Shown one piece after another: positions 1 to 64,000 of a DNA stretch of 64,000 nt (its first letter is position 1; the number at the start of each line of letters is the position of its first letter). This stretch comes from Streptomyces formicae (GTDB lineage: Bacteria; Actinomycetota; Actinomycetes; Streptomycetales; Streptomycetaceae): contig NZ_CP022685.1 in the NCBI RefSeq assembly GCF_002556545.1, forward strand, positions 248,001 to 312,000, given 5' to 3'. Under the pieces are notes generated by a model that searched no databases, was not told the DNA's origin, and saw only the letters and a program-made list of their open reading frames with translations. A program made the translations under genes and the position numbers.

Positions 1-608
<608 letters not shown>

Positions 609-630
609 TCCGTCAGGCGGCGACGCGTCC

Positions 631-652
631 GGCGGGGCCGGTCGGCTCCGCC
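631..652. terminator. Hairpin between convergent genes
   Basis: GGCGGGGCC, loop GGTC, GGCTCCGCC: a 9-bp stem with one G-U pair in the 54-bp gap between the cholesterol oxidase end and the convergent lipase end. It is a GC-rich hairpin without a U-tract, as is common for Streptomyces terminators. Confidence 0.5.
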
Positions 653-662
653 GGTCATCGGG

Positions 663-1355
663 TCACCCGGCGAGGAAGCCGCGCACCCCTTGGGACACCC
701 CGTCGTCGGAGAGCAGCTCGTTGTGGGCCAGGCACCCCGCCGCGTGGTTCCGGGCGCCGCCCAGCGGGACGCTGTCGTCCGGGTTGATCACCTCGTCGCA
801 GTTCGACCACCACGTCGCGTACGCCACCGTGCCCGGCGTCTCGTCCCCCTCCGCGAGCTTCTTCACCACGTACGATCCGGGCGTCATGTCACGGCAGGCC
901 TGCGACCACAGCGCGCAGGCCCAGGCGGTGGCGGTGCCGTGGTTCGGTCCGGCGAGCGAGACCCAGTGGTCGACCTCGGCGGCGCCGCCGCCGAACTTCA
1001 CGTACCACCGCGTGACGAGGCTGCCGAACGAGTGCGCCACGAGGTCGACGCGATCGGCACCCGTGCGGGCCCGCACCTGCGCGACGTAGTCGGCGAGCCT
1101 GCCGGAGAGCGTCTCGTTCACGGACTGGCTGGTGTCGTAGCCCCAGGAGTACAGCTCGTCGTCGGTGTATCCCGACGCCTTCAGCTCGTCGCGCAGCGAT
1201 CCCCAGACGCCAGGGTCGGCGTTGTAGCCGTGGACGAACACGACCGGCGTGTGCGCCGCGCCCGCCGATGCCGAGGCCGGGGCCGATGTCACCGCCGCGG
1301 CGGACGCCAACAGTGCGGCGATCAAGAGGACGAGCCCACGGGCTCGCTTGGCCAT
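663..1355 (-). CDS. Secreted lipase/esterase, alpha/beta hydrolase
   Basis: An extracellular serine hydrolase of the triacylglycerol lipase/acetyltransferase type. The chosen start (MAKRARG) gives a typical signal peptide: basic MAKRAR, hydrophobic LVLLIAALLASAAAV, then an Ala-rich cleavage zone. It has GGGAGG about 10 bases upstream; an in-frame ATG 14 codons earlier lacks such support. The mature part shows VVFVHGYN (oxyanion region), the nucleophile elbow AHSFGS with catalytic Ser, an acidic region INPDDSVPL and a late His (AAGCLAHNELL). Length about 230 residues fits small lipases of the LipA/EstA class. It faces the cholesterol oxidase gene and probably also acts on lipids outside the cell; the substrate is not determinable. 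Confidence 0.8.
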   Translation of the reverse strand: MAKRARGLVLLIAALLASAAAVTSAPASASAGAAHTPVVFVHGYNADPGVWGSLRDELKASGYTDDELYSWGYDTSQSVNETLSGRLADYVAQVRARTGADRVDLVAHSFGSLVTRWYVKFGGGAAEVDHWVSLAGPNHGTATAWACALWSQACRDMTPGSYVVKKLAEGDETPGTVAYATWWSNCDEVINPDDSVPLGGARNHAAGCLAHNELLSDDGVSQGVRGFLAG

Positions 1356-1452
1356 CGACACGGTGCCTCCCACGGCGCGAGATTCATGGCTACGCACGAG
1401 TACGGGAGGATTGTGGGGCCGACAGGGCGAGTTGACCAGAGAGAGGAGCCGC

Positions 1453-1992
1453 TCAGTCGCGCAGGGCGAGGCCGCGCCGCTCCAGTTCCTCCGACAGGAT
1501 CCGCACCGCCTTCGGGCCGACGCCGTGCAGGGCGAGGAGTTCGGCCCCTGTGCGTTCCGTGAGCGCGGACAGCGTGGTCAGTCCCGCGCCGAGCAGGGCC
1601 CGTGTCGCGGGCTTTCCGATGCCCGGCGGCAGATCGCTCCGCGGACCGCCGGCTCCCGCGTCCGCCGCGTCGAGCTCCGCCACGAGGCGACGCGGGGCGC
1701 GGTCGGCCCAGGCCGCCCTGGCCAGGGCGTTGAGGTCCTTGCCGCCGATGTCGGCCAGCGGCACGCGGAAGCCGGTCACCGTGTCGCCGCGGAGCAGCCG
1801 CTCCCCCGTCAGGTGCGCCGCCGCGGCGGACTCGGCCGCCGCTTCCGCCAGCCTCAGCCGTACGACGCCGTCCTTCGTCAGGGACGCGAACCGCTTGCCG
1901 CGCACGGTGAAGAAGACCTCGCCGTCCCGGATCCCCTCTTCGGTCTCCGGGAGGGCGAGCGCGGCCTTGCGGAGTTGGTTCGGTGTGGTCAC
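1453..1992 (-). CDS. MmcQ/YjbR-like protein with helix-hairpin-helix tail
   Basis: About 179 residues starting at GTG. Residues 1-110 look like the MmcQ/YjbR fold (ALPETEEG near the N-terminus, VFFTVRGKRFASL, and RAAWADRAPRRLV near the end), a small single-domain DNA-binding-like family of unclear role. Residues 120-170 add a helix-hairpin-helix segment (LPPGIGKPATRALLGAGL and LLALHGVGPKAVRIL), like the DNA-binding tails of RNA polymerase alpha or DisA. No strong ribosome-binding site is visible. The fusion suggests a nucleic-acid-binding protein, but no biochemical role is known to me. It lies 31 bp past the start of the FG-GAP gene's 3' end and is read in the same direction. Confidence 0.7.
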   Translation of the reverse strand: MTTPNQLRKAALALPETEEGIRDGEVFFTVRGKRFASLTKDGVVRLRLAEAAAESAAAAHLTGERLLRGDTVTGFRVPLADIGGKDLNALARAAWADRAPRRLVAELDAADAGAGGPRSDLPPGIGKPATRALLGAGLTTLSALTERTGAELLALHGVGPKAVRILSEELERRGLALRD

Positions 1993-2023
1993 GCGGTCAG
2001 TGTTCCAGCTCCGCGGGCACGGA

Positions 2024-3553
2024 TCAGCGCAGCGCGCTGCCGAAGAGCGCGGCGACGTCCGGGGCCCCGAGGTCCTTGGGCGCCATGGCCACGGAGTTCG
2101 TGGCGGTCAGACCCGTGGCCGTGCCGGGCAGGGACCAGAGGGCACCGATGTCGGCGTTCTCGTGGGCGGCGGAGGCCGCGAGGTCACGGTGGCCGTCGCC
2201 GTTGACGTCGAGCAGCGCCGTGGCCTCGCCGAACCGGTCGCCGCTCTCGGCGGCACCGGGAACGCCCGCGGTGTCCTGGTGGAAGGCCTGCGCGCCGGTG
2301 CCGGTCACGCCGGAGGCGCTGCCGCGGACGAGGACGACCGAGCCCGCGTCGGCGAGGTCGCGCACGTCCTCGCCGGGGGTGCCGAGCGCGACGTCGGCGT
2401 AGCCGTCGCCGTCGACGTCGCCCACCGCGACAGAGGCGCCGAACTCGTCGCCCTCCTCCTCGGCGCCGGGCACGCCGGGCAGGTCCTGGTCGAAGGACTG
2501 GGTGTCCGTCTTGAGGCCGTCCTTCGAGCCGAACGCGACCTGGGCCTTGGCGTCGTCGTTGCTGGTGCCCGCCACCAGGTCGTCGTAGTGGTCGCCGTTG
2601 ATGTCGCCGATCGCGAGCGCGCCCTCGTAGCCGGGCGCCCACTGCCGCTTGAAGCCGTCGGGGCTGCCGTACAGGACGCTGTTCTGCCACTGGCCGTCGC
2701 CGTTGTACTGGTTGACGGCGATGTCGGAGCGGCCGTCGCCGTTGAGGTCGCCGACGGCCTGCGGCACGACCGGGCCCATCACCGACTGCGGTCCGTCGAC
2801 GCAGGTCTGGGGGCGGTCCGCGCAGCCGAGGTCGGGGCGCTCGTCGGTCTCGTAGCTCCACCACTGCGACTTCTCCATGAAGTCGCGCGTGCCCGCGGGG
2901 GTGCCGGTGCGGGCGATGGGGCCCTTCCAGAGGCGGGCGTTCTGGCCCTCGGGGTCGTCGCCGTGGGAGCCCTGCTTGCCGAAGAGCGCCAGGTCGGTCT
3001 TGCCGTCGCCGTCGAAGTCCCCTGCCTGCGGGGCGAATCCGAAGGTGTCTATCTTCGTGCCGCCGGTGAGGCCGGACGCGGAGCCCCACAGGATCACGGC
3101 GCCCGCGTCGGCGCCGTTGCCGTCGTATCCGTCGCCGTCGGCGCCGATGACGAGGTCGGTGTAGCCGTCGCCGTCCAGGTCGCCCTTGGTGAAGGACTTG
3201 CCGAACTCCTGCTTGGCGGCGGCCGCGCCGGGCACGCCCGCGGTCGACCGGCTGACGATCTGCTTGGCGGCGGGCTTCAGGCCGTCCTTGGACCCGTACG
3301 TCACCGCGACGTACCCGGCCTTCTTCTGGCCGGAAATCGTGCCGCCGGGGGCGCCGACGACGAGGTCGGCGTAACCGTCGCCGTTGAAGTCGTCGGACGC
3401 CTTGGCGGCGGCCGCGGCGCTGCCGCCCTGCGCCGCGGGGGTGGCGGCCCGGGCCTGGTCGATCCCGAGCGACCAGATCGTGAGTCCGCCCGCCAGCAGG
3501 GAGGCTGCGATCAGGGGCGTGGTGAGACGGGCGCTGCGAGGTGCTCGCGACAT
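2024..3553 (-). CDS. Secreted FG-GAP (integrin alpha-like) repeat protein
   Basis: An extracellular beta-propeller of FG-GAP/VCBS repeats with repeated calcium-loop motifs such as DFNGDGYADLVVG, DLDGDGYTDLVIG, DFDGDGKTDLAL, DLNGDGRSDIAV and DVDGDGYADVALG. The start MSRAPRS is preceded by AAGGGA and followed by a signal sequence (LTTPLIAASLLAGGLTIWSLG). At least seven blades can be seen over about 510 residues. These proteins are common in Streptomyces and may mediate adhesion or stabilise the cell surface; there is no catalytic motif, so no enzymatic function is claimed. Confidence 0.88.
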   Translation of the reverse strand: MSRAPRSARLTTPLIAASLLAGGLTIWSLGIDQARAATPAAQGGSAAAAAKASDDFNGDGYADLVVGAPGGTISGQKKAGYVAVTYGSKDGLKPAAKQIVSRSTAGVPGAAAAKQEFGKSFTKGDLDGDGYTDLVIGADGDGYDGNGADAGAVILWGSASGLTGGTKIDTFGFAPQAGDFDGDGKTDLALFGKQGSHGDDPEGQNARLWKGPIARTGTPAGTRDFMEKSQWWSYETDERPDLGCADRPQTCVDGPQSVMGPVVPQAVGDLNGDGRSDIAVNQYNGDGQWQNSVLYGSPDGFKRQWAPGYEGALAIGDINGDHYDDLVAGTSNDDAKAQVAFGSKDGLKTDTQSFDQDLPGVPGAEEEGDEFGASVAVGDVDGDGYADVALGTPGEDVRDLADAGSVVLVRGSASGVTGTGAQAFHQDTAGVPGAAESGDRFGEATALLDVNGDGHRDLAASAAHENADIGALWSLPGTATGLTATNSVAMAPKDLGAPDVAALFGSALR

Positions 3554-3653
3554 GTGGCTTCCCTTGGTTCCTGTGGCTCTTGTGTCATCTGTCGGTCGGC
3601 CGGTCCTCGGGGAGGGATCCACGCTCCGGCGCTCTCCCCATCCCCCCGGATGC

Positions 3654-3673
3654 CCGGCGGAGTTCACCGCCGG
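3654..3673. terminator. Candidate terminator after the esterase gene
   Basis: CCGGCGG-AGTTCA-CCGCCGG, a perfect 7-bp stem with a 6-base loop, about 87 bases downstream of the esterase stop and upstream of the FG-GAP gene. No U-tract. Confidence 0.45.
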
Positions 3674-3759
3674 TTCACTCCGACTGCCCGCAACGACGCA
3701 CCACATGCCCCGATGGTTGCACTACACCGCTACTTTCACGCCCCGTTCGGCGCGCCCGC

Positions 3760-4746
3760 TCACGCGGGGCGCAGCCGCCCGATGATGCCGTCGAGGTCCC
3801 GCCGGAAGAGGTGTTCGCGGACGAAGTGGCCGCCCGGCTCCTCGTACCACTCGTGCGGGATGCCCGCGTTGCCGAGCAGGCCGCGGAACTCCCGCTGCCC
3901 CGCGAGCACTTGGGTCTCGTTGGCCGTGTCGAACCAATTGATCGGGTCGGGACTGGTGCCCGCGACGAGGAAGATCCGCTTGTTGCGGTAGCTCTCGATG
4001 CGCTGGACCGGGTTGTCGGCGTTGACGCGGGCCTCGTCCCACGGCACTCCGTAGACCGTTCCGCCGCCCAGGTCCAGGGCGGCGGACGTGGCGTTGGCCC
4101 AGTGGGTGACCAGTCCTCCGTCGCGCCGCATGCTCGCGGGTCCCGAGTGGGCGCTGACCGAGGCGAAGTGGCCGTAGTACTTGGCCGCGTACTTCAGCGC
4201 GCCGAAGCCACCCATCGAGAATCCGGAGACGGCGCGGCCGTCGTAGTCGGCGTACGCGCGGAAGTTCGCCTCCACCCAGCGCAGGAGCTGCTCGATGTGG
4301 AAGGTCTCCCAGTCGCGGCGTCCGACGTTGGAGGTGACCGCGTTGGAGTACCAGCCCGCGTGCCCGCCGTCGGGCATCACGACGATGATCGGCTTGCCCT
4401 CGGTCCAGGCACGGATGCCGAGCCGGTCGAAGGTGATGAAGTCCTGGTCGGTGCCGCCGCCGTGGAAGAGGTAGAGGACCGGATAGGTGCGCCCGCTGGT
4501 GTGGTAGCCGTCGGGGAGCAGGACGTTGACGCCGGGGTTCCAGCCGATCGCGCCGGTCGCGAACCGGTAGTACCACATGCGGGGATCGTTCTCGTTGCGG
4601 TCCACGATCCGCAGGCCGAAGCCGTCGTCGGCCGCGCGGGCCGACGAGGCGGCGGCGACGACGCCCGCGCCGCCGACGGCGAGCGCGGCGGAGAGCCCGC
4701 CGACGGCTCGTAGGACACCTCTGCGTGTGGGGGGTTGCTCGCTCAA
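3760..4746 (-). CDS. Tat-exported esterase (esterase D / mycolyltransferase-like fold)
   Basis: A secreted alpha/beta hydrolase of the PF00756 type (feruloyl/acetyl-xylan esterase, esterase D). I chose a TTG start with GGAGG six bases upstream; it places PTRRGVLRAVGG, a twin-arginine signal, at the N-terminus followed by a hydrophobic Ala-rich stretch. A longer version beginning 45 codons earlier would bury this signal. Motifs: LYLFHGGGTDQDF (oxyanion loop), VVMPDGG, nucleophile SGFSMGGFGAL with catalytic Ser, and the terminal catalytic His in EEPGGHFVREH. About 328 residues. Likely acts on esterified plant polysaccharide or other extracellular esters; the substrate is not resolved. Confidence 0.82.
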   Translation of the reverse strand: MSEQPPTRRGVLRAVGGLSAALAVGGAGVVAAASSARAADDGFGLRIVDRNENDPRMWYYRFATGAIGWNPGVNVLLPDGYHTSGRTYPVLYLFHGGGTDQDFITFDRLGIRAWTEGKPIIVVMPDGGHAGWYSNAVTSNVGRRDWETFHIEQLLRWVEANFRAYADYDGRAVSGFSMGGFGALKYAAKYYGHFASVSAHSGPASMRRDGGLVTHWANATSAALDLGGGTVYGVPWDEARVNADNPVQRIESYRNKRIFLVAGTSPDPINWFDTANETQVLAGQREFRGLLGNAGIPHEWYEEPGGHFVREHLFRRDLDGIIGRLRPA

Positions 4747-4948
4747 CGTGACCTCCGGGTCGGGCGTAGGGGCTACGCCTCGGGGACTGATCGGTCGGTG
4801 CGGAACGGACGCTCCGGGGCCCGGCGGGTGATCTCCGGTCGGAGCGGCCGCGATCACACAGCATCCGTCGTACGGTGTCAATCCCCGCGGCCGCCGAACG
4901 GCTCGAAATCCGTTGGGCCGCCCGGCCAGCCTCCGGCATGATCGACTC

Positions 4949-5512
4949 GTGGAGACCTACCTGGAGACCGAGCGCCTGGCGCTGCGCCGCTTCACCGCCG
5001 ATGACGCGGACCTGCTGATCGAACTGGACAGTGACCCGGCGGTGATGCGCTACCTGAGCGGCGGCGAGCCGACCGCTCCTGAGATCATCCGCGAGCTCCA
5101 TCTGCCGCGGATCCTCGCCGGATACGAGAAGTGGGGCGGCGACCTCGGGCTCTTCGCCGCCCACGAGAGGACCGGTGGCACGTTCATCGGCTGGTTCCTC
5201 CTGCGCCCCGAGGCGGAGGGCCCCCTGGACGAGGTCGAACTGGGCTATCGGCTGCGGCGGGCGGCTTGGGGCAAGGGGTACGCCACCGAGGGCTCACGGG
5301 CCTTGCTGGGCAAGGCGTTCTCGGAGCTCGGTGTGCGCGTGGTCTGGGCGGAGACGATGTCGGTGAACCACGGTTCGCGCACCGTCATGGAGAAGCTCGG
5401 GATGACGCTCGCGGGCACCCTCCCCACTCCCCCGGACATGGCGACGGTCGAGGGCGCCGAGCTCGGAGGCGTACGGTACGAGATCGCCAAGGAGCGGTGG
5501 GAGCGGCGGTAG
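4949..5512 (+). CDS. GNAT-family N-acetyltransferase (RimJ/RimL-like)
   Basis: About 187 residues of the Acetyltransf_3 type. The conserved beginning (VETYLETERLALRRFTADD) matches family N-termini (LxTERLxLRxxxxxD), so I prefer the GTG at 4949 over an in-frame ATG 36 bases upstream that only adds unconserved residues. The acetyl-CoA loop is seen in RRAAWGKGYATEG and the later VWAETMSVNHGSRTVMEKLGM, the usual asparagine-containing beta-bulge segment. The substrate may be a ribosomal protein N-terminus, an antibiotic or a small amine; the sequence does not decide. It is divergent from the esterase gene. Confidence 0.82.
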   Translation: METYLETERLALRRFTADDADLLIELDSDPAVMRYLSGGEPTAPEIIRELHLPRILAGYEKWGGDLGLFAAHERTGGTFIGWFLLRPEAEGPLDEVELGYRLRRAAWGKGYATEGSRALLGKAFSELGVRVVWAETMSVNHGSRTVMEKLGMTLAGTLPTPPDMATVEGAELGGVRYEIAKERWERR

Positions 5513-5649
5513 TCGCCGCGCGGCCGGGGTCGCGCGGCGACTTGTGGCCGAAATAGTTTTCGACGCGCCGATGAGTTCTCCTGGACCGGGCGGTCCTACC
5601 TTTGACGCCAACACGGCATCACTGGTACCACCGGCACAGGAGGAAGCAC

Positions 5650-6297
5650 GTGGCTCAGCTGCTGCGAGTACAGAACTTCACCGTCTCGCGGGACGGTTTC
5701 GGCGCGGGCGAGCACCAGAGTCTGGAGAGGCCCTTCGGGCACGTCGATCCCGGTGGCATGTTCACCTGGGCCGGGGCCACGGCCAGCTGGCCCAACCGGA
5801 CGGATCCGGGCGGCAGCCGCGGGCTCGACGACTACTTCACGCGGGACTTCACCCACAACATCGGCGCCGAGATCATGGGCAGGAACAAGTTCAGCCCCCA
5901 GCGCGGCCCTTGGCAGGACCACGAGTGGCAGGGCTGGTGGGGCGACGAACCGCCGTTCCACACGCCGGTGTTCGTGATGACGCACCACCCGCGCCCCTCG
6001 TTCACCTTGTCCGACACCACGTTCCACTTCGTCGACGACGAACCGGCCAAGGTCCTCGACCGGGCGCGCGAGGCCGCGCAGGGCAAGGACGTCCGGCTCG
6101 GCGGCGGCGCCACCGTCATCCGGGAGTTCCTCGATGCCGATCTGGTCGACACCCTGCATGTGGCGGTCTACCCCTCGCTGGAGGTCGGCTCGGGATCGCG
6201 CCTGTGGGAGTCGCCCGACGAGTTGCTCGACCGGTTCCACCTGGACGTCGTGCCCAGTCCCAGCGGAGTGACCCACCACGTGTTCTGGCGCAAGTGA
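5650..6297 (+). CDS. Dihydrofolate reductase-family protein (RibD C-terminal fold)
   Basis: A stand-alone RibD_C/DHFR-fold reductase of about 215 residues. The GTG start has AGGAGG six bases upstream. The N-terminal strand LLRVQNFTVSRDGF resembles the SxDG opening of this group, FVMTHHPRPSF corresponds to the NADPH-contacting strand, and KDVRLGGGATVIREFLDADLVD is the glycine-rich cofactor loop and following helix. These proteins are presumed NADPH-dependent reductases of unknown substrate. The gene stands alone with its own promoter region (5513-5649), which holds the short inverted repeat GGACC-GGGC-GGTCC at 5583-5596, and it ends at a strong hairpin. Confidence 0.8.
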   Translation: MAQLLRVQNFTVSRDGFGAGEHQSLERPFGHVDPGGMFTWAGATASWPNRTDPGGSRGLDDYFTRDFTHNIGAEIMGRNKFSPQRGPWQDHEWQGWWGDEPPFHTPVFVMTHHPRPSFTLSDTTFHFVDDEPAKVLDRAREAAQGKDVRLGGGATVIREFLDADLVDTLHVAVYPSLEVGSGSRLWESPDELLDRFHLDVVPSPSGVTHHVFWRK

Positions 6298-6303
6298 CGC
6301 GGG

Positions 6304-6329
6304 GACCCCGCCCGCCCGCGGGCGGGGTC
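6304..6329. terminator. Bidirectional terminator hairpin
   Basis: GACCCCGCCCGC and GCGGGCGGGGTC form a perfect 12-bp inverted repeat separated by two bases (10-11 pairs after allowing a loop), in the gap between the reductase gene and the convergent exporter gene. Confidence 0.72.
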
Positions 6330-6335
6330 GGTCCG

Positions 6336-7910
6336 TCATGAACTGCCGTGCCCGCTCGTCCCGCCGGGCGCGTGGGCCCGTGTCCGCGACGTGCCCGCGG
6401 GCGCGCCCTGTCGGGCCGGGAGCGGCCCCTCGTCACGCGGGCGCCGAGTCGACCACGCGACGAGCGCGGCGCCCGCGAGGCACAGGGCACCCGCGGTGAG
6501 GGCCAGCGTGTTGTGCCCGGTGGCGAAGGCCGCGTGCAGGGTGTGGTCGAGGCCGGGACGCAGGGCGTCGGGGGCGGCCGAGAGCAGGGCGTCGGCGCCG
6601 CCGCCGGAGAGGGTCCCCGCGGTGGCGGAGGCGTCGGTGACCTTTCCTTCGAGGGACCCGGTCATCGCCGAGACGGCCAGGGTGCCGAAGGCGGCGACCC
6701 CGAAGGCGTACCCGAGCTGTTCGAAGGTGCTGTAGGTGCCGCTCGCCATGCCCGCGCGCTCCGGAGGCACCGAGCCGAGCGCCAGGGAGGCAGCGACCTG
6801 GAAGACCAGGCCCATGCCGAACCCGCTCAGCGCCAGGCCGCCCACCAGGGCGGGCCAGCCCGATTCCGGGCCGAGGAACCCCTCCGCGCCCACGCCGAGC
6901 CCGGCGAGGAGCAGCCCGAGGGAGGCCCCCAGGCGGGGCGAGGGCGTGGGCAGCCACCGCCCGCACACCACCGCCACCAGCGCCGCGGCCACCGCGTGCG
7001 GCAGGACGACGAGGCCCGCCCCGATCGGCGAAAGGTGCCGCACGGACTGCAGCCACAGCGAGGTGTAGGGCAGGATCCCGTACACCGCGCCCTCGCCGAC
7101 CGAGATGGTGATCATCGCCGCGGTGAACGCGGGCCTGCGGAACATCGACAGGTCGAGCAGGGGATGCGCTCCTCGGCTCTGTACGCGGACGAAGACAGCG
7201 AACGCGGCAAGGGCGATGCCCAGCGGTACGAGCGTGGCGGCCGACGCCCACCCCTGGGTGTGCGCCTCGGTCACGGCGTAGACGAATCCGCCCGCGCCGA
7301 GCGCGAAGAGCAGCACCCCGGGAACGTCCAGGCGTCGTGCGGCGTCCCGCTTCCCCGGTGCGGAGCGCGGGATATGACGGAAGGTCAGTGCCAGCGCGAG
7401 CACCGTGACGGGCACGTTGACCAGGAAGATCCACCGCCAGTCGAGGGCCTGCGTGAGCAGACCGCCCAGGACCGGCCCCAGGGCGGAGGCGCTGGCGGCG
7501 ACCGAGGCCCACGCACCGAAGGCAAGGCCCAGTCGGCGGCCCTCGTACAGGGTGCTGATCAGGGACAGGGTGGTGGTGAACATCGCCGCGGCGCCGAGGC
7601 CCTGTACGACGCGGGAGCCGATGAGGACCGGCATGTTCGGTGACAGGGCGCAGGCCACCGACGCCACGGCGAAGACGATCAGGCCGCCGACGTACATCCG
7701 GCGTCTGCCGTGCAGATCGGCCAGCATTCCGGCGCCGAGCAGAGCGGCGGCCACCGCGAGCGCGTAGCCGTCGGCGACCCACTGCAGCTGGGACAGCGAC
7801 GAGCCGAGTGAATCCGACATGGCCGGCAGGGCGACCAGCACGATGGTGACGTCCACGAGCAGCATGAACGTGCCCAGACAGATGGCGACCAACGGCCCCC
7901 AGATACGCAT
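6336..7910 (-). CDS. MFS drug exporter, DHA2 (EmrB/QacA) type
   Basis: A 14-helix proton-driven exporter of about 524 residues. The start (MRIWGPLVAIC) is placed at the first helix; the upstream in-frame extension is arginine-rich and unconserved. Diagnostic segments: FMLLVDVTIVLVALPAM in helix 1 with the family Asp, LADLHGRRRMYVGG (motif A loop), and GPVLGGLL (motif C of antiporters), followed by WRWIFLVNVP. It is divergent from the adjacent Lrp-type gene, with 120 bp between the chosen starts, the usual arrangement for a regulator controlling an exporter. Substrates of this group are typically antibiotics or dyes; the specific one is unknown. Confidence 0.9.
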   Translation of the reverse strand: MRIWGPLVAICLGTFMLLVDVTIVLVALPAMSDSLGSSLSQLQWVADGYALAVAAALLGAGMLADLHGRRRMYVGGLIVFAVASVACALSPNMPVLIGSRVVQGLGAAAMFTTTLSLISTLYEGRRLGLAFGAWASVAASASALGPVLGGLLTQALDWRWIFLVNVPVTVLALALTFRHIPRSAPGKRDAARRLDVPGVLLFALGAGGFVYAVTEAHTQGWASAATLVPLGIALAAFAVFVRVQSRGAHPLLDLSMFRRPAFTAAMITISVGEGAVYGILPYTSLWLQSVRHLSPIGAGLVVLPHAVAAALVAVVCGRWLPTPSPRLGASLGLLLAGLGVGAEGFLGPESGWPALVGGLALSGFGMGLVFQVAASLALGSVPPERAGMASGTYSTFEQLGYAFGVAAFGTLAVSAMTGSLEGKVTDASATAGTLSGGGADALLSAAPDALRPGLDHTLHAAFATGHNTLALTAGALCLAGAALVAWSTRRPRDEGPLPARQGAPAGTSRTRAHAPGGTSGHGSS

Positions 7911-8030
7911 GCTTTCCCACTCTCCGGCAGGGCTGACGAGGTGACCGCGCCACCATCGGGTCCGGGACCGCGTGGCCCCAAGCCATACCCTGGAGAGCGG
8001 CAGGATCCGGCATCGAACGGGCGGTACGCG

Positions 8031-8990
8031 GTGGATCACGACAGTCTCGACGAGCTTGACCAGCGCCTTCTCCAGGCACTCCAGCGGGACGGCCGGGCAC
8101 CCTTCAGCCGGATCGCGCGCGACCTGGGCGTCTCCGAACGCACCGTCGCCAGGCGCTATCAGCGAATGCGGCCCCGCGGACTGCGCATCGTCGGCCAGCC
8201 CGTGGTGTCCCGGCTCGGTCTAACCCGCTGGCTGCTGCGGGTGCACTGCACGCCGGACGCGGCGGGCACGATCGCCGACGCCCTCGCCCGCAGGCCCGAC
8301 ACCAGCTGGGTCACGCTCGCCTCCGGCGGCACCGAGCTGTACTGCGCGCTCAACGCCAGGACCGCCGACGAGCGCAACGCGCTGCTCCTCGACCGGCTCC
8401 CCCGCACCCCGCACGTCCTTTCGGTCAGCGCCCACTGCATGATGCGGATCTTCATCGGCGCCACCAGCACCTGGCACGCCACCCGGTTCCGGCCCCAGGA
8501 CGCGCCGCCCGCGGTGGATTCCGGCGCGGACGGCCACTCTCCGCTCTCCCTCGACGCCACCGACCGCGTCCTGTTCACCGAACTCGCCAAGGACGGCCGC
8601 GCCACCCTGCCCGAACTCGCCGCCGCCACTGGACGTTCGCCCTCCAGCGTCCAGCGCCACCTCGACCGGCTGCGCGGCGAGGGCGCGCTGGTCCTGGCCG
8701 TCGACTTCGACCCGCGGCTCCTCGGCTTCCACATGGGGACGCGGCTCTGGCTGAACGTGACGCCCAGACATCTGCGCACGGTCGGCGAGGCCCTCGCCAC
8801 GCATCCGCAGATCGCCTTCGCCGCCGCGATCACGGGCGCCTCCAACCTCGTCGCCAGCGGCATCTTCCGCGGGCCGGCCGATCTCTACGACTACATCGAC
8901 CGCCGCATCGGCAGGCTCCCCGGCATCCAGAGCATCGAGACGGCCCCGACGCTGCGCGAGGTCAAGCGCCTCGCGCCCGCCGTGCCGTAA
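8031..8990 (+). CDS. Lrp/AsnC-family regulator with two HTH-RAM units
   Basis: About 319 residues with a tandem architecture. The first unit has SLDELDQRLLQALQRDGR and a helix-turn-helix near IARDLGVSERTVARRYQRM; the second begins SLDATDRVLFTELAKDGR with HTH LAAATGRSPSSVQRHLDRL, followed by a ligand-binding RAM-like domain (IAFAAAITGASNLVASG). Double-length Lrp proteins are common in Streptomyces. I prefer the GTG at 8031 because the conserved domain starts at once; an in-frame GTG at 7941 would add 30 low-complexity residues. The position suggests control of the divergent DHA2 exporter and itself (inference). Confidence 0.83.
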   Translation: MDHDSLDELDQRLLQALQRDGRAPFSRIARDLGVSERTVARRYQRMRPRGLRIVGQPVVSRLGLTRWLLRVHCTPDAAGTIADALARRPDTSWVTLASGGTELYCALNARTADERNALLLDRLPRTPHVLSVSAHCMMRIFIGATSTWHATRFRPQDAPPAVDSGADGHSPLSLDATDRVLFTELAKDGRATLPELAAATGRSPSSVQRHLDRLRGEGALVLAVDFDPRLLGFHMGTRLWLNVTPRHLRTVGEALATHPQIAFAAAITGASNLVASGIFRGPADLYDYIDRRIGRLPGIQSIETAPTLREVKRLAPAVP

Positions 8991-9011
8991 GCCCTGGCCG
9001 TACGGGAAGCC

Positions 9012-9026
9012 GCGGACCTGGTCCGC
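9012..9026. terminator. Short inverted repeat between convergent genes
   Basis: GCGGACC-T-GGTCCGC, which can fold as a 6-bp stem with a 3-base loop, in the 52-bp gap between the Lrp gene and the convergent kinase gene. A weak terminator candidate. Confidence 0.35.
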
Positions 9027-9042
9027 ACGCGACCGACGGGCC

Positions 9043-9567
9043 TCAGCCGAGCGAAGGCCATCGGTCGGCGGCCCACTCCGGCCATCCGGGCCACCCCTGA
9101 GGCGGCCCGTCCGGCTCACCCCCGTCGAGCTCCGCGTCGTCGGGCTCCTCGAACAGCGCGCGCCAGCGGATCAGGTCCGCTTCCGAGACGGGGAAGGTCT
9201 CGCCGGGGGTGACCGCCTGGCGCCTGGCGATCCTCGCGCGCTGCGTCTCGTGGTCCACCGGCACGTACACGAGGTGGCAGGACGCGCCCTCGGACGCCAC
9301 GAGGCAGCGGATCGCGGACCGCTCGGCGCGGGTCCAGCACCCGAAGTCCAGGACCACGTTCGTGCCGATCCGCAGCGCCTCAAGGGCGAGCCGGAGCAGC
9401 CGCCCTTCGAGCACGTCCCGTTTCCCGTCCGCCTCCGGATCGTGGAACAGCGGGATCATCCACTCGTCGGGCGTCAGCCTCAACGCACGGTGCTCCTCGG
9501 CGAGTTGCCGGGCCCACGTGGTCTTTCCGGCCCCGGGCAGACCGACGGTCAGGAAGAGTGTGGTCAC
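9043..9567 (-). CDS. P-loop kinase-like ATP-binding protein
   Basis: About 174 residues beginning with a textbook Walker A: FLTVGLPGAGKTTWARQLA. VVLDFGCWTRAER matches the strand and Asp used by zeta-toxin, chloramphenicol-phosphotransferase and polynucleotide-kinase-like AAA_33 proteins, and VDHETQRARIARRQA is the lid arginine region. The acidic, tryptophan-rich tail (PPQGWPGWPEWAADRW) is variable. Likely a small-molecule or nucleotide kinase. No antitoxin gene lies beside it, so a toxin role is not supported. Confidence 0.78.
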   Translation of the reverse strand: MTTLFLTVGLPGAGKTTWARQLAEEHRALRLTPDEWMIPLFHDPEADGKRDVLEGRLLRLALEALRIGTNVVLDFGCWTRAERSAIRCLVASEGASCHLVYVPVDHETQRARIARRQAVTPGETFPVSEADLIRWRALFEEPDDAELDGGEPDGPPQGWPGWPEWAADRWPSLG

Positions 9568-9641
9568 GTCCCGATCATGGCACGCCGCCGTACCCCCTCC
9601 TCTAGGCTCACACCGGAACCGACTGCGACGAGAGGTGCACC

Positions 9642-10499
9642 GTGGGTGACGAGCAGAGGCAGGTGCCGGACAGCACCGCGGTGCGGGTCGCGCTCTGGCG
9701 GGCGATGCACGTGCGGATCGACGCGCCTCCCCATGTGCTCGAGGACGAGGTCGGACTGCGCCTCGCGGCGCCCGAGGACGGCTGGCAGGAGCGGCCCGAC
9801 ATGGATCCGCGGGGCAGCAGCCGGTTCCGGGCCGCCATCGTGGGACGTGCCCGGTTCATCGAGGACCTGGTCGCCGAGGAGAGTGCGCGCGGCGTCGGCC
9901 AGTACGTCGTCCTGGGAGCGGGCCTCGACACGTTCGCGCAGCGCAGGCCCGACATCGCCGCCCGGTTACGGATGTTCGAGATCGACCGCGCCGACACCCA
10001 GGAGTGGAAGCGGCGGCGGCTGATCGAGCTCGGCCTCGGGATCCCCGACTGGCTGCGCCTGGTGCCGGTCGACTTCGAGGCGGGCGCGGACTGGTGGGAG
10101 CGGCTTGCGGCCGCCGGGTTCGATCCGGGGCGGCCGGCCCTCGTCGCCTGTACCGGCGTCAGCATGTACCTCACCAAGGACGCCAACGCGGCGACCCTGC
10201 GCCGGGTGGCCGGGCTCGCGCCCGGCTCGACGTTCGCCCTGTCGTTCCTGCTGACGCCCGCGTTCATCGCGCCGTCCGACCGCTCGGCGGTCGAGGCGTT
10301 CAGGCCCCTGACGCGGGCGGAGGGGACGCCGTTCCGCAGCGCCTACAGCCCGCCCGAGATGCTGGCCCTCGCCGAGGAGGCCGGATTCGCGCGGGCCAGG
10401 CACGTGCCGGGGACCGCCGTCGCCGAACGCTACTTCGCGGGCCGGACCGACGGTCTCTACCCGTCCACCGGAGAGGACCTGCTGGTGGCCACCACCTGA
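9642..10499 (+). CDS. Class I SAM-dependent methyltransferase (leucine carboxyl MT-like)
   Basis: About 285 residues; the GTG start is preceded by AGAGG. YVVLGAGLDTFAQRRP is the SAM-binding motif I, MFEIDRADTQEWKR the acidic loop contacting the ribose, and ALVACTGVSMYLT the post-motif strand typical of the leucine carboxyl methyltransferase/TIGR00027 group, which is expanded in mycobacteria and Streptomyces. The substrate is unknown. Codon 109 is TTA (bases 9966-9968), the rare leucine codon read by the bldA tRNA in Streptomyces; I noticed no other TTA in the called genes, so this protein may be made mainly late in development. Confidence 0.85.
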   Translation: MGDEQRQVPDSTAVRVALWRAMHVRIDAPPHVLEDEVGLRLAAPEDGWQERPDMDPRGSSRFRAAIVGRARFIEDLVAEESARGVGQYVVLGAGLDTFAQRRPDIAARLRMFEIDRADTQEWKRRRLIELGLGIPDWLRLVPVDFEAGADWWERLAAAGFDPGRPALVACTGVSMYLTKDANAATLRRVAGLAPGSTFALSFLLTPAFIAPSDRSAVEAFRPLTRAEGTPFRSAYSPPEMLALAEEAGFARARHVPGTAVAERYFAGRTDGLYPSTGEDLLVATT

Positions 10500-10552
10500 C
10501 ACCACGTGAAGCGTGCGGTGGCCACCGCGGGCCGGTCAGGGCCGGATGCGGA

Positions 10553-12724
10553 TCAGGAGCTCCTGAGGACGACCAGTCGCTGCGTCGCACGGGTCATCGC
10601 GACGTAGCGGTCGACCGCCCCTTCGATGCCCGCGCCGAACTCCTCCGGGTCGACGAGGACGACCAGGTCGAACTCGAGTCCCTTCGTCAGCTCCGGAGGC
10701 AGCGACCTGACCCGGGGCGTCGCAGGGAACGAGGGATCACCGATCACACAGGCGATGCCGTCGTCGTTCGCGGCGAGCCAGGTCTTCAGGACCGCGTCCC
10801 GTTCCGCGAGGGACCCGTGCACGACGGGGATGCCGCTGCCGCGGATCGAGGTCGGCACGTTGGCGTCGGGCAGCACGGCCCGGATGGCCGGTTCGGCCTC
10901 CGCCATGACCTCTTGCGGCGTGCGGTAGTTGATGCTCAGGGACGCCATCTCGACCCGGTCCAGCCCGATCCGCTCAAGACGTTCCTGCCAGGACTCGGTG
11001 AACCCGTGCCTGGCCTGCGCCCGGTCCCCGACGATCGTGAAGCTCCGGGAGGGGCAGCGCAGCAACAGCATCTGCCACTCGGCGTCGGTCAGTTCCTGTG
11101 CCTCGTCCACCACGATGTGCGCGAAGGGTCCCGCCAGCAGATCCGGGTCCGCGGGCGGCAGTTCGGACTCGTCGACCAGGCTGACCCGGGCGTCCTGCCC
11201 GCGCAGCATCCTCACCAGGCCCTCGCCGTCGTCCCCGTCGGCGCCCGAGTCGGACGCGGCGTCGATCAGGTTGTCGACGACCTGCGACATCCGCTCGCGC
11301 TGCGCGGCGAGGATCGCCGCCTGCCGCCGCTTGTGCCGGGCGGCCTCCGGGTCGCCGAGCCGCTGGCGCGCCGCGTCCAGGAGCGGCAGGTCGGACACCG
11401 TCCATGCCTGCGGAGCCTCCTTGCGCCCCAGCTTGCGCACCTCGTCCGCGTCGAGCCAAGGGGCGCACATTCGCAGATAGGCGGGGACCGTCCACAGGTC
11501 GGAGACCAGGTCGGCCGCTTCGAGCAGCGGCCAAGCGCGGTGCAGCGCCGTGACGAGCTCCTCGTCGTGCCGCAGCTGCCGCTCGAAGAGTTCGGCGGGC
11601 ACGTCGTCGCCGACCTTGGCCAGGAGGATCTCGACGAGTTCCTCCCAGACCTGCTCGCGTCCCTCGTTGTGCGGGGTGCCGGGGCCCGGTGCGTCGAACG
11701 CCTCGGCCCAGTCCGCGGCGCTCAGCCGGACGTCGGCCCAGTCGGTCGAGACCGTCATCGCCTCCGTCGGCGGCTCCTCGTAGAACCTGACGGCCTTCTC
11801 GATCGCGCGCACCATGCCCGCGTCCGACTTCAGCCGCGCCACCTCCGGGTCGGCCTCCTCCGCCGCCGTGGCCCCTTCGGCGACGAGGTCACGGACCGTG
11901 CAGGTCTGCACGCCCTCCTCACCGAGGCTGGGCAGGACGTCCTCGACGTACGACAGGTAGGGCTGGTGCGGTCCGACGAACAGCACGCCGCCCTTGCGGT
12001 GGCCCAGGCGCGGGTCGGAGTACAGCAGGTGGGCGGTCCTGTGCAGCGCGACGACGGTCTTGCCCGTGCCGGGGCCGCCGTCGACGACGAGCGCGCCGCG
12101 CGATCCGGCGCGGATGATGGCGTCCTGGTCGGCCTGGATGGTGCCGAGCACGTCCCGCATCCGGTCGGAGCGGTTGCCGCCGAGGCTCGCGATGAACGCG
12201 GACTGGTCGTCGAGCGCGGCATGCCCTTCGAGGCCGTCGGCGGTGAACACCTCGTCCCAGTAGTCGCCGATCCTGCCGCGCGTCCAGCGGTACCTGCGGC
12301 GGCTCACGAGCCCCATGGGGTGGGCGTGGGTCGCGGCGAAGAACGGCTCGGCCGCGGGCGAGCGCCAGTCGATCAGGAGGCGGCGCCCTGAGCTGTCGGT
12401 GAGGCCGAGCCGTCCGATGTACACGGGCTCGGGGTCGTCAGCGGCGACGAAGTGGCCGAGGCAGAGGTCGAGCCCGAAGCGGCGCAGGGCGCGCAGCCTG
12501 CCGGTCAGCCGGTGGATCTCGGTGTCCCGGTCCATCGCCGCCCTGCCGGTGCCGCCGGGCGCCTTGCGCACGGTCTCCAGGGCGTCGGACACTTCGGCGA
12601 TCGTGCGCTCCAGGCTCTCCGCGACGGCGGCGAAGTGCCGCTCGTCGGCGTCGATGAGCCGCGGGTCGGCCTTGGGCGCGAGGTGGTCGGGAAGGTCGAA
12701 GGCGCTGGTGCTCAGGGGGGTCAT
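10553..12724 (-). CDS. helR: RNA polymerase recycling ATPase HelR (HelD-like, rifamycin resistance)
   Basis: A 723-residue UvrD/Rep-like superfamily 1 ATPase of the HelD/HelR group. The Walker A is VVDGGPGTGKTVVALH, Walker B HIVVDEAQELTD, and VAMTRATQRLVVL is helicase motif VI. The N-terminal helical arm region (residues 1-110), with LTGRLRALRRFGLDLCLGHFV, is the part that inserts into RNA polymerase channels in HelD proteins. In Streptomyces, HelR dissociates stalled or drug-bound RNA polymerase and confers rifamycin tolerance. An RAE-like element lies about 140 bases upstream of the start, which strongly supports the HelR rather than generic HelD assignment. GGAG lies about 9 bases before the ATG. 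Confidence 0.88.
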   Translation of the reverse strand: MTPLSTSAFDLPDHLAPKADPRLIDADERHFAAVAESLERTIAEVSDALETVRKAPGGTGRAAMDRDTEIHRLTGRLRALRRFGLDLCLGHFVAADDPEPVYIGRLGLTDSSGRRLLIDWRSPAAEPFFAATHAHPMGLVSRRRYRWTRGRIGDYWDEVFTADGLEGHAALDDQSAFIASLGGNRSDRMRDVLGTIQADQDAIIRAGSRGALVVDGGPGTGKTVVALHRTAHLLYSDPRLGHRKGGVLFVGPHQPYLSYVEDVLPSLGEEGVQTCTVRDLVAEGATAAEEADPEVARLKSDAGMVRAIEKAVRFYEEPPTEAMTVSTDWADVRLSAADWAEAFDAPGPGTPHNEGREQVWEELVEILLAKVGDDVPAELFERQLRHDEELVTALHRAWPLLEAADLVSDLWTVPAYLRMCAPWLDADEVRKLGRKEAPQAWTVSDLPLLDAARQRLGDPEAARHKRRQAAILAAQRERMSQVVDNLIDAASDSGADGDDGEGLVRMLRGQDARVSLVDESELPPADPDLLAGPFAHIVVDEAQELTDAEWQMLLLRCPSRSFTIVGDRAQARHGFTESWQERLERIGLDRVEMASLSINYRTPQEVMAEAEPAIRAVLPDANVPTSIRGSGIPVVHGSLAERDAVLKTWLAANDDGIACVIGDPSFPATPRVRSLPPELTKGLEFDLVVLVDPEEFGAGIEGAVDRYVAMTRATQRLVVLRSS

Positions 12725-12863
12725 GGAATCAGCTCCGATCCGAGGTCGTACCCGCGAAGTCCGGCGTCACGCACGCCCCGAAGACCGACAAAAGCTCATG
12801 CACTGAGTGAATCTCCCATTTCCGCGAGTTCTGGCCTCGGCGAGAGATTCTGCGGCACCACGG

Positions 12864-12882
12864 GGGCCTTGCCGCAAGCCCC
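12864..12882 (-). promoter_or_regulatory. Rifamycin-associated element (RAE) upstream of helR
   Basis: On the minus strand this reads GGGGCTTGCGGCAAGGCCC, a 19-base near-palindrome that matches my recollection of the RAE found before rifamycin-inactivating and helR genes in actinomycetes. The palindrome extends slightly as G- and C-runs on both sides (12862-12884). It lies in the 278-bp gap between helR (starts at 12724) and the next leftward gene (ends at 13003), so helR is its only sensible target. Just upstream on the same strand is TATAGC, a possible -10. Confidence 0.85.
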
Positions 12883-13002
12883 CCTGTGCGCTATAAGTTG
12901 AGAGTGGAAAGGAGTGGGTACTCCTCTTTTCCCTTGATCATCACCCTCTTCGCGCCGTTGCGCGCTTCTCCTGACCCGTCGCTTGACGCGTCGCTGTGGG
13001 AC

Positions 13003-15183
13003 TCAGCTGTCCTCAGCGGGCATCTCCTGGGCGTCGTCACCGAGGGCCAGTGCGAGGCCCGTGCCGGTGTCGCTCTCGCCTCGGCGCAGGGCCCGCGCGT
13101 ACGCCTGCGATCCGATGCCCGCGCGGGCCAGCTGTTCCGTCCTGGCGCGCAGCGGCGCCAACTCCGGTGTGCCGCGCTGGGGATGGCCGACATTGCGCCA
13201 GTACGCGTGTCCCGTACCGGAGAGCAGTGCCGCCTGCTCGGCCCGGCCCTGCGCCGCCGATGCCGCGGCGAGCAGGTCGAGGCCCAGGGCGATGCCGAAG
13301 CTGTCGCCGATGCGCTGCTTGCCCAGGAGCATGGCACGGGCGTGCTCGGCCGCCTCGTGCGGCCGGTCCTGGAAGAGCGCGATCAGGGCCAGCTGGTAGT
13401 CCAGGTAGGACCGGGTCCAGTGCTCGTCGATCCGCTCGCAGACGGCCCGCAGCTCGCGCGCCGACTCCATCGCCTCGTCGAGGGCGCCGAGCGCGGTGAG
13501 GGCGAAGACGACGACCAGGCGGCAGCGCAGCCGCGATGCCGAGGCGAAGTCCTCGCCGGGCACCTCCTCCAGGGCGCGCAGCGCCAGCGCACGGGCGACC
13601 AGGGGGCGGCCGGTGAGCAGGTACGTGATGCCCCGCAGGTATCCGGCCGCGAGCACGCCCTGTCCGTCGCCGTCCCGCGCGGCCTCGCGCGCGCAGATCT
13701 CACCGAGCCGTTCCGCGGTATCGTGCTGGCCCTGCAACAGCGCGGCGACGCCGAGGGCCAGTTGGGCGCGGGTGTGGACGGGGCCCGGCTCGTGGTGGAG
13801 GGCGAGGCCGCGCTCCAAGTAGGTGCGCGCCTCGTGGAGATGGCCGCAGCAGCTCCAGAAGAAGGCCACGCGGCTGACCAGTTCGAGGCCGTCGGCGGGG
13901 GCGCGGTCGAGCAGGTGGTGCAGGGCCGCGCACAGGTCGGCGTGGGCCTCGCCGACGCGCCGGTACCAGTGCGTCTGCCGGGGGCCCAGCCACTCGGCGT
14001 CGGCGCGCCGCGCGAGGTTGAGGAAGCACTCCGCGTGGCGGTCGGCGAGGAGCTCCTCCTCGCCCAGCTCCGCCAGCCACATGCGGCCGTACTCCTTGAG
14101 CGTGTCGAGCATGTGGTAGCGCGGCCCGTCCCGCCCGACCACCGACTGCCGCACCAGGCCGGTGAGCGCCCACGCCACCCCTCTGCGCGTCAAGGGCCCG
14201 CCCGCGCCGACCGCTTGGGCGATGCCGAGGTCGAACGGGCCCCGCAGCACGGAGAGCCGCGCCCACAGCAGCCGCTCCCCCGGGGTGCACAGCTCGTGGC
14301 TCCAGCCGATCGTCGTACGCAGGCTCTGGTGCCGGGGCGGCCGCACCCGCGGCGCGCCGGTGAGCTCGGCGAGCCGGGAGCCGAGCCCCTCGGCGAGACT
14401 GCGCACGCTGCGGTGGCGCAGTTGCCCGCCCGCCAGCTCCAGGGCGAGCGGAATGCCTTCGAGACGCTCGCACACCTCGGCGGCGTCGGCCGCCCAGTCC
14501 GGGGATTCCAGGGTCTGGCGGGGGACGAAGCGGGCGGCACGGTCGGTGAACAGGCGCAGTGCGTCGGAGTGTGCGGCCGTACGACCTGCGGGCGCGGGCT
14601 CCACGGCCGCCGCTCCGTTGCTCGTCGGCCCGCCTCCGGTCGGCCCGTCCCCCATCGGTCCCCCGCCCGTGCCTCCGTCGCCCGGCTGCCGGTCCGTCGC
14701 CGGTCCGACCGGCAGGGGCTCCACGTCGAGGACGCACTCGACGGAGAGCAGGAGCGGTTGCCTGCTGGTCGCGAGGACGGTCAGGCCGGGGGCGGCGGAG
14801 AGTAGCTCGCCGATCAACCGGCGGCACTGGTCGGTCAGATGCTCGCAGGAGTCGAGGACGAGCAGCAGGTGCCTGTCGCGCAGCCAGGACCGCAGCGCGT
14901 CCACCGGCATCCGGGGGGTGTGGTCGGCGAGGCCCACGGCGTCGCACACCGTCGCGGTCAGCAGGTGGTCGTCCATGAGCGGGGACAGGTCGGCCCAGCA
15001 CACCCCGTCGCGGTACCCGGTCCCTGCCCGGACGGCGCCCCGTACGGCGAGGCGGGTCTTGCCGACGCCGCCCATGCCGGTCAGGGTCACCAGGCGGTGC
15101 GCCGCCAGCGATGCGCCGAGCCGTCGCAGATCCGCCTCGCGCCCCACGAAACTGGTCTTCTCCTCAGGAACCTTTCCTTCCAT
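13003..15183 (-). CDS. AfsR/LuxR-like NTPase with TPR-type repeats, no visible DNA-binding domain
   Basis: A 726-residue STAND-type ATPase. It opens with TSFVGREADLRRLGASL and LVTLTGMGGVGKTRLAV (Walker A) and has HLLLVLDSCEHL (Walker B), the layout of the NB-ARC-like domain in Streptomyces SARP and LuxR regulators. From about residue 450 it is helical and TPR-like (HLHEARTYLERGLALH, RAREL-type repeats). Unlike most relatives there is no N-terminal SARP domain and no C-terminal LuxR HTH; it ends in a short acidic tail. It may be a signalling ATPase or a regulator that has lost its output domain. It is read toward helR but separated by 278 bp. Confidence 0.75.
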   Translation of the reverse strand: MEGKVPEEKTSFVGREADLRRLGASLAAHRLVTLTGMGGVGKTRLAVRGAVRAGTGYRDGVCWADLSPLMDDHLLTATVCDAVGLADHTPRMPVDALRSWLRDRHLLLVLDSCEHLTDQCRRLIGELLSAAPGLTVLATSRQPLLLSVECVLDVEPLPVGPATDRQPGDGGTGGGPMGDGPTGGGPTSNGAAAVEPAPAGRTAAHSDALRLFTDRAARFVPRQTLESPDWAADAAEVCERLEGIPLALELAGGQLRHRSVRSLAEGLGSRLAELTGAPRVRPPRHQSLRTTIGWSHELCTPGERLLWARLSVLRGPFDLGIAQAVGAGGPLTRRGVAWALTGLVRQSVVGRDGPRYHMLDTLKEYGRMWLAELGEEELLADRHAECFLNLARRADAEWLGPRQTHWYRRVGEAHADLCAALHHLLDRAPADGLELVSRVAFFWSCCGHLHEARTYLERGLALHHEPGPVHTRAQLALGVAALLQGQHDTAERLGEICAREAARDGDGQGVLAAGYLRGITYLLTGRPLVARALALRALEEVPGEDFASASRLRCRLVVVFALTALGALDEAMESARELRAVCERIDEHWTRSYLDYQLALIALFQDRPHEAAEHARAMLLGKQRIGDSFGIALGLDLLAAASAAQGRAEQAALLSGTGHAYWRNVGHPQRGTPELAPLRARTEQLARAGIGSQAYARALRRGESDTGTGLALALGDDAQEMPAEDS

Positions 15184-15331
15184 GAGCAGCAGTCTGGTGC
15201 ACCGGCGGGGGCGTCCGAGCGACCGCGGGGAAAGCCGCCCGGTATACGGGAGGCTCTCTAACGGGCAGCGGGCGGCGTCAAGTTGACGTCGGGAGCGGCA
15301 GCGGCGCCGCCCCCGACGGTGACGGCGTGGA

Positions 15332-18300
15332 TCAGCAGCACCCGTCCTTGCGCATCAGCTCTCCGACCGCCAGCCAGTCGTCCCGCTCGGCCGCGTCGCC
15401 GCCGGGGGCCGCGGCGCGGCGTTCGCCCGTGCGCCGGGATGACGGCTCGAACTCGGCCACCAGGTCCTTCGTGGTGTACGGCGTTCCGCCGCGCAGCACC
15501 GCGACCGTCCGCACCATGGTGCGGAAGTCCGTGAACGGGTCGCCGTCGACCACGGTGAGGTCGGCGAGCTTGCCGGGTTCCACGGTCCCGAGGTCCCGTT
15601 CGACGCCGAACAGCCTGGCCGGGAGCACGGTCGCGGTGCGCAGCGTCTGCGCCGGGCTCAGGCCGCCGCGGTGCAGGGCGCGCAGCGCCAGGTGCAGCGA
15701 GAGGCCGACCGCGACGATGGGCTGGTCGGTGCCGAGCGCCACGAGGCCGCCCGCCGCCAGGACCCTGCGGTAGATGTCGGTCTCCGTGCGCAGCGTGTCC
15801 AGTTGGGCCTGGGTGGGCGGCGCCTGCGCCGTCTTCTTCACCAGCTCGGCGTCCCACGGCGCCATGACGGCGGTGACCCTCGGGTCGTCGGCGAGGCCCG
15901 GGTCCGCGCCGATCAGCGGCGCCGAGGTGAACGGCGTGGCGATCAGCGAGAAGCGGGCGCCCGGCGCGCTGTAGATCTCCACGACGTCGTCGTAGGCCCG
16001 GCCGGAAGCGGTGATCGCGTGGCCGAACTCGGCGCGCTGGGTAGCCTGCAGATGGCTCGTCAGGTCCTGGCCCAGTTGGATGCCCGGCGAGAGCAGATGG
16101 CCGCCGGTGCGCACCCCGAGCCGTTCGTGGGCGAACCTGGCGGCCTCCGCCATGATCCAGCCCGGTGCGCGGACGTAGGTCTTGACGAAGTCCCAGTCGA
16201 GGGCGGCGGCCCGGTCGAGGGAGCGGCGCAGACCCGCGCGGGTGGTGTGCGCCCGGCCCATGCTGTACGCGACCCGGGCGCCGTCGAGGAGTTCGCCGGT
16301 GGTCAGCAGCCGTGGTCCGGCGAGCTGGCCGGCGGCCACCGCCTCGCGGATGCGCGCCTGTTCGTGGGCGAAGCCGCCGAGGGAGACCGCCGTGGTGATG
16401 CCGTAGGTTAGCTGGCCCACGGTCTGGCGCCCGCCGTAGGTGCTCTGCCAGGGGTGGGTGTGGGTGTCCCAGAGCCCGGGGACGACGGTGCGGTCCGAGG
16501 CGTCGACGCTGTGCTTCGCGGCCGAGTGGCGGGCGGCGCTGTGGGGTTCGACGGCGCTGACGCGTCCGGCGTGGACCACGATGTCGACGTCGTCGCGCAC
16601 GGTCTCCCCCGTGCCGTCCCAGAGCCGTCCCGCGTGCACGACCGTGTCGGCGGGTGTGGGCCTGCGCGCGTCCAGGGGGACGCGGACGGTGCGCGCGGCG
16701 CCGCCGTCGACGCCGATCAGGCGCAGCCGGGTGCCGGAGAGGTAGAGGAGCGTCCGGGAGTCACCCGACCAGGAGGGGTGGTCGGCGGCTTCGCGGGTGA
16801 GCGTGCGCAGGGGGCCGCGCGGGGTGCCGTCGGGCGTGACGGGCAGCAGGCAGAGCGCGGACTCGACGATCACGGCGAGCCATCGGCCGTCGGGCGACCA
16901 GAGGGGCCCTGAGGCGTACCGGTCGGAGATCGAGGTGTGGGGTGCGACGGCGTGCAGCCGGTCGGCGCCGGTGGTGGCGTCGACGACGCGGATGAGGTTG
17001 TAGCCCTCGCGGAAGCGGAGGTTGAGCCGGTTGCGGTCGCAGAGCACGAGGTGGCGGCCGTCGGGCGACCAGCTGGGCCTGCCGGGCAGACCGCCGCCGC
17101 CGAGCGGGGTGACGAGGACGCGTTCGGTGCCCGCCGCCAGGTCGCGCACGATCAGCTTGCCGGTGAGGTCGAGGCAGGCGAGCCGCTTGCCGTCGGGCGA
17201 GAGGGCGGGGTGCACGCGGCCGCCCGTCGCGAGCGCGCTCTCCTCGCCGGTGGCCAGGTCGTGACGGCGTACGCCGAGCAGTCCGTCGCGATCGTCGGCG
17301 TAGACGAGGGACTTGCCGTCGGGGGCCCACGCCGGGCCGAGGAGGTAGTGGGTGGCGGCCGCCTTGTGTAGCCGTCGGGGCGGTCGGCCGCCCGATGTGT
17401 CGGCCAGCCAGAGCGAGTTGAGGGCGGCGAAGGCGATCTGCCGTCCGTCGGGCGAGAGCGCGGGCAGGTGGATGCCGCGCACGGGCCGCGCACGGCCCTG
17501 GCCGAGGTCGTACTCCTTGACGCGGTAGCGGGGCCGGTCCACGGGGAGCGTGGCGTCGAAGGGGATGGTCTCCGTGGTCGTGGGTCTGTCCGGCCGTACG
17601 AGGGTGAAGCGCCCGTCCACGGTGAGGAGCAGGCGCCCGTCCGGTGCCCAGCGCGGAGGCACGGGCGCCACGTCCCCGTCGACGGCGACGGGCTCGCCGT
17701 CGACGACCAGGGTGCAGGAGCCGTTCGGCGACGCGGTGGTGCGCAGGTAGGCGAGGCGCCCGCCGCCCGTCTTTCCTTCCCCCTCGCCCCCGGAGAGGGC
17801 GGGGGTCATCACCTGCGCGGCGACGGTCTCGGTGTGGACGACGGTGACGGGGCCCGTGCCCGTGGCATCGACCGCGGCGACGGTCCGGGAGTCCAGGCTC
17901 GTGCCCTGGGGCGTGGTGACGGGCGTCCCCCGGACGAACAGGATCCGCTTCCCGTCGGGCGACCAGGTGGGGTCGAAGTCCTCCCAGGCCCCGTCCTGAA
18001 ACGGCCCGTCCTGTCCGGGAAGGCCGGTGACGCGCGTCAGCCGACCGCTGTCGAGGTCCAGGACGTGGATGCGGTACGGGCTGCCCTTGACGGGGTCGCC
18101 GCCCCGTTCGGAGGCGAAGGCGATGCGGGTGCCGTCGGGCGACCAGGCGGGCCCCCGGTCGTCCCAGGGCCCTTCGGTACGCTGCCGCAGCCGCGTGCCG
18201 TCCGGGCGTACGGTCCAGATGTGGAAGCCCCCGCCCTGGTAGGCGCAGAACGCCACGAGTTCGCCGTCCGGGGCGTGCACGGGCCGGTTCGGTTCGAGCC

Positions 18301-18574
18301 CCGCGGGGGTGAGGGGCACGGCCTCTCCGCCGGTGCGCGGCAGCGACCAGAGCGTGGCCTGGGCCTCCGCGACGAGCCGGTCACCGGCGGGCGCGAGCGT
18401 CGCGGCCGCGTTGGTGCCCCGGCTGAAGGAGAGGGCGATCTCGGTGTCCGGCCTGGCGAGGGCCGGTGTGGCGCCCAGTGCGGTGATCGCTCCCGCGGCG
18501 CCGGTGGCGCCCGCGGCGAGGAGCAGTTGACGACGGGACAGAGGCAACGCGGCGTTGTTCCGCTCACAGTCCAT
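15332..18574 (-). CDS. Tat-exported TolB-type propeller fused to amidohydrolase
   Basis: About 1080 residues. The start MDCERNN places SRRQLLLAAG, a twin-arginine signal, near residue 14. Residues about 50-640 carry repeated WD40/TolB-like blades (WSPDGTRIAFASERGG, WAPDGRLLLTVDG, LSPDGRQIAFAA, WSPDGRHLVLCDR, WSPDGRWLAVIV). From about 680 onward is a metal-dependent amidohydrolase: VVPGLWDTHTHPW (HxH metal ligands), TGGHLLSPG, and the final ALGTDQPIV Asp and DLTVVDGDPF strand. The family cleaves imidodipeptide- or prolidase-like and other amide substrates; the propeller may gate access. It stands alone and an exported role is likely. Confidence 0.85.
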   Translation of the reverse strand: MDCERNNAALPLSRRQLLLAAGATGAAGAITALGATPALARPDTEIALSFSRGTNAAATLAPAGDRLVAEAQATLWSLPRTGGEAVPLTPAGLEPNRPVHAPDGELVAFCAYQGGGFHIWTVRPDGTRLRQRTEGPWDDRGPAWSPDGTRIAFASERGGDPVKGSPYRIHVLDLDSGRLTRVTGLPGQDGPFQDGAWEDFDPTWSPDGKRILFVRGTPVTTPQGTSLDSRTVAAVDATGTGPVTVVHTETVAAQVMTPALSGGEGEGKTGGGRLAYLRTTASPNGSCTLVVDGEPVAVDGDVAPVPPRWAPDGRLLLTVDGRFTLVRPDRPTTTETIPFDATLPVDRPRYRVKEYDLGQGRARPVRGIHLPALSPDGRQIAFAALNSLWLADTSGGRPPRRLHKAAATHYLLGPAWAPDGKSLVYADDRDGLLGVRRHDLATGEESALATGGRVHPALSPDGKRLACLDLTGKLIVRDLAAGTERVLVTPLGGGGLPGRPSWSPDGRHLVLCDRNRLNLRFREGYNLIRVVDATTGADRLHAVAPHTSISDRYASGPLWSPDGRWLAVIVESALCLLPVTPDGTPRGPLRTLTREAADHPSWSGDSRTLLYLSGTRLRLIGVDGGAARTVRVPLDARRPTPADTVVHAGRLWDGTGETVRDDVDIVVHAGRVSAVEPHSAARHSAAKHSVDASDRTVVPGLWDTHTHPWQSTYGGRQTVGQLTYGITTAVSLGGFAHEQARIREAVAAGQLAGPRLLTTGELLDGARVAYSMGRAHTTRAGLRRSLDRAAALDWDFVKTYVRAPGWIMAEAARFAHERLGVRTGGHLLSPGIQLGQDLTSHLQATQRAEFGHAITASGRAYDDVVEIYSAPGARFSLIATPFTSAPLIGADPGLADDPRVTAVMAPWDAELVKKTAQAPPTQAQLDTLRTETDIYRRVLAAGGLVALGTDQPIVAVGLSLHLALRALHRGGLSPAQTLRTATVLPARLFGVERDLGTVEPGKLADLTVVDGDPFTDFRTMVRTVAVLRGGTPYTTKDLVAEFEPSSRRTGERRAAAPGGDAAERDDWLAVGELMRKDGCC

Positions 18575-18671
18575 GACAGAGCACACTCGCGCATCGCCCG
18601 CGCCACGGGCAACACCCCGGGGGCGACGGCGCGCCACCCGGCGACCGGGACGGCCTCGTCGCGGCCCCGCG

Positions 18672-19256
18672 TCAGCGGTGCCGCTCGATGAGGGCCCGCG
18701 CCATCGCCTGTGCCCGGTGGGCCGCTTCGGTGTCGCCCTCCGCCGCCGAGATGATCGAACCCTTCATCAAGATGTGCCAGGACCTGGCGAATCCCTCGGC
18801 GTCACGCAGCCCGGCCTCCTCGGCCATGCCGCGCACCAGGTGTCGGATCGTCTCCAGATGGGCGATGCCCGCCTGCCCGAGCGGGTGTTCCCTGCCCATC
18901 TCCAGCAGGATGTTGATGAAGGCGCACGCGTCGAAGTCGTCACCGCGGAACCACTCGTCGAAGACGTCGAAGATGGCGAGGAGACGCTCCTCCGGCGTCC
19001 CGCCGCGCCGTCGGGCTCCCGCCACGACCCTCCCGAGCGTCCACTCCTGTTCCCTGCGGTCGAGGAAGGCGAGCACCAGGTCGTCCTTGGAGGGGAAGTG
19101 GCGGTAGAGCGTCGCCTTGGCGACCCCGGACCGCGCGACGACCTCGTCCACGCCCACGTCACGGATGCCGCGCCGCGAGAAGAGTGTGTACGCGGTGCTC
19201 AATATCCTTTCGCGGGGCGGAGGTCGGGGCGTCCCCGGCCTCGGGTCGCTGTCCAT
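18672..19256 (-). CDS. TetR-family transcriptional regulator
   Basis: About 194 residues. The start MDSDPRPG has an ideal GGAGG three bases before the ATG; the in-frame extension upstream is non-coding in character. The N-terminal HTH is classic: RERILSTAYTLFSRRGIRDVGVDEVVARSGVAKATLYRHFPSKDDLV. The C-terminal helical half binds the unknown ligand. Candidate targets are itself, the downstream propeller/amidohydrolase gene (98 bp further on the same strand) or the upstream SRPBCC gene; nothing distinguishes these. Confidence 0.87.
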   Translation of the reverse strand: MDSDPRPGTPRPPPRERILSTAYTLFSRRGIRDVGVDEVVARSGVAKATLYRHFPSKDDLVLAFLDRREQEWTLGRVVAGARRRGGTPEERLLAIFDVFDEWFRGDDFDACAFINILLEMGREHPLGQAGIAHLETIRHLVRGMAEEAGLRDAEGFARSWHILMKGSIISAAEGDTEAAHRAQAMARALIERHR

Positions 19257-19449
19257 AATCCTCCAGATTAGTCCTGGACAGGGCCCCCTTCCGCTGCCAT
19301 CGTGAAGGAAAAGGGCAGGAAGACAGACCAGTCTCTCTTCCCGTCCCGGGCCACGACTCCTCACCGCGCGGACCACTCCAGGCTCCCGGTGTGCAGCACC
19401 AACCGTCAGGGCGGCCACCGCGGGAGACACCGGCCGCCCGACCACCGCC

Positions 19450-19482
19450 GGGAGCCGCCCGGCGAGTGGGCGGCGGGCTCCC
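19450..19482. terminator. Candidate terminator after the SRPBCC gene
   Basis: GGGAGC and GCTCCC arms, extended by GCCC and GGGC with a small bulge, close a 7-base loop. It lies about 45 bases past the SRPBCC stop. A second inverted repeat (GGGCGGCC, GGCCGCCC) follows at 19409-19439. The 270-bp gap to the TetR gene holds nothing else that I recognise. Confidence 0.5.
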
Positions 19483-19526
19483 TGGCGCGCCCCTCCCACC
19501 AGGTGAGCCGCCCCCCGCTCGCCGGT

Positions 19527-20081
19527 TCAGGTGCGGGGCGTGCCCGCGCCCTCCAGGTCCTTCTTGAGGTTCCCGAGGGTCCTGTCGATGTTCCCTGCCT
19601 GGAACACCGCGAAGGTCTGCCCGCCGGTGGCGATCCGGTCGAAGGCGTTGGCCACGACATCGGGCCAGCGGCGGCGGTCGTCCGTCCAGGTCTCGGTCAC
19701 CCGTGTCGATGACGCTCCGGCTCCCGTCTCCCCCGGTCCCGCGTCCGCGGGGCCCGCGTCCTCGAAGCGGTACTCCCAGGTGGCGATGGGAGCGCGCAGC
19801 CGGGGCCGCTTGAGTCCGATCGCGTGCACGCGGAAGGCGAAGCTCCTGCCGGGATCGGAGGCGGTCACCGTGCAGCGCGTGGTCCAGCGGAACGCCCCGC
19901 GCTTGTTGTGCCCGTCGAAGACCAGGCCGACACGGGCCGGTTCGTCGCGTCCCTCGACGGTGGCGCCCAGGTTCTCCGGGCTCCACCTGCCCATCCGGGC
20001 GGGGCGGCTGACCTGCTCGTACACGGCCTTGGGCGACGCCTGGACCACGATGCTGCGGGACACGGTGAACGTACGGGTCAT
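19527..20081 (-). CDS. SRPBCC (polyketide cyclase/START-like) protein
   Basis: About 184 residues. FTVSRSIVVQASPKAVYEQVSRPARMGRWSPE is the typical opening of the SRPBCC fold (strand, helices, then MGRWSPE), with WEYRFED and ETWTDDRR as later strands. GGAG precedes the ATG by seven bases. These helix-grip proteins bind hydrophobic ligands; many bacterial ones are uncharacterised. The Pro/Gly-rich segment near residue 110 (AGPADAGPGETGAG) is low-complexity. Confidence 0.82.
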   Translation of the reverse strand: MTRTFTVSRSIVVQASPKAVYEQVSRPARMGRWSPENLGATVEGRDEPARVGLVFDGHNKRGAFRWTTRCTVTASDPGRSFAFRVHAIGLKRPRLRAPIATWEYRFEDAGPADAGPGETGAGASSTRVTETWTDDRRRWPDVVANAFDRIATGGQTFAVFQAGNIDRTLGNLKKDLEGAGTPRT

Positions 20082-20143
20082 GGAATGCTCCGTTCCTCGG
20101 AGGCCATGACCCTACCGGCCGGTAAGGTCGGCGGGAAGTCCGC

Positions 20144-21259
20144 TCAGCGTCCGCGCCGAGCGGGGCCTCGCGGTGCGGGACCGCCCGACGTACGGAGGTT
20201 GCCGACCGTCTTCAGGAGCCGGTCGGCGCGCTCGCGCAGCGCGGGATGGGCCAGGACCGTGTTGCGCAGCCCGCGCACGGGTCGGCGCCACATCCGGTGC
20301 GCGGTGGCCACCGGGTGGGTCCTGCTCGCGAACCCCTCGCCCACGCGCAGCTCACGGGTCTTGAGCCAGTCCTTGTACTCCTTGTCGCCGCGCCCCATGT
20401 CCATCACGCGGACCCCGTCCCTGCCCGCGGCCTCGGCCATCCGCAGGTGCATCATCAGGCCCGGCGAGTAGTAGCTCAACTCGGGGTCGTACGCGGTGAA
20501 CCAGGCCGCGAAGACCGTGCGCGAGGCCGGGCCGAAGTGGGCGGCGACCGGCCGGTCCCCCGCGTAGACCACGGAGAGGACGCCGGTGAAGTGCTCCTCG
20601 CGGACCTGGAACAGGTCGTCCACCAGGTCGACTATCCACGGCTTGGCGAACCGGTCCATGCGGCCCGTCCTGCGGTACTGCGCCGACTTCCACCGCATGA
20701 GGGTGCGCAGCGCCTTCGGGTCCCGCTCGTCGTAGACGAACCGCACCTCTCCGTGGTCGCGGCCCAGGCGGCGTTCCTTCTTCAGCGTCGTCTTGGCAAG
20801 ACCCGGGTAGGCGCCCCGCAGCCACTGCGGGTAGCTCTCGTCGCCGACCTTGAGGTCGAGCACCGGAGAGGCGAAGGTGCCGGTGACGGAAGCGGCGAAC
20901 GGCTGTTGCTCCTCGACCAGGTGGTCGAACTCGAAGACCGCGAGTCCGCAGGCGCGCAGCAGTTCCCCGGTGTCCCAGACGACCCCCGGGCGGTGCACGA
21001 GCGCCTGGCAGTCGGAGAGGCCGAGCGCGATGGCCCTGCCGACGCCGAACGCGGTGCGTTCGAACGGCAGGAAGCCGACGGGCTCGCCGTTCTCGCGCAG
21101 GACCGCCACTCTCGCCCCGCCGCGGTGTCTGGCCACGCCTGCCGCGAACTCCGGCGCCAGGAACGGGTTGGCGTACACCGGCGACAGGTCCATCGTCCGG
21201 TGCCAGGCCAGACGCAGCGCGGGGCTGAGCTCGTCGGGTCCGTGCAGAGTGACGTCCAT
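20144..21259 (-). CDS. FemAB/BioF2-like acyltransferase (GNAT, CelD-like)
   Basis: About 371 residues of the Acetyltransf_6 type. The start MDVTLHGPDELSPALRLAW is preceded by a GGAAGGCGG stretch. Markers are SPVYANPFLAPEFAAGVA near the N-terminus, VLRENGEPVGFLPFER (first GNAT half) and YSPGLMMHLRMAEAAG with DMGRGDKEYKDWLKT (second half, CoA-binding), the signature seen in CelD/BioF2 proteins. Such enzymes transfer acyl or aminoacyl groups to cell-envelope polymers or polysaccharides. It lies 62 bp from the SRPBCC gene on the same strand and could be co-transcribed with it. Confidence 0.8.
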   Translation of the reverse strand: MDVTLHGPDELSPALRLAWHRTMDLSPVYANPFLAPEFAAGVARHRGGARVAVLRENGEPVGFLPFERTAFGVGRAIALGLSDCQALVHRPGVVWDTGELLRACGLAVFEFDHLVEEQQPFAASVTGTFASPVLDLKVGDESYPQWLRGAYPGLAKTTLKKERRLGRDHGEVRFVYDERDPKALRTLMRWKSAQYRRTGRMDRFAKPWIVDLVDDLFQVREEHFTGVLSVVYAGDRPVAAHFGPASRTVFAAWFTAYDPELSYYSPGLMMHLRMAEAAGRDGVRVMDMGRGDKEYKDWLKTRELRVGEGFASRTHPVATAHRMWRRPVRGLRNTVLAHPALRERADRLLKTVGNLRTSGGPAPRGPARRGR

Positions 21260-21389
21260 CTCAGCTCGTCCGCCTTCCCGTGACGCGCCGGCCGCGTCCG
21301 AACCGTACACACGTGTCATGGGAGACGACGTGCCGCGAGTGGTGGGTTCCCCGTTCCGCGCCACTCACGGCCCTGACTTTCCGTACGGC

Positions 21390-22115
21390 TCAGGCGGCGT
21401 AGCCCTTCGGCGGGATCAGGCTGGCGAGTTGGTCGAAGGAGAGCCAGTAGATCTGGTTGCCGCCGAAGGAGGCCGGGTCGGCGATGAGGACCGTGCGGTT
21501 CGCGTCGTCGTAGCCGATCACCGTGAAGTAGTGGTAGATCGTCTGGTCCGACGGGTAGCCGGGCGGCTGGTTGCCGGGCGGGGCGACGATGTTGGCGACG
21601 ATCGGGTAGTTGTTGTCGATGTCCAGGACGACGTCGCGCCACAGCAGGTCCTTCTGGGCCTGCGTGGGCGGGTCGTTCGGCATCTCCTTGGTCTCGTACC
21701 AGCCGGTGCCGAGGTTGGCGTTGAGGACGCCGGTCACCTGACCGATGTGATCGGTACCCGCCTCGGTGGTGCCGAGCTGCGCGGCCAACGCGCCCTGCCC
21801 CGGCGGGGCGATGCGGGCGGACAGCGCGATGCGGGTCGCGGCGGGACCGCACCAGTAGCCGGTCTCCTGGACCTGGTAGTCGACGTCCAGCGTGTGGGCG
21901 CTCCTGGTCCGCGCCCCGTCGACGCGCAGCCGGGTGCCGGGCTCGTTCTGCCCGCTGACGACCGCGGTGCCGGCCTTCGAGCCGTGGCCGAGCACGGACG
22001 CCGCGTGCGGGGGCGTCGGCGCGGGGTCGGTCTGGGCTGCCACCGGGGTGACGAGGGCGCCGAAGGTGACCGTGGCGAGCGCGGCGAGCGCCGTGGAGCG
22101 AAGTCTCTTGCGCAT
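21390..22115 (-). CDS. Secreted C39-like cysteine peptidase
   Basis: About 241 residues. The signal peptide is MRKRLRSTALAALATVTFGALV followed by an Ala-rich site. The mature part is a C39-like fold: VQETGYWCGPAATRIA carries the catalytic Cys, TIYHYFTVIGYDD the His and VLIADPAS the Asp. These papain-like proteins are often inhibitor- or peptidase-like secreted factors in Streptomyces. The gene follows the lysozyme-like gene with a 34-bp gap, so the two are probably co-transcribed and act together at the cell wall or outside it. Confidence 0.83.
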   Translation of the reverse strand: MRKRLRSTALAALATVTFGALVTPVAAQTDPAPTPPHAASVLGHGSKAGTAVVSGQNEPGTRLRVDGARTRSAHTLDVDYQVQETGYWCGPAATRIALSARIAPPGQGALAAQLGTTEAGTDHIGQVTGVLNANLGTGWYETKEMPNDPPTQAQKDLLWRDVVLDIDNNYPIVANIVAPPGNQPPGYPSDQTIYHYFTVIGYDDANRTVLIADPASFGGNQIYWLSFDQLASLIPPKGYAA

Positions 22116-22149
22116 ACGGGCTCCTGAGAGGGATGAAGGGGTGGGCGGC

Positions 22150-22842
22150 TCAGGGAATGGGCGGGACCGAGGGGCCTTCCTGGGCGAGCAGGTCGCGGGC
22201 GAACTGCTCCCACTGCGCGTAGCGGTCGGGGTAGGCGGAGACCTGGACCGCCTGGCAGACCTCGCCGGGCGGCATGGTCTGCCAGCCGTCGATCTGGATC
22301 AGGCCCGGGTTGCTGCCGAAGGGGGCCACTCCGTAGAAGGACTTGGACGAGGTGGGCACGTCGGTGATCTGTTCGGGCGTGCCCCATCCGGTGCTGGGGC
22401 GCTGCTGGAAGATGCCGAGCGAGTCGTGGTCCACGGGGGTCAGGTAGTTGACGAACTTCGACTCCTGCATGGCGGTCATCAGCGCGATGACCTGGCCCTG
22501 CTCGGGGATCTGGGCGCCCTTGCCGACGCCGATGACGGTGCGGGCGTTGGCGAGCTCCTCCGGGCCGAGGTCGGCGGCGGTCCGGAAGGTCCTGTGCAGT
22601 TCGGCGTCGGAGGCGTCCCGCAGGGCTCTGGCGGTCGCGGAGTCGACGGAGCCGGTCCTGGGCAGCCCGTGCCGGGCCTGGAACCGCTCAAGGCCGTGTC
22701 CGGGGGCCGCCGTCGAGGCCCCGGCGGGGGCGGGCGTACCGGCATGGGCCGCGCCGGGCGCGGCGAACAGGGCGCCGACGGCGGCCAGTGTGGCGACAAC
22801 GGCCGCCGGGCGTAGGGGAGTTCGGTTTCGGTCGGTGCGCAT
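22150..22842 (-). CDS. Secreted lysozyme-like protein with peptidoglycan-binding segment
   Basis: About 230 residues. The start MRTDRNRT has AAGGAG six bases upstream and a signal peptide (AAVVATLAAVGALFAAPGAAHA). Residues 50-85 resemble a peptidoglycan-binding repeat (LERFQARHGLPRTGSVDSATA). The C-terminal domain, IALMTAMQESKFVNYL with SLGIFQQRPSTGWGTPEQI, matches the actinobacterial lysozyme-like/transglycosylase domain, whose catalytic Glu is in QES. Hence likely a cell-wall muramidase or lytic transglycosylase. The 5' leader carries an 11-bp perfect inverted repeat. Confidence 0.82.
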   Translation of the reverse strand: MRTDRNRTPLRPAAVVATLAAVGALFAAPGAAHAGTPAPAGASTAAPGHGLERFQARHGLPRTGSVDSATARALRDASDAELHRTFRTAADLGPEELANARTVIGVGKGAQIPEQGQVIALMTAMQESKFVNYLTPVDHDSLGIFQQRPSTGWGTPEQITDVPTSSKSFYGVAPFGSNPGLIQIDGWQTMPPGEVCQAVQVSAYPDRYAQWEQFARDLLAQEGPSVPPIP

Positions 22843-22910
22843 CGCCACTCCTTCGTCGGATCGTCGACGCGTCCCCGGCCCGCGCAAGGGAGAAGCGCTC
22901 GCGGCCGACC

Positions 22911-22941
22911 GCCAGGTGCGCGCGCCAACCGCGCACCTGGC
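22911..22941. repeat. Perfect 11-bp inverted repeat in the leader of the lysozyme-like gene
   Basis: GCCAGGTGCGC, nine-base spacer, GCGCACCTGGC, at 69-99 bases upstream of the ATG at 22842. It is either an operator or a stable hairpin in the mRNA leader. I compared the region mentally with the ydaO c-di-AMP riboswitch that precedes many Streptomyces cell-wall hydrolase genes and did not find its conserved core. Confidence 0.6.
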
Positions 22942-23093
22942 AGGGGCTGTTGATCCACGGACGGTGGGGGACGCGCGTGTCACAGCCCGGTCAGCTTCCT
23001 TGCATGCTCATGCCATACGCAACCGATGAAAGCCCAGGCTTACGGACGCGGCCCGGGGGCTGGTGCAGCTGTGCGGCATCCGCGCCCGTGCGG

Positions 23094-24086
23094 CTAGCCG
23101 CCGTCGCCGCGCTCACAACTGCGCAGCAGCGCACGCCCTTCCGCGGTCGCCACGTGCAGCGACCGCCCGGCCCTGCGCACCGTGGTCACCAGACCCGCCG
23201 CGCGCAGCACCTTCATGTGCTGGCTCACCGCGGGATGGGTCACGTCCAGGTGGCGGGCGAGCTCGACCGTGCACGCACCGGTGCGGACTGCCTTGAGGAC
23301 GGCGGCGCGGGTGTGTCCGACGAGCGCGCCGAGCGCGCTGTCGTCCGTGCGGCCGTCAGCCGTCGCACGCGTCCAGTCCATGTCGTGGTCGATGGGGTAC
23401 ACCAGGACGGGCGGCAGCTCCGCGTCGGCGAGCGTGATGGGCGTGGGCCAGCAGAAGAACGACGGCTGGAGGGTGAGCCCGCGACCGTCCAGGCGCAGCT
23501 CGTGGTCGACGGGGTAGTCGACTTCCCACACCGGTGAGCGCCAGCGGAATTGAGGACCGAGACCGGCCAGCAACCCTTCCGTGCCGCCCTCCATGAGACT
23601 GCGCACGCGCAGCATCCGGTCGGCGTCGACGTGGGCGTGGACCCGCCTCCAGAAGGGCGCGAGCGCCTCCAGGTGGTACGTCTGGACCGCCCGCCCGAGC
23701 CGCTTGAGGGTGACTCCGTCGCCGCCCGCGAGGGACTCCGTCCAACCGGGCAGTCTGCGCGAGGCGGCCACCCGTCGCAGGTCGGCACGGAGCCGCGGCC
23801 TCGGTGTGCGCACCAGCGCGTCCACCGCGGCCTCCAGCGTCGTGCCGCCTCCGAGCGAGGGGGTGAGGAAGTCCGGCGAGTTGCCGTGCGGGGGCAGCAG
23901 GGGCGAGAGGAGCCGGGAGCTCTCCGAGAGGCGCGGTCTCGCCCATCTGCGCCACTCCCCGAACTCCCGCGCACCGTCCCGCCGTTGCAGGGTCTGCACG
24001 CTGTTGCTGATCTCCCACAGGTGGTCGGGACCCGACGCGATGCGTACCCGCGTCAGGTCCTCGGACGTGAAGTGCACCCGAAGCAT
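23094..24086 (-). CDS. ArsR-type winged-helix regulator with large N-terminal domain
   Basis: About 330 residues. The start MLRVHFTSEDLTRVRI has AGGA at the expected spacing; an arginine-rich upstream extension is unlikely. The last 80 residues form an ArsR winged helix: SALGALVGHTRAAVLKAVRTGACTVELA, HTH HLDVTHPAVSQHMKVLRAAGLV, wing TTVRRAGRSLHVATAEG. The first 240 residues (LWEISNSVQTLQR, FFCWPTPITLADAELPPVLVYP) are a domain common in Streptomyces ArsR-like proteins with no function I can name. It is the nearest regulator to the NRPS locus and is divergent from it, so it is a candidate pathway regulator (inference). Confidence 0.82.
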   Translation of the reverse strand: MLRVHFTSEDLTRVRIASGPDHLWEISNSVQTLQRRDGAREFGEWRRWARPRLSESSRLLSPLLPPHGNSPDFLTPSLGGGTTLEAAVDALVRTPRPRLRADLRRVAASRRLPGWTESLAGGDGVTLKRLGRAVQTYHLEALAPFWRRVHAHVDADRMLRVRSLMEGGTEGLLAGLGPQFRWRSPVWEVDYPVDHELRLDGRGLTLQPSFFCWPTPITLADAELPPVLVYPIDHDMDWTRATADGRTDDSALGALVGHTRAAVLKAVRTGACTVELARHLDVTHPAVSQHMKVLRAAGLVTTVRRAGRSLHVATAEGRALLRSCERGDGG

Positions 24087-24179
24087 CGTTCCTCGCTCCC
24101 CCGTGCCCGCGCTCGGCGCCGTGGCGACCGCGGCCCGTCGCCGCGGCGGGTCCCAGGCGATCGCCGCGGGGCGGGTGCT

Positions 24180-24297
24180 GTCAAGACGTCGGGGTGGGCG
24201 TCGTCGTGACATCGGGACTGATGTCGTCAGGGCGTCGAGGCAGGTGTCGTCGTGGCATAGGGACAGTCGACGTCAAGGCGTCGAGGCGGGTGCCGTT
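24180..24297. repeat. 46-bp imperfect tandem repeat (2.5 copies)
   Basis: Units at 24180-24225, 24226-24271 and a partial unit at 24272-24297 share the core GTCARRRCGTCGRGGYRGG (R is A/G, Y is C/T) and, in the first two, TCGTCGTG followed by CAT-GGGAC. Register is constant at 46 bp (more than four helical turns). Confidence 0.7.
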
Positions 24298-24552
24298 ATT
24301 GCTCGCGGATTTCCCCGCCCGCGACGACTTTCCCGCGCTTCCCGGATTTTCCGCTCTCCCCGGATTTCACCGCGCCTTTCCTCGCGCGCCGAAGAACACC
24401 CCCCCCTCCGGCCGTCGCCACTGACGCGGGATTCCTTCCCGAAATGGCAATGACTCGCCCGCCCGGCTTGCCCTTTCGTACCTTTCTGCCTGCCCGTTCG
24501 GACAGGCCGCACGTCGTGGGGCCCCGAGTGTTGAAGCTCGTACGACTGGCCA

Positions 24553-24582
24553 TTGACAGGTTCCGAGGCATTGATCAATCAT
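24553..24582 (+). promoter_or_regulatory. Possible promoter of the NRPS/PKS operon
   Basis: TTGACA at 24553-24558, an 18-base spacer, then AATCAT at 24577-24582. The -35 is perfect and the -10 only approximate. It is the only consensus -35 in the region and lies about 140 bases before the NRPS start. Confidence 0.4.
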
Positions 24583-24718
24583 CGCGTTTGAAGGTCGGCA
24601 CGTGCATTACGGGACCGCAGTGAAGCGTTGAGGGACAGCTTTTGAGCTCGGCAGACCCCGCCGGGCGATATCCCGTCACCCACCGTGAACCGGGTTCCCT
24701 CGGAGTGGAGAGTAAGCC

Positions 24719-27700
24719 TTGCCCGCGAACCAAGAGTTCCGCAATTCCCCCACCGGACACTCGGCTGTGACGCGGAGCGAGCCCTCCGCCGTGCCGCCCG
24801 CGGACCGCACCGCGCCACTGGAATTGTCCTACGCGCAGCAGCGGTCGTGGTTCCTGGCGCAGATGCGGACCGCGAGCGAGGCACACCACCTGCCCCTGGC
24901 AGTCGAGTTGGAGGGCACCCTCGACCGCACGGCACTCGGGCGCGCCCTGGACGCGCTGAGCGCACGGCACGAGGTACTGCGCACCCGCTTCACCACGGTG
25001 GCGGGCACGCCCTTCCAGGAGATCGGTCCGGCCGACACGGGCTTCCCGCTCGCCTTCCACGACCTCACCGACCGCCCGGACGCGGAAGAGCGACTCGGCG
25101 CGCTCCAGCGGGAGGAAGCCACCGCGACCTTCGACCTGGCGCGCGGTCCGCTGGCCCGAGGCCGCCTGATAGCCCTCGGCGCCGAGCGCCACGTCCTGCT
25201 CCTGACGCTCCACCACAGCATCACCGACGCCCGGTCGCTGAGCGTCCTGACGCGCGAACTCGGCGCGCTCTACACCGCGTTCACCGAGGGCGCGGCCGAC
25301 CCGTTGCCGCCGCTGTCGGTGCAGTACGCCGACTACGCCGCCTGGCAGCGACAGTGGCTGACCGGAGCTGCCGCGGAGCAGCAGCGCGCCTACTGGCAGG
25401 GGGCCCTCGCCGGATCGCCCGCGCTTCTCGAGCTGATCACCGACCGGCCGCGCCCGGCCGAGCAGGACTTCCGCGGCGGCCGGGTGCCGCTCGCCTTCGA
25501 CGAGGAACTCACCGCGGCGCTGGAGGAACTCGCGCGACGCCACGGCTGCGCGGTGTCCACGGCCGTCCTCGCCGGATGGGCGCTGACCCTCTCCCGCCTC
25601 TCGGGGCAGACCGACGTGGTGATCGGCACGCCCACCGCCCGGCGTCGGAGCGCCGAACTCGACGGCCTGATCGGCCTCTTCGCCAACACGCTGGCCCTGC
25701 GCGTCGACCTCTCGGCCGAGCCGACGGTGGCCGAGCTCCTCCGCCGCGTGACGGAGGTGTCGCTCTCGGCGCGCGACCACGAGGACCTGCCGTTCGAGCA
25801 GGTCGTCGACGTGGTGAATCCGGAGCGCAGCCTCGCCCACACCCCGCTGTTCCAGGTGTTCTTCGACTGGCGGAGCGCCGGGCGGGACGAGCTGACGCTG
25901 CCGGGCGTGACGGCTGCGCCGCTCCCCTCGCCGTACACCGCCGCGAAGTTCGACCTGACGCTGTCCCTGGCACAGCACGACGGCCGCGTCGAAGGCGATC
26001 TGGAGTACGCCGCCGCGGTCTTCGACGCGGCGACGGCCGAGCGCTTCGGCCACCAACTGGGCCTGGTCCTGCGCCAGATGACCGAGGACCCGGAGCGGCC
26101 CGCTGCCGCCCTCACGCTCCTCGACGAGCAGGAGCGCCGACGGATCCTGACGGGCTTCAACGACACCGAACGGCCCGGCGATCCGGCCGGTCTCGTCGAA
26201 CGGTTCGAGACGCAGGTGCGCGAGCGGCCCGAGCAGGCCGCCGTGGTCCACGAGGGCGAGCAGCTCGACTTCGCCACCCTGGAGCGGCGTGCCAACCGTC
26301 TGGCCCACGCCCTGATCGCGCGTGGTGTGCGCACCGACGACGTGGTCGGCCTGCACCTGGGCCTCTCGGTGGACCTGGTCGTCGCCATGCTGGGCATCCT
26401 CAAGGCGGGCGGAGCCTATCTGCCGCTCGATCCCGCGCTGCCGCAGGAGCGGCTCGCGGGCATGGTTGCGGACGCCGGGGCCTCCCTGGTCCTGACCGAT
26501 GCCGCGGCGCCGCCGGACGGCTGGCCGACGCTCGCCGAGGTCGAGGCCGAGGGGGCCCGCGAGGATGCGCCGGGGATCGGTTTCCGCCCGGACAACCTGG
26601 CGTACGTCATCTACACCTCGGGCTCGACCGGCCGTCCCAAGGGAGTGGCCGCCACCCACCGGGGCATCCTCAACGTCCTCGACAACTGGATCGCCACGTT
26701 CGGTACGACGCCCGGGCTGCCCTCGGCGATGTGGCCGAGCTTCGCCTTCGACGCGTCGATCCAGGAGTTCCTGCTGCCCCTCACCAGCGGCGGCACCCTG
26801 GAACTCGTGCCCGGGGAGGTGCGCCACGACCCCGAGCTCCTGACGGGCTGGCTGCGCGAGCGGCGCATCGTGGAGGTGTTTTTGCCGCCCGCGTACATCA
26901 AGTGGTTCTGCGAGGCGCCCGAGGAACGCCTGGCGGGTCTCGCGCTGCGCTTCATCCACAGCGGTCTCGAATCCCTGCCCGAGGACGGCCTGCACCGCCT
27001 CGAACAGACGCTGCCCGGGCTGCGCATCCTCTACGGCTACGGGCCCACCGAGACCGCGCTGTACTGCACCGCGTACCCCGACATCCGGCCGATCGCGCGC
27101 CAGTCCCCCATCGGCTCGCCGATCGCCAACATGCGCACCTACGTGCTCGACGAGCGGCTCCAGCCGGTGCCGGTGGGTGTCGTGGGCGAGCTGTACGTCG
27201 CGGGCGCGGGCACCGCGCGCTGCTATCTGAGCCGCCCGGGAGCGACCGCCGAACGCTTCGTCGCCGACCCCTTCGTCCCCGGTGAGCGCATGTACCGCAG
27301 CGGCGACCAGGCCCGCTGGCTGCCCGAGGGGCATCTCGTGTACGCCGGTCGCAACGACCACCAGGTCAAGCTGCGGGGCTTCCGCATCGAACCGGGCGAG
27401 ATCGAGGTGACGCTGCTCGATCAGCCGGGCGTCGTGGAGGCCGCGGTCCTCGCCGACCGGGACGAGGCGGGCGACCAGTTCCTGGTGGCCGCCGTCGGCG
27501 TCGGAGACGCCGCGCCCCGGTCCTACGCCGACTGGCGCGCCGCGCTCGGGCAGCGGCTGCCCGCCTACATGATCCCGGCGTTCTTCGTCGAACTGCCGCA
27601 GTTGCCGCTGACCACCAACGGCAAGCTCGACCGCGCGGCCCTGCTCGCCAAGGCGCGCGCCGACCGCCCCGTGCAGGTCAACCAGGCAAGTCCGCGCGAC

Positions 27701-28687
27701 CACATCGAGCTGGCGCTGTACCGGATCTGGCAGCGCCTACTGCTGCAGACCGAGATCGGCATCAGCGACAGCTTCTTCGACGTCGGAGGCACCTCGATCT
27801 CCGCCATCAAGCTGGCGCACGCCGTCCGCGAGGAGTTCGGCGAGACGCTGCCGGTCCGCGACATCCTGCAGCACCCGACCATCGAGGCGCTGGGCGAGCG
27901 GCTGCGCAGGGGCGCGTCGGGGCCGCCGCCGAGCAACCTCCTGGAGCTCCGCGCGGGCGAAGGACAGGCGCGGGTGGTCTGCGTGCACCCGGCGGGCGGC
28001 ACCGCGTTCTGCTACCTGTCGCTCGCCAAGGCCCTGCCGGAATCCGTCGGCGTCCAGGGCATCCAGTCGCCCGGCGTCAACCCCGGCGAGGAGTTCCTGC
28101 CCTCGGTCGAGGCCATGGCCGAGGCGTACCTGAAGCTCATCGAGCCCCTGCCGGACGGGCCGCTGGTCCTCACCGGCCTCTCCTACGGCGGCCTGGTCGC
28201 CCACGAGATGGGGCGCCGCCTCGCCGCGGCGGGACGCGAGCGACTGAGCGTCGTGCTGCTCGACACGCAGGCCACGGACGATCCGGTGCTGCGCGTGCCC
28301 ACCGAACCGGTGGGCATGGCGGAGTTCCGCGACAAGCTCATCAAGTTCAACGGCATGTACCCCGGCATCGACGACCGGCAGATCGAGCAGTACCACCACA
28401 TCTACAACCACAACCTGCACACCTCGCGCGACCACGTCCCCGCGTCCACCACGGCACGCACGGTCCTCCTCGAGGCCGTCGAGGGCACGACGGACGAGAT
28501 GCTCGGTGCCGTGCGGGAGTTCTGGCGCCGCCGCGCCGAAGGCGAGTACGCGGTCGAGTCGGTGAAGTGCGACCACTGGGAGATGCTGGAGTCCTCGGAG
28601 GTCCTGCGGGCGGCGGCCACGATCGAGGCCGAGCTGGCACGGCTCACGGAGTCCGGTTCGGCCCGGGCCCGAGCCCGGGAGAGCTGA
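24719..28687 (+). CDS. Nonribosomal peptide synthetase, C-A-PCP-TE
   Basis: 1322 residues. The TTG start follows GGAG by about 8-9 bases. Condensation domain about 30-450: LSYAQQRSWFL, and HHSITDA at 165-171, where the usual HHxxxDG ends in Ala. Adenylation domain about 480-970: YTSGSTGRPKG from 632, GYGPTETAL, KLRGFRIEPGEIE, TTNGKLDR. The pocket reads approximately D-A-Q-F-I-S-G-L-Y-K; I cannot assign an amino acid. PCP with phosphopantetheine Ser 1026 (VGGTSIS). Thioesterase about 1075-1310 with GLSYGG, Ser 1155, and a terminal CDHWEM His. Its stop overlaps the next start (ATGA), so the two synthases are translationally coupled. No MbtH-like gene is adjacent. Confidence 0.9.
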   Translation: MPANQEFRNSPTGHSAVTRSEPSAVPPADRTAPLELSYAQQRSWFLAQMRTASEAHHLPLAVELEGTLDRTALGRALDALSARHEVLRTRFTTVAGTPFQEIGPADTGFPLAFHDLTDRPDAEERLGALQREEATATFDLARGPLARGRLIALGAERHVLLLTLHHSITDARSLSVLTRELGALYTAFTEGAADPLPPLSVQYADYAAWQRQWLTGAAAEQQRAYWQGALAGSPALLELITDRPRPAEQDFRGGRVPLAFDEELTAALEELARRHGCAVSTAVLAGWALTLSRLSGQTDVVIGTPTARRRSAELDGLIGLFANTLALRVDLSAEPTVAELLRRVTEVSLSARDHEDLPFEQVVDVVNPERSLAHTPLFQVFFDWRSAGRDELTLPGVTAAPLPSPYTAAKFDLTLSLAQHDGRVEGDLEYAAAVFDAATAERFGHQLGLVLRQMTEDPERPAAALTLLDEQERRRILTGFNDTERPGDPAGLVERFETQVRERPEQAAVVHEGEQLDFATLERRANRLAHALIARGVRTDDVVGLHLGLSVDLVVAMLGILKAGGAYLPLDPALPQERLAGMVADAGASLVLTDAAAPPDGWPTLAEVEAEGAREDAPGIGFRPDNLAYVIYTSGSTGRPKGVAATHRGILNVLDNWIATFGTTPGLPSAMWPSFAFDASIQEFLLPLTSGGTLELVPGEVRHDPELLTGWLRERRIVEVFLPPAYIKWFCEAPEERLAGLALRFIHSGLESLPEDGLHRLEQTLPGLRILYGYGPTETALYCTAYPDIRPIARQSPIGSPIANMRTYVLDERLQPVPVGVVGELYVAGAGTARCYLSRPGATAERFVADPFVPGERMYRSGDQARWLPEGHLVYAGRNDHQVKLRGFRIEPGEIEVTLLDQPGVVEAAVLADRDEAGDQFLVAAVGVGDAAPRSYADWRAALGQRLPAYMIPAFFVELPQLPLTTNGKLDRAALLAKARADRPVQVNQASPRDHIELALYRIWQRLLLQTEIGISDSFFDVGGTSISAIKLAHAVREEFGETLPVRDILQHPTIEALGERLRRGASGPPPSNLLELRAGEGQARVVCVHPAGGTAFCYLSLAKALPESVGVQGIQSPGVNPGEEFLPSVEAMAEAYLKLIEPLPDGPLVLTGLSYGGLVAHEMGRRLAAAGRERLSVVLLDTQATDDPVLRVPTEPVGMAEFRDKLIKFNGMYPGIDDRQIEQYHHIYNHNLHTSRDHVPASTTARTVLLEAVEGTTDEMLGAVREFWRRRAEGEYAVESVKCDHWEMLESSEVLRAAATIEAELARLTESGSARARARES

Positions 28688-31600
28688 TGAGCACCGCGCC
28701 GCGCCCCGCGGCCCGCGTTCCGGCCGACGGCCTCGCCCGGGCCGTGCTCCGGCGGGCGCGCCGGCATCCGTCCGCCCTCGCGCTCGTCGACGGCGCGCAC
28801 CGCATGGACTACGCGGACCTCGACGCCGCGAGCGCGTCCGTCGCCGCCGCGCTGCGCGGCCATGGCGTACGTCCCGGCCAGGCGGTCGCGGTCTGCCTGC
28901 CGCGCTCCTGGCAGCTGGTCCCCGCCATGCTCGGCATCCTGCGCCTCGGCGGGGTAGTGGTGCCGCTCGACGCCCAGAGCCCGCCCGACCGGCGACGGCA
29001 CATCCTCACCGACTCGGCCTGCGTGGCGGTACTGCACGCGGACACGGAACCGGACGCCCTGCCGCCCGGCGTCCGTCCACTGCCGGTCGCGGAGTTGCTC
29101 GCGTACGGAGACGCCACGGTCGCCGACGTCTCCCCGCCCGCGCGGCAGGAGGGCGACGCGCCGGTCTCCTTCGTCTTCTACACCTCGGGCACCACCGGCC
29201 GTCCCAAGGGCGTCGAGGTCCTGGACGCGGGGATCCTGCGCCTGGCACGGCCCGGCTATCTCCGCATCGACGAGGGCGCGCGGTACGCGTGTCTGTCCAA
29301 TCCGGCCTTCGACGCGATCAGCTTCGAGGTTTGGACGCCGCTGCTCACCGGCGGCTGCTGCGTGATCCTCGGCGACGAGACGGTACAGACCCCCGACGTG
29401 CTCGCGGCGGAGCTCGCGCGGCTGCGCGTCGACGTCCTGTTCATGACCGTGGCGCTGTTCAACGCGGTGGTCGACAAGGCGCCGCACTGCTTCTCGACCA
29501 TCGGCCAGGTACTGGTCGGCGGAGAGCAGTTGAACGCCCGGCTGATCCGCCGCTGGTACCGCGACAATCCCGAGAGCGCCACCCGGCTCCACAACGTCTA
29601 CGGCCCCACCGAGACCACCACCTTCGCACTCTGCCATCCGATCCCCCGGGACTTCGACGGCGACGTGGTGCCGATCGGGCGCGCGCTGCCGGGCACCGAA
29701 CTCCTGGTGACGGCGGACGGCGACCGGATCGCGGGCCCCGGCGAGGTGGGTGAACTCTGCCTCGCGGGCGCGGCGTTGGCGGCCGGGTACCGCAACCTCC
29801 CCGAGGAGACCGAGCGGCGCTTCGTCACCCTGGGAGGCCCTGACGGCGGCTCGGCCCGCCACTACCGCACCGGCGACCTGGTGCGGCTCGACGAGGCGGG
29901 TGACGTCGAGTACGTCGGGCGCGCCGACCGGCAGGTCAAGGTCCGCGGCTTCCGCGTCGAACCGGGCGAGCTGGAACGGCAGATCGTGGCCCACCCCGCC
30001 GTACGCCAGGCATACGTGTGCACACGTCGCGACGCGAGCGGCGTCAACGAACTCCTCGCCTACCTGGTGCTCGGCGCCGAGCTGTCCTTCGACGACTTCG
30101 ACCGGCACGTGGCCGCCGCGCTGCCCGCCTACATGCGCCCGCACCGGGCCTATCTGGTCGACGAGTTGCCGCTCAACGCCAACGGCAAGGTCGACATGGC
30201 CGCGCTCCTCGCACGGGACGACGCGCCCTGGCGGCGCGACGGGGCGGGGGACGCGGACCTCACCCCCTGGCAGCGCGAGGTGCTCGACCTGGCCGAGCAG
30301 GTCCTCGGCGTGGACGGGCTGCGTCTGGCCGACCGCTGGATAGCGGTCGGCGGCGACTCCCTCAAGGCGCTGCGGCTGCGTTTCGAGGCCCGGCGCCGCT
30401 GGGGCCGCGAGGTGCCGCAGGCGCTGATCCTGCGCGGCGACTTCGCGCGGTTGGCCGAGGCGGCGGCCGAGGGGGGCTCACCGTATCCGGCCCCGGCCGA
30501 GCCGACGGACGCGCGCTCGGCGCCCGCGACGGCCGAACAGGAACGGCTGTGGCTGCTCCAGCAGCGGGACCCCGCCTCCCGCGCGTACGACGTGCCGCTG
30601 GTCTTCCGCGTCGACGGCGAGGTCGACACCGCCGCGCTCCGACACGCGCTGCGCCGCGTCGTGGCACGCCATCCGGCACTGCGCACCGCCTTCGAGGCCA
30701 CGCCGGGCGGGCTGCGCCAGGTGGTGGCGGAGCCGTACGACCCGTGGACGGAACTGCCCGAGCCGCTCGGCCACTCCCAGCAGGAGCGGGGCGATCGCAC
30801 CGACGCCTTCTTCGCCGAACCCTTCGACCTGGCCGACCCTCGGCTGTTCCGGGCGAGCTGGCTGCCGCGTCCCGACACCGGCGGCGGCGAGTTGCTGCTG
30901 CGTCTGCACCACATCGCCGTCGACGGCTGGTCGCTCAACGTGCTGTTCGGCGAACTCTCCGCCGACTACGCCGCCGCCCCGCACGACGGCGAGGTCGAGG
31001 GACAGCACACGGCGCCCGTCCCGACCCCGCTCGACTTCGCGGCCTGGCAGGCCGCGTGGTTCAGCCACGAGGGGTATCGCGCACAGCGCGCCGAACTGAG
31101 CGCTCACTACGCGACGTCGGAGGCCAGGGACGAGCCCCTGGGGCACATCCATCCGGTGGACGGGCCCGCGGGGCGTCTCCTGCGCGACTCGCTCGACCCG
31201 GGACGTCGCTCCGCGCTCGACCGGCTCTGCGCCGAACTCGGCCTCACCCGCTTCCAGTTGCTCCTGAGCGTCTACGCCTGGAGCCTGTACGGAGTCACGG
31301 GCGGGACGCGGCCGCGCATCGCGAGCCCCGTGGCCAACCGGCCCGTGCAGGAATTCGAGTCCGGTGTCGGCATGTTCGCCAACACCGTGCTGCTCCCGCT
31401 CGACGTGGCGCCGCGCGACGACCTGCGCCAACAACTGCGGCGGCACGGAGCCGCCGTGCAGTCGGTGCTCGACCGGCAGGACGTGTCACTCGCCGACGTG
31501 CTGGCCGACCGCGCGGACCACGGCTCTCCGTTCGACTTCCTGTTCGTCATGGAGAACACCGACTTCGACGCGCTGGCGCTGCCCGGCTGTACCGTCCGGC

Positions 31601-34600
31601 CCCGGTGGCGGCCACCGGCCGACGCGAAGTGTCCGCTGACCCTTTCGGTGGTCGAGCGGGGCACGGGCTTCGACTGCCTCTGGGAGTACGACGCCCGCCA
31701 CTTCGACGCCGACGAGGTGGCGGCCCTCGCCGACCTGTTCCGGCGCGGCCTGGACCTGCTGACCGACCCCGCCCGGAGCACGCCCGCCGAGCTGGTGGAG
31801 CCCTACCGGCGCGCGCTGCCCGAGCCCGGCCGCGCCGCCGAGGTGGCGCCCGCTTTCCGTACGGTCGCCGAGGGCTTCGCCCGCGCCGTACGCCGTACGC
31901 CCGACGCCCCGGCGGTCGTGACGCCCGAGGGGCGCACCCTCACGTACGCCGAACTGGACGCGTACGCCGCTCAGTTGGCAGCCGAGCTGCGAGGGCTCTA
32001 CCCGTCACTCCCCGACGACGACGGGCCGCGCAGTGTGGCCCTGTACTTCCAGCCGTCGGCCGAGCACGTGGTGGCGCTGCTCGCGCTGGCCCGGCTGAAC
32101 CTGACGATCGTGCCGCTCGACCCCTCCTATCCGCCGGAGCTCCTTCGGCAGATCCTGGCGCAGGCGGAGCCGCTGTGCGTCCTGGTGCCGCGGGACGAAG
32201 CCCCCGATCCACTCGACGCGATCGCCCCGGAAGGGCCGCCGCGCCACCCGGTCGCCCTGTCGACCCACCCACCGCTGCCCGCCGACGCGCCCGAAACGGC
32301 GCCGCACGACGGACGGCGGCCGCTGTACACGCTGTTCACCTCAGGCTCCACCGGCACCCCCAAGGGCGTGCGGGTGCCCGACCGTACGCTGTGCAACCTG
32401 CTCCAGTGGCAGGCCGAGTCCGGCGACCTCGCGGCGCCCGCGGCCACCCAGCAGTTCTCCATGCTCTCCTTCGACGTCTCCTTCCAGGAGATCTTCGGCA
32501 CGCTGTGCGGCGGAGGGCGGCTGCATCTGGTTCGCCCGGAGTGGCGCCATGACGTGCCCGCGCTGCTCGACCAGCTCGATGACGCGGGTGTCGAGCGCCT
32601 GTTCCTTCCCTACGTCGCGCTGCACCTGCTCGCCGAACACGGCGTACGACTCGGCCGTCATCCCTCGCGACTGCGTGACGTGGTCACCGCGGGCGAGCAG
32701 TTGCTGTGCACCGACGCCATCCGCCGCTGGTTCGCCGGGATGCCGGGCGCACGCCTGTTCAACCACTACGGCCCGACCGAGACCCACGTGGTCAGCGCGC
32801 TCCGCCTGGACGGCGACCCGGCCGACTGGCCGGAGCGCCCCGCCATCGGCGCTCCGGTGGCGGGCGCCTGGCTGCGGGTGGTCGACGAGGCCGACGAGCC
32901 GCTGCCGCCGGGCCGCACGGGTCGGCTGCTCATCGGCGGTCCGATGGCCGCGCCCTGCTACCTGGGGGATCCCTCCCTCAACGCGGACCGGTTCGTCGAC
33001 CTGCCCGGCCTCGGCACCTTCTACCGCAGCGGTGACCTGGCCCGCTTCGACGGGGACGGTCTGCTGCACTTCCGCGGCCGGGACGACCAGCAGATCAAGC
33101 TGAGCGGTCACCGCCTCGAACTGGGGCAGGTCGAGGCAGCCCTGCTGCGGCACCCGGACATCGTGAACGCGGTGGTCGTACGCGACGGTGCGCGCCTGGT
33201 GGCCTGCGTGCAGTGCCGCGACGACGCTCCCGACCCCGACCCGGTGGACCTGGCGCGGCATCTGGCGCCACTGCTTCCGCCGTACGTGCGGATCGACCGC
33301 TTCCGGCGCGTGGCACGGTTGCCGCTCACGCCGAGCGGCAAGCTGGACCGGCGGGCGGCCGCGACCGTGCCGGGAGAGGAGCTTTCCGCCACCAGGCCGG
33401 GCCCCGGTGCGCGTCCGGCCCGCTCCGCGCGCGAGGCCCTGCTCACCGAGCTGTTCGCGTCGGTGGTCGGCAGGAGCATCGGGCCCGAGCAGCGCTTCTT
33501 CGACGCGGGCGCGACCAGCCTGGACCTGATGCGCTTCCATCTGCGCTGCACCGCCGAGCCCGGACTGACCTTCACCATCCCCGATCTGTTCGAGCACGTG
33601 ACCATCCGCGACCTCGCCGGATTCCTGGACGGCCGAGACGTACCGGGTGAGCGGACGAGCGACGCCGACGAACCGGACCGGGTGGCGCCGGGCCCCGTCG
33701 ACGAGCCCATCGCCGTCATCGGCATGGCGGTCCGGCTGCCCGGCGCCGACGATCTGGCCACCTTCTGGGAGATGGTGCGCGACGGCGGCAGGGGCGTGGA
33801 GCACTTCGAGGCGGCCGACGGCCTGGTCGGCGCCCGCAGTCAGATGTCGGGGCTCCTCTCCTTCGACCCGGAGCACTTCGGCATCAGCCGCCAGGAGGCG
33901 CGGCTGATGGACCCGCAGCAGCGGCATCTGCTGATGAGCTCCGTGCAGGCGCTCGCGCACGCCGGAATCGCCGATGCGTCGAGGCAGCGCATCGGACTCG
34001 TCGCGGGCTGTGGCGAGAACACCTACTTCCAGTCGATGCTGCGCCAGGTCGACCCGGAGCGGCTGCCCGACGGCTTCCAGCTCGCCCTCCACCACGAGAA
34101 GGACTTCCTCACCACCAAGGTCGCCTACCACCTCGACCTCTCGGGACCCGCCTTCACCGTCCAGGCGGCCTGCGCGAGTTCGCTGGTCGCGGTGCACGTC
34201 GCGGCGGGGCTGCTGCGGCAGGGCGACGCCGAGGTGATGCTGGCGGGCGGGGTCCTCGTCGACCGGCTGCTGACCGACGGCTACCAGTACCGGCCACAGC
34301 ACATCTTCTCCGACGACGGGCACTGCAGGCCCTTCAGCGACGACGCCGGAGGCACCGTCGGCGCCAGCGGTGTGGGCGTGGTGGTGCTCAAGCCGCTGCG
34401 CCTCGCACGGCGCGACGGCGACACCGTCTACGCCGTGGTGACCGGCTCGGCCCTCAACAACGACGGTTCGGGCAAGCTCAGTTACAGCGCGCCCTCACTG
34501 CCGGGCCAGCGCGAGGTGATCCGCTCCGCGCTGCGCCGCAGCGGCCGGGACAGCGCGGACCTCGGCTACGTCGAGGCGCACGGCACCGGCACCCGGCTCG

Positions 34601-37600
34601 GCGACCCGGTCGAGGTCGGCGCGCTGCGTCAGGCCTTCGACCTGGACGAGTCGGGGCAGTGCGCCCTGTCCTCGGTGAAGAGCCAGATCGGGCACCTGGG
34701 CGCGGCGGCGGGCGTGGTCGGTCTGGTCCGGGCCGCGCTCGCGGTCCACCACGGCGTGATCCCGCCCAACGTCGACTTCCGGCGGCTCAATCCGCAGATC
34801 GGCGCCGACGCGGGACCGTTCTCCATCCCCACCGAGGCACTCCCCTGGCCGGAGGGACGCCCGCGCGTCGCCGCCGTGAGCAGCTTCGGCATCGGCGGCA
34901 CGAACGCGCATCTGGTGCTCGAAGCGGACGACCCCGACCTTTCGTCGATCCCGCCGGTCCCTCAACTGGACGTATCGGGCTGCCTGTTGCTCTCCAGCAG
35001 CAGCACTCAGGCACTGCGCGCCGACGCCGCACGAATCGCCGACTACCTTCAGGCCAGGCCGGAGGAGTACGGCAGGGTGCTGCGGCATCTACAGGCAGGA
35101 CGGACGCCGGGCCGCTGGCGTGCGGCCGGGGCCTGCGCCGACGCGGCATCGGCCGTGGCCTGGCTGCGTACGGTGTCGGGCGTCGAGGTGACACCCGGCG
35201 ACGCGGACCCCGCCGCCCTGTCCGCCGAGGGCCGCACGGCCGAGGAGGTGGCCGACGCCTGGCTGTCCGGCCGGGCGATCCACTGGCCGTCCGGTCCCGC
35301 CCAGGCCCCCTGGGACTTCCCGCCGCCCGCCTTCGCCCTGTCCGAGTACGACATCGAACAGACGTCGACGACGATGCCCGGCCGGAACACCCACGCCGTC
35401 GGCGACCGACCGCAACGCCTCCCCGAGTCCGACTGGCTCCACCAGCCGCACTGGGTACGGCTGAGCCGCGCCACCACCGAAGCGCCGCATGTGCCCGGCG
35501 TGCTGGTCGCGATGACGGCGGAGCCGCTCGACGCCGACGCGGTCCGCGCTTTCGAGGCCGTATACGACCGGGTCGTCCGCGTCACCGCCGCCGACGCCTT
35601 CGCCCGGCTCGCGGACGACGTCTACGAAGTCGACCCCGCCGACCCGGAGTCGTTGCGCCGTCTCGTCGCCGAACTGGCCGCCGCGGGACCGGCCGGAGTC
35701 GACTGGCTGCACGCGCTGCCGCTCGCCGTGCGGGGTCCCGTCGGCGAGGACTCGCTCGAACGCGCCCGCTGGGCCTGCCTGGACACACCGGCCGCGCTGC
35801 TGCGGGCGGCGACCGGTCTTCCGTCGTCGGTACGGCTGCGGACCTGGTGGGTCTCGTACGAGGCGCAGCCGGTCGAAGGCACCGTCCAGCGGCCCGAGTC
35901 GGGGCTCCTCGCGGGCGCGGGCGAGGTCGCGCCGCAGGAAAGCGGCGTCGAAGGGCACTGGCTCGACCTGCCCACCGCGGACCCGGCCGACTGGGCGGCG
36001 TCCGTGGCGGCACTGCTCGCGGGGAGCGACCATGCCGCGGCGCTGCCCCGGCGGATCGCGCTGCGCCAGGGCTACTGGTGGCGCCAAGCGCTGCTCACGG
36101 TGGCCGCTCCCGCGCCGACGGCGCCCTCCGCGCTGCCCTCGGGCCCCGCGACGTACCTGGTGCTCGGCGGCACCGGCGGCATCGGCTGCGCCATCGCGGA
36201 CTGGCTCCTCGCCCGCTCCGACTGCCGGGTCCTCCTGCTGTCCCGGCAGCCCCGGCTGCCCGCCGATCTCGCGCAGTGGGCGGACCGCGTCGACCTGGTG
36301 CGGGCCGACCTCGCCGGACAGACACCTGACGAGGTCCTAGCCGTGATCGAGGAGGTCACGGACCGCGTCGACGGTGTGGTGCACGCGGCGGGCGTGGCGG
36401 GCGGCGGCCTGCTCGCCCGTCGTGACGCCGCCGCGCTGCGCCGGGTCACGGACGCCAAGGCGCGCGGCGCCCTGCTCGTCGAGCGGCTGATCGCGCGGCA
36501 CCGGCCCGCGTTCGCAGTGTACTGCTCGTCGATGGCGGCGCTGTTCGGCGGCGTCGGCCAGTTCGACTACGCCGCCGCCAACGGTCTCCTGGACGGCTTC
36601 GCCCGGCACCGCTCGGGCCCCGCGGAGACGACCCTGCGCATCGCCGTCGACTGGGACGTGTGGAGCGAGGTCGGCATGGCGCGGAACGCCCTTCACTCGG
36701 ACGCCCGCCACCAGGCTCATCTCGCGGTCGGACTCGCGGTGAAGGAGGGCCGCACCCTCTTCTCGCGGGCGCTGCGGCTCCAGTTGCCGCATCTGATGGT
36801 CTCCACCACCGACATCGAGAAGGCGCGTACGTTCTACGCGCCGGGGAACGACGCGTCGTCCGCCGACAATGGCAGGGAGGGTGCCGCCCCGGCCCCCGCG
36901 AGCACCCCGGTCCCCGCGAGCACCTCGGCCCTCGCGGCCGCCTCGGCCCGGTCCGCCGGGGCGCGGCTCACCGCCCTGCTGTGCGATCTGCTCGGCATCG
37001 ACGCCCTCGACCCCGACGCCTCCCTGTACGACCACGGCGCCGACTCCCTGACCCTGCTCGACCTGATCGCCGAGGTCGAGCAGCACCACGGCGTCTCCAT
37101 CGAACTCTCCCGGCTCAGCCACCGGGTGAGCCTCAACGAGGTCCTCGCACGCGTCGCCGAGGCGGCCCCCGGTGCCGTGGACTCCTCCGACGATCCGGTC
37201 ACCCTGGAGGTGTGGCAGGAGGGCACGGGCCGCGACCTGGTGTGCCTGATCCACCCGGTCGGCGGTGACATCCAGGCGTACCGCGCACTCGTGTCGGGGC
37301 TCGATCCACGGCTCACCGTCTGTCTGATCCCCGACCCCGCGCTGCGGCGGCCCGACCTCACCGCCTGGTCGACCACCGAGCGGGCGCGCCGCTACCGGGA
37401 CGCGCTGCGGGCCCGCTTCCCGCACGGCGAGTGGCGCACCCACCTCGTGGGCTGGTCGTTCGGCGCCTGGGTGGCACAGGCCATGGCGGCCGGGGCGCGG
37501 GAGGCGGACCGGCCCTTCGACGGACTGCACCTGCTCGACCCGCCGCCGCCGGACGCCGCACCGCGCTTCCAGGAGTACGACGAGAGCCGGATCGAGGCGG

Positions 37601-37959
37601 TCTTCGCCCACGAGCTGAGCCAGTCGGGCTCCGGGGCACCCGCGGGCCCCCAGGCACAGGCGTACGCCGAGCGTCTCGCGCACTGCTGCCGCGCCAACCT
37701 GAGCGGCATGGCGCAGCACGAGCCGCCGCGCCTGTCCGGCACGCCGACCTGGCTGTGGCTGGCCTCCCGCCCGGTGCCCGAACTCCCGGCCCACGGCTCG
37801 CCGGAGCACCAACAGCGGCTGTGGCGGGAGCGGTTGGACGACCTCAAGGAGAGCCGACAGCTCGACGCCACGCATTACGACATCGTCAGGCCGCCGTGGG
37901 CGGTTACGGTGGCCGCCACGGTCAACGCGGCGTTCCCGTCACCGGTCGAGCCTCACTGA
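28687..37959 (+). CDS. Hybrid NRPS-PKS, A-PCP-C-A-PCP-KS-KR-ACP-TE (AT-less)
   Basis: 3090 residues. A1 (about 20-510): YTSGTTGRPKG at 165, pocket near D209 reading D-A-F-F-L-G-V-T-F-K (branched aliphatic, Val/Ile/Leu class). PCP Ser 558. C domain with HHIAVDG at 741. A2 (about 1060-1545): pocket near D1263 reading D-V-Q-F-V-A-H-V-V-K, close to known proline codes. PCP Ser 1611. KS (about 1670-2085): Cys 1829 (ACASSL), His 1965 (EAHGTGT), His 2003 (IGHLG). No acyltransferase follows; instead a linker with HLQAGRTPGRWRAAGAC and WLSGRAIHW, the trans-AT arrangement. KR: GGTGGIG at about 2493, Tyr 2628. ACP Ser 2787. TE Ser 2924 (GWSFGA). It starts without a C domain, as an initiating module would. 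Confidence 0.9.
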   Translation: MSTAPRPAARVPADGLARAVLRRARRHPSALALVDGAHRMDYADLDAASASVAAALRGHGVRPGQAVAVCLPRSWQLVPAMLGILRLGGVVVPLDAQSPPDRRRHILTDSACVAVLHADTEPDALPPGVRPLPVAELLAYGDATVADVSPPARQEGDAPVSFVFYTSGTTGRPKGVEVLDAGILRLARPGYLRIDEGARYACLSNPAFDAISFEVWTPLLTGGCCVILGDETVQTPDVLAAELARLRVDVLFMTVALFNAVVDKAPHCFSTIGQVLVGGEQLNARLIRRWYRDNPESATRLHNVYGPTETTTFALCHPIPRDFDGDVVPIGRALPGTELLVTADGDRIAGPGEVGELCLAGAALAAGYRNLPEETERRFVTLGGPDGGSARHYRTGDLVRLDEAGDVEYVGRADRQVKVRGFRVEPGELERQIVAHPAVRQAYVCTRRDASGVNELLAYLVLGAELSFDDFDRHVAAALPAYMRPHRAYLVDELPLNANGKVDMAALLARDDAPWRRDGAGDADLTPWQREVLDLAEQVLGVDGLRLADRWIAVGGDSLKALRLRFEARRRWGREVPQALILRGDFARLAEAAAEGGSPYPAPAEPTDARSAPATAEQERLWLLQQRDPASRAYDVPLVFRVDGEVDTAALRHALRRVVARHPALRTAFEATPGGLRQVVAEPYDPWTELPEPLGHSQQERGDRTDAFFAEPFDLADPRLFRASWLPRPDTGGGELLLRLHHIAVDGWSLNVLFGELSADYAAAPHDGEVEGQHTAPVPTPLDFAAWQAAWFSHEGYRAQRAELSAHYATSEARDEPLGHIHPVDGPAGRLLRDSLDPGRRSALDRLCAELGLTRFQLLLSVYAWSLYGVTGGTRPRIASPVANRPVQEFESGVGMFANTVLLPLDVAPRDDLRQQLRRHGAAVQSVLDRQDVSLADVLADRADHGSPFDFLFVMENTDFDALALPGCTVRPRWRPPADAKCPLTLSVVERGTGFDCLWEYDARHFDADEVAALADLFRRGLDLLTDPARSTPAELVEPYRRALPEPGRAAEVAPAFRTVAEGFARAVRRTPDAPAVVTPEGRTLTYAELDAYAAQLAAELRGLYPSLPDDDGPRSVALYFQPSAEHVVALLALARLNLTIVPLDPSYPPELLRQILAQAEPLCVLVPRDEAPDPLDAIAPEGPPRHPVALSTHPPLPADAPETAPHDGRRPLYTLFTSGSTGTPKGVRVPDRTLCNLLQWQAESGDLAAPAATQQFSMLSFDVSFQEIFGTLCGGGRLHLVRPEWRHDVPALLDQLDDAGVERLFLPYVALHLLAEHGVRLGRHPSRLRDVVTAGEQLLCTDAIRRWFAGMPGARLFNHYGPTETHVVSALRLDGDPADWPERPAIGAPVAGAWLRVVDEADEPLPPGRTGRLLIGGPMAAPCYLGDPSLNADRFVDLPGLGTFYRSGDLARFDGDGLLHFRGRDDQQIKLSGHRLELGQVEAALLRHPDIVNAVVVRDGARLVACVQCRDDAPDPDPVDLARHLAPLLPPYVRIDRFRRVARLPLTPSGKLDRRAAATVPGEELSATRPGPGARPARSAREALLTELFASVVGRSIGPEQRFFDAGATSLDLMRFHLRCTAEPGLTFTIPDLFEHVTIRDLAGFLDGRDVPGERTSDADEPDRVAPGPVDEPIAVIGMAVRLPGADDLATFWEMVRDGGRGVEHFEAADGLVGARSQMSGLLSFDPEHFGISRQEARLMDPQQRHLLMSSVQALAHAGIADASRQRIGLVAGCGENTYFQSMLRQVDPERLPDGFQLALHHEKDFLTTKVAYHLDLSGPAFTVQAACASSLVAVHVAAGLLRQGDAEVMLAGGVLVDRLLTDGYQYRPQHIFSDDGHCRPFSDDAGGTVGASGVGVVVLKPLRLARRDGDTVYAVVTGSALNNDGSGKLSYSAPSLPGQREVIRSALRRSGRDSADLGYVEAHGTGTRLGDPVEVGALRQAFDLDESGQCALSSVKSQIGHLGAAAGVVGLVRAALAVHHGVIPPNVDFRRLNPQIGADAGPFSIPTEALPWPEGRPRVAAVSSFGIGGTNAHLVLEADDPDLSSIPPVPQLDVSGCLLLSSSSTQALRADAARIADYLQARPEEYGRVLRHLQAGRTPGRWRAAGACADAASAVAWLRTVSGVEVTPGDADPAALSAEGRTAEEVADAWLSGRAIHWPSGPAQAPWDFPPPAFALSEYDIEQTSTTMPGRNTHAVGDRPQRLPESDWLHQPHWVRLSRATTEAPHVPGVLVAMTAEPLDADAVRAFEAVYDRVVRVTAADAFARLADDVYEVDPADPESLRRLVAELAAAGPAGVDWLHALPLAVRGPVGEDSLERARWACLDTPAALLRAATGLPSSVRLRTWWVSYEAQPVEGTVQRPESGLLAGAGEVAPQESGVEGHWLDLPTADPADWAASVAALLAGSDHAAALPRRIALRQGYWWRQALLTVAAPAPTAPSALPSGPATYLVLGGTGGIGCAIADWLLARSDCRVLLLSRQPRLPADLAQWADRVDLVRADLAGQTPDEVLAVIEEVTDRVDGVVHAAGVAGGGLLARRDAAALRRVTDAKARGALLVERLIARHRPAFAVYCSSMAALFGGVGQFDYAAANGLLDGFARHRSGPAETTLRIAVDWDVWSEVGMARNALHSDARHQAHLAVGLAVKEGRTLFSRALRLQLPHLMVSTTDIEKARTFYAPGNDASSADNGREGAAPAPASTPVPASTSALAAASARSAGARLTALLCDLLGIDALDPDASLYDHGADSLTLLDLIAEVEQHHGVSIELSRLSHRVSLNEVLARVAEAAPGAVDSSDDPVTLEVWQEGTGRDLVCLIHPVGGDIQAYRALVSGLDPRLTVCLIPDPALRRPDLTAWSTTERARRYRDALRARFPHGEWRTHLVGWSFGAWVAQAMAAGAREADRPFDGLHLLDPPPPDAAPRFQEYDESRIEAVFAHELSQSGSGAPAGPQAQAYAERLAHCCRANLSGMAQHEPPRLSGTPTWLWLASRPVPELPAHGSPEHQQRLWRERLDDLKESRQLDATHYDIVRPPWAVTVAATVNAAFPSPVEPH

Positions 37960-38114
37960 CCGTCTCCACCGGGTCCGCCAGGGAGTCCGCCGCCGCACCG
38001 CTCGCAGCGGCGGGTCCCGGCCGTCTCGTTCAGGCGGCCGCACTCCGGGCACACCCGGTCCAGGGCGCAGGGAGGTTCACCTCCCTCGTCCGACGGCTCC
38101 CTCGAAACCGGCAT
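37953..38114 (-). CDS. Small zinc-ribbon protein
   Basis: About 53 residues, converging on the hybrid synthase with stops overlapping by 7 bp. The core CPECGRLNETAGTRRCERCGG gives two CxxC pairs, a zinc-ribbon knuckle; glycine-rich tail. The start MPVSREPSDEGGE is uncertain; a longer in-frame version to 38279 is possible. Likely a real small conserved protein, but the size makes this tentative. No link to the biosynthetic locus is implied. Confidence 0.5.
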   Translation of the reverse strand: MPVSREPSDEGGEPPCALDRVCPECGRLNETAGTRRCERCGGGLPGGPGGDGQ

Positions 38115-38352
38115 CGCCTCATCGGGCGTCTCCTGCGGGGCCTCAGCGCGCTGTGGGGACAACGGACCTCCTGGTGACTGGTGACGAGCGGTGGACAAGT
38201 GGGGGCGCGTGGTGGCGCGTGGTGATCGGCGCGCCACCGTGGCCGTATCGAGTCTCCTACCAGAAGCTGACGCCCGCATACCTCCGGAGTCTGGTGCGGG
38301 TCAGACCGCGGGGCGACGTACCGCCCCGCCCCCGCGTCTAGCGTCCTGTGTC

Positions 38353-39555
38353 ATGACCGGAACCCGAACTGCCCTGCGTGGGCACGCCGTTGTCACCGTG
38401 CTCGCGCTGGCCCTGACCCTGCCCGCCGCGACTGCCGCGGTCGCCCACGCCACGCCCGCGTCGGCAGCCCCTCAAGCTGTGGACCGCCAAGGCGACAAGG
38501 CGACCGCACCCCTCCATCTCCCTCGCCCCACGGGCCCGTTCGCGGTGGGCCGCGACACCCTGCACCTCGTCGACACGAGCCGTCCCGACCCGTGGGTGCC
38601 CTCGGCGGGCGCGCGGGAGCTGATGACGTCCGTGTACTACCCCGCGCGACACGGCGGCGGGCGCCCCACCGCCTACACCTCCGAGGCGGAGGCCCGTCTG
38701 CTCCTTGAGGCCGGCGGTCTGGAGAAGCAGATCTCCGCCACCGCCTACAGCGCCACGCGCACCTTCGCCCGCGCCGGTGCGCGGCCCGCGTCGGGCCGGT
38801 TCCCGCTGGTCGTGCTCTCCCCCGGGTTCACCGCTCCCCGGGCCACGCTGACGCACCTCGCGGAGGACCTCGCGAGCCGCGGGTTCGTCGTCGCCACCGT
38901 CGACCACGCCTACGAGTCGGTCGGCACGGCGTTCCCCGGCGGCCGGATCCTCACCTGCGCCGCGTGCGGGCCCGCCGAGGAGCCGGGGATGGGCAAGGTC
39001 GTCACCGAGGGGCGGGCCGAGGACCTCTCGTACGTCATCGACCGGCTGACCGGACGCCAGGCGGCCTGGCGGCACTCCGGGATGATCGATACCGAGCGCA
39101 TCGGGGCCGGTGGGCACTCCATCGGCGGGGCCGCGGCGCTCGCCGTCATGAGCACGGACCCCCGGGTGCGCGCGGGCATGAACATGGACGGTCATTTCCA
39201 TACGGAACCGGTCGGTCTCGGAAAGCGCCCCTTCCTGATGCTGGGCTCCGAGCTCGACCACACCCCGGGGAAGGGAGACGGCGAGAACTGGGACAGCACG
39301 TGGAACGGCCTGAGCGGCTGGAAGCGCTGGCTCACGGTCAAGGGCTCCGGGCACTTCACCTTCACCGACGTGCCGGTCCTGACCGGCCAGGCCGGGGTGG
39401 TCGACCCCGAGGTGCCGCTCTCCGGTGAGCGCTCGGAGCAGATCACCCGCGCCTACGTCGGCGCCTTCTTCGAACAGGAGCTGAGGGACCGTCCTCAGCC
39501 GCTGCTCGACGGCCCCTCCCCGGCTCATCCGGAGGTCGGCTTCCCCAAGCGGTGA
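38353..39555 (+). CDS. Secreted PAF-acetylhydrolase-like alpha/beta hydrolase
   Basis: About 400 residues. The start MTGTRTALRG leads straight into a signal peptide (AVVTVLALALTLPAATAAVAHA). There is no obvious ribosome-binding site, so a leaderless or short-leader mRNA is possible. Motifs fit the PAF-acetylhydrolase/dienelactone-hydrolase-like group: LVVLSPGFTAPRATLTHLAEDL, nucleophile GAGGHSIGGAAAL, Asp in LGSELDHTPG, and His in KGSGHFTFTD. Substrates are probably short-chain acyl esters. It is immediately adjacent to, and convergent with, the aquaporin gene (stop codons abut). Confidence 0.83.
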   Translation: MTGTRTALRGHAVVTVLALALTLPAATAAVAHATPASAAPQAVDRQGDKATAPLHLPRPTGPFAVGRDTLHLVDTSRPDPWVPSAGARELMTSVYYPARHGGGRPTAYTSEAEARLLLEAGGLEKQISATAYSATRTFARAGARPASGRFPLVVLSPGFTAPRATLTHLAEDLASRGFVVATVDHAYESVGTAFPGGRILTCAACGPAEEPGMGKVVTEGRAEDLSYVIDRLTGRQAAWRHSGMIDTERIGAGGHSIGGAAALAVMSTDPRVRAGMNMDGHFHTEPVGLGKRPFLMLGSELDHTPGKGDGENWDSTWNGLSGWKRWLTVKGSGHFTFTDVPVLTGQAGVVDPEVPLSGERSEQITRAYVGAFFEQELRDRPQPLLDGPSPAHPEVGFPKR

Positions 39556-40272
39556 TTACGCCGCGGACGCCTTGTCGGCGATGACCCGCTCCTCACCCGC
39601 GGGATGCGTCACCCGGTGCACGAGCGCCGCGATCACACCGCCCACCAGCGGGGCCACGAGGAACAGCCACAGCTGGGAGAGCGCCGCTCCCCCGGCGAAC
39701 AGGGCGGGGCCGAGGCTCCGCGCCGGGTTGACCGAGGTGCCGGTCAGCGGGATGCCGACGAGGTGGATGACGGCCAGCGCGATGCCGATCGGCAGCCCGT
39801 CGAAGCCCGTGACCGCCACCCGGTGCGTCACGCCGAGGACGACGAAGACGAGCAGGAAGGTCAGGACGACCTCCGCCAGGAAGGCACCGCCCAGGTTGAT
39901 GCCGACCGCGGACCGGTCGTCGTAGCCGTTGCTGCCGAAGGCTTCGCTCGTCTTCAGCCCCGGCACCTGCTTGGCCAGCAGGAAGAGCAGGGCCGCGCCG
40001 ACGATGCCGCCGAGGAGCTGCGCGACCCAGTAGGTCACGGCGGTGCGGACGTCGATCCTGCGCGCGCAGAGCATGCCCAGGGTCACCGCCGGATTGACGT
40101 GACAGCCGGAGATCGGGCCGAGGGTGTACGCCAGGGCGAGCAGCGTGAAGCCGAAGGCCAGTGCGATGCCGAGGGTGCCGATGTACTCGGCGCCGAGCAC
40201 CGCCGATCCCACGGCGAAGAAGACGAGGAGCAACGTCCCGATGAACTCGGATACCACCGCTCTGATCTGCAC
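39556..40272 (-). CDS. Aquaporin (MIP family)
   Basis: A six-helix channel of about 238 residues. Both half-helix motifs are present: GCHVNPAVTLG and GTSVNPARSLGPAL. The first helix (AVVSEFIGTLLLVFFAVGSAVLG) follows the GTG at 40272, which has AGGTGG five bases upstream; an ATG at 40311 is the alternative and adds only 13 unconserved residues. The second NPA flank (NPARSLGPALF) is like AqpZ water channels rather than glycerol facilitators, so water transport is more likely (inference). Confidence 0.85.
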   Translation of the reverse strand: MQIRAVVSEFIGTLLLVFFAVGSAVLGAEYIGTLGIALAFGFTLLALAYTLGPISGCHVNPAVTLGMLCARRIDVRTAVTYWVAQLLGGIVGAALLFLLAKQVPGLKTSEAFGSNGYDDRSAVGINLGGAFLAEVVLTFLLVFVVLGVTHRVAVTGFDGLPIGIALAVIHLVGIPLTGTSVNPARSLGPALFAGGAALSQLWLFLVAPLVGGVIAALVHRVTHPAGEERVIADKASAA

Positions 40273-40541
40273 AGCAACCACCTCGCAGGCTCTGCCGGAC
40301 TGTTCGGCCATCGTCTGCCGATCTGTGCGTCCTCGCCTGTTCTGCCGGTCCAGGACCCCGCGACGTACACCCATTCGAGTGACAGCGTCGGGTCGCCACC
40401 CCTTGCGGGCGCCGGATGGGCCGCACGGCATAGTGGACCGCCGCCGACGGAATCCGACGGGTTTCTGTTATCGGGGCGGGCGGGGGGGCGTCTCCCCTAT
40501 GTCGGAGCAGACGGACCCCCCACAGAGGAAGTGGACACAGC

Positions 40542-42131
40542 GTGAGCAGCGAACGCCAAGCCGCGATGGTCAGGGCAGCGCAGGACGGGAACCAGCAGGC
40601 GCAGGACGCGCTCGTGGCGGAGTATCTTCCGCTGGTCTACAACATCGTCGGGCGGGCCCTGAACGGGCACGCCGACGTGGACGACGTGGTGCAGGAGACC
40701 ATGCTCCGCGTGCTCGGCGGCCTGGACGGGCTGCGCAGTCCCGAGACGTTCCGCAGCTGGCTCGTCGCCATCACCATGAACCAGATACGCGGCCACTGGC
40801 GGGAGCGCGCCACGGGTGAGATACCCACCGGCGGCCAGCTCGGTGACGGGTACGACGTGGTGGATCCCGGCGCGGACTTCGTGGACCTGACCATCACGCG
40901 CCTCGGGCTCTCCGGTCAGCGCCGCGAGACCGCGGAGGCCACCCGGTGGCTGGACGAGGACGACCGGGCGCTGCTGTCCCTGTGGTGGCTGGAGTCGGCG
41001 GGCGAGCTGACGCGCGCCGAGGTCGCCACCGCGCTCGAACTCGCGCCGCAGCACGCGGCCGTGCGGGTCCAGCGGATGAAGGCACAGCTGGAGACGGCGC
41101 GCGTGGTGGTCCGCGCCCTGTCGGCCGTGCCTCGGTGCGCGGGCCTCCAGCAGGTGACGGACACCTGGGACGGCGCGCCGTCGGCGCTGTGGCGCAAGCG
41201 GATCGCGCGGCACGCGCGCGGCTGCCAGGTCTGTGAGAGCCACTGGTCGAACCTGGTCCCCGCCGAGGGACTCCTGGTGGCGCTGGGACTCGTACCGGTG
41301 GGGGCCGCGCTCACGAGCAGGCTGCTGCCGCCGGCCGACCTGGTCAGTGTCGGCGCCACCTCCTCCCTGCCCGGTCAGGCTCCGGTCTCCGCGCGGGCGC
41401 GGGCCCGTCAGGAGCGGGCCAGGCGACAGCGCCGTACGGCGGCGGTGGCGGCCGCGGTCGCCGCGCTCGTCGCCGGTGGCGCCGCGGTGCACCTGCTGAC
41501 CGGGCCGGACGCGGACGAGAGCGCACCGTCGACCGCCGCCGCGCCCGCGTCCGGGACCGGTGAGCCCTCGGCGTCGAAGAGCCCCTCGCCCTCGCACTCC
41601 GCCTCGCGCTCCGCCTCACCGAGCCCCAGCAAGACGAAGGCGAAGCCGAAGAAGAAGCCGTCGCCCACCCCCACGCCCACGAAGACCACGTCCAAGCCCG
41701 CGCCGAAGCCGAAGCCCGACAAGCCCGATCCGGCGCCCCAGCAGCCCAGCGGCACCGCCGCGCAGGTCGTCGCCCTGGTCAACACCGAGCGGTCCAAGGC
41801 GGGTTGCGGCCCGGTCCGCTCCAACGACAAGCTCGCCACCGCCGCGTCGAAGCACTCCGCCGACATGGCGGCCCGCGACTACTTCGACCACACGAGCCCG
41901 GACGGCACCGACCCCGGCGACCGCATCACGGCGGCCGGGTACCGCTGGAGCACCTACGGCGAGAACATCGCGCGCGGCCAGCAGACCCCCGCCTCGGTGA
42001 TGGACTCGTGGATGAACAGCCCCGGCCACCGCGCCAACATCCTCAACTGCGACTTCAAGGAGCTGGGCGTGGGCATCCACAACGGCTCCGGCGGCCCGTG
42101 GTGGACACAGGCGTTCGGCACGGCGCTCTGA
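40542..42131 (+). CDS. ECF sigma factor fused to zinc motif, membrane segment and CAP domain
   Basis: 529 residues from a GTG start with GAGGAAG upstream. Sigma region 2 spans about 23-90 (DVDDVVQETMLRVL, TFRSWLVAITMNQIRGHWR); region 4 about 140-185 (LTRAEVATALELAPQHAAVRVQRMK). Then H224-x3-C228-x2-C231, the HxxxCxxC signature of zinc anti-sigma domains. A basic stretch and one hydrophobic segment (about 299-319) cross the membrane, followed by a Ser/Pro/Lys-rich linker (about 325-403) and a CAP/SCP-like domain (about 405-529: LVNTERSKAGCGPV, ARDYFDHTSPDG, YGENIARG, WMNSPGHRANIL). So a membrane-tethered sigma factor with its own sensor and anti-sigma-like part in one chain (inference). Confidence 0.88.
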   Translation: MSSERQAAMVRAAQDGNQQAQDALVAEYLPLVYNIVGRALNGHADVDDVVQETMLRVLGGLDGLRSPETFRSWLVAITMNQIRGHWRERATGEIPTGGQLGDGYDVVDPGADFVDLTITRLGLSGQRRETAEATRWLDEDDRALLSLWWLESAGELTRAEVATALELAPQHAAVRVQRMKAQLETARVVVRALSAVPRCAGLQQVTDTWDGAPSALWRKRIARHARGCQVCESHWSNLVPAEGLLVALGLVPVGAALTSRLLPPADLVSVGATSSLPGQAPVSARARARQERARRQRRTAAVAAAVAALVAGGAAVHLLTGPDADESAPSTAAAPASGTGEPSASKSPSPSHSASRSASPSPSKTKAKPKKKPSPTPTPTKTTSKPAPKPKPDKPDPAPQQPSGTAAQVVALVNTERSKAGCGPVRSNDKLATAASKHSADMAARDYFDHTSPDGTDPGDRITAAGYRWSTYGENIARGQQTPASVMDSWMNSPGHRANILNCDFKELGVGIHNGSGGPWWTQAFGTAL

Positions 42132-42151
42132 CCCGCGCGCGACGGGTCCGC

Positions 42152-43258
42152 TCAGCCGACCTGCTGCGTGTGGAACTGTTCCAGGCGCCGCTGGGCGAGC
42201 GACAGCGTGCCGCGCTGGCGTCCCGGCACCTGGCGGCGCAGGGCGACCAGGGCGGGGCCGAGCCCCCGGACGGTCTCGGGGTCGCGCACCCGGTCCCACA
42301 GGTGGTGGGCCCGGTCCGCCGCGGCCTCCACCTCTGCGGAGTCGGGCGCCTGGCCCGCGGAGAGCCGGGCCGCGGCGACCGCGAGCCAGGTCTCGCAGCT
42401 GCGCGCCGGTTCCCCGGCGAACCGCTGGAGGTCCGCACGGACCTCCATCCAGTGGATGACCTCGGCGGAGCCCGGGCCGTGCATGCGCAGCGCCGTCTGC
42501 TCCCAGGCGGCGGCCAGGGACGCGGCCTCGCCGTGCCGCCCCGCCTCGACGGCCGCGGTGATCGCCGCGTGCGGATCCATGTCCGACGGCGTCGGCGGCT
42601 GCCGGTAGGGGCTCTGCGCCACCGGGGCGGCGCCGGTCGACGCGATCAAAAGGTCCTGCGCGTCGTCGGCGAGGGACTGGGCGACGGCCTGCTCGTGGAG
42701 TTGGGGCAGCGGCGGGCGGTGCCCGCTGCGCAGGACGGTGGCGAGCGCCTTCATGTACGTCGGCGTCTCGATGCCGCGGCGCCGCACGGGCGGGGCGATC
42801 CGTCCGTACAGGGCGACGCCCGGTCCCGCGTCGAGCGGGTGCTGGGTGAGGGTCTCCCAGCTCTCCGGGTCGGTGTGCAGGTCGACGACGATCGTGGTGC
42901 TGCCCGCGGGGCGCAGCCTGAGCTCCTGGGTGATCCAGTGCCAGGGCAGCCCGGTGTAGCGCATGGTCGCGGGGGTGGACCTGGCGAGCGCGAGGTGCAA
43001 CTGCCGCTGGCGCCGGTCGAGATGGACCTGGCCGACGAGGAAGATCGTCAAAGGCCCCGGCGCCATGGCGGCGGCCCGCAGCCGCGTCAGGACCGTCTGC
43101 GGGTCCAGCGGGTCGGCGAGTTCCACGACGCTCGCGGTCGGGGTTCCGGCGAGGGCCGCCGGTGACACCGCCGCGAGCACGGGAAGCACGGAAGCCGCGT
43201 CCACGATGCGGCCCTTGCTCACCGGAGCCGCCGCGACGAGCAGCGCAGTTCCTGACAC
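42152..43258 (-). CDS. Conserved actinobacterial protein of unknown function
   Basis: About 368 residues from a GTG start with GGGAGGGG just upstream; the 29 in-frame residues before it are unconserved. I do not recognise a named domain. It begins SGTALLVAAAPVSKGRIVDAASVLP, contains a strand-rich segment (PLTIFLVGQVHLDRRQRQLHLALAR, STTIVVDLHTDPESW) suggesting a CHAT- or Rossmann-like N-terminal half, then a helical C-terminal half (HAAITAAVEAGRHGEAASLAAAWEQ) of TPR-like character. It converges on the sigma-CAP gene with only 20 bp between stops. No function is claimed. Confidence 0.7.
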   Translation of the reverse strand: MSGTALLVAAAPVSKGRIVDAASVLPVLAAVSPAALAGTPTASVVELADPLDPQTVLTRLRAAAMAPGPLTIFLVGQVHLDRRQRQLHLALARSTPATMRYTGLPWHWITQELRLRPAGSTTIVVDLHTDPESWETLTQHPLDAGPGVALYGRIAPPVRRRGIETPTYMKALATVLRSGHRPPLPQLHEQAVAQSLADDAQDLLIASTGAAPVAQSPYRQPPTPSDMDPHAAITAAVEAGRHGEAASLAAAWEQTALRMHGPGSAEVIHWMEVRADLQRFAGEPARSCETWLAVAAARLSAGQAPDSAEVEAAADRAHHLWDRVRDPETVRGLGPALVALRRQVPGRQRGTLSLAQRRLEQFHTQQVG

Positions 43259-43641
43259 CGGCCCCTCCCTCTCGATCACCACGGCAGCACCGTATCCGCT
43301 GTTTGCGCCGGGCACGACAACCGGACAGACGGTCCCTCCGCGCAACGGGCGCCCCTGCGCCGGGGACGATCACTTCGGCAGGAGCGTCCGGCGGGGCCCG
43401 CCCGCACATCGTACGGAGTGAACTGGCCTTGGGCGTCGATGAGTTGGCCGATGTTTCCGGCGTGTCGGGCTCGTCGGGCGGGGGCCGGGACGCCGGTCGG
43501 CTCCGGGCGGCTCGCGGCGCGGAAGATTTGCCGGAACTTCTCCCGGCGGGATCGCCGACGGCCCCTCAGCCGTCCCGGCCGGGTACACCGGATGGCTCAG
43601 TCGGCGTGCGTTCCGCCGCCCCGACCGGTCTGCTGACTGAA
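43259..43641. other. 383-bp gene-free region
   Basis: Between the unknown gene and the M23 peptidase, which are divergent. It is GC-rich with no open frame having family character, no clear promoter and no recognisable ydaO riboswitch core. The peptidase frame is open upstream but lacks a supported start. Confidence 0.5.
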
Positions 43642-44295
43642 ATGGGATACCACATAGACGTCCCGCCTCGCGCGGGCACCTCACGACGTGACGCGCTGGG
43701 CATGGCCGCGGCGCTCCTGGCAGGCGGCGCCCTCTCCTTCCGGGCGGCCGCACCGGCATCGGCCGAGGAGTCCGAGGACTCCTGCACGGCCCACTACGAC
43801 GCCGAGTTCGAGTCGGCGCTGGCCGGCGCCGACGAGCTGATACCCGAGGAGGACGACCGCGGGATCGCGCGGCTCGGCCCTCCTGGCCGGTGCGCGCTGC
43901 CGCTGCGGAGGCACTACCGGATCACCGCCCGGTACGGCGTGCCCGGCGACTGGCTCGCAGGGCACCACACCGGCATCGACCTGGCGGTGCCGCGTGGCAC
44001 TCCCGTCTACGCGGTGGGCGGCGGCGTCGTGGTCCTCGCCCGCTGGTCGGGGGCGTACGGCAACGCCGTCACCGTGCGGATGCCGGACGGCCACTACGCG
44101 GTGTACGCGCACCTCTCGCGCATCGGCGTACGCCAGGGCGCCCGCATCCGCACCGGCGCCAGACTCGGCAACAGCGGCGCCACCGGGCGCGCCACGGGCC
44201 CCCATCTCCATCTGGAGATACGGGCCCGGCGGCACTACGGCTCGGACGTGAGCCCGTCCGCGTACCTGGCGCGGCGCGGCGCACGGCTCTGGTGA
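43642..44295 (+). CDS. Secreted M23 metallopeptidase (LytM-like)
   Basis: About 217 residues. The start MGYHIDV brings TSRRDALGMAAALLAGG, a twin-arginine signal, to the N-terminus; no convincing ribosome-binding site is visible. The catalytic domain has HHTGIDLAVPRGTPVYA (zinc ligands His and Asp), VYAHLSRIGVRQG, and the final HLHLEIR (HxH). A complete zinc-ligand set means an active endopeptidase that cuts peptidoglycan cross-bridges. It converges on the PEP-hydrolase-like gene with a 7-bp gap. Confidence 0.85.
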   Translation: MGYHIDVPPRAGTSRRDALGMAAALLAGGALSFRAAAPASAEESEDSCTAHYDAEFESALAGADELIPEEDDRGIARLGPPGRCALPLRRHYRITARYGVPGDWLAGHHTGIDLAVPRGTPVYAVGGGVVVLARWSGAYGNAVTVRMPDGHYAVYAHLSRIGVRQGARIRTGARLGNSGATGRATGPHLHLEIRARRHYGSDVSPSAYLARRGARLW

Positions 44296-44302
44296 GAACG
44301 CC

Positions 44303-45124
44303 TCAGGGCGTCAGGGACTTGAAAGCGCGGGTCTGCTCGACGACGGCGCGTTCCGTGGGGAGCCGTTCGATGGAGGAGGCGCCGAAGAAGCCGACGACTC
44401 CTTCGGTGTGTTCGAGGACGTAGCGAGCGTCATCGGGCTCGGCGATGGGACCGCCGTGGCACAGGACGAGCAGGTCCGGATTGACGCGCTTGGCGGCGTC
44501 GTGCATCTCCTGGACGGCGGCCGCCGCCTGGTCGAGCGTCAGGGCGGTGCCCGCGCCGATCGAGCCCTTCGTCGTGAGGCCGACGTGGGGCACCAGGACG
44601 TCGGCGCCCGCGCGCGCCATGTCCGCGGCCTGCTCGGGGTCGAAGACGTAGGGCGCGGTGAGCAGCTCGCGTTCGTGGGCGGTGCGGACCATGTCGACCT
44701 CGAGGCCGTACCCCATGCCGGTCTCTTCGAGGTTGACGCGGAAGGTGCCGTCGTACAGGCCGACCGTCGGGAAGTTCTGCACGCCGCTGAAGCCCATGGC
44801 CTTCAGCTGGTCGAGGAAGAGGTCCATGCGGCGGAACGGGTCCGTGCCGCAGACACCCGCGAGGACCGGGGTGTCCCTGACGACGGGCAGGACCTCGCGG
44901 GCCATGTCCGTGACGATCTCGTTGGCGTCGCCGTAGGGCAGGAGCCCTGCCAGCGAGCCGCGTCCCGCCATCCGGTAGCGGCCGGAGTTGTAGATGATCA
45001 GCAGGTCGACGCCGCCGGCCTCGGCGCACTTGGCCGAGAGCCCGGTGCCCGCGCCCGCCCCGATGACGGGCTTGCCCGCGGCGACCTGGGCGCGCAGCCT
45101 GGCGAGTGCTTCCTCGCGGTTCAT
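44303..45124 (-). CDS. PEP hydrolase-like TIM-barrel protein
   Basis: About 273 residues; AAGGAG precedes the ATG by six bases. The TIM-barrel pattern [71 protein letters not shown] and [15 protein letters not shown] matches the phosphoenolpyruvate hydrolase-like family, distantly related to the PEP mutase/isocitrate lyase superfamily. It lies 26 bp after the Tm-1-like gene; the two correspond to the two halves of the plant Tm-1 protein. The reaction catalysed in bacteria is not established to my knowledge. Confidence 0.8.
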
Positions 45125-45150
45125 GGTGTTCTCCTTCGGTTCCAGGCGGT

Positions 45151-46404
45151 TCAGCGGCGGACCGGGGCCGCGGAGCGCTCGGTGATCAGTTCGTGCAGGC
45201 GGTCGGCCATGGCGATGGCGAACGACGCGTCGTTGATGTGGGCGTCGATCTCCCGCAGCCGTACGCCGCTGCCGCGCACCGTGGCGCGCAGCGCCTCCAG
45301 GCCCGCCGTGTCGGCCACGCCGTCGTCGAAGGGGCCGCCCGTCACGTCCACGGCGGACAGGCCGCGCAGCGGCCAGAAGAGTTCGGCGGGGCCGCGGGCG
45401 GCGGCGAGCTTGTGGCCGAGGACCGTGCCGAGTTCGGTCATCTCGTCGGCGGTCGTCCGCATCAGCGTCACCGTCGAGTTGTGCACCAGGAGGCGCCGGT
45501 CGGCGAACCGCTCGGGCACGCTCGCCGCGGGGCCGAAGTTGACCATGTCGAGCGCGCCGGGCGCGACGACCTGGGGGACGGCGGCCGCGCCCGCGGCGGT
45601 GAGCCGGTCGGGGCCCGCGCTGAGCACTCCCCCGACCAGTTCGTCGGCGAGTTCGGTGGTGGTCAGGTCGAGCACGCCGTCCAGCATGCCGTCGGCGGCG
45701 AGCTTCTCCACGGCCCGGCCACCGGCGCCCGTGGCGTGGAAGACGAGGACCTCGTAGCCGAGTTCGGCGAGGCGGGCGCGGGCCGTGTCGACGGCGGGCG
45801 TGGTCACGCCGAACATGGTGGCGGCGACGACCTTGCGCCGCGGTCCCGCGAGCTGCTCGTGGTTGCGCTCCCTGCGGCGCGCCATCCCGGCCGCGGCCGC
45901 CGCCGCGTTGCCGAGCACCTGGCGCGAGACCGAGTTGATGCCGGAGATGTCGACGACGCTGTACATCATCGTGAGGTCGCTGCTGTCGACGTACGGCGCC
46001 ACGTCCCCGCCCGCCATGGTGCTGACCAGGACCTTCGGTACGCCGATGGGCAGCGCCCGCATGGCCTGCGCGGCGATCGCCGAGCCGCCGCTGCCCGCCG
46101 CGGCGAGCACCGCGTGCAGCCGTCCCTCGCGGTGCAGGTCGAGGACGACGCGGGTGAGTCCCTCGGCCATGGCGGCGACCGCCGCGGCCCTGTCCCCCGC
46201 GGCACGGAGCTTGGTCAGGCTGTGCCCCGCGGCCCGCGCCACGACGTCGGCCGGTACGTCGGGGGTGGGGGCGTGGGCGGGCGGCGGCTGGATGCCGGTG
46301 TCGACGAGGAGGACATCGCTGCCGTACTCCCTGAGGCGTTCGCGCAGCCAGGCGTACTCCTCGCCCTTGGTGTCCAGGGTTCCGGCCAGCACGACGGTCG
46401 CCAT
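45151..46404 (-). CDS. Tm-1-like ATP-binding protein (UPF0261)
   Basis: About 417 residues. [24 protein letters not shown] is the family opening; [33 protein letters not shown] and [14 protein letters not shown] are the conserved core, and [18 protein letters not shown] starts the second half. The ATG at 46404 has AAGGAG ten bases upstream; a GTG three codons earlier is too close to it. In tomato, the homologous Tm-1 N-terminal domain binds ATP and inhibits tomato mosaic virus replication; the bacterial role is unknown. It is first in a two-gene unit and divergent from a MocR regulator, suggesting catabolism of a specific organic acid (inference). Confidence 0.85.
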
Positions 46405-46557
46405 GTCCTTCACACTCCTTCTTGTGCGCGGTGCTGCCGATCCTGCGTCCCGCCGGTGGCCCTGGCAACGACCAGTCGGGCCCGATTGGCCTGCGCGTCC
46501 TGCCTGGTCATGGGGCGTGCGGGGCGAACGGTGGTCCGTGTGGAGGAAGATGGGCGC

Positions 46558-48027
46558 ATGGCGAAGATTCCGACGACCAGGCTGGCGCGACTGCTCACCG
46601 GCTGGGCCTCCGAGGGGTCGGGTCCGCTGCCCAGGCGGCTCGCGGACGCCCTGCGGGAGCTCGCCGAGCGCGCCGACGTGCCGGCGGGCTCGACGCTCCC
46701 CTCACAGCGTGAGCTGGCCCTCGTCCTCGGCGTCAGCCGCTCCACGGTGACCGCCGCGTACAGCCTCCTGGAGGAGTCGGGGTGGCTGGAGAGCCGACGC
46801 GGCAGCGGCTCGCGACTGCGCGGTTCGGGGTCCATCGACGAGGGTGCGGGCGAGGGCAGGCTCGCCAGTTTCGACGCCCGGACGGGCACCGTGGACCTGT
46901 CCAGCGGCGCCCTGGACGGGCTCGGCACGGTGGGCGACGTGGTGGGCGCGCTGACGGCGGACGACCTCGCGCCGCTGCTGCGCGCCGACGGCTATCTGCC
47001 GTACGGGCTTCCCGAGCTGCGCGAGGGCATCGCCGCGTACTACCGGGCTGCCGGGGTGCCGACCGGGCCCGAGCAGATCCTGGTCACCTCGGGCTCGCAG
47101 CAGGCGGTGTGGCTGGTGGCGCAGGCGCTGGTCGACCCGGGCGACACGGTGGTGGTCGAGAACCCCACCTACCGGGGCGCCCTGGAGGCGCTGCGCTCGC
47201 GCCGGGCGCGCCTCGTGCCGGTCGGCGGCGACCGGCCAGGGGCGGACCGGGACGGCGCCGATCCCGGGGCCCTGCGGCGGTTCGGCGCGGCGGTGCGGCC
47301 CCGGCTCGTCTACCTCCAGCCGACCGTGCACAACCCGACGGGCCGCGGCCTGGACGGGGCGGCGCAGCGGGCGTGGGCCTCGGCGCTGGCCGAGCGGGAG
47401 GTGTTCACGGTCGAGGACACCTCGTGCGCGGAGCTCGCCCTGGACGGCGACGGTCCTCCCGTGCCGCTCGCCGCCGGGCTCCCCGATGCCTCCACGATCG
47501 TCGTGGGGACGCTGTCGAAGCTGTTCTGGGGCGGGCTGCGGGTCGGCTGGGTGCGCTCATCGCCGCAGGTCGTGGCCCGGCTCGCGAAGATCAAGACGTC
47601 GGTGGACCTGTCCTGTCCCGTGGTGGAGCAGCTGGTGGCGGTGCGGCTGCTCGGCCGTCTGCCGCAGGCGCGCACGACGCGGCGCACGGTCCTGCGCGAG
47701 CAACGGGCGGGCGCGGAGAAGCTGTTGCGTTCCCGGGCTCCGCACTGGGAGTGGGACCGTCCCGCCGGGGGCGCCGCGCTGTGGGTGCGCGTGCCCGGCA
47801 CGGACACGGAGGCGATGGCGCAGTGGGCGCGACGCCGGGGCGTGTCCGTGGTGCCGGGGTCCGCGTTCTCGGCGGTGGACGGCTTCAGGGACCGGCTGCG
47901 GCTGCCGTACGCGCACGGCGTGGACGCGCTGGAGCGTGCGCTGCCGACGCTCCTGGAGTCCGCGGAGCGCAGCCGGTCGGAGAAGTCGTCCGCCAAGGGG
48001 CAGGAGGGGGCTCAGCCCTCCGGGTAG
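46558..48027 (+). CDS. MocR-type regulator (GntR HTH plus PLP aminotransferase domain)
   Basis: About 489 residues. The N-terminal winged helix (PLPRRLADALRELAERADVPAGSTLPSQRELALVLGVSRSTVTAAY) is GntR-like; from about 115 a fold-type I aminotransferase domain follows with the PLP-binding lysine in VVGTLSKLFWGGLRVGW and QPTVHNPTGRG as the cofactor loop. MocR proteins sense an amino compound via PLP. It is divergent from the Tm-1-like/PEP-hydrolase operon with 153 bp between starts, the classic arrangement for regulator and target. Confidence 0.9.
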   Translation: MAKIPTTRLARLLTGWASEGSGPLPRRLADALRELAERADVPAGSTLPSQRELALVLGVSRSTVTAAYSLLEESGWLESRRGSGSRLRGSGSIDEGAGEGRLASFDARTGTVDLSSGALDGLGTVGDVVGALTADDLAPLLRADGYLPYGLPELREGIAAYYRAAGVPTGPEQILVTSGSQQAVWLVAQALVDPGDTVVVENPTYRGALEALRSRRARLVPVGGDRPGADRDGADPGALRRFGAAVRPRLVYLQPTVHNPTGRGLDGAAQRAWASALAEREVFTVEDTSCAELALDGDGPPVPLAAGLPDASTIVVGTLSKLFWGGLRVGWVRSSPQVVARLAKIKTSVDLSCPVVEQLVAVRLLGRLPQARTTRRTVLREQRAGAEKLLRSRAPHWEWDRPAGGAALWVRVPGTDTEAMAQWARRRGVSVVPGSAFSAVDGFRDRLRLPYAHGVDALERALPTLLESAERSRSEKSSAKGQEGAQPSG

Positions 48028-48428
48028 AAGACGAACAAGGTGCAGCCGGTGGTGGTCTGCGGGATGTGCCAGGAGCCCGCGGGGGCGTGGATGAACGAGC
48101 CCGCCGGATAGTCGCGTTCGCCGTCGTTGAAGACTCCGGAGACCACGAAGACCTCTTCGGGGCCCGGTTCGTGCACGTCGATCCCCTCCCAGCAGGTGTG
48201 CGGATCCATTTCGAGCACCTGCGCGCTCGCGCCGTTCTCGCCGCGCCACAGCGGGCGCAGGCGGATGCCGGGGAAGAGTTCGCGGACGGGGGCGTCGTCC
48301 ACGGCCGACCACACATAGCCGGTCATGGCGCTCCGGTCCTTCCGCTCTGCCCGCTCTGCTGTCCCGGCCGTCGGTTCTGTCGTCCCGGCCGTCTGTTCCG
48401 CTGTCCCGGCCGTCTGTTCTGTCGTCAT
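48012..48428 (-). CDS. Cupin-domain protein
   Basis: The conserved part begins MTGYVWSAVDDAPVREL and ends FVFYPEG, about 104 residues, with VLEMDPHTCWEGIDVHEPGPEEVFVVSGVFNDG as a single ChrR-like cupin barrel whose His/Glu ligands suggest metal binding. Two starts are possible, each with GGAG close upstream: 48428, adding a 34-residue Thr/Ala/Glu tail built of 7-residue repeats, or 48326 at the cupin itself. I give the longer form. The stop overlaps the MocR gene's end by 16 bp on the opposite strand. Divergent from the GlxA-type regulator. Confidence 0.78.
   Translation of the reverse strand: MTTEQTAGTAEQTAGTTEPTAGTAERAERKDRSAMTGYVWSAVDDAPVRELFPGIRLRPLWRGENGASAQVLEMDPHTCWEGIDVHEPGPEEVFVVSGVFNDGERDYPAGSFIHAPAGSWHIPQTTTGCTLFVFYPEG
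48361..48423. repeat. Three tandem 21-bp repeats
   Basis: Units at 48361, 48382 and 48403, each starting GTCCCGGCCGTC and differing in the last nine bases. In the cupin frame they encode 7-residue units TAGT(A/T)E(Q/P). They sit immediately before the ATG at 48428, next to the divergent promoter region. Confidence 0.7.
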
Positions 48429-48498
48429 GGCTCCAGCCTCTCGGGCCACGGGCGCCCCACCCAGTGTCCAGAAAGTCATGCCAAGGTATTTTCCTGCC

Positions 48499-49449
48499 AT
48501 GCATCGTGTCGTCGCCCTGGTCCACGCGCCCCAGTCGACCTTCGAACTCGCCTGTGCGGCCGAGGTGTTCGGGACCGAGCGGCGCGGCCTCGCCACGCGC
48601 TACACGTTCGGCGTGTGCGCCGAGCGCCCCGGACCGGTGGCGACGCGCGCCGGGTACGACATGGTCGTGCGCGACGGCCTCGACGCCCTGGAGCGTGCGG
48701 ACACCGTCGTCATCCCCGGCTGGCTGCCTCCGCAGGAGCCGCCGTCCGACGAGGTCACGGACGCGCTGCGCCGGGCCCACGGCCGGGGCGCGCGGGTGCT
48801 GAGCATCTGTTCCGGCGCGTTCGCCCTCGCGCACGCGGGGCTGCTCGACGGGCGGCGGGCCACCACGCACTGGGCGCTCGCGGAGGAACTGGCCGCGCGT
48901 TTCCCTGCCGTTCGGGTCGATCCCGACGTGCTGTACGTGGATCACGGGGACGTGGCGACCAGCGCGGGATCGGGCGCGGGCATCGACCTCTGCCTGCATC
49001 TGGTCCGCGCGGACCAGGGCGCCGGGTACGCCGCGCACGTCGCGCGGAACATGGTCATGCCGCCGCACCGCGAGGGCGGGCAGATGCAGTACGCGGCGCC
49101 CGCCCATCCCGTCCAGTTCGACGGCTCGCTCGCGCCGCTGCTCGCCTGGGCGGGCGAACGGCTCGCGGAGCCGATCGGCATCGAGGACCTGGCCGCGCGG
49201 GCGGGGGTCTCCGCGCGCACGCTGGCCAGGCGCTTCGCCGACCAGCTCGGCATCAGCCCCGGCCAGTGGCTGCTCGCCCAACGGATCGGCGCGGCAAGGG
49301 AGTTGCTGGAGTCCACGGACCTCCCCCTGGAGGCCGTGGCCCGGCGCTCGGGGCTCGCCTCCGCCACCAACCTGCGCCGACGCTTCCTGCGCGCCCTCGG
49401 CACGACACCGGGCGGCTACCGCAGGGCCTTCCGGGCGACACCGCGCTGA
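48499..49449 (+). CDS. GlxA-type AraC-family regulator (DJ-1/PfpI plus HTH)
   Basis: About 316 residues. Residues 1-170 are a DJ-1/PfpI-like amidotransferase fold: VVALVHAPQSTFELACAAEVFG at the start and VLSICSGAFALAHAGLLDG with the nucleophile-elbow Cys. The C-terminal AraC domain has GIEDLAARAGVSARTLARRFADQLG and VARRSGLASATNLRRRFLRALG, two HTHs. GlxA-type proteins in Streptomyces regulate detoxification or secondary pathways. It is divergent from the cupin gene (70 bp between starts), its likely target (inference). Confidence 0.85.
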   Translation: MHRVVALVHAPQSTFELACAAEVFGTERRGLATRYTFGVCAERPGPVATRAGYDMVVRDGLDALERADTVVIPGWLPPQEPPSDEVTDALRRAHGRGARVLSICSGAFALAHAGLLDGRRATTHWALAEELAARFPAVRVDPDVLYVDHGDVATSAGSGAGIDLCLHLVRADQGAGYAAHVARNMVMPPHREGGQMQYAAPAHPVQFDGSLAPLLAWAGERLAEPIGIEDLAARAGVSARTLARRFADQLGISPGQWLLAQRIGAARELLESTDLPLEAVARRSGLASATNLRRRFLRALGTTPGGYRRAFRATPR

Positions 49450-49702
49450 GCCGGCGCAGGCCACCGGGACCGCCGAGTCCCGGGCGCCAAAACCTTCAAC
49501 TACCCTGAGTAATCACACACGTGAACCCTGATCATCCGCACTCGATCCTCATTGCTGCCCCCATACAAGGGTACGAATGGCCCTGAGCGGGCACGATGCA
49601 GGTAGGACTTCGGTGCCGCCCAGGACTCGATGGCGTCCGGCGCCGACCTATGAACGCCACGCCATCGCCATATTCGATTACTCTCTGTAAGGAGACAGGA
49701 AA

Positions 49703-50092
49703 CTGCTGGACTGGGAATCGGGCACCGCCGACTTCACCTTCGGCCTGCATCACCACGTGGTGAACGGCACTGATGTCCTTGCGTTCCGGGGCGAACTGGA
49801 TGCCTGGGCCGACCAGGAACTCGCTCCGCGTGTGACGGCACTCCTCGACCGCGCCGGCCACCAGGTCGTCGCGGACCTTCGGCAGGTGACCTTCCTGGAC
49901 GCCGGCGGCCTGCGCCTCCTCGTGCGGATCAGGCGTCAAGTGGCCGACAACCAGGGCATGCTGTGGCTCGTGCCCGGCAGCCAGCGCAACTGGCGGGTCC
50001 TGCGCATCACCCGCCTCGACCAGGCTTTCGTGATCCCCTCCTGCGACCCGGTCGCGGGCGCGCGGCCATGGGCGAGAAGCGGATTCCACTGA
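49703..50092 (+). CDS. STAS-domain protein (anti-sigma-factor antagonist-like), probable CTG start
   Basis: About 129 residues. There is an in-frame TAA at 49688, then AAGGAG at 49689-49694, and the only start eight bases on is CTG (49703); the first GTG (49757) would cut off the opening strand of the fold (FTFGLHHHVV). The body VLAFRGELDAWADQEL, VVADLRQVTFLDAGGLRLLV and LWLVPGSQRNWRVLRI is a STAS domain. In anti-anti-sigma factors the loop is D-S-(S/T)-G with a phosphorylatable residue; here it is D-A-G-G, so a partner kinase could not use that position. Role in a sigma-factor partner-switch is inferred. Confidence 0.75.
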   Translation: MLDWESGTADFTFGLHHHVVNGTDVLAFRGELDAWADQELAPRVTALLDRAGHQVVADLRQVTFLDAGGLRLLVRIRRQVADNQGMLWLVPGSQRNWRVLRITRLDQAFVIPSCDPVAGARPWARSGFH

Positions 50093-50135
50093 CCGCGGCG
50101 GGCATGAGCCACACCGGCCTGGGCACTAGGGAGCC

Positions 50136-50981
50136 ATGCGACTTCCGGGTGCGACAGGAAGCGGGACCGTACAAGCGCGGCGGGTGGCCAAGGGCCGCAC
50201 CGTCGCCGCTGTGGCGCGCGCCGGATTCATCGGCCGCGGCGTGCTCTACCTCTTGGTCGGCGCGCTGGCACTGCGGGTCGCCTTCGCCGACGGCGGCGGC
50301 GAGCAACAGGCGGACCGCGGAGGCGCGGTGGCGGAGCTCGCCGAGCGCCCCTTCGGCCACGTCCTGCTCTGGGTGCTCGGCGCGGCCCTCGCGGGCATGG
50401 CGCTGTGGCGCCTCTCCGAACTCTTCTTCGGCCAGGCGGGCCCCGACGGCGGTTCGGCGCGCAAGCGCGCCCTGTCCGGCGGGCGCGCCGTCTTCTACGG
50501 CTTCGTCTCCTACTCCGTCCTGGCCTACGCGGCGGGCGACAAGGGCAGCGGCAGCGGGTCGAGCGACAAGCAGACCCAGGACGTCACCGCCAAGGCGCTC
50601 GACTGGCCCGGCGGGCAGTGGATCGTGGCCGTCGCGGGCGCGGCGGTGCTCGGCGCGGGTCTGTGGATCGCCGGACGCGCCCTGCTGCGCAAGTTCCGCG
50701 ACCGGCTGCGCCTCGGCGAGATGTCGGGCCGCGTGCGCCGCGCCAGCGACGTCCTCGGCGTGACCGGCGGCACGGCGCGCGGCGCGCTCTTCGCCACCGC
50801 GGGCGGCTTCGCCGTCGCCGCGGCGCTGCGGCACGAGCCCGGCAAGGCCAAGGGCATGGACGACACGCTGCGGTCCTTCACCGACACGGCCGCAGGGCCC
50901 TGGCTGCTCGCGCTGATCGCCGTCGGCCTCGCCGCGTTCGGCCTCTTCTCGTGGGTCAACGCGCGCTGGCGCAGGATCTGA
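50136..50981 (+). CDS. DUF1206 membrane protein
   Basis: About 281 residues of the DUF1206 family, three repeats of about 75 residues each with two transmembrane helices: ARAGFIGRGVLYLLVGALALRVA, GGRAVFYGFVSYSVLAYA, and GTARGALFATAGGFAVAAA as the pair-starting helices. The repeated RxGFxGRGVxYxLVG motif is diagnostic. No function is assigned. The GGGAG is very close to the ATG; a slightly later start is possible. The 90-bp gap to the convergent secDF holds a strong hairpin. Confidence 0.85.
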   Translation: MRLPGATGSGTVQARRVAKGRTVAAVARAGFIGRGVLYLLVGALALRVAFADGGGEQQADRGGAVAELAERPFGHVLLWVLGAALAGMALWRLSELFFGQAGPDGGSARKRALSGGRAVFYGFVSYSVLAYAAGDKGSGSGSSDKQTQDVTAKALDWPGGQWIVAVAGAAVLGAGLWIAGRALLRKFRDRLRLGEMSGRVRRASDVLGVTGGTARGALFATAGGFAVAAALRHEPGKAKGMDDTLRSFTDTAAGPWLLALIAVGLAAFGLFSWVNARWRRI

Positions 50982-51021
50982 CGCGGCTACGGCGCACCGC
51001 GCGGGCCGACCGCGCCCGACC

Positions 51022-51054
51022 GGCGGCCGCTCCCCTGCCCGGGGAACGGCCGCC
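51022..51054. terminator. Strong bidirectional terminator hairpin
   Basis: GGCGGCCG-C-TCCCC, five-base loop TGCCC, GGGGA-A-CGGCCGCC: 13 bp of pairing with one C-A mismatch, between the convergent DUF1206 and secDF genes. Confidence 0.72.
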
Positions 51055-51071
51055 CGTCGCACGGCTCCGGC

Positions 51072-53402
51072 TCAGACGACCGCGCCCGTACCGCGCTCCT
51101 TGTTCCTGCGCGCCTCCAACGGGCTGTACCCGTCCGGCACGTCGCGCTTGCGGCCGGGCCGCGCGGGCGGCGGCGCCGGATTGCGGTGTTCCAGGGCGAC
51201 CGCGAGGGGCACCGCGGTGAAGACCGTCGACGCCACGCCGACCAGGACACCGGCGATCAGCGCCAGCGAGAAGTCGGCCAGCGAGTCGCCGCCGAGCACG
51301 GCGAGCGCGGCGAGGATGAACAGCGCGCCCATGCCCGTGTTCACGGTGCGCGGCAGGGTCTGCACGACGGCCCGGTTGGCCGTGGTCTCCAGGTCGCGGC
51401 GCGGGTCGCGGCGGCGCCCTTCGCGTACCCGGTCGAAGACGACGACCGTGTCGTTGACCGAGTAGCCGATCACGGTGAGCACCGCGGCGAGGAAGACGCT
51501 GTCGATCGGCTTGCCGAGCCAGGCGAACAGGCCGACGACGAGGAGCACGTCGTGGACCATCGCCGTCACCGCGGCGGCCGCGAGCGTCCAGCGGAACCGT
51601 ACGCTCAGATAGATCAGCTGGGCGGCGACCGCGATCCCGAGCGCGATGAGGGCCTTCTGCCGCAGTTCGCTGCCGAGGCTCGGCCCGATCAGTTCGTCGC
51701 GCTCGACGGTGACGGTGCCGCCCGGCTTCTCCAGGGCTTCCTTGACGCGCTGCTGCTCTTCGTTGGTGAGCTTCTCCGTGCGTACGGTGATGTCGCCGTC
51801 GCCCGATTCCTGCACCACCGCGCGGGGGAAGCCCGCGTCGGACACGGCGCCACGTGCGGTGTCCGCGTCGACGGGCTTGCTGGTGCTGTACTCCACGAGA
51901 CGGCCGCCGGTGAACTCGACGCCGAAGTCCAGGCCGCGCAGCACGATCCCGGAGACCGCCACGACGACGAGGAGCGCGCTCGCGCCGAGCCACCGCCTGC
52001 GGTGGCGCAGCAGGTTCGGGTCACGGCGGGAGAGCCAGCCGCGGACGCGACCCGTGGTGGTGATGCCGGTGAGTCCCGGCCGTTTGCGCACGAAGCGCCG
52101 TGCGGCGGCGAAGTCGGCGAAAACACGGGTGATGACGAGCGCGGTGACCATCGAGGCGAGGACGCCGATGGACAGGGTCACGCCGAAGCCCTTGACCGGT
52201 CCCGTGGCGAAGAAGAACAGCAGACCGGCGGCGAGCAGCGTCGTCACGTTCGAGTCGATGACCGCGCTCCACGCCTTGGCGAAGCCGGTGCGCACGGGCT
52301 TGGCAAGGTCCGTGGAGCGGGCGCCGAGATACTCCTCCCTGGCCCGTTCGAAGACGAGGACGTTCGCGTCGACGGCCATGCCGATGGCCAGGACGAACCC
52401 GGCGAGTCCGGGCAGGGTCAGGGTGGCGCCGAGTGCCACCAGGGCTGCGTACGAGATGAGGCCGTACAGCGCCAGGGCGAGCGAGGCGAGCACGCCCATG
52501 AGGCGGTAGACGACGGTGATGAACAGCGCGGTCAGCGCGATGCCGATGATCGCGGCCTGGGTGCTCGCGTCGATGGCGTCGGCGCCGAGCGTCGGGCCGA
52601 CCGTGCGCTGCTCGACGACGTCGACGGGCACCGGCAGGGCGCCGCCCTTGACGAGGGCGGCGAGGTCGCGGGCCTCGTCCTGGTCGAAGCCGCCGGTGAT
52701 CTGGGTGGAGCCGCCGGTGATGCCGGTGCCGCAGACCACGCCCTCGTTGACGCCGGGCGCCGAGATGACCTTGCCGTCGAGGACGATGGCGACGCGGCGT
52801 TCGGGCGCGCCCTGCGGTGCGCAGGCCGCCTCGCCGGTGACGCGGGCCCAGCTCTCGCCCGCCGCCTTGCGGAAGTCGAGCGAGACGAGCCAGCCCGCCA
52901 TGGCCTGCTGGTCGAGGACCGCCTCCGCGTCCTTGACGCCCTCGCCGGTCAGCACGGTGGGGCCGAGGACGAGGTGACTGCCCGGCCGGTCGGGGTCGGG
53001 CAGGGTGCGGGACCCGTCGGCTGCGGCCTTCGCCGTGCCCTTGTCGGCCGACTCGCCCGTCACGGGGTGGACCGTCAGCTGGGCGGTGCGGCCGATGACC
53101 TCGGCGGCCTCGCGCGGGTCCTGCACTCCCGGCAGTTCGACGATGATCCGCTTCTCGCCGGAGCGGGCGATGCTCGGCTCGGCGACGCCGAGCGCGTCGA
53201 CGCGCTGCCGCAGCACCTCCAGGGCACGGTCGGTGGAGGCCGCGTCGGCCTTGACGGTGGGTGAGTTCTTGGTCTCCAGGACGATCTGGGTGCCGCCGCG
53301 CAGATCGAGGCCGAGGCGGGCGGTCTGGGTGAGGGCGACGTACAGGGACAGGGCGACGACGGCGAGCGCGACGATCGCCCGCCACAAGGGCGCGCGTTTC
53401 AT
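51072..53402 (-). CDS. Fused SecDF protein-export membrane protein
   Basis: 776 residues joining SecD (about 1-400) and SecF (about 440-760) in one chain. SecD: LGLDLRGGTQIVLET (the D-LRGG motif), ELPGVQDPREA (P1 head), and the GxAVDANVLVFERAREE membrane core. SecF: LDFGVEFTGGRLVEY, and GYSVNDTVVVFDRVRE. These use the proton gradient to complete Sec translocation. In Streptomyces the main SecD and SecF are separate genes near ruvB, so this fused copy is probably a paralogue (known of the genus; not visible here). The basic tail is PEGYSPLEARRNKERG-like. Confidence 0.9.
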   Translation of the reverse strand: MKRAPLWRAIVALAVVALSLYVALTQTARLGLDLRGGTQIVLETKNSPTVKADAASTDRALEVLRQRVDALGVAEPSIARSGEKRIIVELPGVQDPREAAEVIGRTAQLTVHPVTGESADKGTAKAAADGSRTLPDPDRPGSHLVLGPTVLTGEGVKDAEAVLDQQAMAGWLVSLDFRKAAGESWARVTGEAACAPQGAPERRVAIVLDGKVISAPGVNEGVVCGTGITGGSTQITGGFDQDEARDLAALVKGGALPVPVDVVEQRTVGPTLGADAIDASTQAAIIGIALTALFITVVYRLMGVLASLALALYGLISYAALVALGATLTLPGLAGFVLAIGMAVDANVLVFERAREEYLGARSTDLAKPVRTGFAKAWSAVIDSNVTTLLAAGLLFFFATGPVKGFGVTLSIGVLASMVTALVITRVFADFAAARRFVRKRPGLTGITTTGRVRGWLSRRDPNLLRHRRRWLGASALLVVVAVSGIVLRGLDFGVEFTGGRLVEYSTSKPVDADTARGAVSDAGFPRAVVQESGDGDITVRTEKLTNEEQQRVKEALEKPGGTVTVERDELIGPSLGSELRQKALIALGIAVAAQLIYLSVRFRWTLAAAAVTAMVHDVLLVVGLFAWLGKPIDSVFLAAVLTVIGYSVNDTVVVFDRVREGRRRDPRRDLETTANRAVVQTLPRTVNTGMGALFILAALAVLGGDSLADFSLALIAGVLVGVASTVFTAVPLAVALEHRNPAPPPARPGRKRDVPDGYSPLEARRNKERGTGAVV

Positions 53403-53491
53403 GGGGTCTCCACGATGAGGGCAGGACGGAAGGACACCCGGCCGGGCGCGGTGCGCTCCTGGTCAGGCGTCGGGGACGGTCTGCGGTGTGC

Positions 53492-53866
53492 TCATCGGTG
53501 GGGCGGGCCGCGCGGCGCGGCGGCCGCGACGGCGTGACACGGCGGCGGCAGGACGCCCGTGGTGCGGGCGTCGGGGCCTCCGCAGGCGCGGTGCGGCGCC
53601 GCGTCGAAGGCCCTGCGCGCGGGGCCCGCGGGCCCCGGTCCCGGGATGTGGGCGTCGACGCGGTGTGCGGGAGCGACGCGGAGTGCCGGGACGTCGTCGG
53701 GAGAGACCGAGCCCTGCTCGTGCACGACGGTCAGGTGGTGGGCGCCCGGCGCGTCGCCCGGTGCTCCGTACGCGGTGGTGGCCGCGGGGACGAAGAAGGC
53801 GAGGACGGTGACGACGAGGGCCAGCGCGGACGCGGCCAGGCGCGCGGAACGGGTCTGCTGCGCCAC
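53492..53866 (-). CDS. Small secreted or membrane-anchored protein of unknown function
   Basis: About 125 residues from a GTG start with a GGGG-rich stretch before it; an ATG at 53905 or 53887 is possible. A single hydrophobic helix near the N-terminus (LAASALALVVTVLAFFVPAA) followed by a His-, Pro- and Ala-rich exterior (VVHEQGSVSPDDVP). I recognise no family. Same strand as secDF, 89 bp upstream of it, so the two could share a transcript. The start lies near three copies of ATCCGCTGC in tandem (53884-53908). Confidence 0.42.
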   Translation of the reverse strand: MAQQTRSARLAASALALVVTVLAFFVPAATTAYGAPGDAPGAHHLTVVHEQGSVSPDDVPALRVAPAHRVDAHIPGPGPAGPARRAFDAAPHRACGGPDARTTGVLPPPCHAVAAAAPRGPPHR

Positions 53867-53976
53867 GCGTGCCCCCGTCCCCTTCATCCGCTGCATCCGC
53901 TGCATCCGCCGGGCCCTGCGGACCCCGCTTTATTCGCCCCGCTCAACGTACGGGCACCCCGGTCCGTTCCTCGATC

Positions 53977-55011
53977 TCACCCCCCGTACTCCACCAGGCT
54001 CGTCGGCACCACGATCTGCCGGGGAGGGCGGGGCTCGGCCCTCTCGTCGGCCGCGCCGCTCCCGTGGTCGCGCAGGCGGTCGAGCAGGAGGCGGCCGGCC
54101 GCGCGGCCGAGCTCGTCGCTGTCGTACGCGACGAGGGTGAGCGCGAGGCCGAGCGCGTCGGCGAGTTCGAAGTCGTCGAAGCCCGCGAGGGAGACATCGG
54201 CGTCGGCGGCGCGGATGGCGCGGAACGCCCCGATGGTGTTGCGGTTGTTGGAGCAGAACAGCGCGGTGGGCGGCTCGGCCAGCGCGAGCAGTTCGGCGGC
54301 GGCGCGGGTGGCCTGGTCCGGTTCGGTCTGGCCCTGGCGTATGTGACGCGCGTCGGCGGCGAGACCCGCCGCGGCGAGGGCCGCGTGGAAGCCGCGCAGG
54401 CGTTCGGTGCCGGTGTGCACGGCGGGCGGCGAGCCGAGGAAGCCGATGCGGCGGTGGCCCCGCTCCAGGAGGCGGGCGGTCGCGTCACGGGCGCCGCCGA
54501 AGTCGTCGACGAGGACGCAGTCCGCCGCGAAGCCCTCGGGGGGCCTGCTGGCGAGGACCACCGGCACCCCGTCGGTCACGGCCGATGCCAGGTGGCGCTG
54601 GTCGGCGCCCGCGGGCACCGCGATGATCCCGTCGACGCGGCGGGCCACCAGGTCGGCCACCAACTCCCGCTCGGCCTCCTGGTCCTGTCCGGTGTTGCCG
54701 ATGACGGTCTTGAGGCCGTCGCCCGCCACGACGGAGTCCACGCCGAGGGCGAGGCGCGAGTAGAAGGGGTTGGCCAGGTTCGTGACGACGAGCCCGACGA
54801 GCCCCGTGCCACGGCCCAGGCGCAGGCTGCGGGCGACCTCGTTGGGCCGGTAGCCGAGCGCGTCGGCCGCGGCGCGCACCCGCTCGCGCGTGGCGGGGAG
54901 CACCTGCGGGTCGTCGCGCAGGGCACGTGACACGGTCATCGCGCTGACCCCGGCCCGCTCCGCGACGTCGCGGAGGGTGGGCTGCCCGCCCTTGGGGTGC
55001 GGTCCGGGCAT
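53977..55011 (-). CDS. LacI-family transcriptional repressor
   Basis: About 344 residues. The N-terminal HTH and hinge are textbook: PTLRDVAERAGVSAMTVSRALRDDPQVLPATRERV and ALGYRPNEVARSLRLG; the remainder is a periplasmic-binding-protein-like sensor (VTNLANPFYSRLALGVDS, GIIAVPAGADQRH, LERGHRRIGFLG, NRNTIGAFRAIR). It is last in the operon encoding the mannoside ABC transporter and glycosidases, so it is their likely repressor, released by a mannose-containing sugar (inference). Confidence 0.9.
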   Translation of the reverse strand: MPGPHPKGGQPTLRDVAERAGVSAMTVSRALRDDPQVLPATRERVRAAADALGYRPNEVARSLRLGRGTGLVGLVVTNLANPFYSRLALGVDSVVAGDGLKTVIGNTGQDQEAERELVADLVARRVDGIIAVPAGADQRHLASAVTDGVPVVLASRPPEGFAADCVLVDDFGGARDATARLLERGHRRIGFLGSPPAVHTGTERLRGFHAALAAAGLAADARHIRQGQTEPDQATRAAAELLALAEPPTALFCSNNRNTIGAFRAIRAADADVSLAGFDDFELADALGLALTLVAYDSDELGRAAGRLLLDRLRDHGSGAADERAEPRPPRQIVVPTSLVEYGG

Positions 55012-55046
55012 GGTGATGGTGTCCCTTCCGTTCCGTCCAGTGCTTC

Positions 55047-55106
55047 TTCCGGTGATCGCTCCGGTGCTCTCTCCGGCGCTGGTTGCGGTGCTGGTTCCGG
55101 TGCTCG
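55047..55106. repeat. Five imperfect 12-bp tandem repeats
   Basis: Units of the form TTCCGGTGCTSG (S is C or G) at 55047, 55059, 55071, 55083 and 55095, filling half of the 117-bp gap between the ROK and LacI genes. No reading frame of either neighbour covers them. Confidence 0.7.
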
Positions 55107-55128
55107 GGCTCGCGTCCGCTGTCGCCGG

Positions 55129-56007
55129 TCAGTTCTCCTCGGCGGCGTACGCCGCCGCACCGACGAGTGCCGCGTGCTCGCCGAGCCCCGCGGCGCGCAG
55201 CGTGACGGGAGTATCCCCCAGTCCTGCGCGCAGCGCGGGCCGCACCAGGTCCCAGGACGCGGCCATGGCGCCGCCCACGACGAGCACGGTGGCGGCGAAG
55301 TCGCGCGCGTACGGGGCGAGGACCGCGCCGAGCGTGGTGAACGCCCCGTCCAGGACGTCGCGCGCGTGCCGCTCCCCCGCCCGTGCGCGCTCCGCCACAT
55401 CGCTGACGTCCACGGCACCGTCGCCGTAGCGCGCGAGGACGGCCCGGCGCGACACCGAGTCCTCCAGGGGCCGCCCGCCCACCCGGACCAGATCGATGCG
55501 GCCCTCGGGCGGGATCCCGGGCCCCTGCCTGCGGATGTCCCCGTCGACGAGGAAGGCCGAGCCCACCCCGGTGCCCAGGGTGATGCCCGCGCAGCGTTCG
55601 TGTCCGCGCGCGGCGCCCGCGTGCCACTCGCCGAGCAGGAAGGCGTGCGCGTCGTTGAGGAACACGGCATGGGCGGGGCGCGGCCACACGCCGTCGAGCA
55701 ACACCGCGCGCACGTCGATGCCGTACAGGTCGTCGAACTTGCCGACCCCCTCGAAACGGGCGATGCCCTTGTCGTGGTCGAAGGGTCCCGGTACGGCGAC
55801 GCCCCACACCAGGCCCTCGGGCGCGGCCAGGTCGGTGGCACAGCGGACCACCGCGCCCAGGACGTGTTCGGCGCGGCCCTTGGCGTCCAGCGGGCGCCGG
55901 ACGGCGCGGGCCACGGTCGCCGTCCCGGGGTCGACGAGGGCCGCGGTGACATGGGTGCCACCGAGCTCGATGACCGCCCGCAGACGGCCCGGGGCCGCGC
56001 TCCTCAT
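55129..56007 (-). CDS. ROK-family protein (sugar kinase-like)
   Basis: About 292 residues. The phosphate-binding opening is AVIELGGTHVTAALVD (ELGGT in place of the usual DxGGT), followed by WGVAVPGPFDHD, VFLNDAHAFLLGEW (ND catalytic region) and LGTGVGSAFLVDGDI. The zinc-binding CxCGxxGCxE found in most ROK kinases is missing; the equivalent stretch is GGRPLEDSVSRRAVLARYG. It overlaps the preceding isomerase stop (ATGA). In this operon it may phosphorylate mannose or a related hexose, or serve only as a sensor. Confidence 0.82.
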   Translation of the reverse strand: MRSAAPGRLRAVIELGGTHVTAALVDPGTATVARAVRRPLDAKGRAEHVLGAVVRCATDLAAPEGLVWGVAVPGPFDHDKGIARFEGVGKFDDLYGIDVRAVLLDGVWPRPAHAVFLNDAHAFLLGEWHAGAARGHERCAGITLGTGVGSAFLVDGDIRRQGPGIPPEGRIDLVRVGGRPLEDSVSRRAVLARYGDGAVDVSDVAERARAGERHARDVLDGAFTTLGAVLAPYARDFAATVLVVGGAMAASWDLVRPALRAGLGDTPVTLRAAGLGEHAALVGAAAYAAEEN

Positions 56008-57725
56008 GCGCCTGTGTGGGGGCGCGGTGTGCCCGTCTGGGGCCTGACCAGCGCCTTGACGACCGTGACCGGGGCGTCGCCGATCGCCGTGAGCCGGTAG
56101 GGGCCGACCGCCGCGGGCACCGTCATCGTCTCCGCGTACGCGAGGGTGAGCCGCTCCCCCGCCGCCGTGTGCAGCAGCACGCCCTCGCCCTCGACGACGT
56201 TCAGGACGTGGAAGCGGCCCGCCGTGTCGTCGGGGAGTTCGGCGTCCACGTCCAGGACGTTCCTGCGCACCTCGTAGAACATCTCGTCCAGGGCGCCGAT
56301 GAGCTCCTCGCGCCAGCCCGTGCCGTGCCGCAGGGTGCGCGGTTCCTGGACGAGGTCGCGGGCCACGGCGTCGCCGCGCCTGCGGGTCTCCAGGTTCGCC
56401 AGGCCGTGCTCGTAGGGGAGTTGGCGGGGCTTGCCGTCGGCGTCGGGGCGCAGCCAGTCGTAGAGGCGCAGGCTGTAGAGGTAGGGGGTGGCGCTGATCT
56501 CCAGGACGAGGTTGCCCGCACCGCTGGCGTGCGGGGTGCCCGCCGGGATCATGAAGAGCCTGCCCTGTTCGGCGGGGAAGGTCAGGACGTGGTCGGCGGG
56601 GTCCATCGGCACGCCGTCGTGCGCGGCCTCCTCGATCTCCTTGCGGAAGAGGTCGATGTCGGCGTCCTCGCGCAGACCGAGGAAGACACGGGTGTCCGGG
56701 GAACCGAGGGTCATGTAGTACGTCTCGTGCTGGGCATAGGGCCAGCCGAACCGCTCCCGCATGTACGGCTCCTTGGGGTGGCAGTGCACCGAGAGGTCGC
56801 CGCCGCCCACCGTGTCCAGGTAGTCGAAGCGGATCGGGAAGGAGGTGCCGAAGCGGGCGCGCACCTGGGGGCCGAGCAGGGCGTCGGGATGCAGGACGCA
56901 CAGCAACTGGAAAGGGATCTCGGCCTGTTGGCCCACGTGCGGGCCGATGAGGACGCCCGCCTCGGGGGCGATGAGTTCGTAGCCGAGGGCGGTGTTGCGC
57001 GCGCCGGGGGCGAAGCCGAGTTCCCGCTGGGCCCAATGGCCGCCCCAGGGCGTGGAGTTGAAGTAGGGCCTGGTGCGCACCGGTCGGCGGGCGAGGGCGG
57101 CGAGGGTGGCGCGCAGCCCGTCCCCGTCGATCCAGGTGGGCCGGTGGGGGTCCTGCACGTCGAGCCAGCCGTCGACGCCGGGGGCGAGGGTGTCGCGGTG
57201 CCGGTCGAGGACGGGCCAGTCGATGTAGAAGAGCCGCCTCAGGTCACCGACGGCGTGCGGCAGTCCGAGGTTGTGTCCGGCACCCGCGGCGACGGCCGCC
57301 TCCGCGTACCGCTTGGGCAGGTCGGCGTACCAGAGCACGTCGTGCGGCAGCAGCGCGGCACCGGGCCCATATACGAGGACCAGTTCGCGGTCCCGGGGGT
57401 CCGGTGGCAGCGGCAGGTCGTCGAAGAGTTCGCGCAGGGTGTTCTCGGCGAGTCGGCAGAAGTAGGGGTCGTCGGTGTCGTCGGTGCGGCGGCGCACCTC
57501 GGCGGGCGGGGCGTGGTGGGCGCGCAGGTCGAGCGGGACCACCGCGATGCCGTACGCGTCCAACTCCGCGGCGAGCCGGGCGGCGAGGCCGTCCCAGTCC
57601 GCCGTCGGCGGGCCGTCCACGGCGACGGTCGCGGACCCTCGGGGCAGTCGGGCGGCCACGGCGGGCCAGCCCGTGGCAAGGACGGTCCCCGGTGCCGGGG
57701 CGTGGCGCGGGTCGAGCCGGTACAC
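56004..57725 (-). CDS. Class I mannose-6-phosphate isomerase
   Basis: 573 residues, longer than the usual 300-400. GTG start with AAGGAG six bases upstream. The C-terminal half has the cupin metal site: VHCHPKEPYMRE (QxHPxK-like), then FMIPAGTPHASG as the second His loop, and LRPDADG near the end. The N-terminal half (1-200: LVYGPGAALLPHDVLWYADLPKR) resembles a P-loop-like kinase fold in its position and is an extra domain typical of this Streptomyces group. It converts mannose-6-P to fructose-6-P, feeding glycolysis. It sits in the GH38 operon. Confidence 0.87.
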   Translation of the reverse strand: MYRLDPRHAPAPGTVLATGWPAVAARLPRGSATVAVDGPPTADWDGLAARLAAELDAYGIAVVPLDLRAHHAPPAEVRRRTDDTDDPYFCRLAENTLRELFDDLPLPPDPRDRELVLVYGPGAALLPHDVLWYADLPKRYAEAAVAAGAGHNLGLPHAVGDLRRLFYIDWPVLDRHRDTLAPGVDGWLDVQDPHRPTWIDGDGLRATLAALARRPVRTRPYFNSTPWGGHWAQRELGFAPGARNTALGYELIAPEAGVLIGPHVGQQAEIPFQLLCVLHPDALLGPQVRARFGTSFPIRFDYLDTVGGGDLSVHCHPKEPYMRERFGWPYAQHETYYMTLGSPDTRVFLGLREDADIDLFRKEIEEAAHDGVPMDPADHVLTFPAEQGRLFMIPAGTPHASGAGNLVLEISATPYLYSLRLYDWLRPDADGKPRQLPYEHGLANLETRRRGDAVARDLVQEPRTLRHGTGWREELIGALDEMFYEVRRNVLDVDAELPDDTAGRFHVLNVVEGEGVLLHTAAGERLTLAYAETMTVPAAVGPYRLTAIGDAPVTVVKALVRPQTGTPRPHTGA

Positions 57726-57783
57726 ACGTTCTCCTTCGCGCGGACATGACGGCGGACATGACGTGAGGAGGGGCTGAGGCGTT

Positions 57784-60700
57784 TCAGGGGCGTACGAAGA
57801 GGACGGCGGTGGTGCCGAGGGCCGGGATGTGGACCGTCACCTCGCCGTCCACGCACGGCAGTTCGTATCCGGCGGCGCCCAGGAAGGTCGCGCGGTGCGC
57901 GGCGGCGACCGGGAAGCGGGCGCGGACCCGGCAGGCCACCGACTCCTCGGCGAACGACTGCAGGCGCAGCAGGACCTCACCGGACGCGGGCGTGGTGACA
58001 CCCACCAGGCGCACGCGCGGGTCTCCCACCTCGGCGAAGGCGTGCTCCCGCGGCCCCTCGCCCACCGGGCCGCGGGCCCGCACGGCCCGCAGCGGACGGC
58101 TCCAGGCCGCGGCCGTGCGCGGGCCCAGTCCTTCGGCGGACGGCGCGCAGGCGATGCTGTAGCGGTAGGTGAACTCGAAGCCCTGCGCGCTGGGGAAGTT
58201 GGTGTCCCAGAGGTTGTTGTGGATCCAGGAGAAGACGGTGGCGGGCTCGTCGTGGCCCAGGGTCGTGGGGAACGGCGCGTACGGCAGGGCGATGTTGCCG
58301 AACTGTACGAGCGGGGCGTCCTGGGTGGACCAGGCCACCGCGAGCGTCTCGTCGCGCAGGGTCACCCAGCGCCGCACGGCCCGCATGTGCAACGCGGAGC
58401 CCGGTACCACCGGCAGCCCGCTGCCGGTCGCGCCGCCGGATGCCTCCATGCGGACGGTCGGGTCGTCGAAGGAGAAGGGGAAGGCGAAGTAGGCGCTCTC
58501 CTTGCCCATCGTGGCGTCCTTGTCGAGCCGGTTCTCGATGTCGAGGCGCGCGACGCCGTGCGGCAGGGTGAGCGTGGTGCGCAGCCGGTTGGCGCCCACG
58601 GGGCGGGTCTCGTAGGTGAGTGATTCCGCGGTGGGTGTGGAGCGGCGGGCGATCAGCGCGGCGGGCGGGGCCACGGCGCGGGCCCCGAGGTGTTCGAGGC
58701 GCTCGGAACCCGTCGTACGGCTGGAGTTGTGGTTGAAGGCACCGGCGGTGGTGTAGCTGTCGTGGAGGTAGCCGTTGAAGCCGACGACGGCGTCCTCGCG
58801 GACGAGTTCGCGTCCTGTCGACTTGTCGATGACCGAGGCGACGCAGGCGTGGGCCAGGTCGACGCGGACGGCGAGGTGGTCGTTCTCCAGGAGGGTCGGA
58901 TCGGGGTGGGCGAGCGCCTCGGCGGCGGTCTCGGCCGGGTCCTCGCGTTCGGTGCCGCCGGTCGGGTTCCAGCCGGTGGCGGCCTTGACCGTGACGGTGT
59001 CCTGCTCCGCGTCGGCGTGCGCGGGGTCGGCGCTGATGTCCAGGCGCACCGATCCGGCGGGCGGCACGTCGTCGACGCGGACGAGGAGGAAGCGGCCCGC
59101 GTCGCGGTGGTCGTCGTTGGTCTGCGCCCTTTCCTCGTACGGGAGTCGGCGTCCATCGCGCGCGTCGGTGACGCTGACCCGCCGGTCCAGCGGGACCGTG
59201 CTCTCCGGCAGGAAGACGTGGACGACGTCGGTGCGCGGCCAGGAGCAGGTGTTGACGACGTGGTAGGCCGCGGCGGCGCCGGGCGGTGCGATGAGCCGCT
59301 GTCCGAGGCGGGCGCTCGCCTTGGCCAGCAGGGCGTTGCCTTCGTCGTGGGCGCGCATGGCCTGCCCGTACTTCCAGTGCCACTGGTGCTCGCCGGAGTG
59401 GCCGCCCTCGTCGCCGTGGGTCCACGGGTCGCCGGCGCCCCAGGTGTGCTCGTCGAAGAGCGACACCGCCTCGTAGACCCCGGCGGCGTCCTTGCCGTCG
59501 TCCTCGGCCCCCGTGGCGCCGAGGAGGGCGGCGAACGTGCCGATGGTCTGGGCGTCGGCGACCACGGACTGGGCGGTCCTGGCCAGGGACAACGGGCGTG
59601 CCCCCGAGCCGACCCCGTCGACCCACCAGTCGGTCCAGTCGCCCTCGAAGGTGCGGATCTCGTCGCCGAGCCTGGCCTCGGCGTCGGTGAAGAAGTCCTC
59701 GTTGCGGGAGAGCCGCAGCCGGGGGTAGGCCCAGGTCTCGTTCCAGCGGCGGACGGTGTCGGCGATGATCCGGCGGGGCGGCGCGTTGTCGCCGAACTTG
59801 CCCTGGACGCGCAGGTGGAGGACGTCCCACGGGTAGGGCTCGCGCTTGATGTCGACGTGGTCCATGGCCCAGCCGAAGATGCCGCCCCGGTAGGGGTAGG
59901 GGTGGGTGGCGAGGGAGTTCAGATAGGCGGGCAGCAGGTCGTCGACGTCGGCGTAGTCCGTGTCGAAGCCGAGCAGCGGGCCCTCCATGTAGGCGAGGCC
60001 GTGCGGGGTGTCGGTGACCCACACCAGGACGCTGTTGCCGCTCGGCGCGCGCCACCGGAAGAGGCGGGGCAGCTTTTCGCCACCGACCAGGTGGGGCACC
60101 GAGCGTCCGGCCCAGTTGTGCGCCACGGAGAGGTACTTGACGCCCGCCCCGGCGAGCGCGTCGACGAGTCCGACGACCGCGCCCGGCACGTCGGTCTGCA
60201 TGGCGGAGGTGAACTCGACGCCGTGTTCGTCGCGGAGGTCGTGGGCCAGGCGCAGGAGTTCGTGGAGTTCGTCGGTGGAGCAGGTCTCGGTGTGCAGGTT
60301 GAAGGGCAGCGCGGTCAGTTCGATGCGGCCCTCGCGGACCCGGCGTACGAACTCCTCGACCTGCTCGGCGGGGCGCGCGTCCGCCCACTGCCGGAAGGAC
60401 CACAGCGACTCGACGCACCAGCGGAAGCGGGACTCGGCGGGCCAGTCGTCGGTGGCCCGGGTGAGTTCGAGGCAGGAGTCGAGGAACGAGAGGTGTTCGG
60501 CCAGGACGTGGCCCTGGGGGTCGGTGTAGCCGATGTCGAGGTGCGAGTGGTGCACCAGGTGGAGGGTCCACTGGCGCTGGGGGGTCAGCTGGATCTCGAT
60601 GCCCCCGTCCCGCCCCTCGGGGAGGCCGACGGTGACGCGGGTTGCCGTCTCGACGGCGGGCACCAGGAGCCGCACGGAGCGGCCGGGACCGGCGATGCGC

Positions 60701-60954
60701 TCGACGGGCAGCGCGGTGCCCGAGTCCGTTCGTACGCTCAACTCCGCAGGCAGGGAGGCACCGTTGACGGGCTCGACCCGCAGCGACTGGAGCAGGGTGC
60801 CGTCGTCCGCGCGGCGCAGCAGGGGTTCCTCGGTGAGCCGCAGCGCGGTGCCGTCCGCCAGGCCGCCCTCGGCGCCGACCACGCTGGAGCGCAGGCTGTC
60901 GCGTATCCGGTCGTTGTCCCAGTCGGTGGTGCGGACCAGTGCCCGTGTCGTCAT
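57784..60954 (-). CDS. GH38 alpha-mannosidase
   Basis: 1056 residues, full length for GH38. GGGAGG precedes the ATG. The catalytic domain begins with HLVHHSHLDIGYTDPQ; His 136, His 138 and Asp 140 are the HxHLD zinc ligands. Candidate nucleophile is Asp 255 in AMQTDVPG. YLSVAHNWAGRS, MDHVDIKREPYPWDV and FEGDWTDWW are further conserved stretches; the C-terminal beta-sandwich domains follow from about 600. No signal peptide, so it acts in the cytoplasm on imported oligosaccharides. It releases mannose from alpha-linked mannosides. Confidence 0.9.
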   Translation of the reverse strand: MTTRALVRTTDWDNDRIRDSLRSSVVGAEGGLADGTALRLTEEPLLRRADDGTLLQSLRVEPVNGASLPAELSVRTDSGTALPVERIAGPGRSVRLLVPAVETATRVTVGLPEGRDGGIEIQLTPQRQWTLHLVHHSHLDIGYTDPQGHVLAEHLSFLDSCLELTRATDDWPAESRFRWCVESLWSFRQWADARPAEQVEEFVRRVREGRIELTALPFNLHTETCSTDELHELLRLAHDLRDEHGVEFTSAMQTDVPGAVVGLVDALAGAGVKYLSVAHNWAGRSVPHLVGGEKLPRLFRWRAPSGNSVLVWVTDTPHGLAYMEGPLLGFDTDYADVDDLLPAYLNSLATHPYPYRGGIFGWAMDHVDIKREPYPWDVLHLRVQGKFGDNAPPRRIIADTVRRWNETWAYPRLRLSRNEDFFTDAEARLGDEIRTFEGDWTDWWVDGVGSGARPLSLARTAQSVVADAQTIGTFAALLGATGAEDDGKDAAGVYEAVSLFDEHTWGAGDPWTHGDEGGHSGEHQWHWKYGQAMRAHDEGNALLAKASARLGQRLIAPPGAAAAYHVVNTCSWPRTDVVHVFLPESTVPLDRRVSVTDARDGRRLPYEERAQTNDDHRDAGRFLLVRVDDVPPAGSVRLDISADPAHADAEQDTVTVKAATGWNPTGGTEREDPAETAAEALAHPDPTLLENDHLAVRVDLAHACVASVIDKSTGRELVREDAVVGFNGYLHDSYTTAGAFNHNSSRTTGSERLEHLGARAVAPPAALIARRSTPTAESLTYETRPVGANRLRTTLTLPHGVARLDIENRLDKDATMGKESAYFAFPFSFDDPTVRMEASGGATGSGLPVVPGSALHMRAVRRWVTLRDETLAVAWSTQDAPLVQFGNIALPYAPFPTTLGHDEPATVFSWIHNNLWDTNFPSAQGFEFTYRYSIACAPSAEGLGPRTAAAWSRPLRAVRARGPVGEGPREHAFAEVGDPRVRLVGVTTPASGEVLLRLQSFAEESVACRVRARFPVAAAHRATFLGAAGYELPCVDGEVTVHIPALGTTAVLFVRP

Positions 60955-60987
60955 GCGGATCCCTCCCGGGAGTGCGTGGGTGGTCGG

Positions 60988-61800
60988 TCAGCGGGCGGAT
61001 GCGGTGACGCCGCGCAGGAACAGGCCGCGGAACACCAGGAAGAGGACGAGGGTCGGGGCGGAGACGATGAGCGCACCGGCCAGGATGACGGGAGGACCCG
61101 CCGAGGAGTAGGCGTTGTTGAGCGTGGTCAGGGCCGCCATGACCGGCTGGACGTCGGGGCTGCGGCTGAGGGTGATGCCGAGGAGCAGGTCGTTCCAGAC
61201 GGCGGTGAACTGGAAGATGAAGGCGGCGCCGAGCCCCGCCTTCATCAGGGGGACGTGGATGCGCCAGAAGATCCGCGGGAAGGACGCGCCGTCGAGCAGC
61301 GCCGCCTCCGTCAACTCCGGAGGCATCGTGGTCAGCTGATTGCGGATCAGGAAGAAGGCGAAGGGCACGGCCCAGGCCGTGTAGACCAGCATCAGGCCGA
61401 TCCTGGTGTCGTACAGGTTGGCGTCCGCGTACAGGCCGAAGAGCGGCGCGAGGAACATCTGGAGCGGGAAGAGCGTGCCGGAGTAGATCAGCCAGAACCA
61501 GAACGCGGGCCTGGGGATCGGCAGGACGACGACGGCGAACGCGGCCATGGCCGCGACGAGCACCGCGAGCAGGCCGCAGACGACGGCGTAGAGCAGCGAG
61601 GACTGGAAGCTGTCGCCGATGCCCGCCACGTCCCACGCGGTGTCCAGGTTGTCCAGGAGCGCGAAGCCCTGGAAGGTCCACTCGGGTTTGCCCGCGTACT
61701 CGGCCGCCGGGGTCAGGGCGTTGACCACGAGGAGGTAGAGCGGGATCAGCCAGAGCAGCACGCATCCGGCGACGAAGACATGGCGCACTGTGCGTCCCAC
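60988..61800 (-). CDS. Carbohydrate ABC transporter permease (MalG type)
   Basis: About 270 residues, six helices, from a GTG start with GAGGAGG seven bases upstream. FVAGCVLLWLIPLYLLVVNAL is helix 1; ELTEAALLDGASFPRIFWRIHVPLM is the EAA loop that contacts the ATPase subunit. Paired with the next permease, it forms the membrane channel of a type I sugar importer. No ATPase gene is present; Streptomyces importers of this class share the MsiK ATPase. Confidence 0.9.
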   Translation of the reverse strand: MGRTVRHVFVAGCVLLWLIPLYLLVVNALTPAAEYAGKPEWTFQGFALLDNLDTAWDVAGIGDSFQSSLLYAVVCGLLAVLVAAMAAFAVVVLPIPRPAFWFWLIYSGTLFPLQMFLAPLFGLYADANLYDTRIGLMLVYTAWAVPFAFFLIRNQLTTMPPELTEAALLDGASFPRIFWRIHVPLMKAGLGAAFIFQFTAVWNDLLLGITLSRSPDVQPVMAALTTLNNAYSSAGPPVILAGALIVSAPTLVLFLVFRGLFLRGVTASAR

Positions 61801-61812
61801 GGCGGGTCCTCC

Positions 61813-62793
61813 TCAGCTCTGCACGGCGGTGGTGGAGGTGTCGGGCATCTGGCGGCGCAGGTACGTCCAGGACGAGGCGACGACGATGACCGAGAGGACG
61901 AGCGCGATGGCCGAGCCGTAGCCGACGTGGAAGAGCCGGAACGTCTCCCGGTACATGCTCAGGGCCAGGGTCTCCGAGGAGCGGGACGGGCCGCCCTTGG
62001 TGAGGATCCAGATCATGTCGAACGCCTTGAGGCTGTTCACGATGGCCATGCCGACCACCACGACGGACACCGCGCGCAGTTGGGGCAGGGTGATGTACCG
62101 GAACATCCGCCAGCCGCTCGCGCCGTCGAGTTCGGCGGCCTCGACGGTCTCGCGCGGGATGGCCCGCAGGCCGATCGCGAAGAGGACCACGTTCAGGCCC
62201 GTCGCCTGCCAGGTGCTCGCGACGATCATCGAGAGCGTGTTCTGCGGCCACTCCAGGAGCCAGGGCTGCGCCAAGCCGTCGAGGCCGACGCCGCGCAGCA
62301 CCTGGTTGACCGCCCCTTCGGAGGTCAGCATGAAGTTCCACAGGACGGCGGTGGCGGCGCCCGAGATCGCGAAGGGCAGCACGATGACCAGTTGGGCGAT
62401 CCGGCCGCACCGCATGCGGTGCGTGGCGACGGCGATCAGGAGCCCGGCGAGCACGGGGAGCAGCAGCGTCCCGGCCACCCACATCAGCGTGTTGAGCAGC
62501 GACCTGCCGAAGATCGGGTCGTCGGCGAGCCGCGTGTAGTTGTCGAACCCGGTGAAACTGCTGGTGAAGCCGTTGTCCTCGAAGAAGCTGCCGTACACGC
62601 TGCGGAAGAACGGATAGACGAGCAGCACGCCGACAAAGGCGAACGCGGGCAACGCCCAGGGCAGCGCGGCGAGCGGGCCGCCGAGCCTGCCGCCGCCCGT
62701 CTTGGCGGCCTGGTGCGGGGTGCGCACGGGCACCCTGCGTCGTACGTGTGTCGGCTTCGCCGCGCCGTGTGCCGGTGTCGCGGTTCCCGTCAT
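61813..62793 (-). CDS. Carbohydrate ABC transporter permease (MalF type)
   Basis: About 326 residues, six helices plus a basic N-terminal tail (KPTHVRRRVPVRTPHQ). The EAA loop is RETVEAAELDGASGWRMFRYITLPQL. The ATG overlaps the stop of the solute-binding gene (ATGA), and 12 bp separate it from the MalG-type gene. Together the two form the importer feeding the GH38 mannosidase. Confidence 0.9.
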   Translation of the reverse strand: MTGTATPAHGAAKPTHVRRRVPVRTPHQAAKTGGGRLGGPLAALPWALPAFAFVGVLLVYPFFRSVYGSFFEDNGFTSSFTGFDNYTRLADDPIFGRSLLNTLMWVAGTLLLPVLAGLLIAVATHRMRCGRIAQLVIVLPFAISGAATAVLWNFMLTSEGAVNQVLRGVGLDGLAQPWLLEWPQNTLSMIVASTWQATGLNVVLFAIGLRAIPRETVEAAELDGASGWRMFRYITLPQLRAVSVVVVGMAIVNSLKAFDMIWILTKGGPSRSSETLALSMYRETFRLFHVGYGSAIALVLSVIVVASSWTYLRRQMPDTSTTAVQS

Positions 62794-64000
62794 GACTGCT
62801 CCGCCTCCCGCCACACCTTCCACGCCTCGTCCGCGCGGCCCTGCATCGTGCGCAGGGTCGAGCGGTACGAGGAGGGGTTCAGGAGGAATCCCGCGAGGTC
62901 GTCGACGGTCGCCTCGACGAGTTCGGGCGGGCCCTGTTCCCAGAACCGGTTGAGCAGCCACAGCTTGTCGCCGCGCACCTTCTTCGCGAGGCCCGCGATG
63001 ACGGGGTTGGCGGCCTTGACCTTCGGGTTGGGGCAGCCGTCCTGGAGGGCGCCGGAGAAGGCCCGCATGACCGCGGGGTGCAGCCAGGCCCCGGTGGCCT
63101 CGACGGCCTCGTCGTGGTCGGCTCCCTTGACGGTGGCGACGAGCGCGCTGGACTCGAAGATGACGCTGGGCCTGGCCTTCGGGTCCGCCATCGGCAGGAC
63201 GAACGCGCCGACGTTCTCGCCCGGCTTGCCGCCCGCGCCCGCGAGCGTGGAGCCGAGCCAGGTGCCGCAGGCCACCATGCCCACCGTGCCGCGCACCAGG
63301 GCGGCCGCCGCGTCGGTGTGGCTCAGGTCCATGGGGGTGAACCAGTCCTTGTCGAAGAAGGAGGCGATGGTGCGCAGGGCGCGTTCGGCGCGCGGGTCGG
63401 TGTACCGCTCGCGGCCGTTCATCAAGTCCTGGTAGAACCGCGGGTCCTGACGGCTGAGGACCTCCTGGAACCAGATGAAGGAGGGCCAGCGGTCGGCGGC
63501 GGTGCCGTGCAGCGGTGTGATGCCCGCCTTCTTCAGGCGGGCGCAGGCGGTGAGGAAGCCGTCCCAGGTCCCGGGGGGCTTGATGTCGTGTGCGCGGAAG
63601 ACCTGGGGGTTGTAGAACATCACCCAGTACGCGAGGTTCATCGGCAGGCCGTAGACCCGTCGGTGGTAGGTGAACGCGCCCCGCAGCGAGGGGTCCACCC
63701 AGCCTTTGGCGACGGCGTCGTCCCACTGGTGCGTCAGGTCCTCGATGCCGCCGGTGCGGGCCAGGTCCTGCAGCCGGTAGCCCGACCAGTACTTGAGCAT
63801 GTCCGGCGTCTTGTTGGTCCGCAGCGAGGACCGGACGATCTGCTCGAACGACTCCAGGGACGGGTTGACCTCGGGGACCAGTTGCAGCGACGCGACCCTC
63901 TTCATGGCCGCGCCCGCGGCGGCCATGGGCTTCTCCCAGGGGAGGCTGTCGCCGAGCACGGCGACCTTGCCGGGGGGCTGTCCCGCCGCGGTGCCGCAGG
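62790..64000 (-). CDS. Sugar ABC transporter substrate-binding protein, N-terminus cut by window end
   Basis: The open frame runs out of the window at its 5' end; the visible part is about 403 residues. It has the type I sugar-binder pattern: LVPEVNPSLESFEQIVRSSL, FTYHRRVYGLPMNLAYWVMFYNPQVF, AAALVRGTVGMVACGTWLG, and FESSALVATVKGADHDEA. The lipoprotein signal and Cys are beyond the edge. First gene of the operon, overlapping the next by four bases, so this is the lipoprotein that captures the mannoside outside the cell. Confidence 0.88.
   Translation of the reverse strand, partial: CGTAAGQPPGKVAVLGDSLPWEKPMAAAGAAMKRVASLQLVPEVNPSLESFEQIVRSSLRTNKTPDMLKYWSGYRLQDLARTGGIEDLTHQWDDAVAKGWVDPSLRGAFTYHRRVYGLPMNLAYWVMFYNPQVFRAHDIKPPGTWDGFLTACARLKKAGITPLHGTAADRWPSFIWFQEVLSRQDPRFYQDLMNGRERYTDPRAERALRTIASFFDKDWFTPMDLSHTDAAAALVRGTVGMVACGTWLGSTLAGAGGKPGENVGAFVLPMADPKARPSVIFESSALVATVKGADHDEAVEATGAWLHPAVMRAFSGALQDGCPNPKVKAANPVIAGLAKKVRGDKLWLLNRFWEQGPPELVEATVDDLAGFLLNPSSYRSTLRTMQGRADEAWKVWREAEQS

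Follow-up and report, generated by a model that had tools for sequence, protein, structure and literature searches.

The window analysed here is a 64,000-nt stretch of Streptomyces formicae DNA (NZ_CP022685.1, positions 248,001–312,000, forward strand; assembly GCF_002556545.1). It holds one copy of the RAE, a 19-base near-palindrome, at a distance of 139 nt from the start of a HelD-type gene (Table 1). The sequence GGGGCTTGCGGCAAGGCCC, which we take to be the RAE consensus, is matched with zero mismatches and is the version of the element found repeatedly ahead of rox, helR, rgt and rph. This is the sole RAE site in the window at three or fewer mismatches, and shuffled sequences average 0.06 matches; it is reported on both strands because the element is nearly palindromic. 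The initial annotation had placed an RAE at this position, and the exact match, above chance in shuffles, bears this out. The RAE of actinobacterial rifamycin-resistance genes has reportedly been described in 2014 by Spanogiannopoulos and in 2022 by Surette and by Hurst-Hess.

The gene downstream had been read as a HelD-type ATPase, helR. Its product scores 1274.5 bits against the NCBIfam model NF041254 (motor_HelR), where the cut-off is 750, which confirms the family assignment. The only PDB sequence matched at E ≤ 1e-20 is HelD of M. smegmatis (6yxu_H, E 6.9e-99). The match to this class II HelD/HelR family (M. smegmatis HelD, 6YXU) is full-length, and nothing unusual was seen in the protein. 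The element thus lies directly upstream of a rifamycin-resistance gene. According to the available text of two reports, RAEs mark rifamycin-induced genes (PMC10719064, PMC8655204), and helD genes that bear an RAE group as helR (PMC8655204). Taken alone, the RAE in the window is a new copy of a known element.

Table 1. Coordinates of the RAE, of helR and of the putative promoter and hairpin features in the window
Feature	Position	Strand	Basis
RAE, near-palindrome of 19 bases that would provide the -35 region to both opposed putative promoters	12864–12882	-	Exact match and conservation
helR, probable RNA polymerase recycling/protection ATPase by family, 723 aa	10553–12724	-	NF041254, PDB match
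P2 -35 (putative), TTGCGG, RAE bases 6–11	12872–12877	-	TTG in 46/46 helR-set sites; mycobacterial helD promoter 2 (PMC10719064, available text)
P2 -10 (putative promoter), CAGAAT, 19-bp spacer	12847–12852	-	NANNNT in 46/46 helR-set and 56/59 distant sites
P2 transcription start, approximate, inferred from distance to -10	12839–12841	-	Geometry
PAS -35 (putative), TTGCCG, 3-bp overlap with P2 -35	12869–12874	+	TTG in 46/46 helR-set sites
PAS -10 (putative), TAAGTT, 19-bp spacer, mirror of P2 -10	12894–12899	+	TANNNT in 45/46 helR-set and 57/59 distant sites
Terminator-like hairpin at inferred PAS start; shorter stem 12910–12925, then CTTTTCCCTT	12906–12932	+	Fold, -11.4 kcal/mol
TATAGC, largely made up of the PAS -10 and its upstream bases read on the opposite strand	12890–12895	-	Set comparison

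Some minor features surround the element. The helR leader has a 10-codon ORF (ATG...TGA, positions 12767–12799, minus strand) in the helR frame, which ends 42 nt before helR; in orthologues, the start of helR is often at about the same distance from the RAE. Upstream of helR is a gene (13003–15183, minus strand) for an NB-ARC/STAND-type ATPase with weak TPR similarity. Its product is related to FxSxx-TPR and AfsR proteins, with scores below their cut-offs. An Rfam scan of positions 12600–13100 gave no match at E ≤ 1.

Distribution of the RAE and the genes behind it

The whole-genome search proposed by the initial annotation was carried out on the 9.61 Mb host genome, which is a single contig, and yields three RAE sites with 0–1 mismatch. 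They precede helR, a rifampin monooxygenase gene (rox; 842.2 bits, cut-off 800) and an Rgt-like glycosyltransferase gene (627.1 bits, below the cut-off of 800). All three are in the outer 5% of the contig, at 0.21, 0.26 and 9.41 Mb. A true RAE before a true helR, together with two further RAEs at rox and the Rgt-like gene, makes an inducible rifamycin-tolerance unit likely, as had been suggested from the window alone.

The pattern GGSSCTTGCGGCAAGSSCC has 83 sites in 48 of 61 genomes of the genus, versus 4 sites for the pattern reversed. Across 396 genomes of the phylum there are 32 sites, in 23 genomes, versus 7 for the reversed pattern. Twelve genomes of the same genus are included in the phylum set; in nine of these the element and a helR match occur together, and in three both are absent.

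HelR protein matches were found in 57 of 148 genomes of the class at E ≤ 1e-100. Upstream stretches of 54 of these were compared, leaving out G554 and two 41% paralogues (G097 and G133). An RAE with up to four mismatches is located within about 600 nt directly upstream in 46 of the 54 protein-chosen orthologues (the helR set, or set B), and with 0–1 mismatch in 36; composition shuffles of the same stretches (20 each) gave an RAE-like match in 15 of 1080. Two more orthologues (L228 and L237) have an exact RAE before rgt with helR as the second gene, 1369 and 1432 nt downstream of the element, in apparent rgt-helR operons. The remaining six show no RAE within 600–1500 nt upstream. The element is thus conserved in helR orthologues, in 46 directly and in two via the operon.

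Two other sets, which overlap with set B, were also compiled. Set A consists of 169 sites, mainly from the host genus, which were chosen and oriented using a profile that had both of the -10 elements described below as its seed. Set C has 59 distant sites hand-picked from taxa outside the host genus, with ten pattern matches that have no such block left out. An ORF could be called downstream of 161 of the 169 set A sites, and these fall into four clusters: rox (59), helR (53), rgt (28) and rph (21). One representative protein per cluster was scanned against families, and that of rgt scores 536.8 bits, below the cut-off of 800. At 36 further sites the downstream genes are of the same four families in 29 cases and arr in six, all six Arr proteins scoring above the NF033144 cut-off; one site has no ORF.

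The element is also present outside the Actinobacteria. In the gammaproteobacterium Vulcaniibacterium tengchongense (L202:2937–2955) it precedes rox, and in the alphaproteobacterium Aerophototrophica crusticola (L151:4874–4892) it precedes an arr gene. Two sites assigned to Chloroflexi come from metagenome bins, and their placement may be wrong. A plasmid search with Rox gave 115 records, 62 from Streptomyces and 40 from Sinorhizobium; the weaker matches are about 43–47% identical.

Two opposed putative promoters centred on the RAE

The motif TTGCSG is present in both orientations inside the RAE, and each copy has a -10 hexamer exactly 19 bp away. The two putative promoters so formed stand back to back. 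P2, the sense promoter, points to the gene and has a -10 of the form NANNNT, mostly CANNNT; PAS, the antisense promoter, points away from it and has TANNNT. When the element is numbered 1–19 on the gene strand, the nearly fixed positions outside it are bases 31–36 (sense NANNNT) and bases -11 to -16 (antisense TANNNT). Both hexamers are thus 21–26 bp from the element centre, at mirror positions. In mycobacteria, the RAE is described as overlapping the -35 of the downstream helD promoter, promoter 2 (PMC10719064, available text).

Both hexamers are kept in the protein-chosen helR set and in the distant set (Table 1). As the set A profile was seeded on both -10 elements, its 169/169 is circular, and the unselected evidence comes from a census of 214 unique sites, i.e., every available site found by the RAE pattern alone. 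Both hexamers are present in one orientation at 199 of the 214, only one is present at three and neither at 12. Shifting both -10 windows by 1, 2, 3 or 4 bp either way reduces the count to 0/214. The 12 sites with neither hexamer are the ten pattern matches without any block, L082, and L151, the arr site of A. crusticola, where neither -10 is in the expected place. Both are kept before the rox gene of V. tengchongense. Similarly, both are found at all three host sites with 0–1 mismatch, and the three examined host sites with 2–3 mismatches (L004–L006, among the matches listed) are without them.

A hexamer scan from -85 to +109 around the RAE shows antisense TANNNT peaking only at the PAS -10 position; the next best position reaches at most 0.05 in each of the three sets. 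In the distant set the inner bases of this hexamer are free (TATCCT, TATGGT, TACGTT, TAAACT and others) and T-A---T is kept. As judged from sequence, this pattern of variation is that of a real -10. The outer arms of the RAE are also conserved beyond the two -35s, with GGG in 44 of 46 and CCC in 39 of 46 helR-set sites.

A simple sigma-70 scan with 16–18 bp spacers and at least 9/12 matches finds no promoter in positions 12600–13100. In the window, P2 and PAS each have 7 of 12 positions in agreement with the E. coli consensus (4+3 in PAS, 3+4 in P2), and their spacers are long. The first -10 base is T at 45 of 46 PAS and 0 of 46 P2 hexamers in the helR set. The consensus counts give no support to PAS being plainly the stronger promoter; with equal matches in the window, the order of strength is not readable from the sequence. 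Within the P2 spacer, bases 22–30 after the RAE start (approximately GTCGTGCCG) are conserved in Streptomyces (set A) and not in distant taxa.

A terminator-like hairpin at the putative antisense start

The hairpin listed in Table 1 is the only terminator-like site in positions 12600–13100, where shuffles give 0.1. The corresponding folds of the other host copies are more stable, with values of -20.1 kcal/mol (rgt) and -15.6 kcal/mol (rox). In set A, a hairpin anchored at the inferred PAS start scores at least 6 in 133 of 168 sites versus 2.6% of composition shuffles, and the mean T fraction in the next 9 bases is 0.61, versus a local background of 0.16. The stems show paired changes, e.g., C-G to A-T and A-T to G-C, but the count of such changes leans to structure because the sites were fitted to structure. 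Thus, at most sites of the host genus the putative PAS leads directly into a terminator-like hairpin that has a T-rich tail. At distant sites a hairpin score of at least 7 is found in 11 of 59 (shuffles, 3%). As the hairpin is not general in distant taxa, the antisense promoter would be the constant part of the block and the immediate terminator an option.

Candidate mechanisms and comparison with Bacillus subtilis

The window copy agrees with the known RAE in being a 19-base palindrome before helR that covers the sense -35; rox and an Rgt-like gene are also preceded by copies. It differs from the published description, as far as the available text goes, in two additions: a putative mirror-image antisense promoter whose spacer is 19 bp long and, in the host genus, a terminator-like hairpin. 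The available parts of PMC10719064, PMC8655204 and PMC12802891 do not describe an antisense promoter in the RAE block, and an earlier description in the original RAE and HelR studies is possible. So far as the cited literature goes, the putative antisense promoter inside the RAE module is new. It offers a specific and testable explanation of how soil bacteria might turn resistance genes on.

In M. abscessus the RAE is needed for induction, and deletion of half of it abolished induction (PMC10719064, available text). Such a deletion should damage both putative promoters, which would be a second reason for the lost induction. The same available text states that the regulator acting on the RAE is unknown.

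The reading that we favor, at about an even chance of being correct, is that the RAE lies at the centre of two promoters that overlap and exclude each other, and that rifamycin shifts RNA polymerase from PAS to P2, with a contribution from a protein that recognizes the RAE. P2 and PAS would both be housekeeping-sigma promoters. Since their -35s overlap by 3 bp, the geometry implies that RNA polymerase uses one or the other at a time. Polymerase on PAS would produce an unproductive transcript of some 35 nt and hold P2 low; rifamycin would tip the choice to P2 and raise expression of helR, rox, rgt, rph or arr. In a pure mutual-exclusion model, P2 never rises above its drug-free level (maximum ratio 1.0 over the grid tried). 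Exclusion alone therefore gives no net induction, and a further factor would be needed, either an additional state or a protein that acts on the palindrome. The outer palindrome arms are conserved though neither promoter should need them, which favors a protein that sees the whole RAE. This putative protein would act together with the competition between PAS and P2.

A search for such a regulator covered 122 loci, i.e., 119 named loci (among the matches listed) and the three of the host. The ORF clusters consist of resistance genes and their shadow frames, together with an SDR-like family in 12 loci; ORFs were chosen by a composition filter alone, so small regulators may be missed. A sigma-factor-like ORF, recognized by eye, recurs in 5 of the 122. 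No other recurring regulator was recognized beside the RAE in these loci by ORF clustering, and no regulator gene was found among the RAE target genes. We know of no protein that binds the RAE. In the host, a sigma-factor-like ORF (by eye) is located just upstream of rox (L003:294–1388, plus strand).

The Bacillus subtilis helD and pps genes offer a comparison. There, convergent promoters precede the gene and the stronger, antisense one provides rifampicin inducibility; it has a 19-bp spacer and its own terminator, and shortening the distance makes the polymerases exclude each other and abolishes induction (PMC12802891, available text). The RAE module shares with this alarm, at the sequence level, an antisense promoter close to a sense promoter before helD, a 19-bp antisense spacer and rifampicin-resistance targets. 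The B. subtilis antisense transcript is terminated (PMC12802891, available text); here a terminator-like hairpin is present in the window and in the set A sites noted above, and is weak or absent in most distant taxa. The geometry is different. In B. subtilis the promoters are convergent and have 39 bp between their starts according to the same available text, whereas those of the RAE module are back to back with putative starts about 66 bp apart and overlapping -35s, and are not convergent promoters that can be jointly occupied. The RAE module is therefore like the Bacillus alarm in outline and is not a member of it. The available text of PMC12802891 holds that the actinobacterial RAE genes are not regulated as in B. 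subtilis and that the RAE mechanism is unresolved.

A more far-reaching proposal is that RNA polymerase alone is the sensor, in an actinobacterial version of the Bacillus dual-promoter alarm in which rifamycin-bound polymerase stalls preferentially at PAS and frees P2. In that case the RAE would not be an operator but a -35 hub common to both directions of a bidirectional promoter, and rifamycin would be sensed by way of RNA polymerase itself; the module would have an origin independent of that in Bacillus and would work wherever it is carried. The antisense 19-bp spacer with its own terminator in the host genus, as in B. subtilis (PMC12802891, available text), is in accord with this, as are the lack of a regulator among RAE targets, with only the sigma-like ORF recurring beside them, and the retention of both -10s before the Vulcaniibacterium rox gene, where an unlinked actinobacterial regulator would be missing. 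However, PAS fires away from P2, so that there is no elongating polymerase to interfere, and neither the ceiling on P2 output under mutual exclusion nor the conserved outer arms agree with polymerase as the only sensor. We consider this proposal possible but rather unlikely. If it is true, Actinobacteria and Bacillus have independently reached a 19-bp-spacer antisense promoter as a rifamycin detector, in two geometries.

The reading given in the available text of both PMC10719064 and PMC12802891 is simpler, namely a rifamycin-responsive repressor or activator bound to the RAE over the P2 -35, with the antisense -10 being incidental or part of the binding site. A 19-bp palindrome over a promoter -35 is the classic operator layout. 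Such an operator does not account for T-A---T being held at a constant mirror distance while its inner bases vary, nor for the hairpin and T-rich tail that most of the host genus has at the antisense start; as a complete account it appears improbable.

Two other arrangements were considered and rejected. A MerR-type operator was suggested by the 19-bp spacers. In operators of the MerR family the palindrome lies inside the promoter spacer, and here it is centred outside the spacer, near -33 of P2. An attenuator in the sense leader, based on complementarity of the P2 leader to the RAE (TGCGGCA/TGCCGCA), was set aside because the RAE comes before the point at which P2 transcription would start; in addition, a third pairing block is broken in the host rgt and rox copies, as seen by eye.

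Finally, the initial annotation had read TATAGC as a possible -10 of a sense promoter that would start at or near the RAE, making the RAE a roadblock or leader hairpin; the sequence is indeed present, in M. smegmatis a second promoter in the sense direction lies about 20 bp ahead of the RAE (PMC10719064, available text) and published accounts place the RAE in the 5' UTR, yet this reading is very improbable in view of the following comparison. TATAGC is kept in 36 of 46 helR-set sites and in 15 of 59 distant sites (lost in 10 and 44), versus 45 and 57 for antisense TANNNT. As TANNNT is kept with varied inner bases where TATAGC is lost, the conserved hexamer looks like an antisense -10 rather than a sense one. 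The sixth base of TATAGC is C, not T, in 167 of 169, 40 of 46 and 51 of 59 sites of the three overlapping sets, and there is no -35 for it. For the neighbouring sense CANNNT, no spacing from 15 to 20 bp has an upstream TTG in more than 1 of 45 and 1 of 59 sites. The hint of polymerase sensing that accompanied the TATAGC reading pointed in the right direction, and the roadblock in the leader did not hold; the anatomy appears to be that of an opposed promoter pair. The PAS hexamer is symmetric and also reads as sense CANNNT (CANNNTA) at -17 to -12 in 37 of 46 and 58 of 59 sites, and a weak sense start from the back of it is possible.
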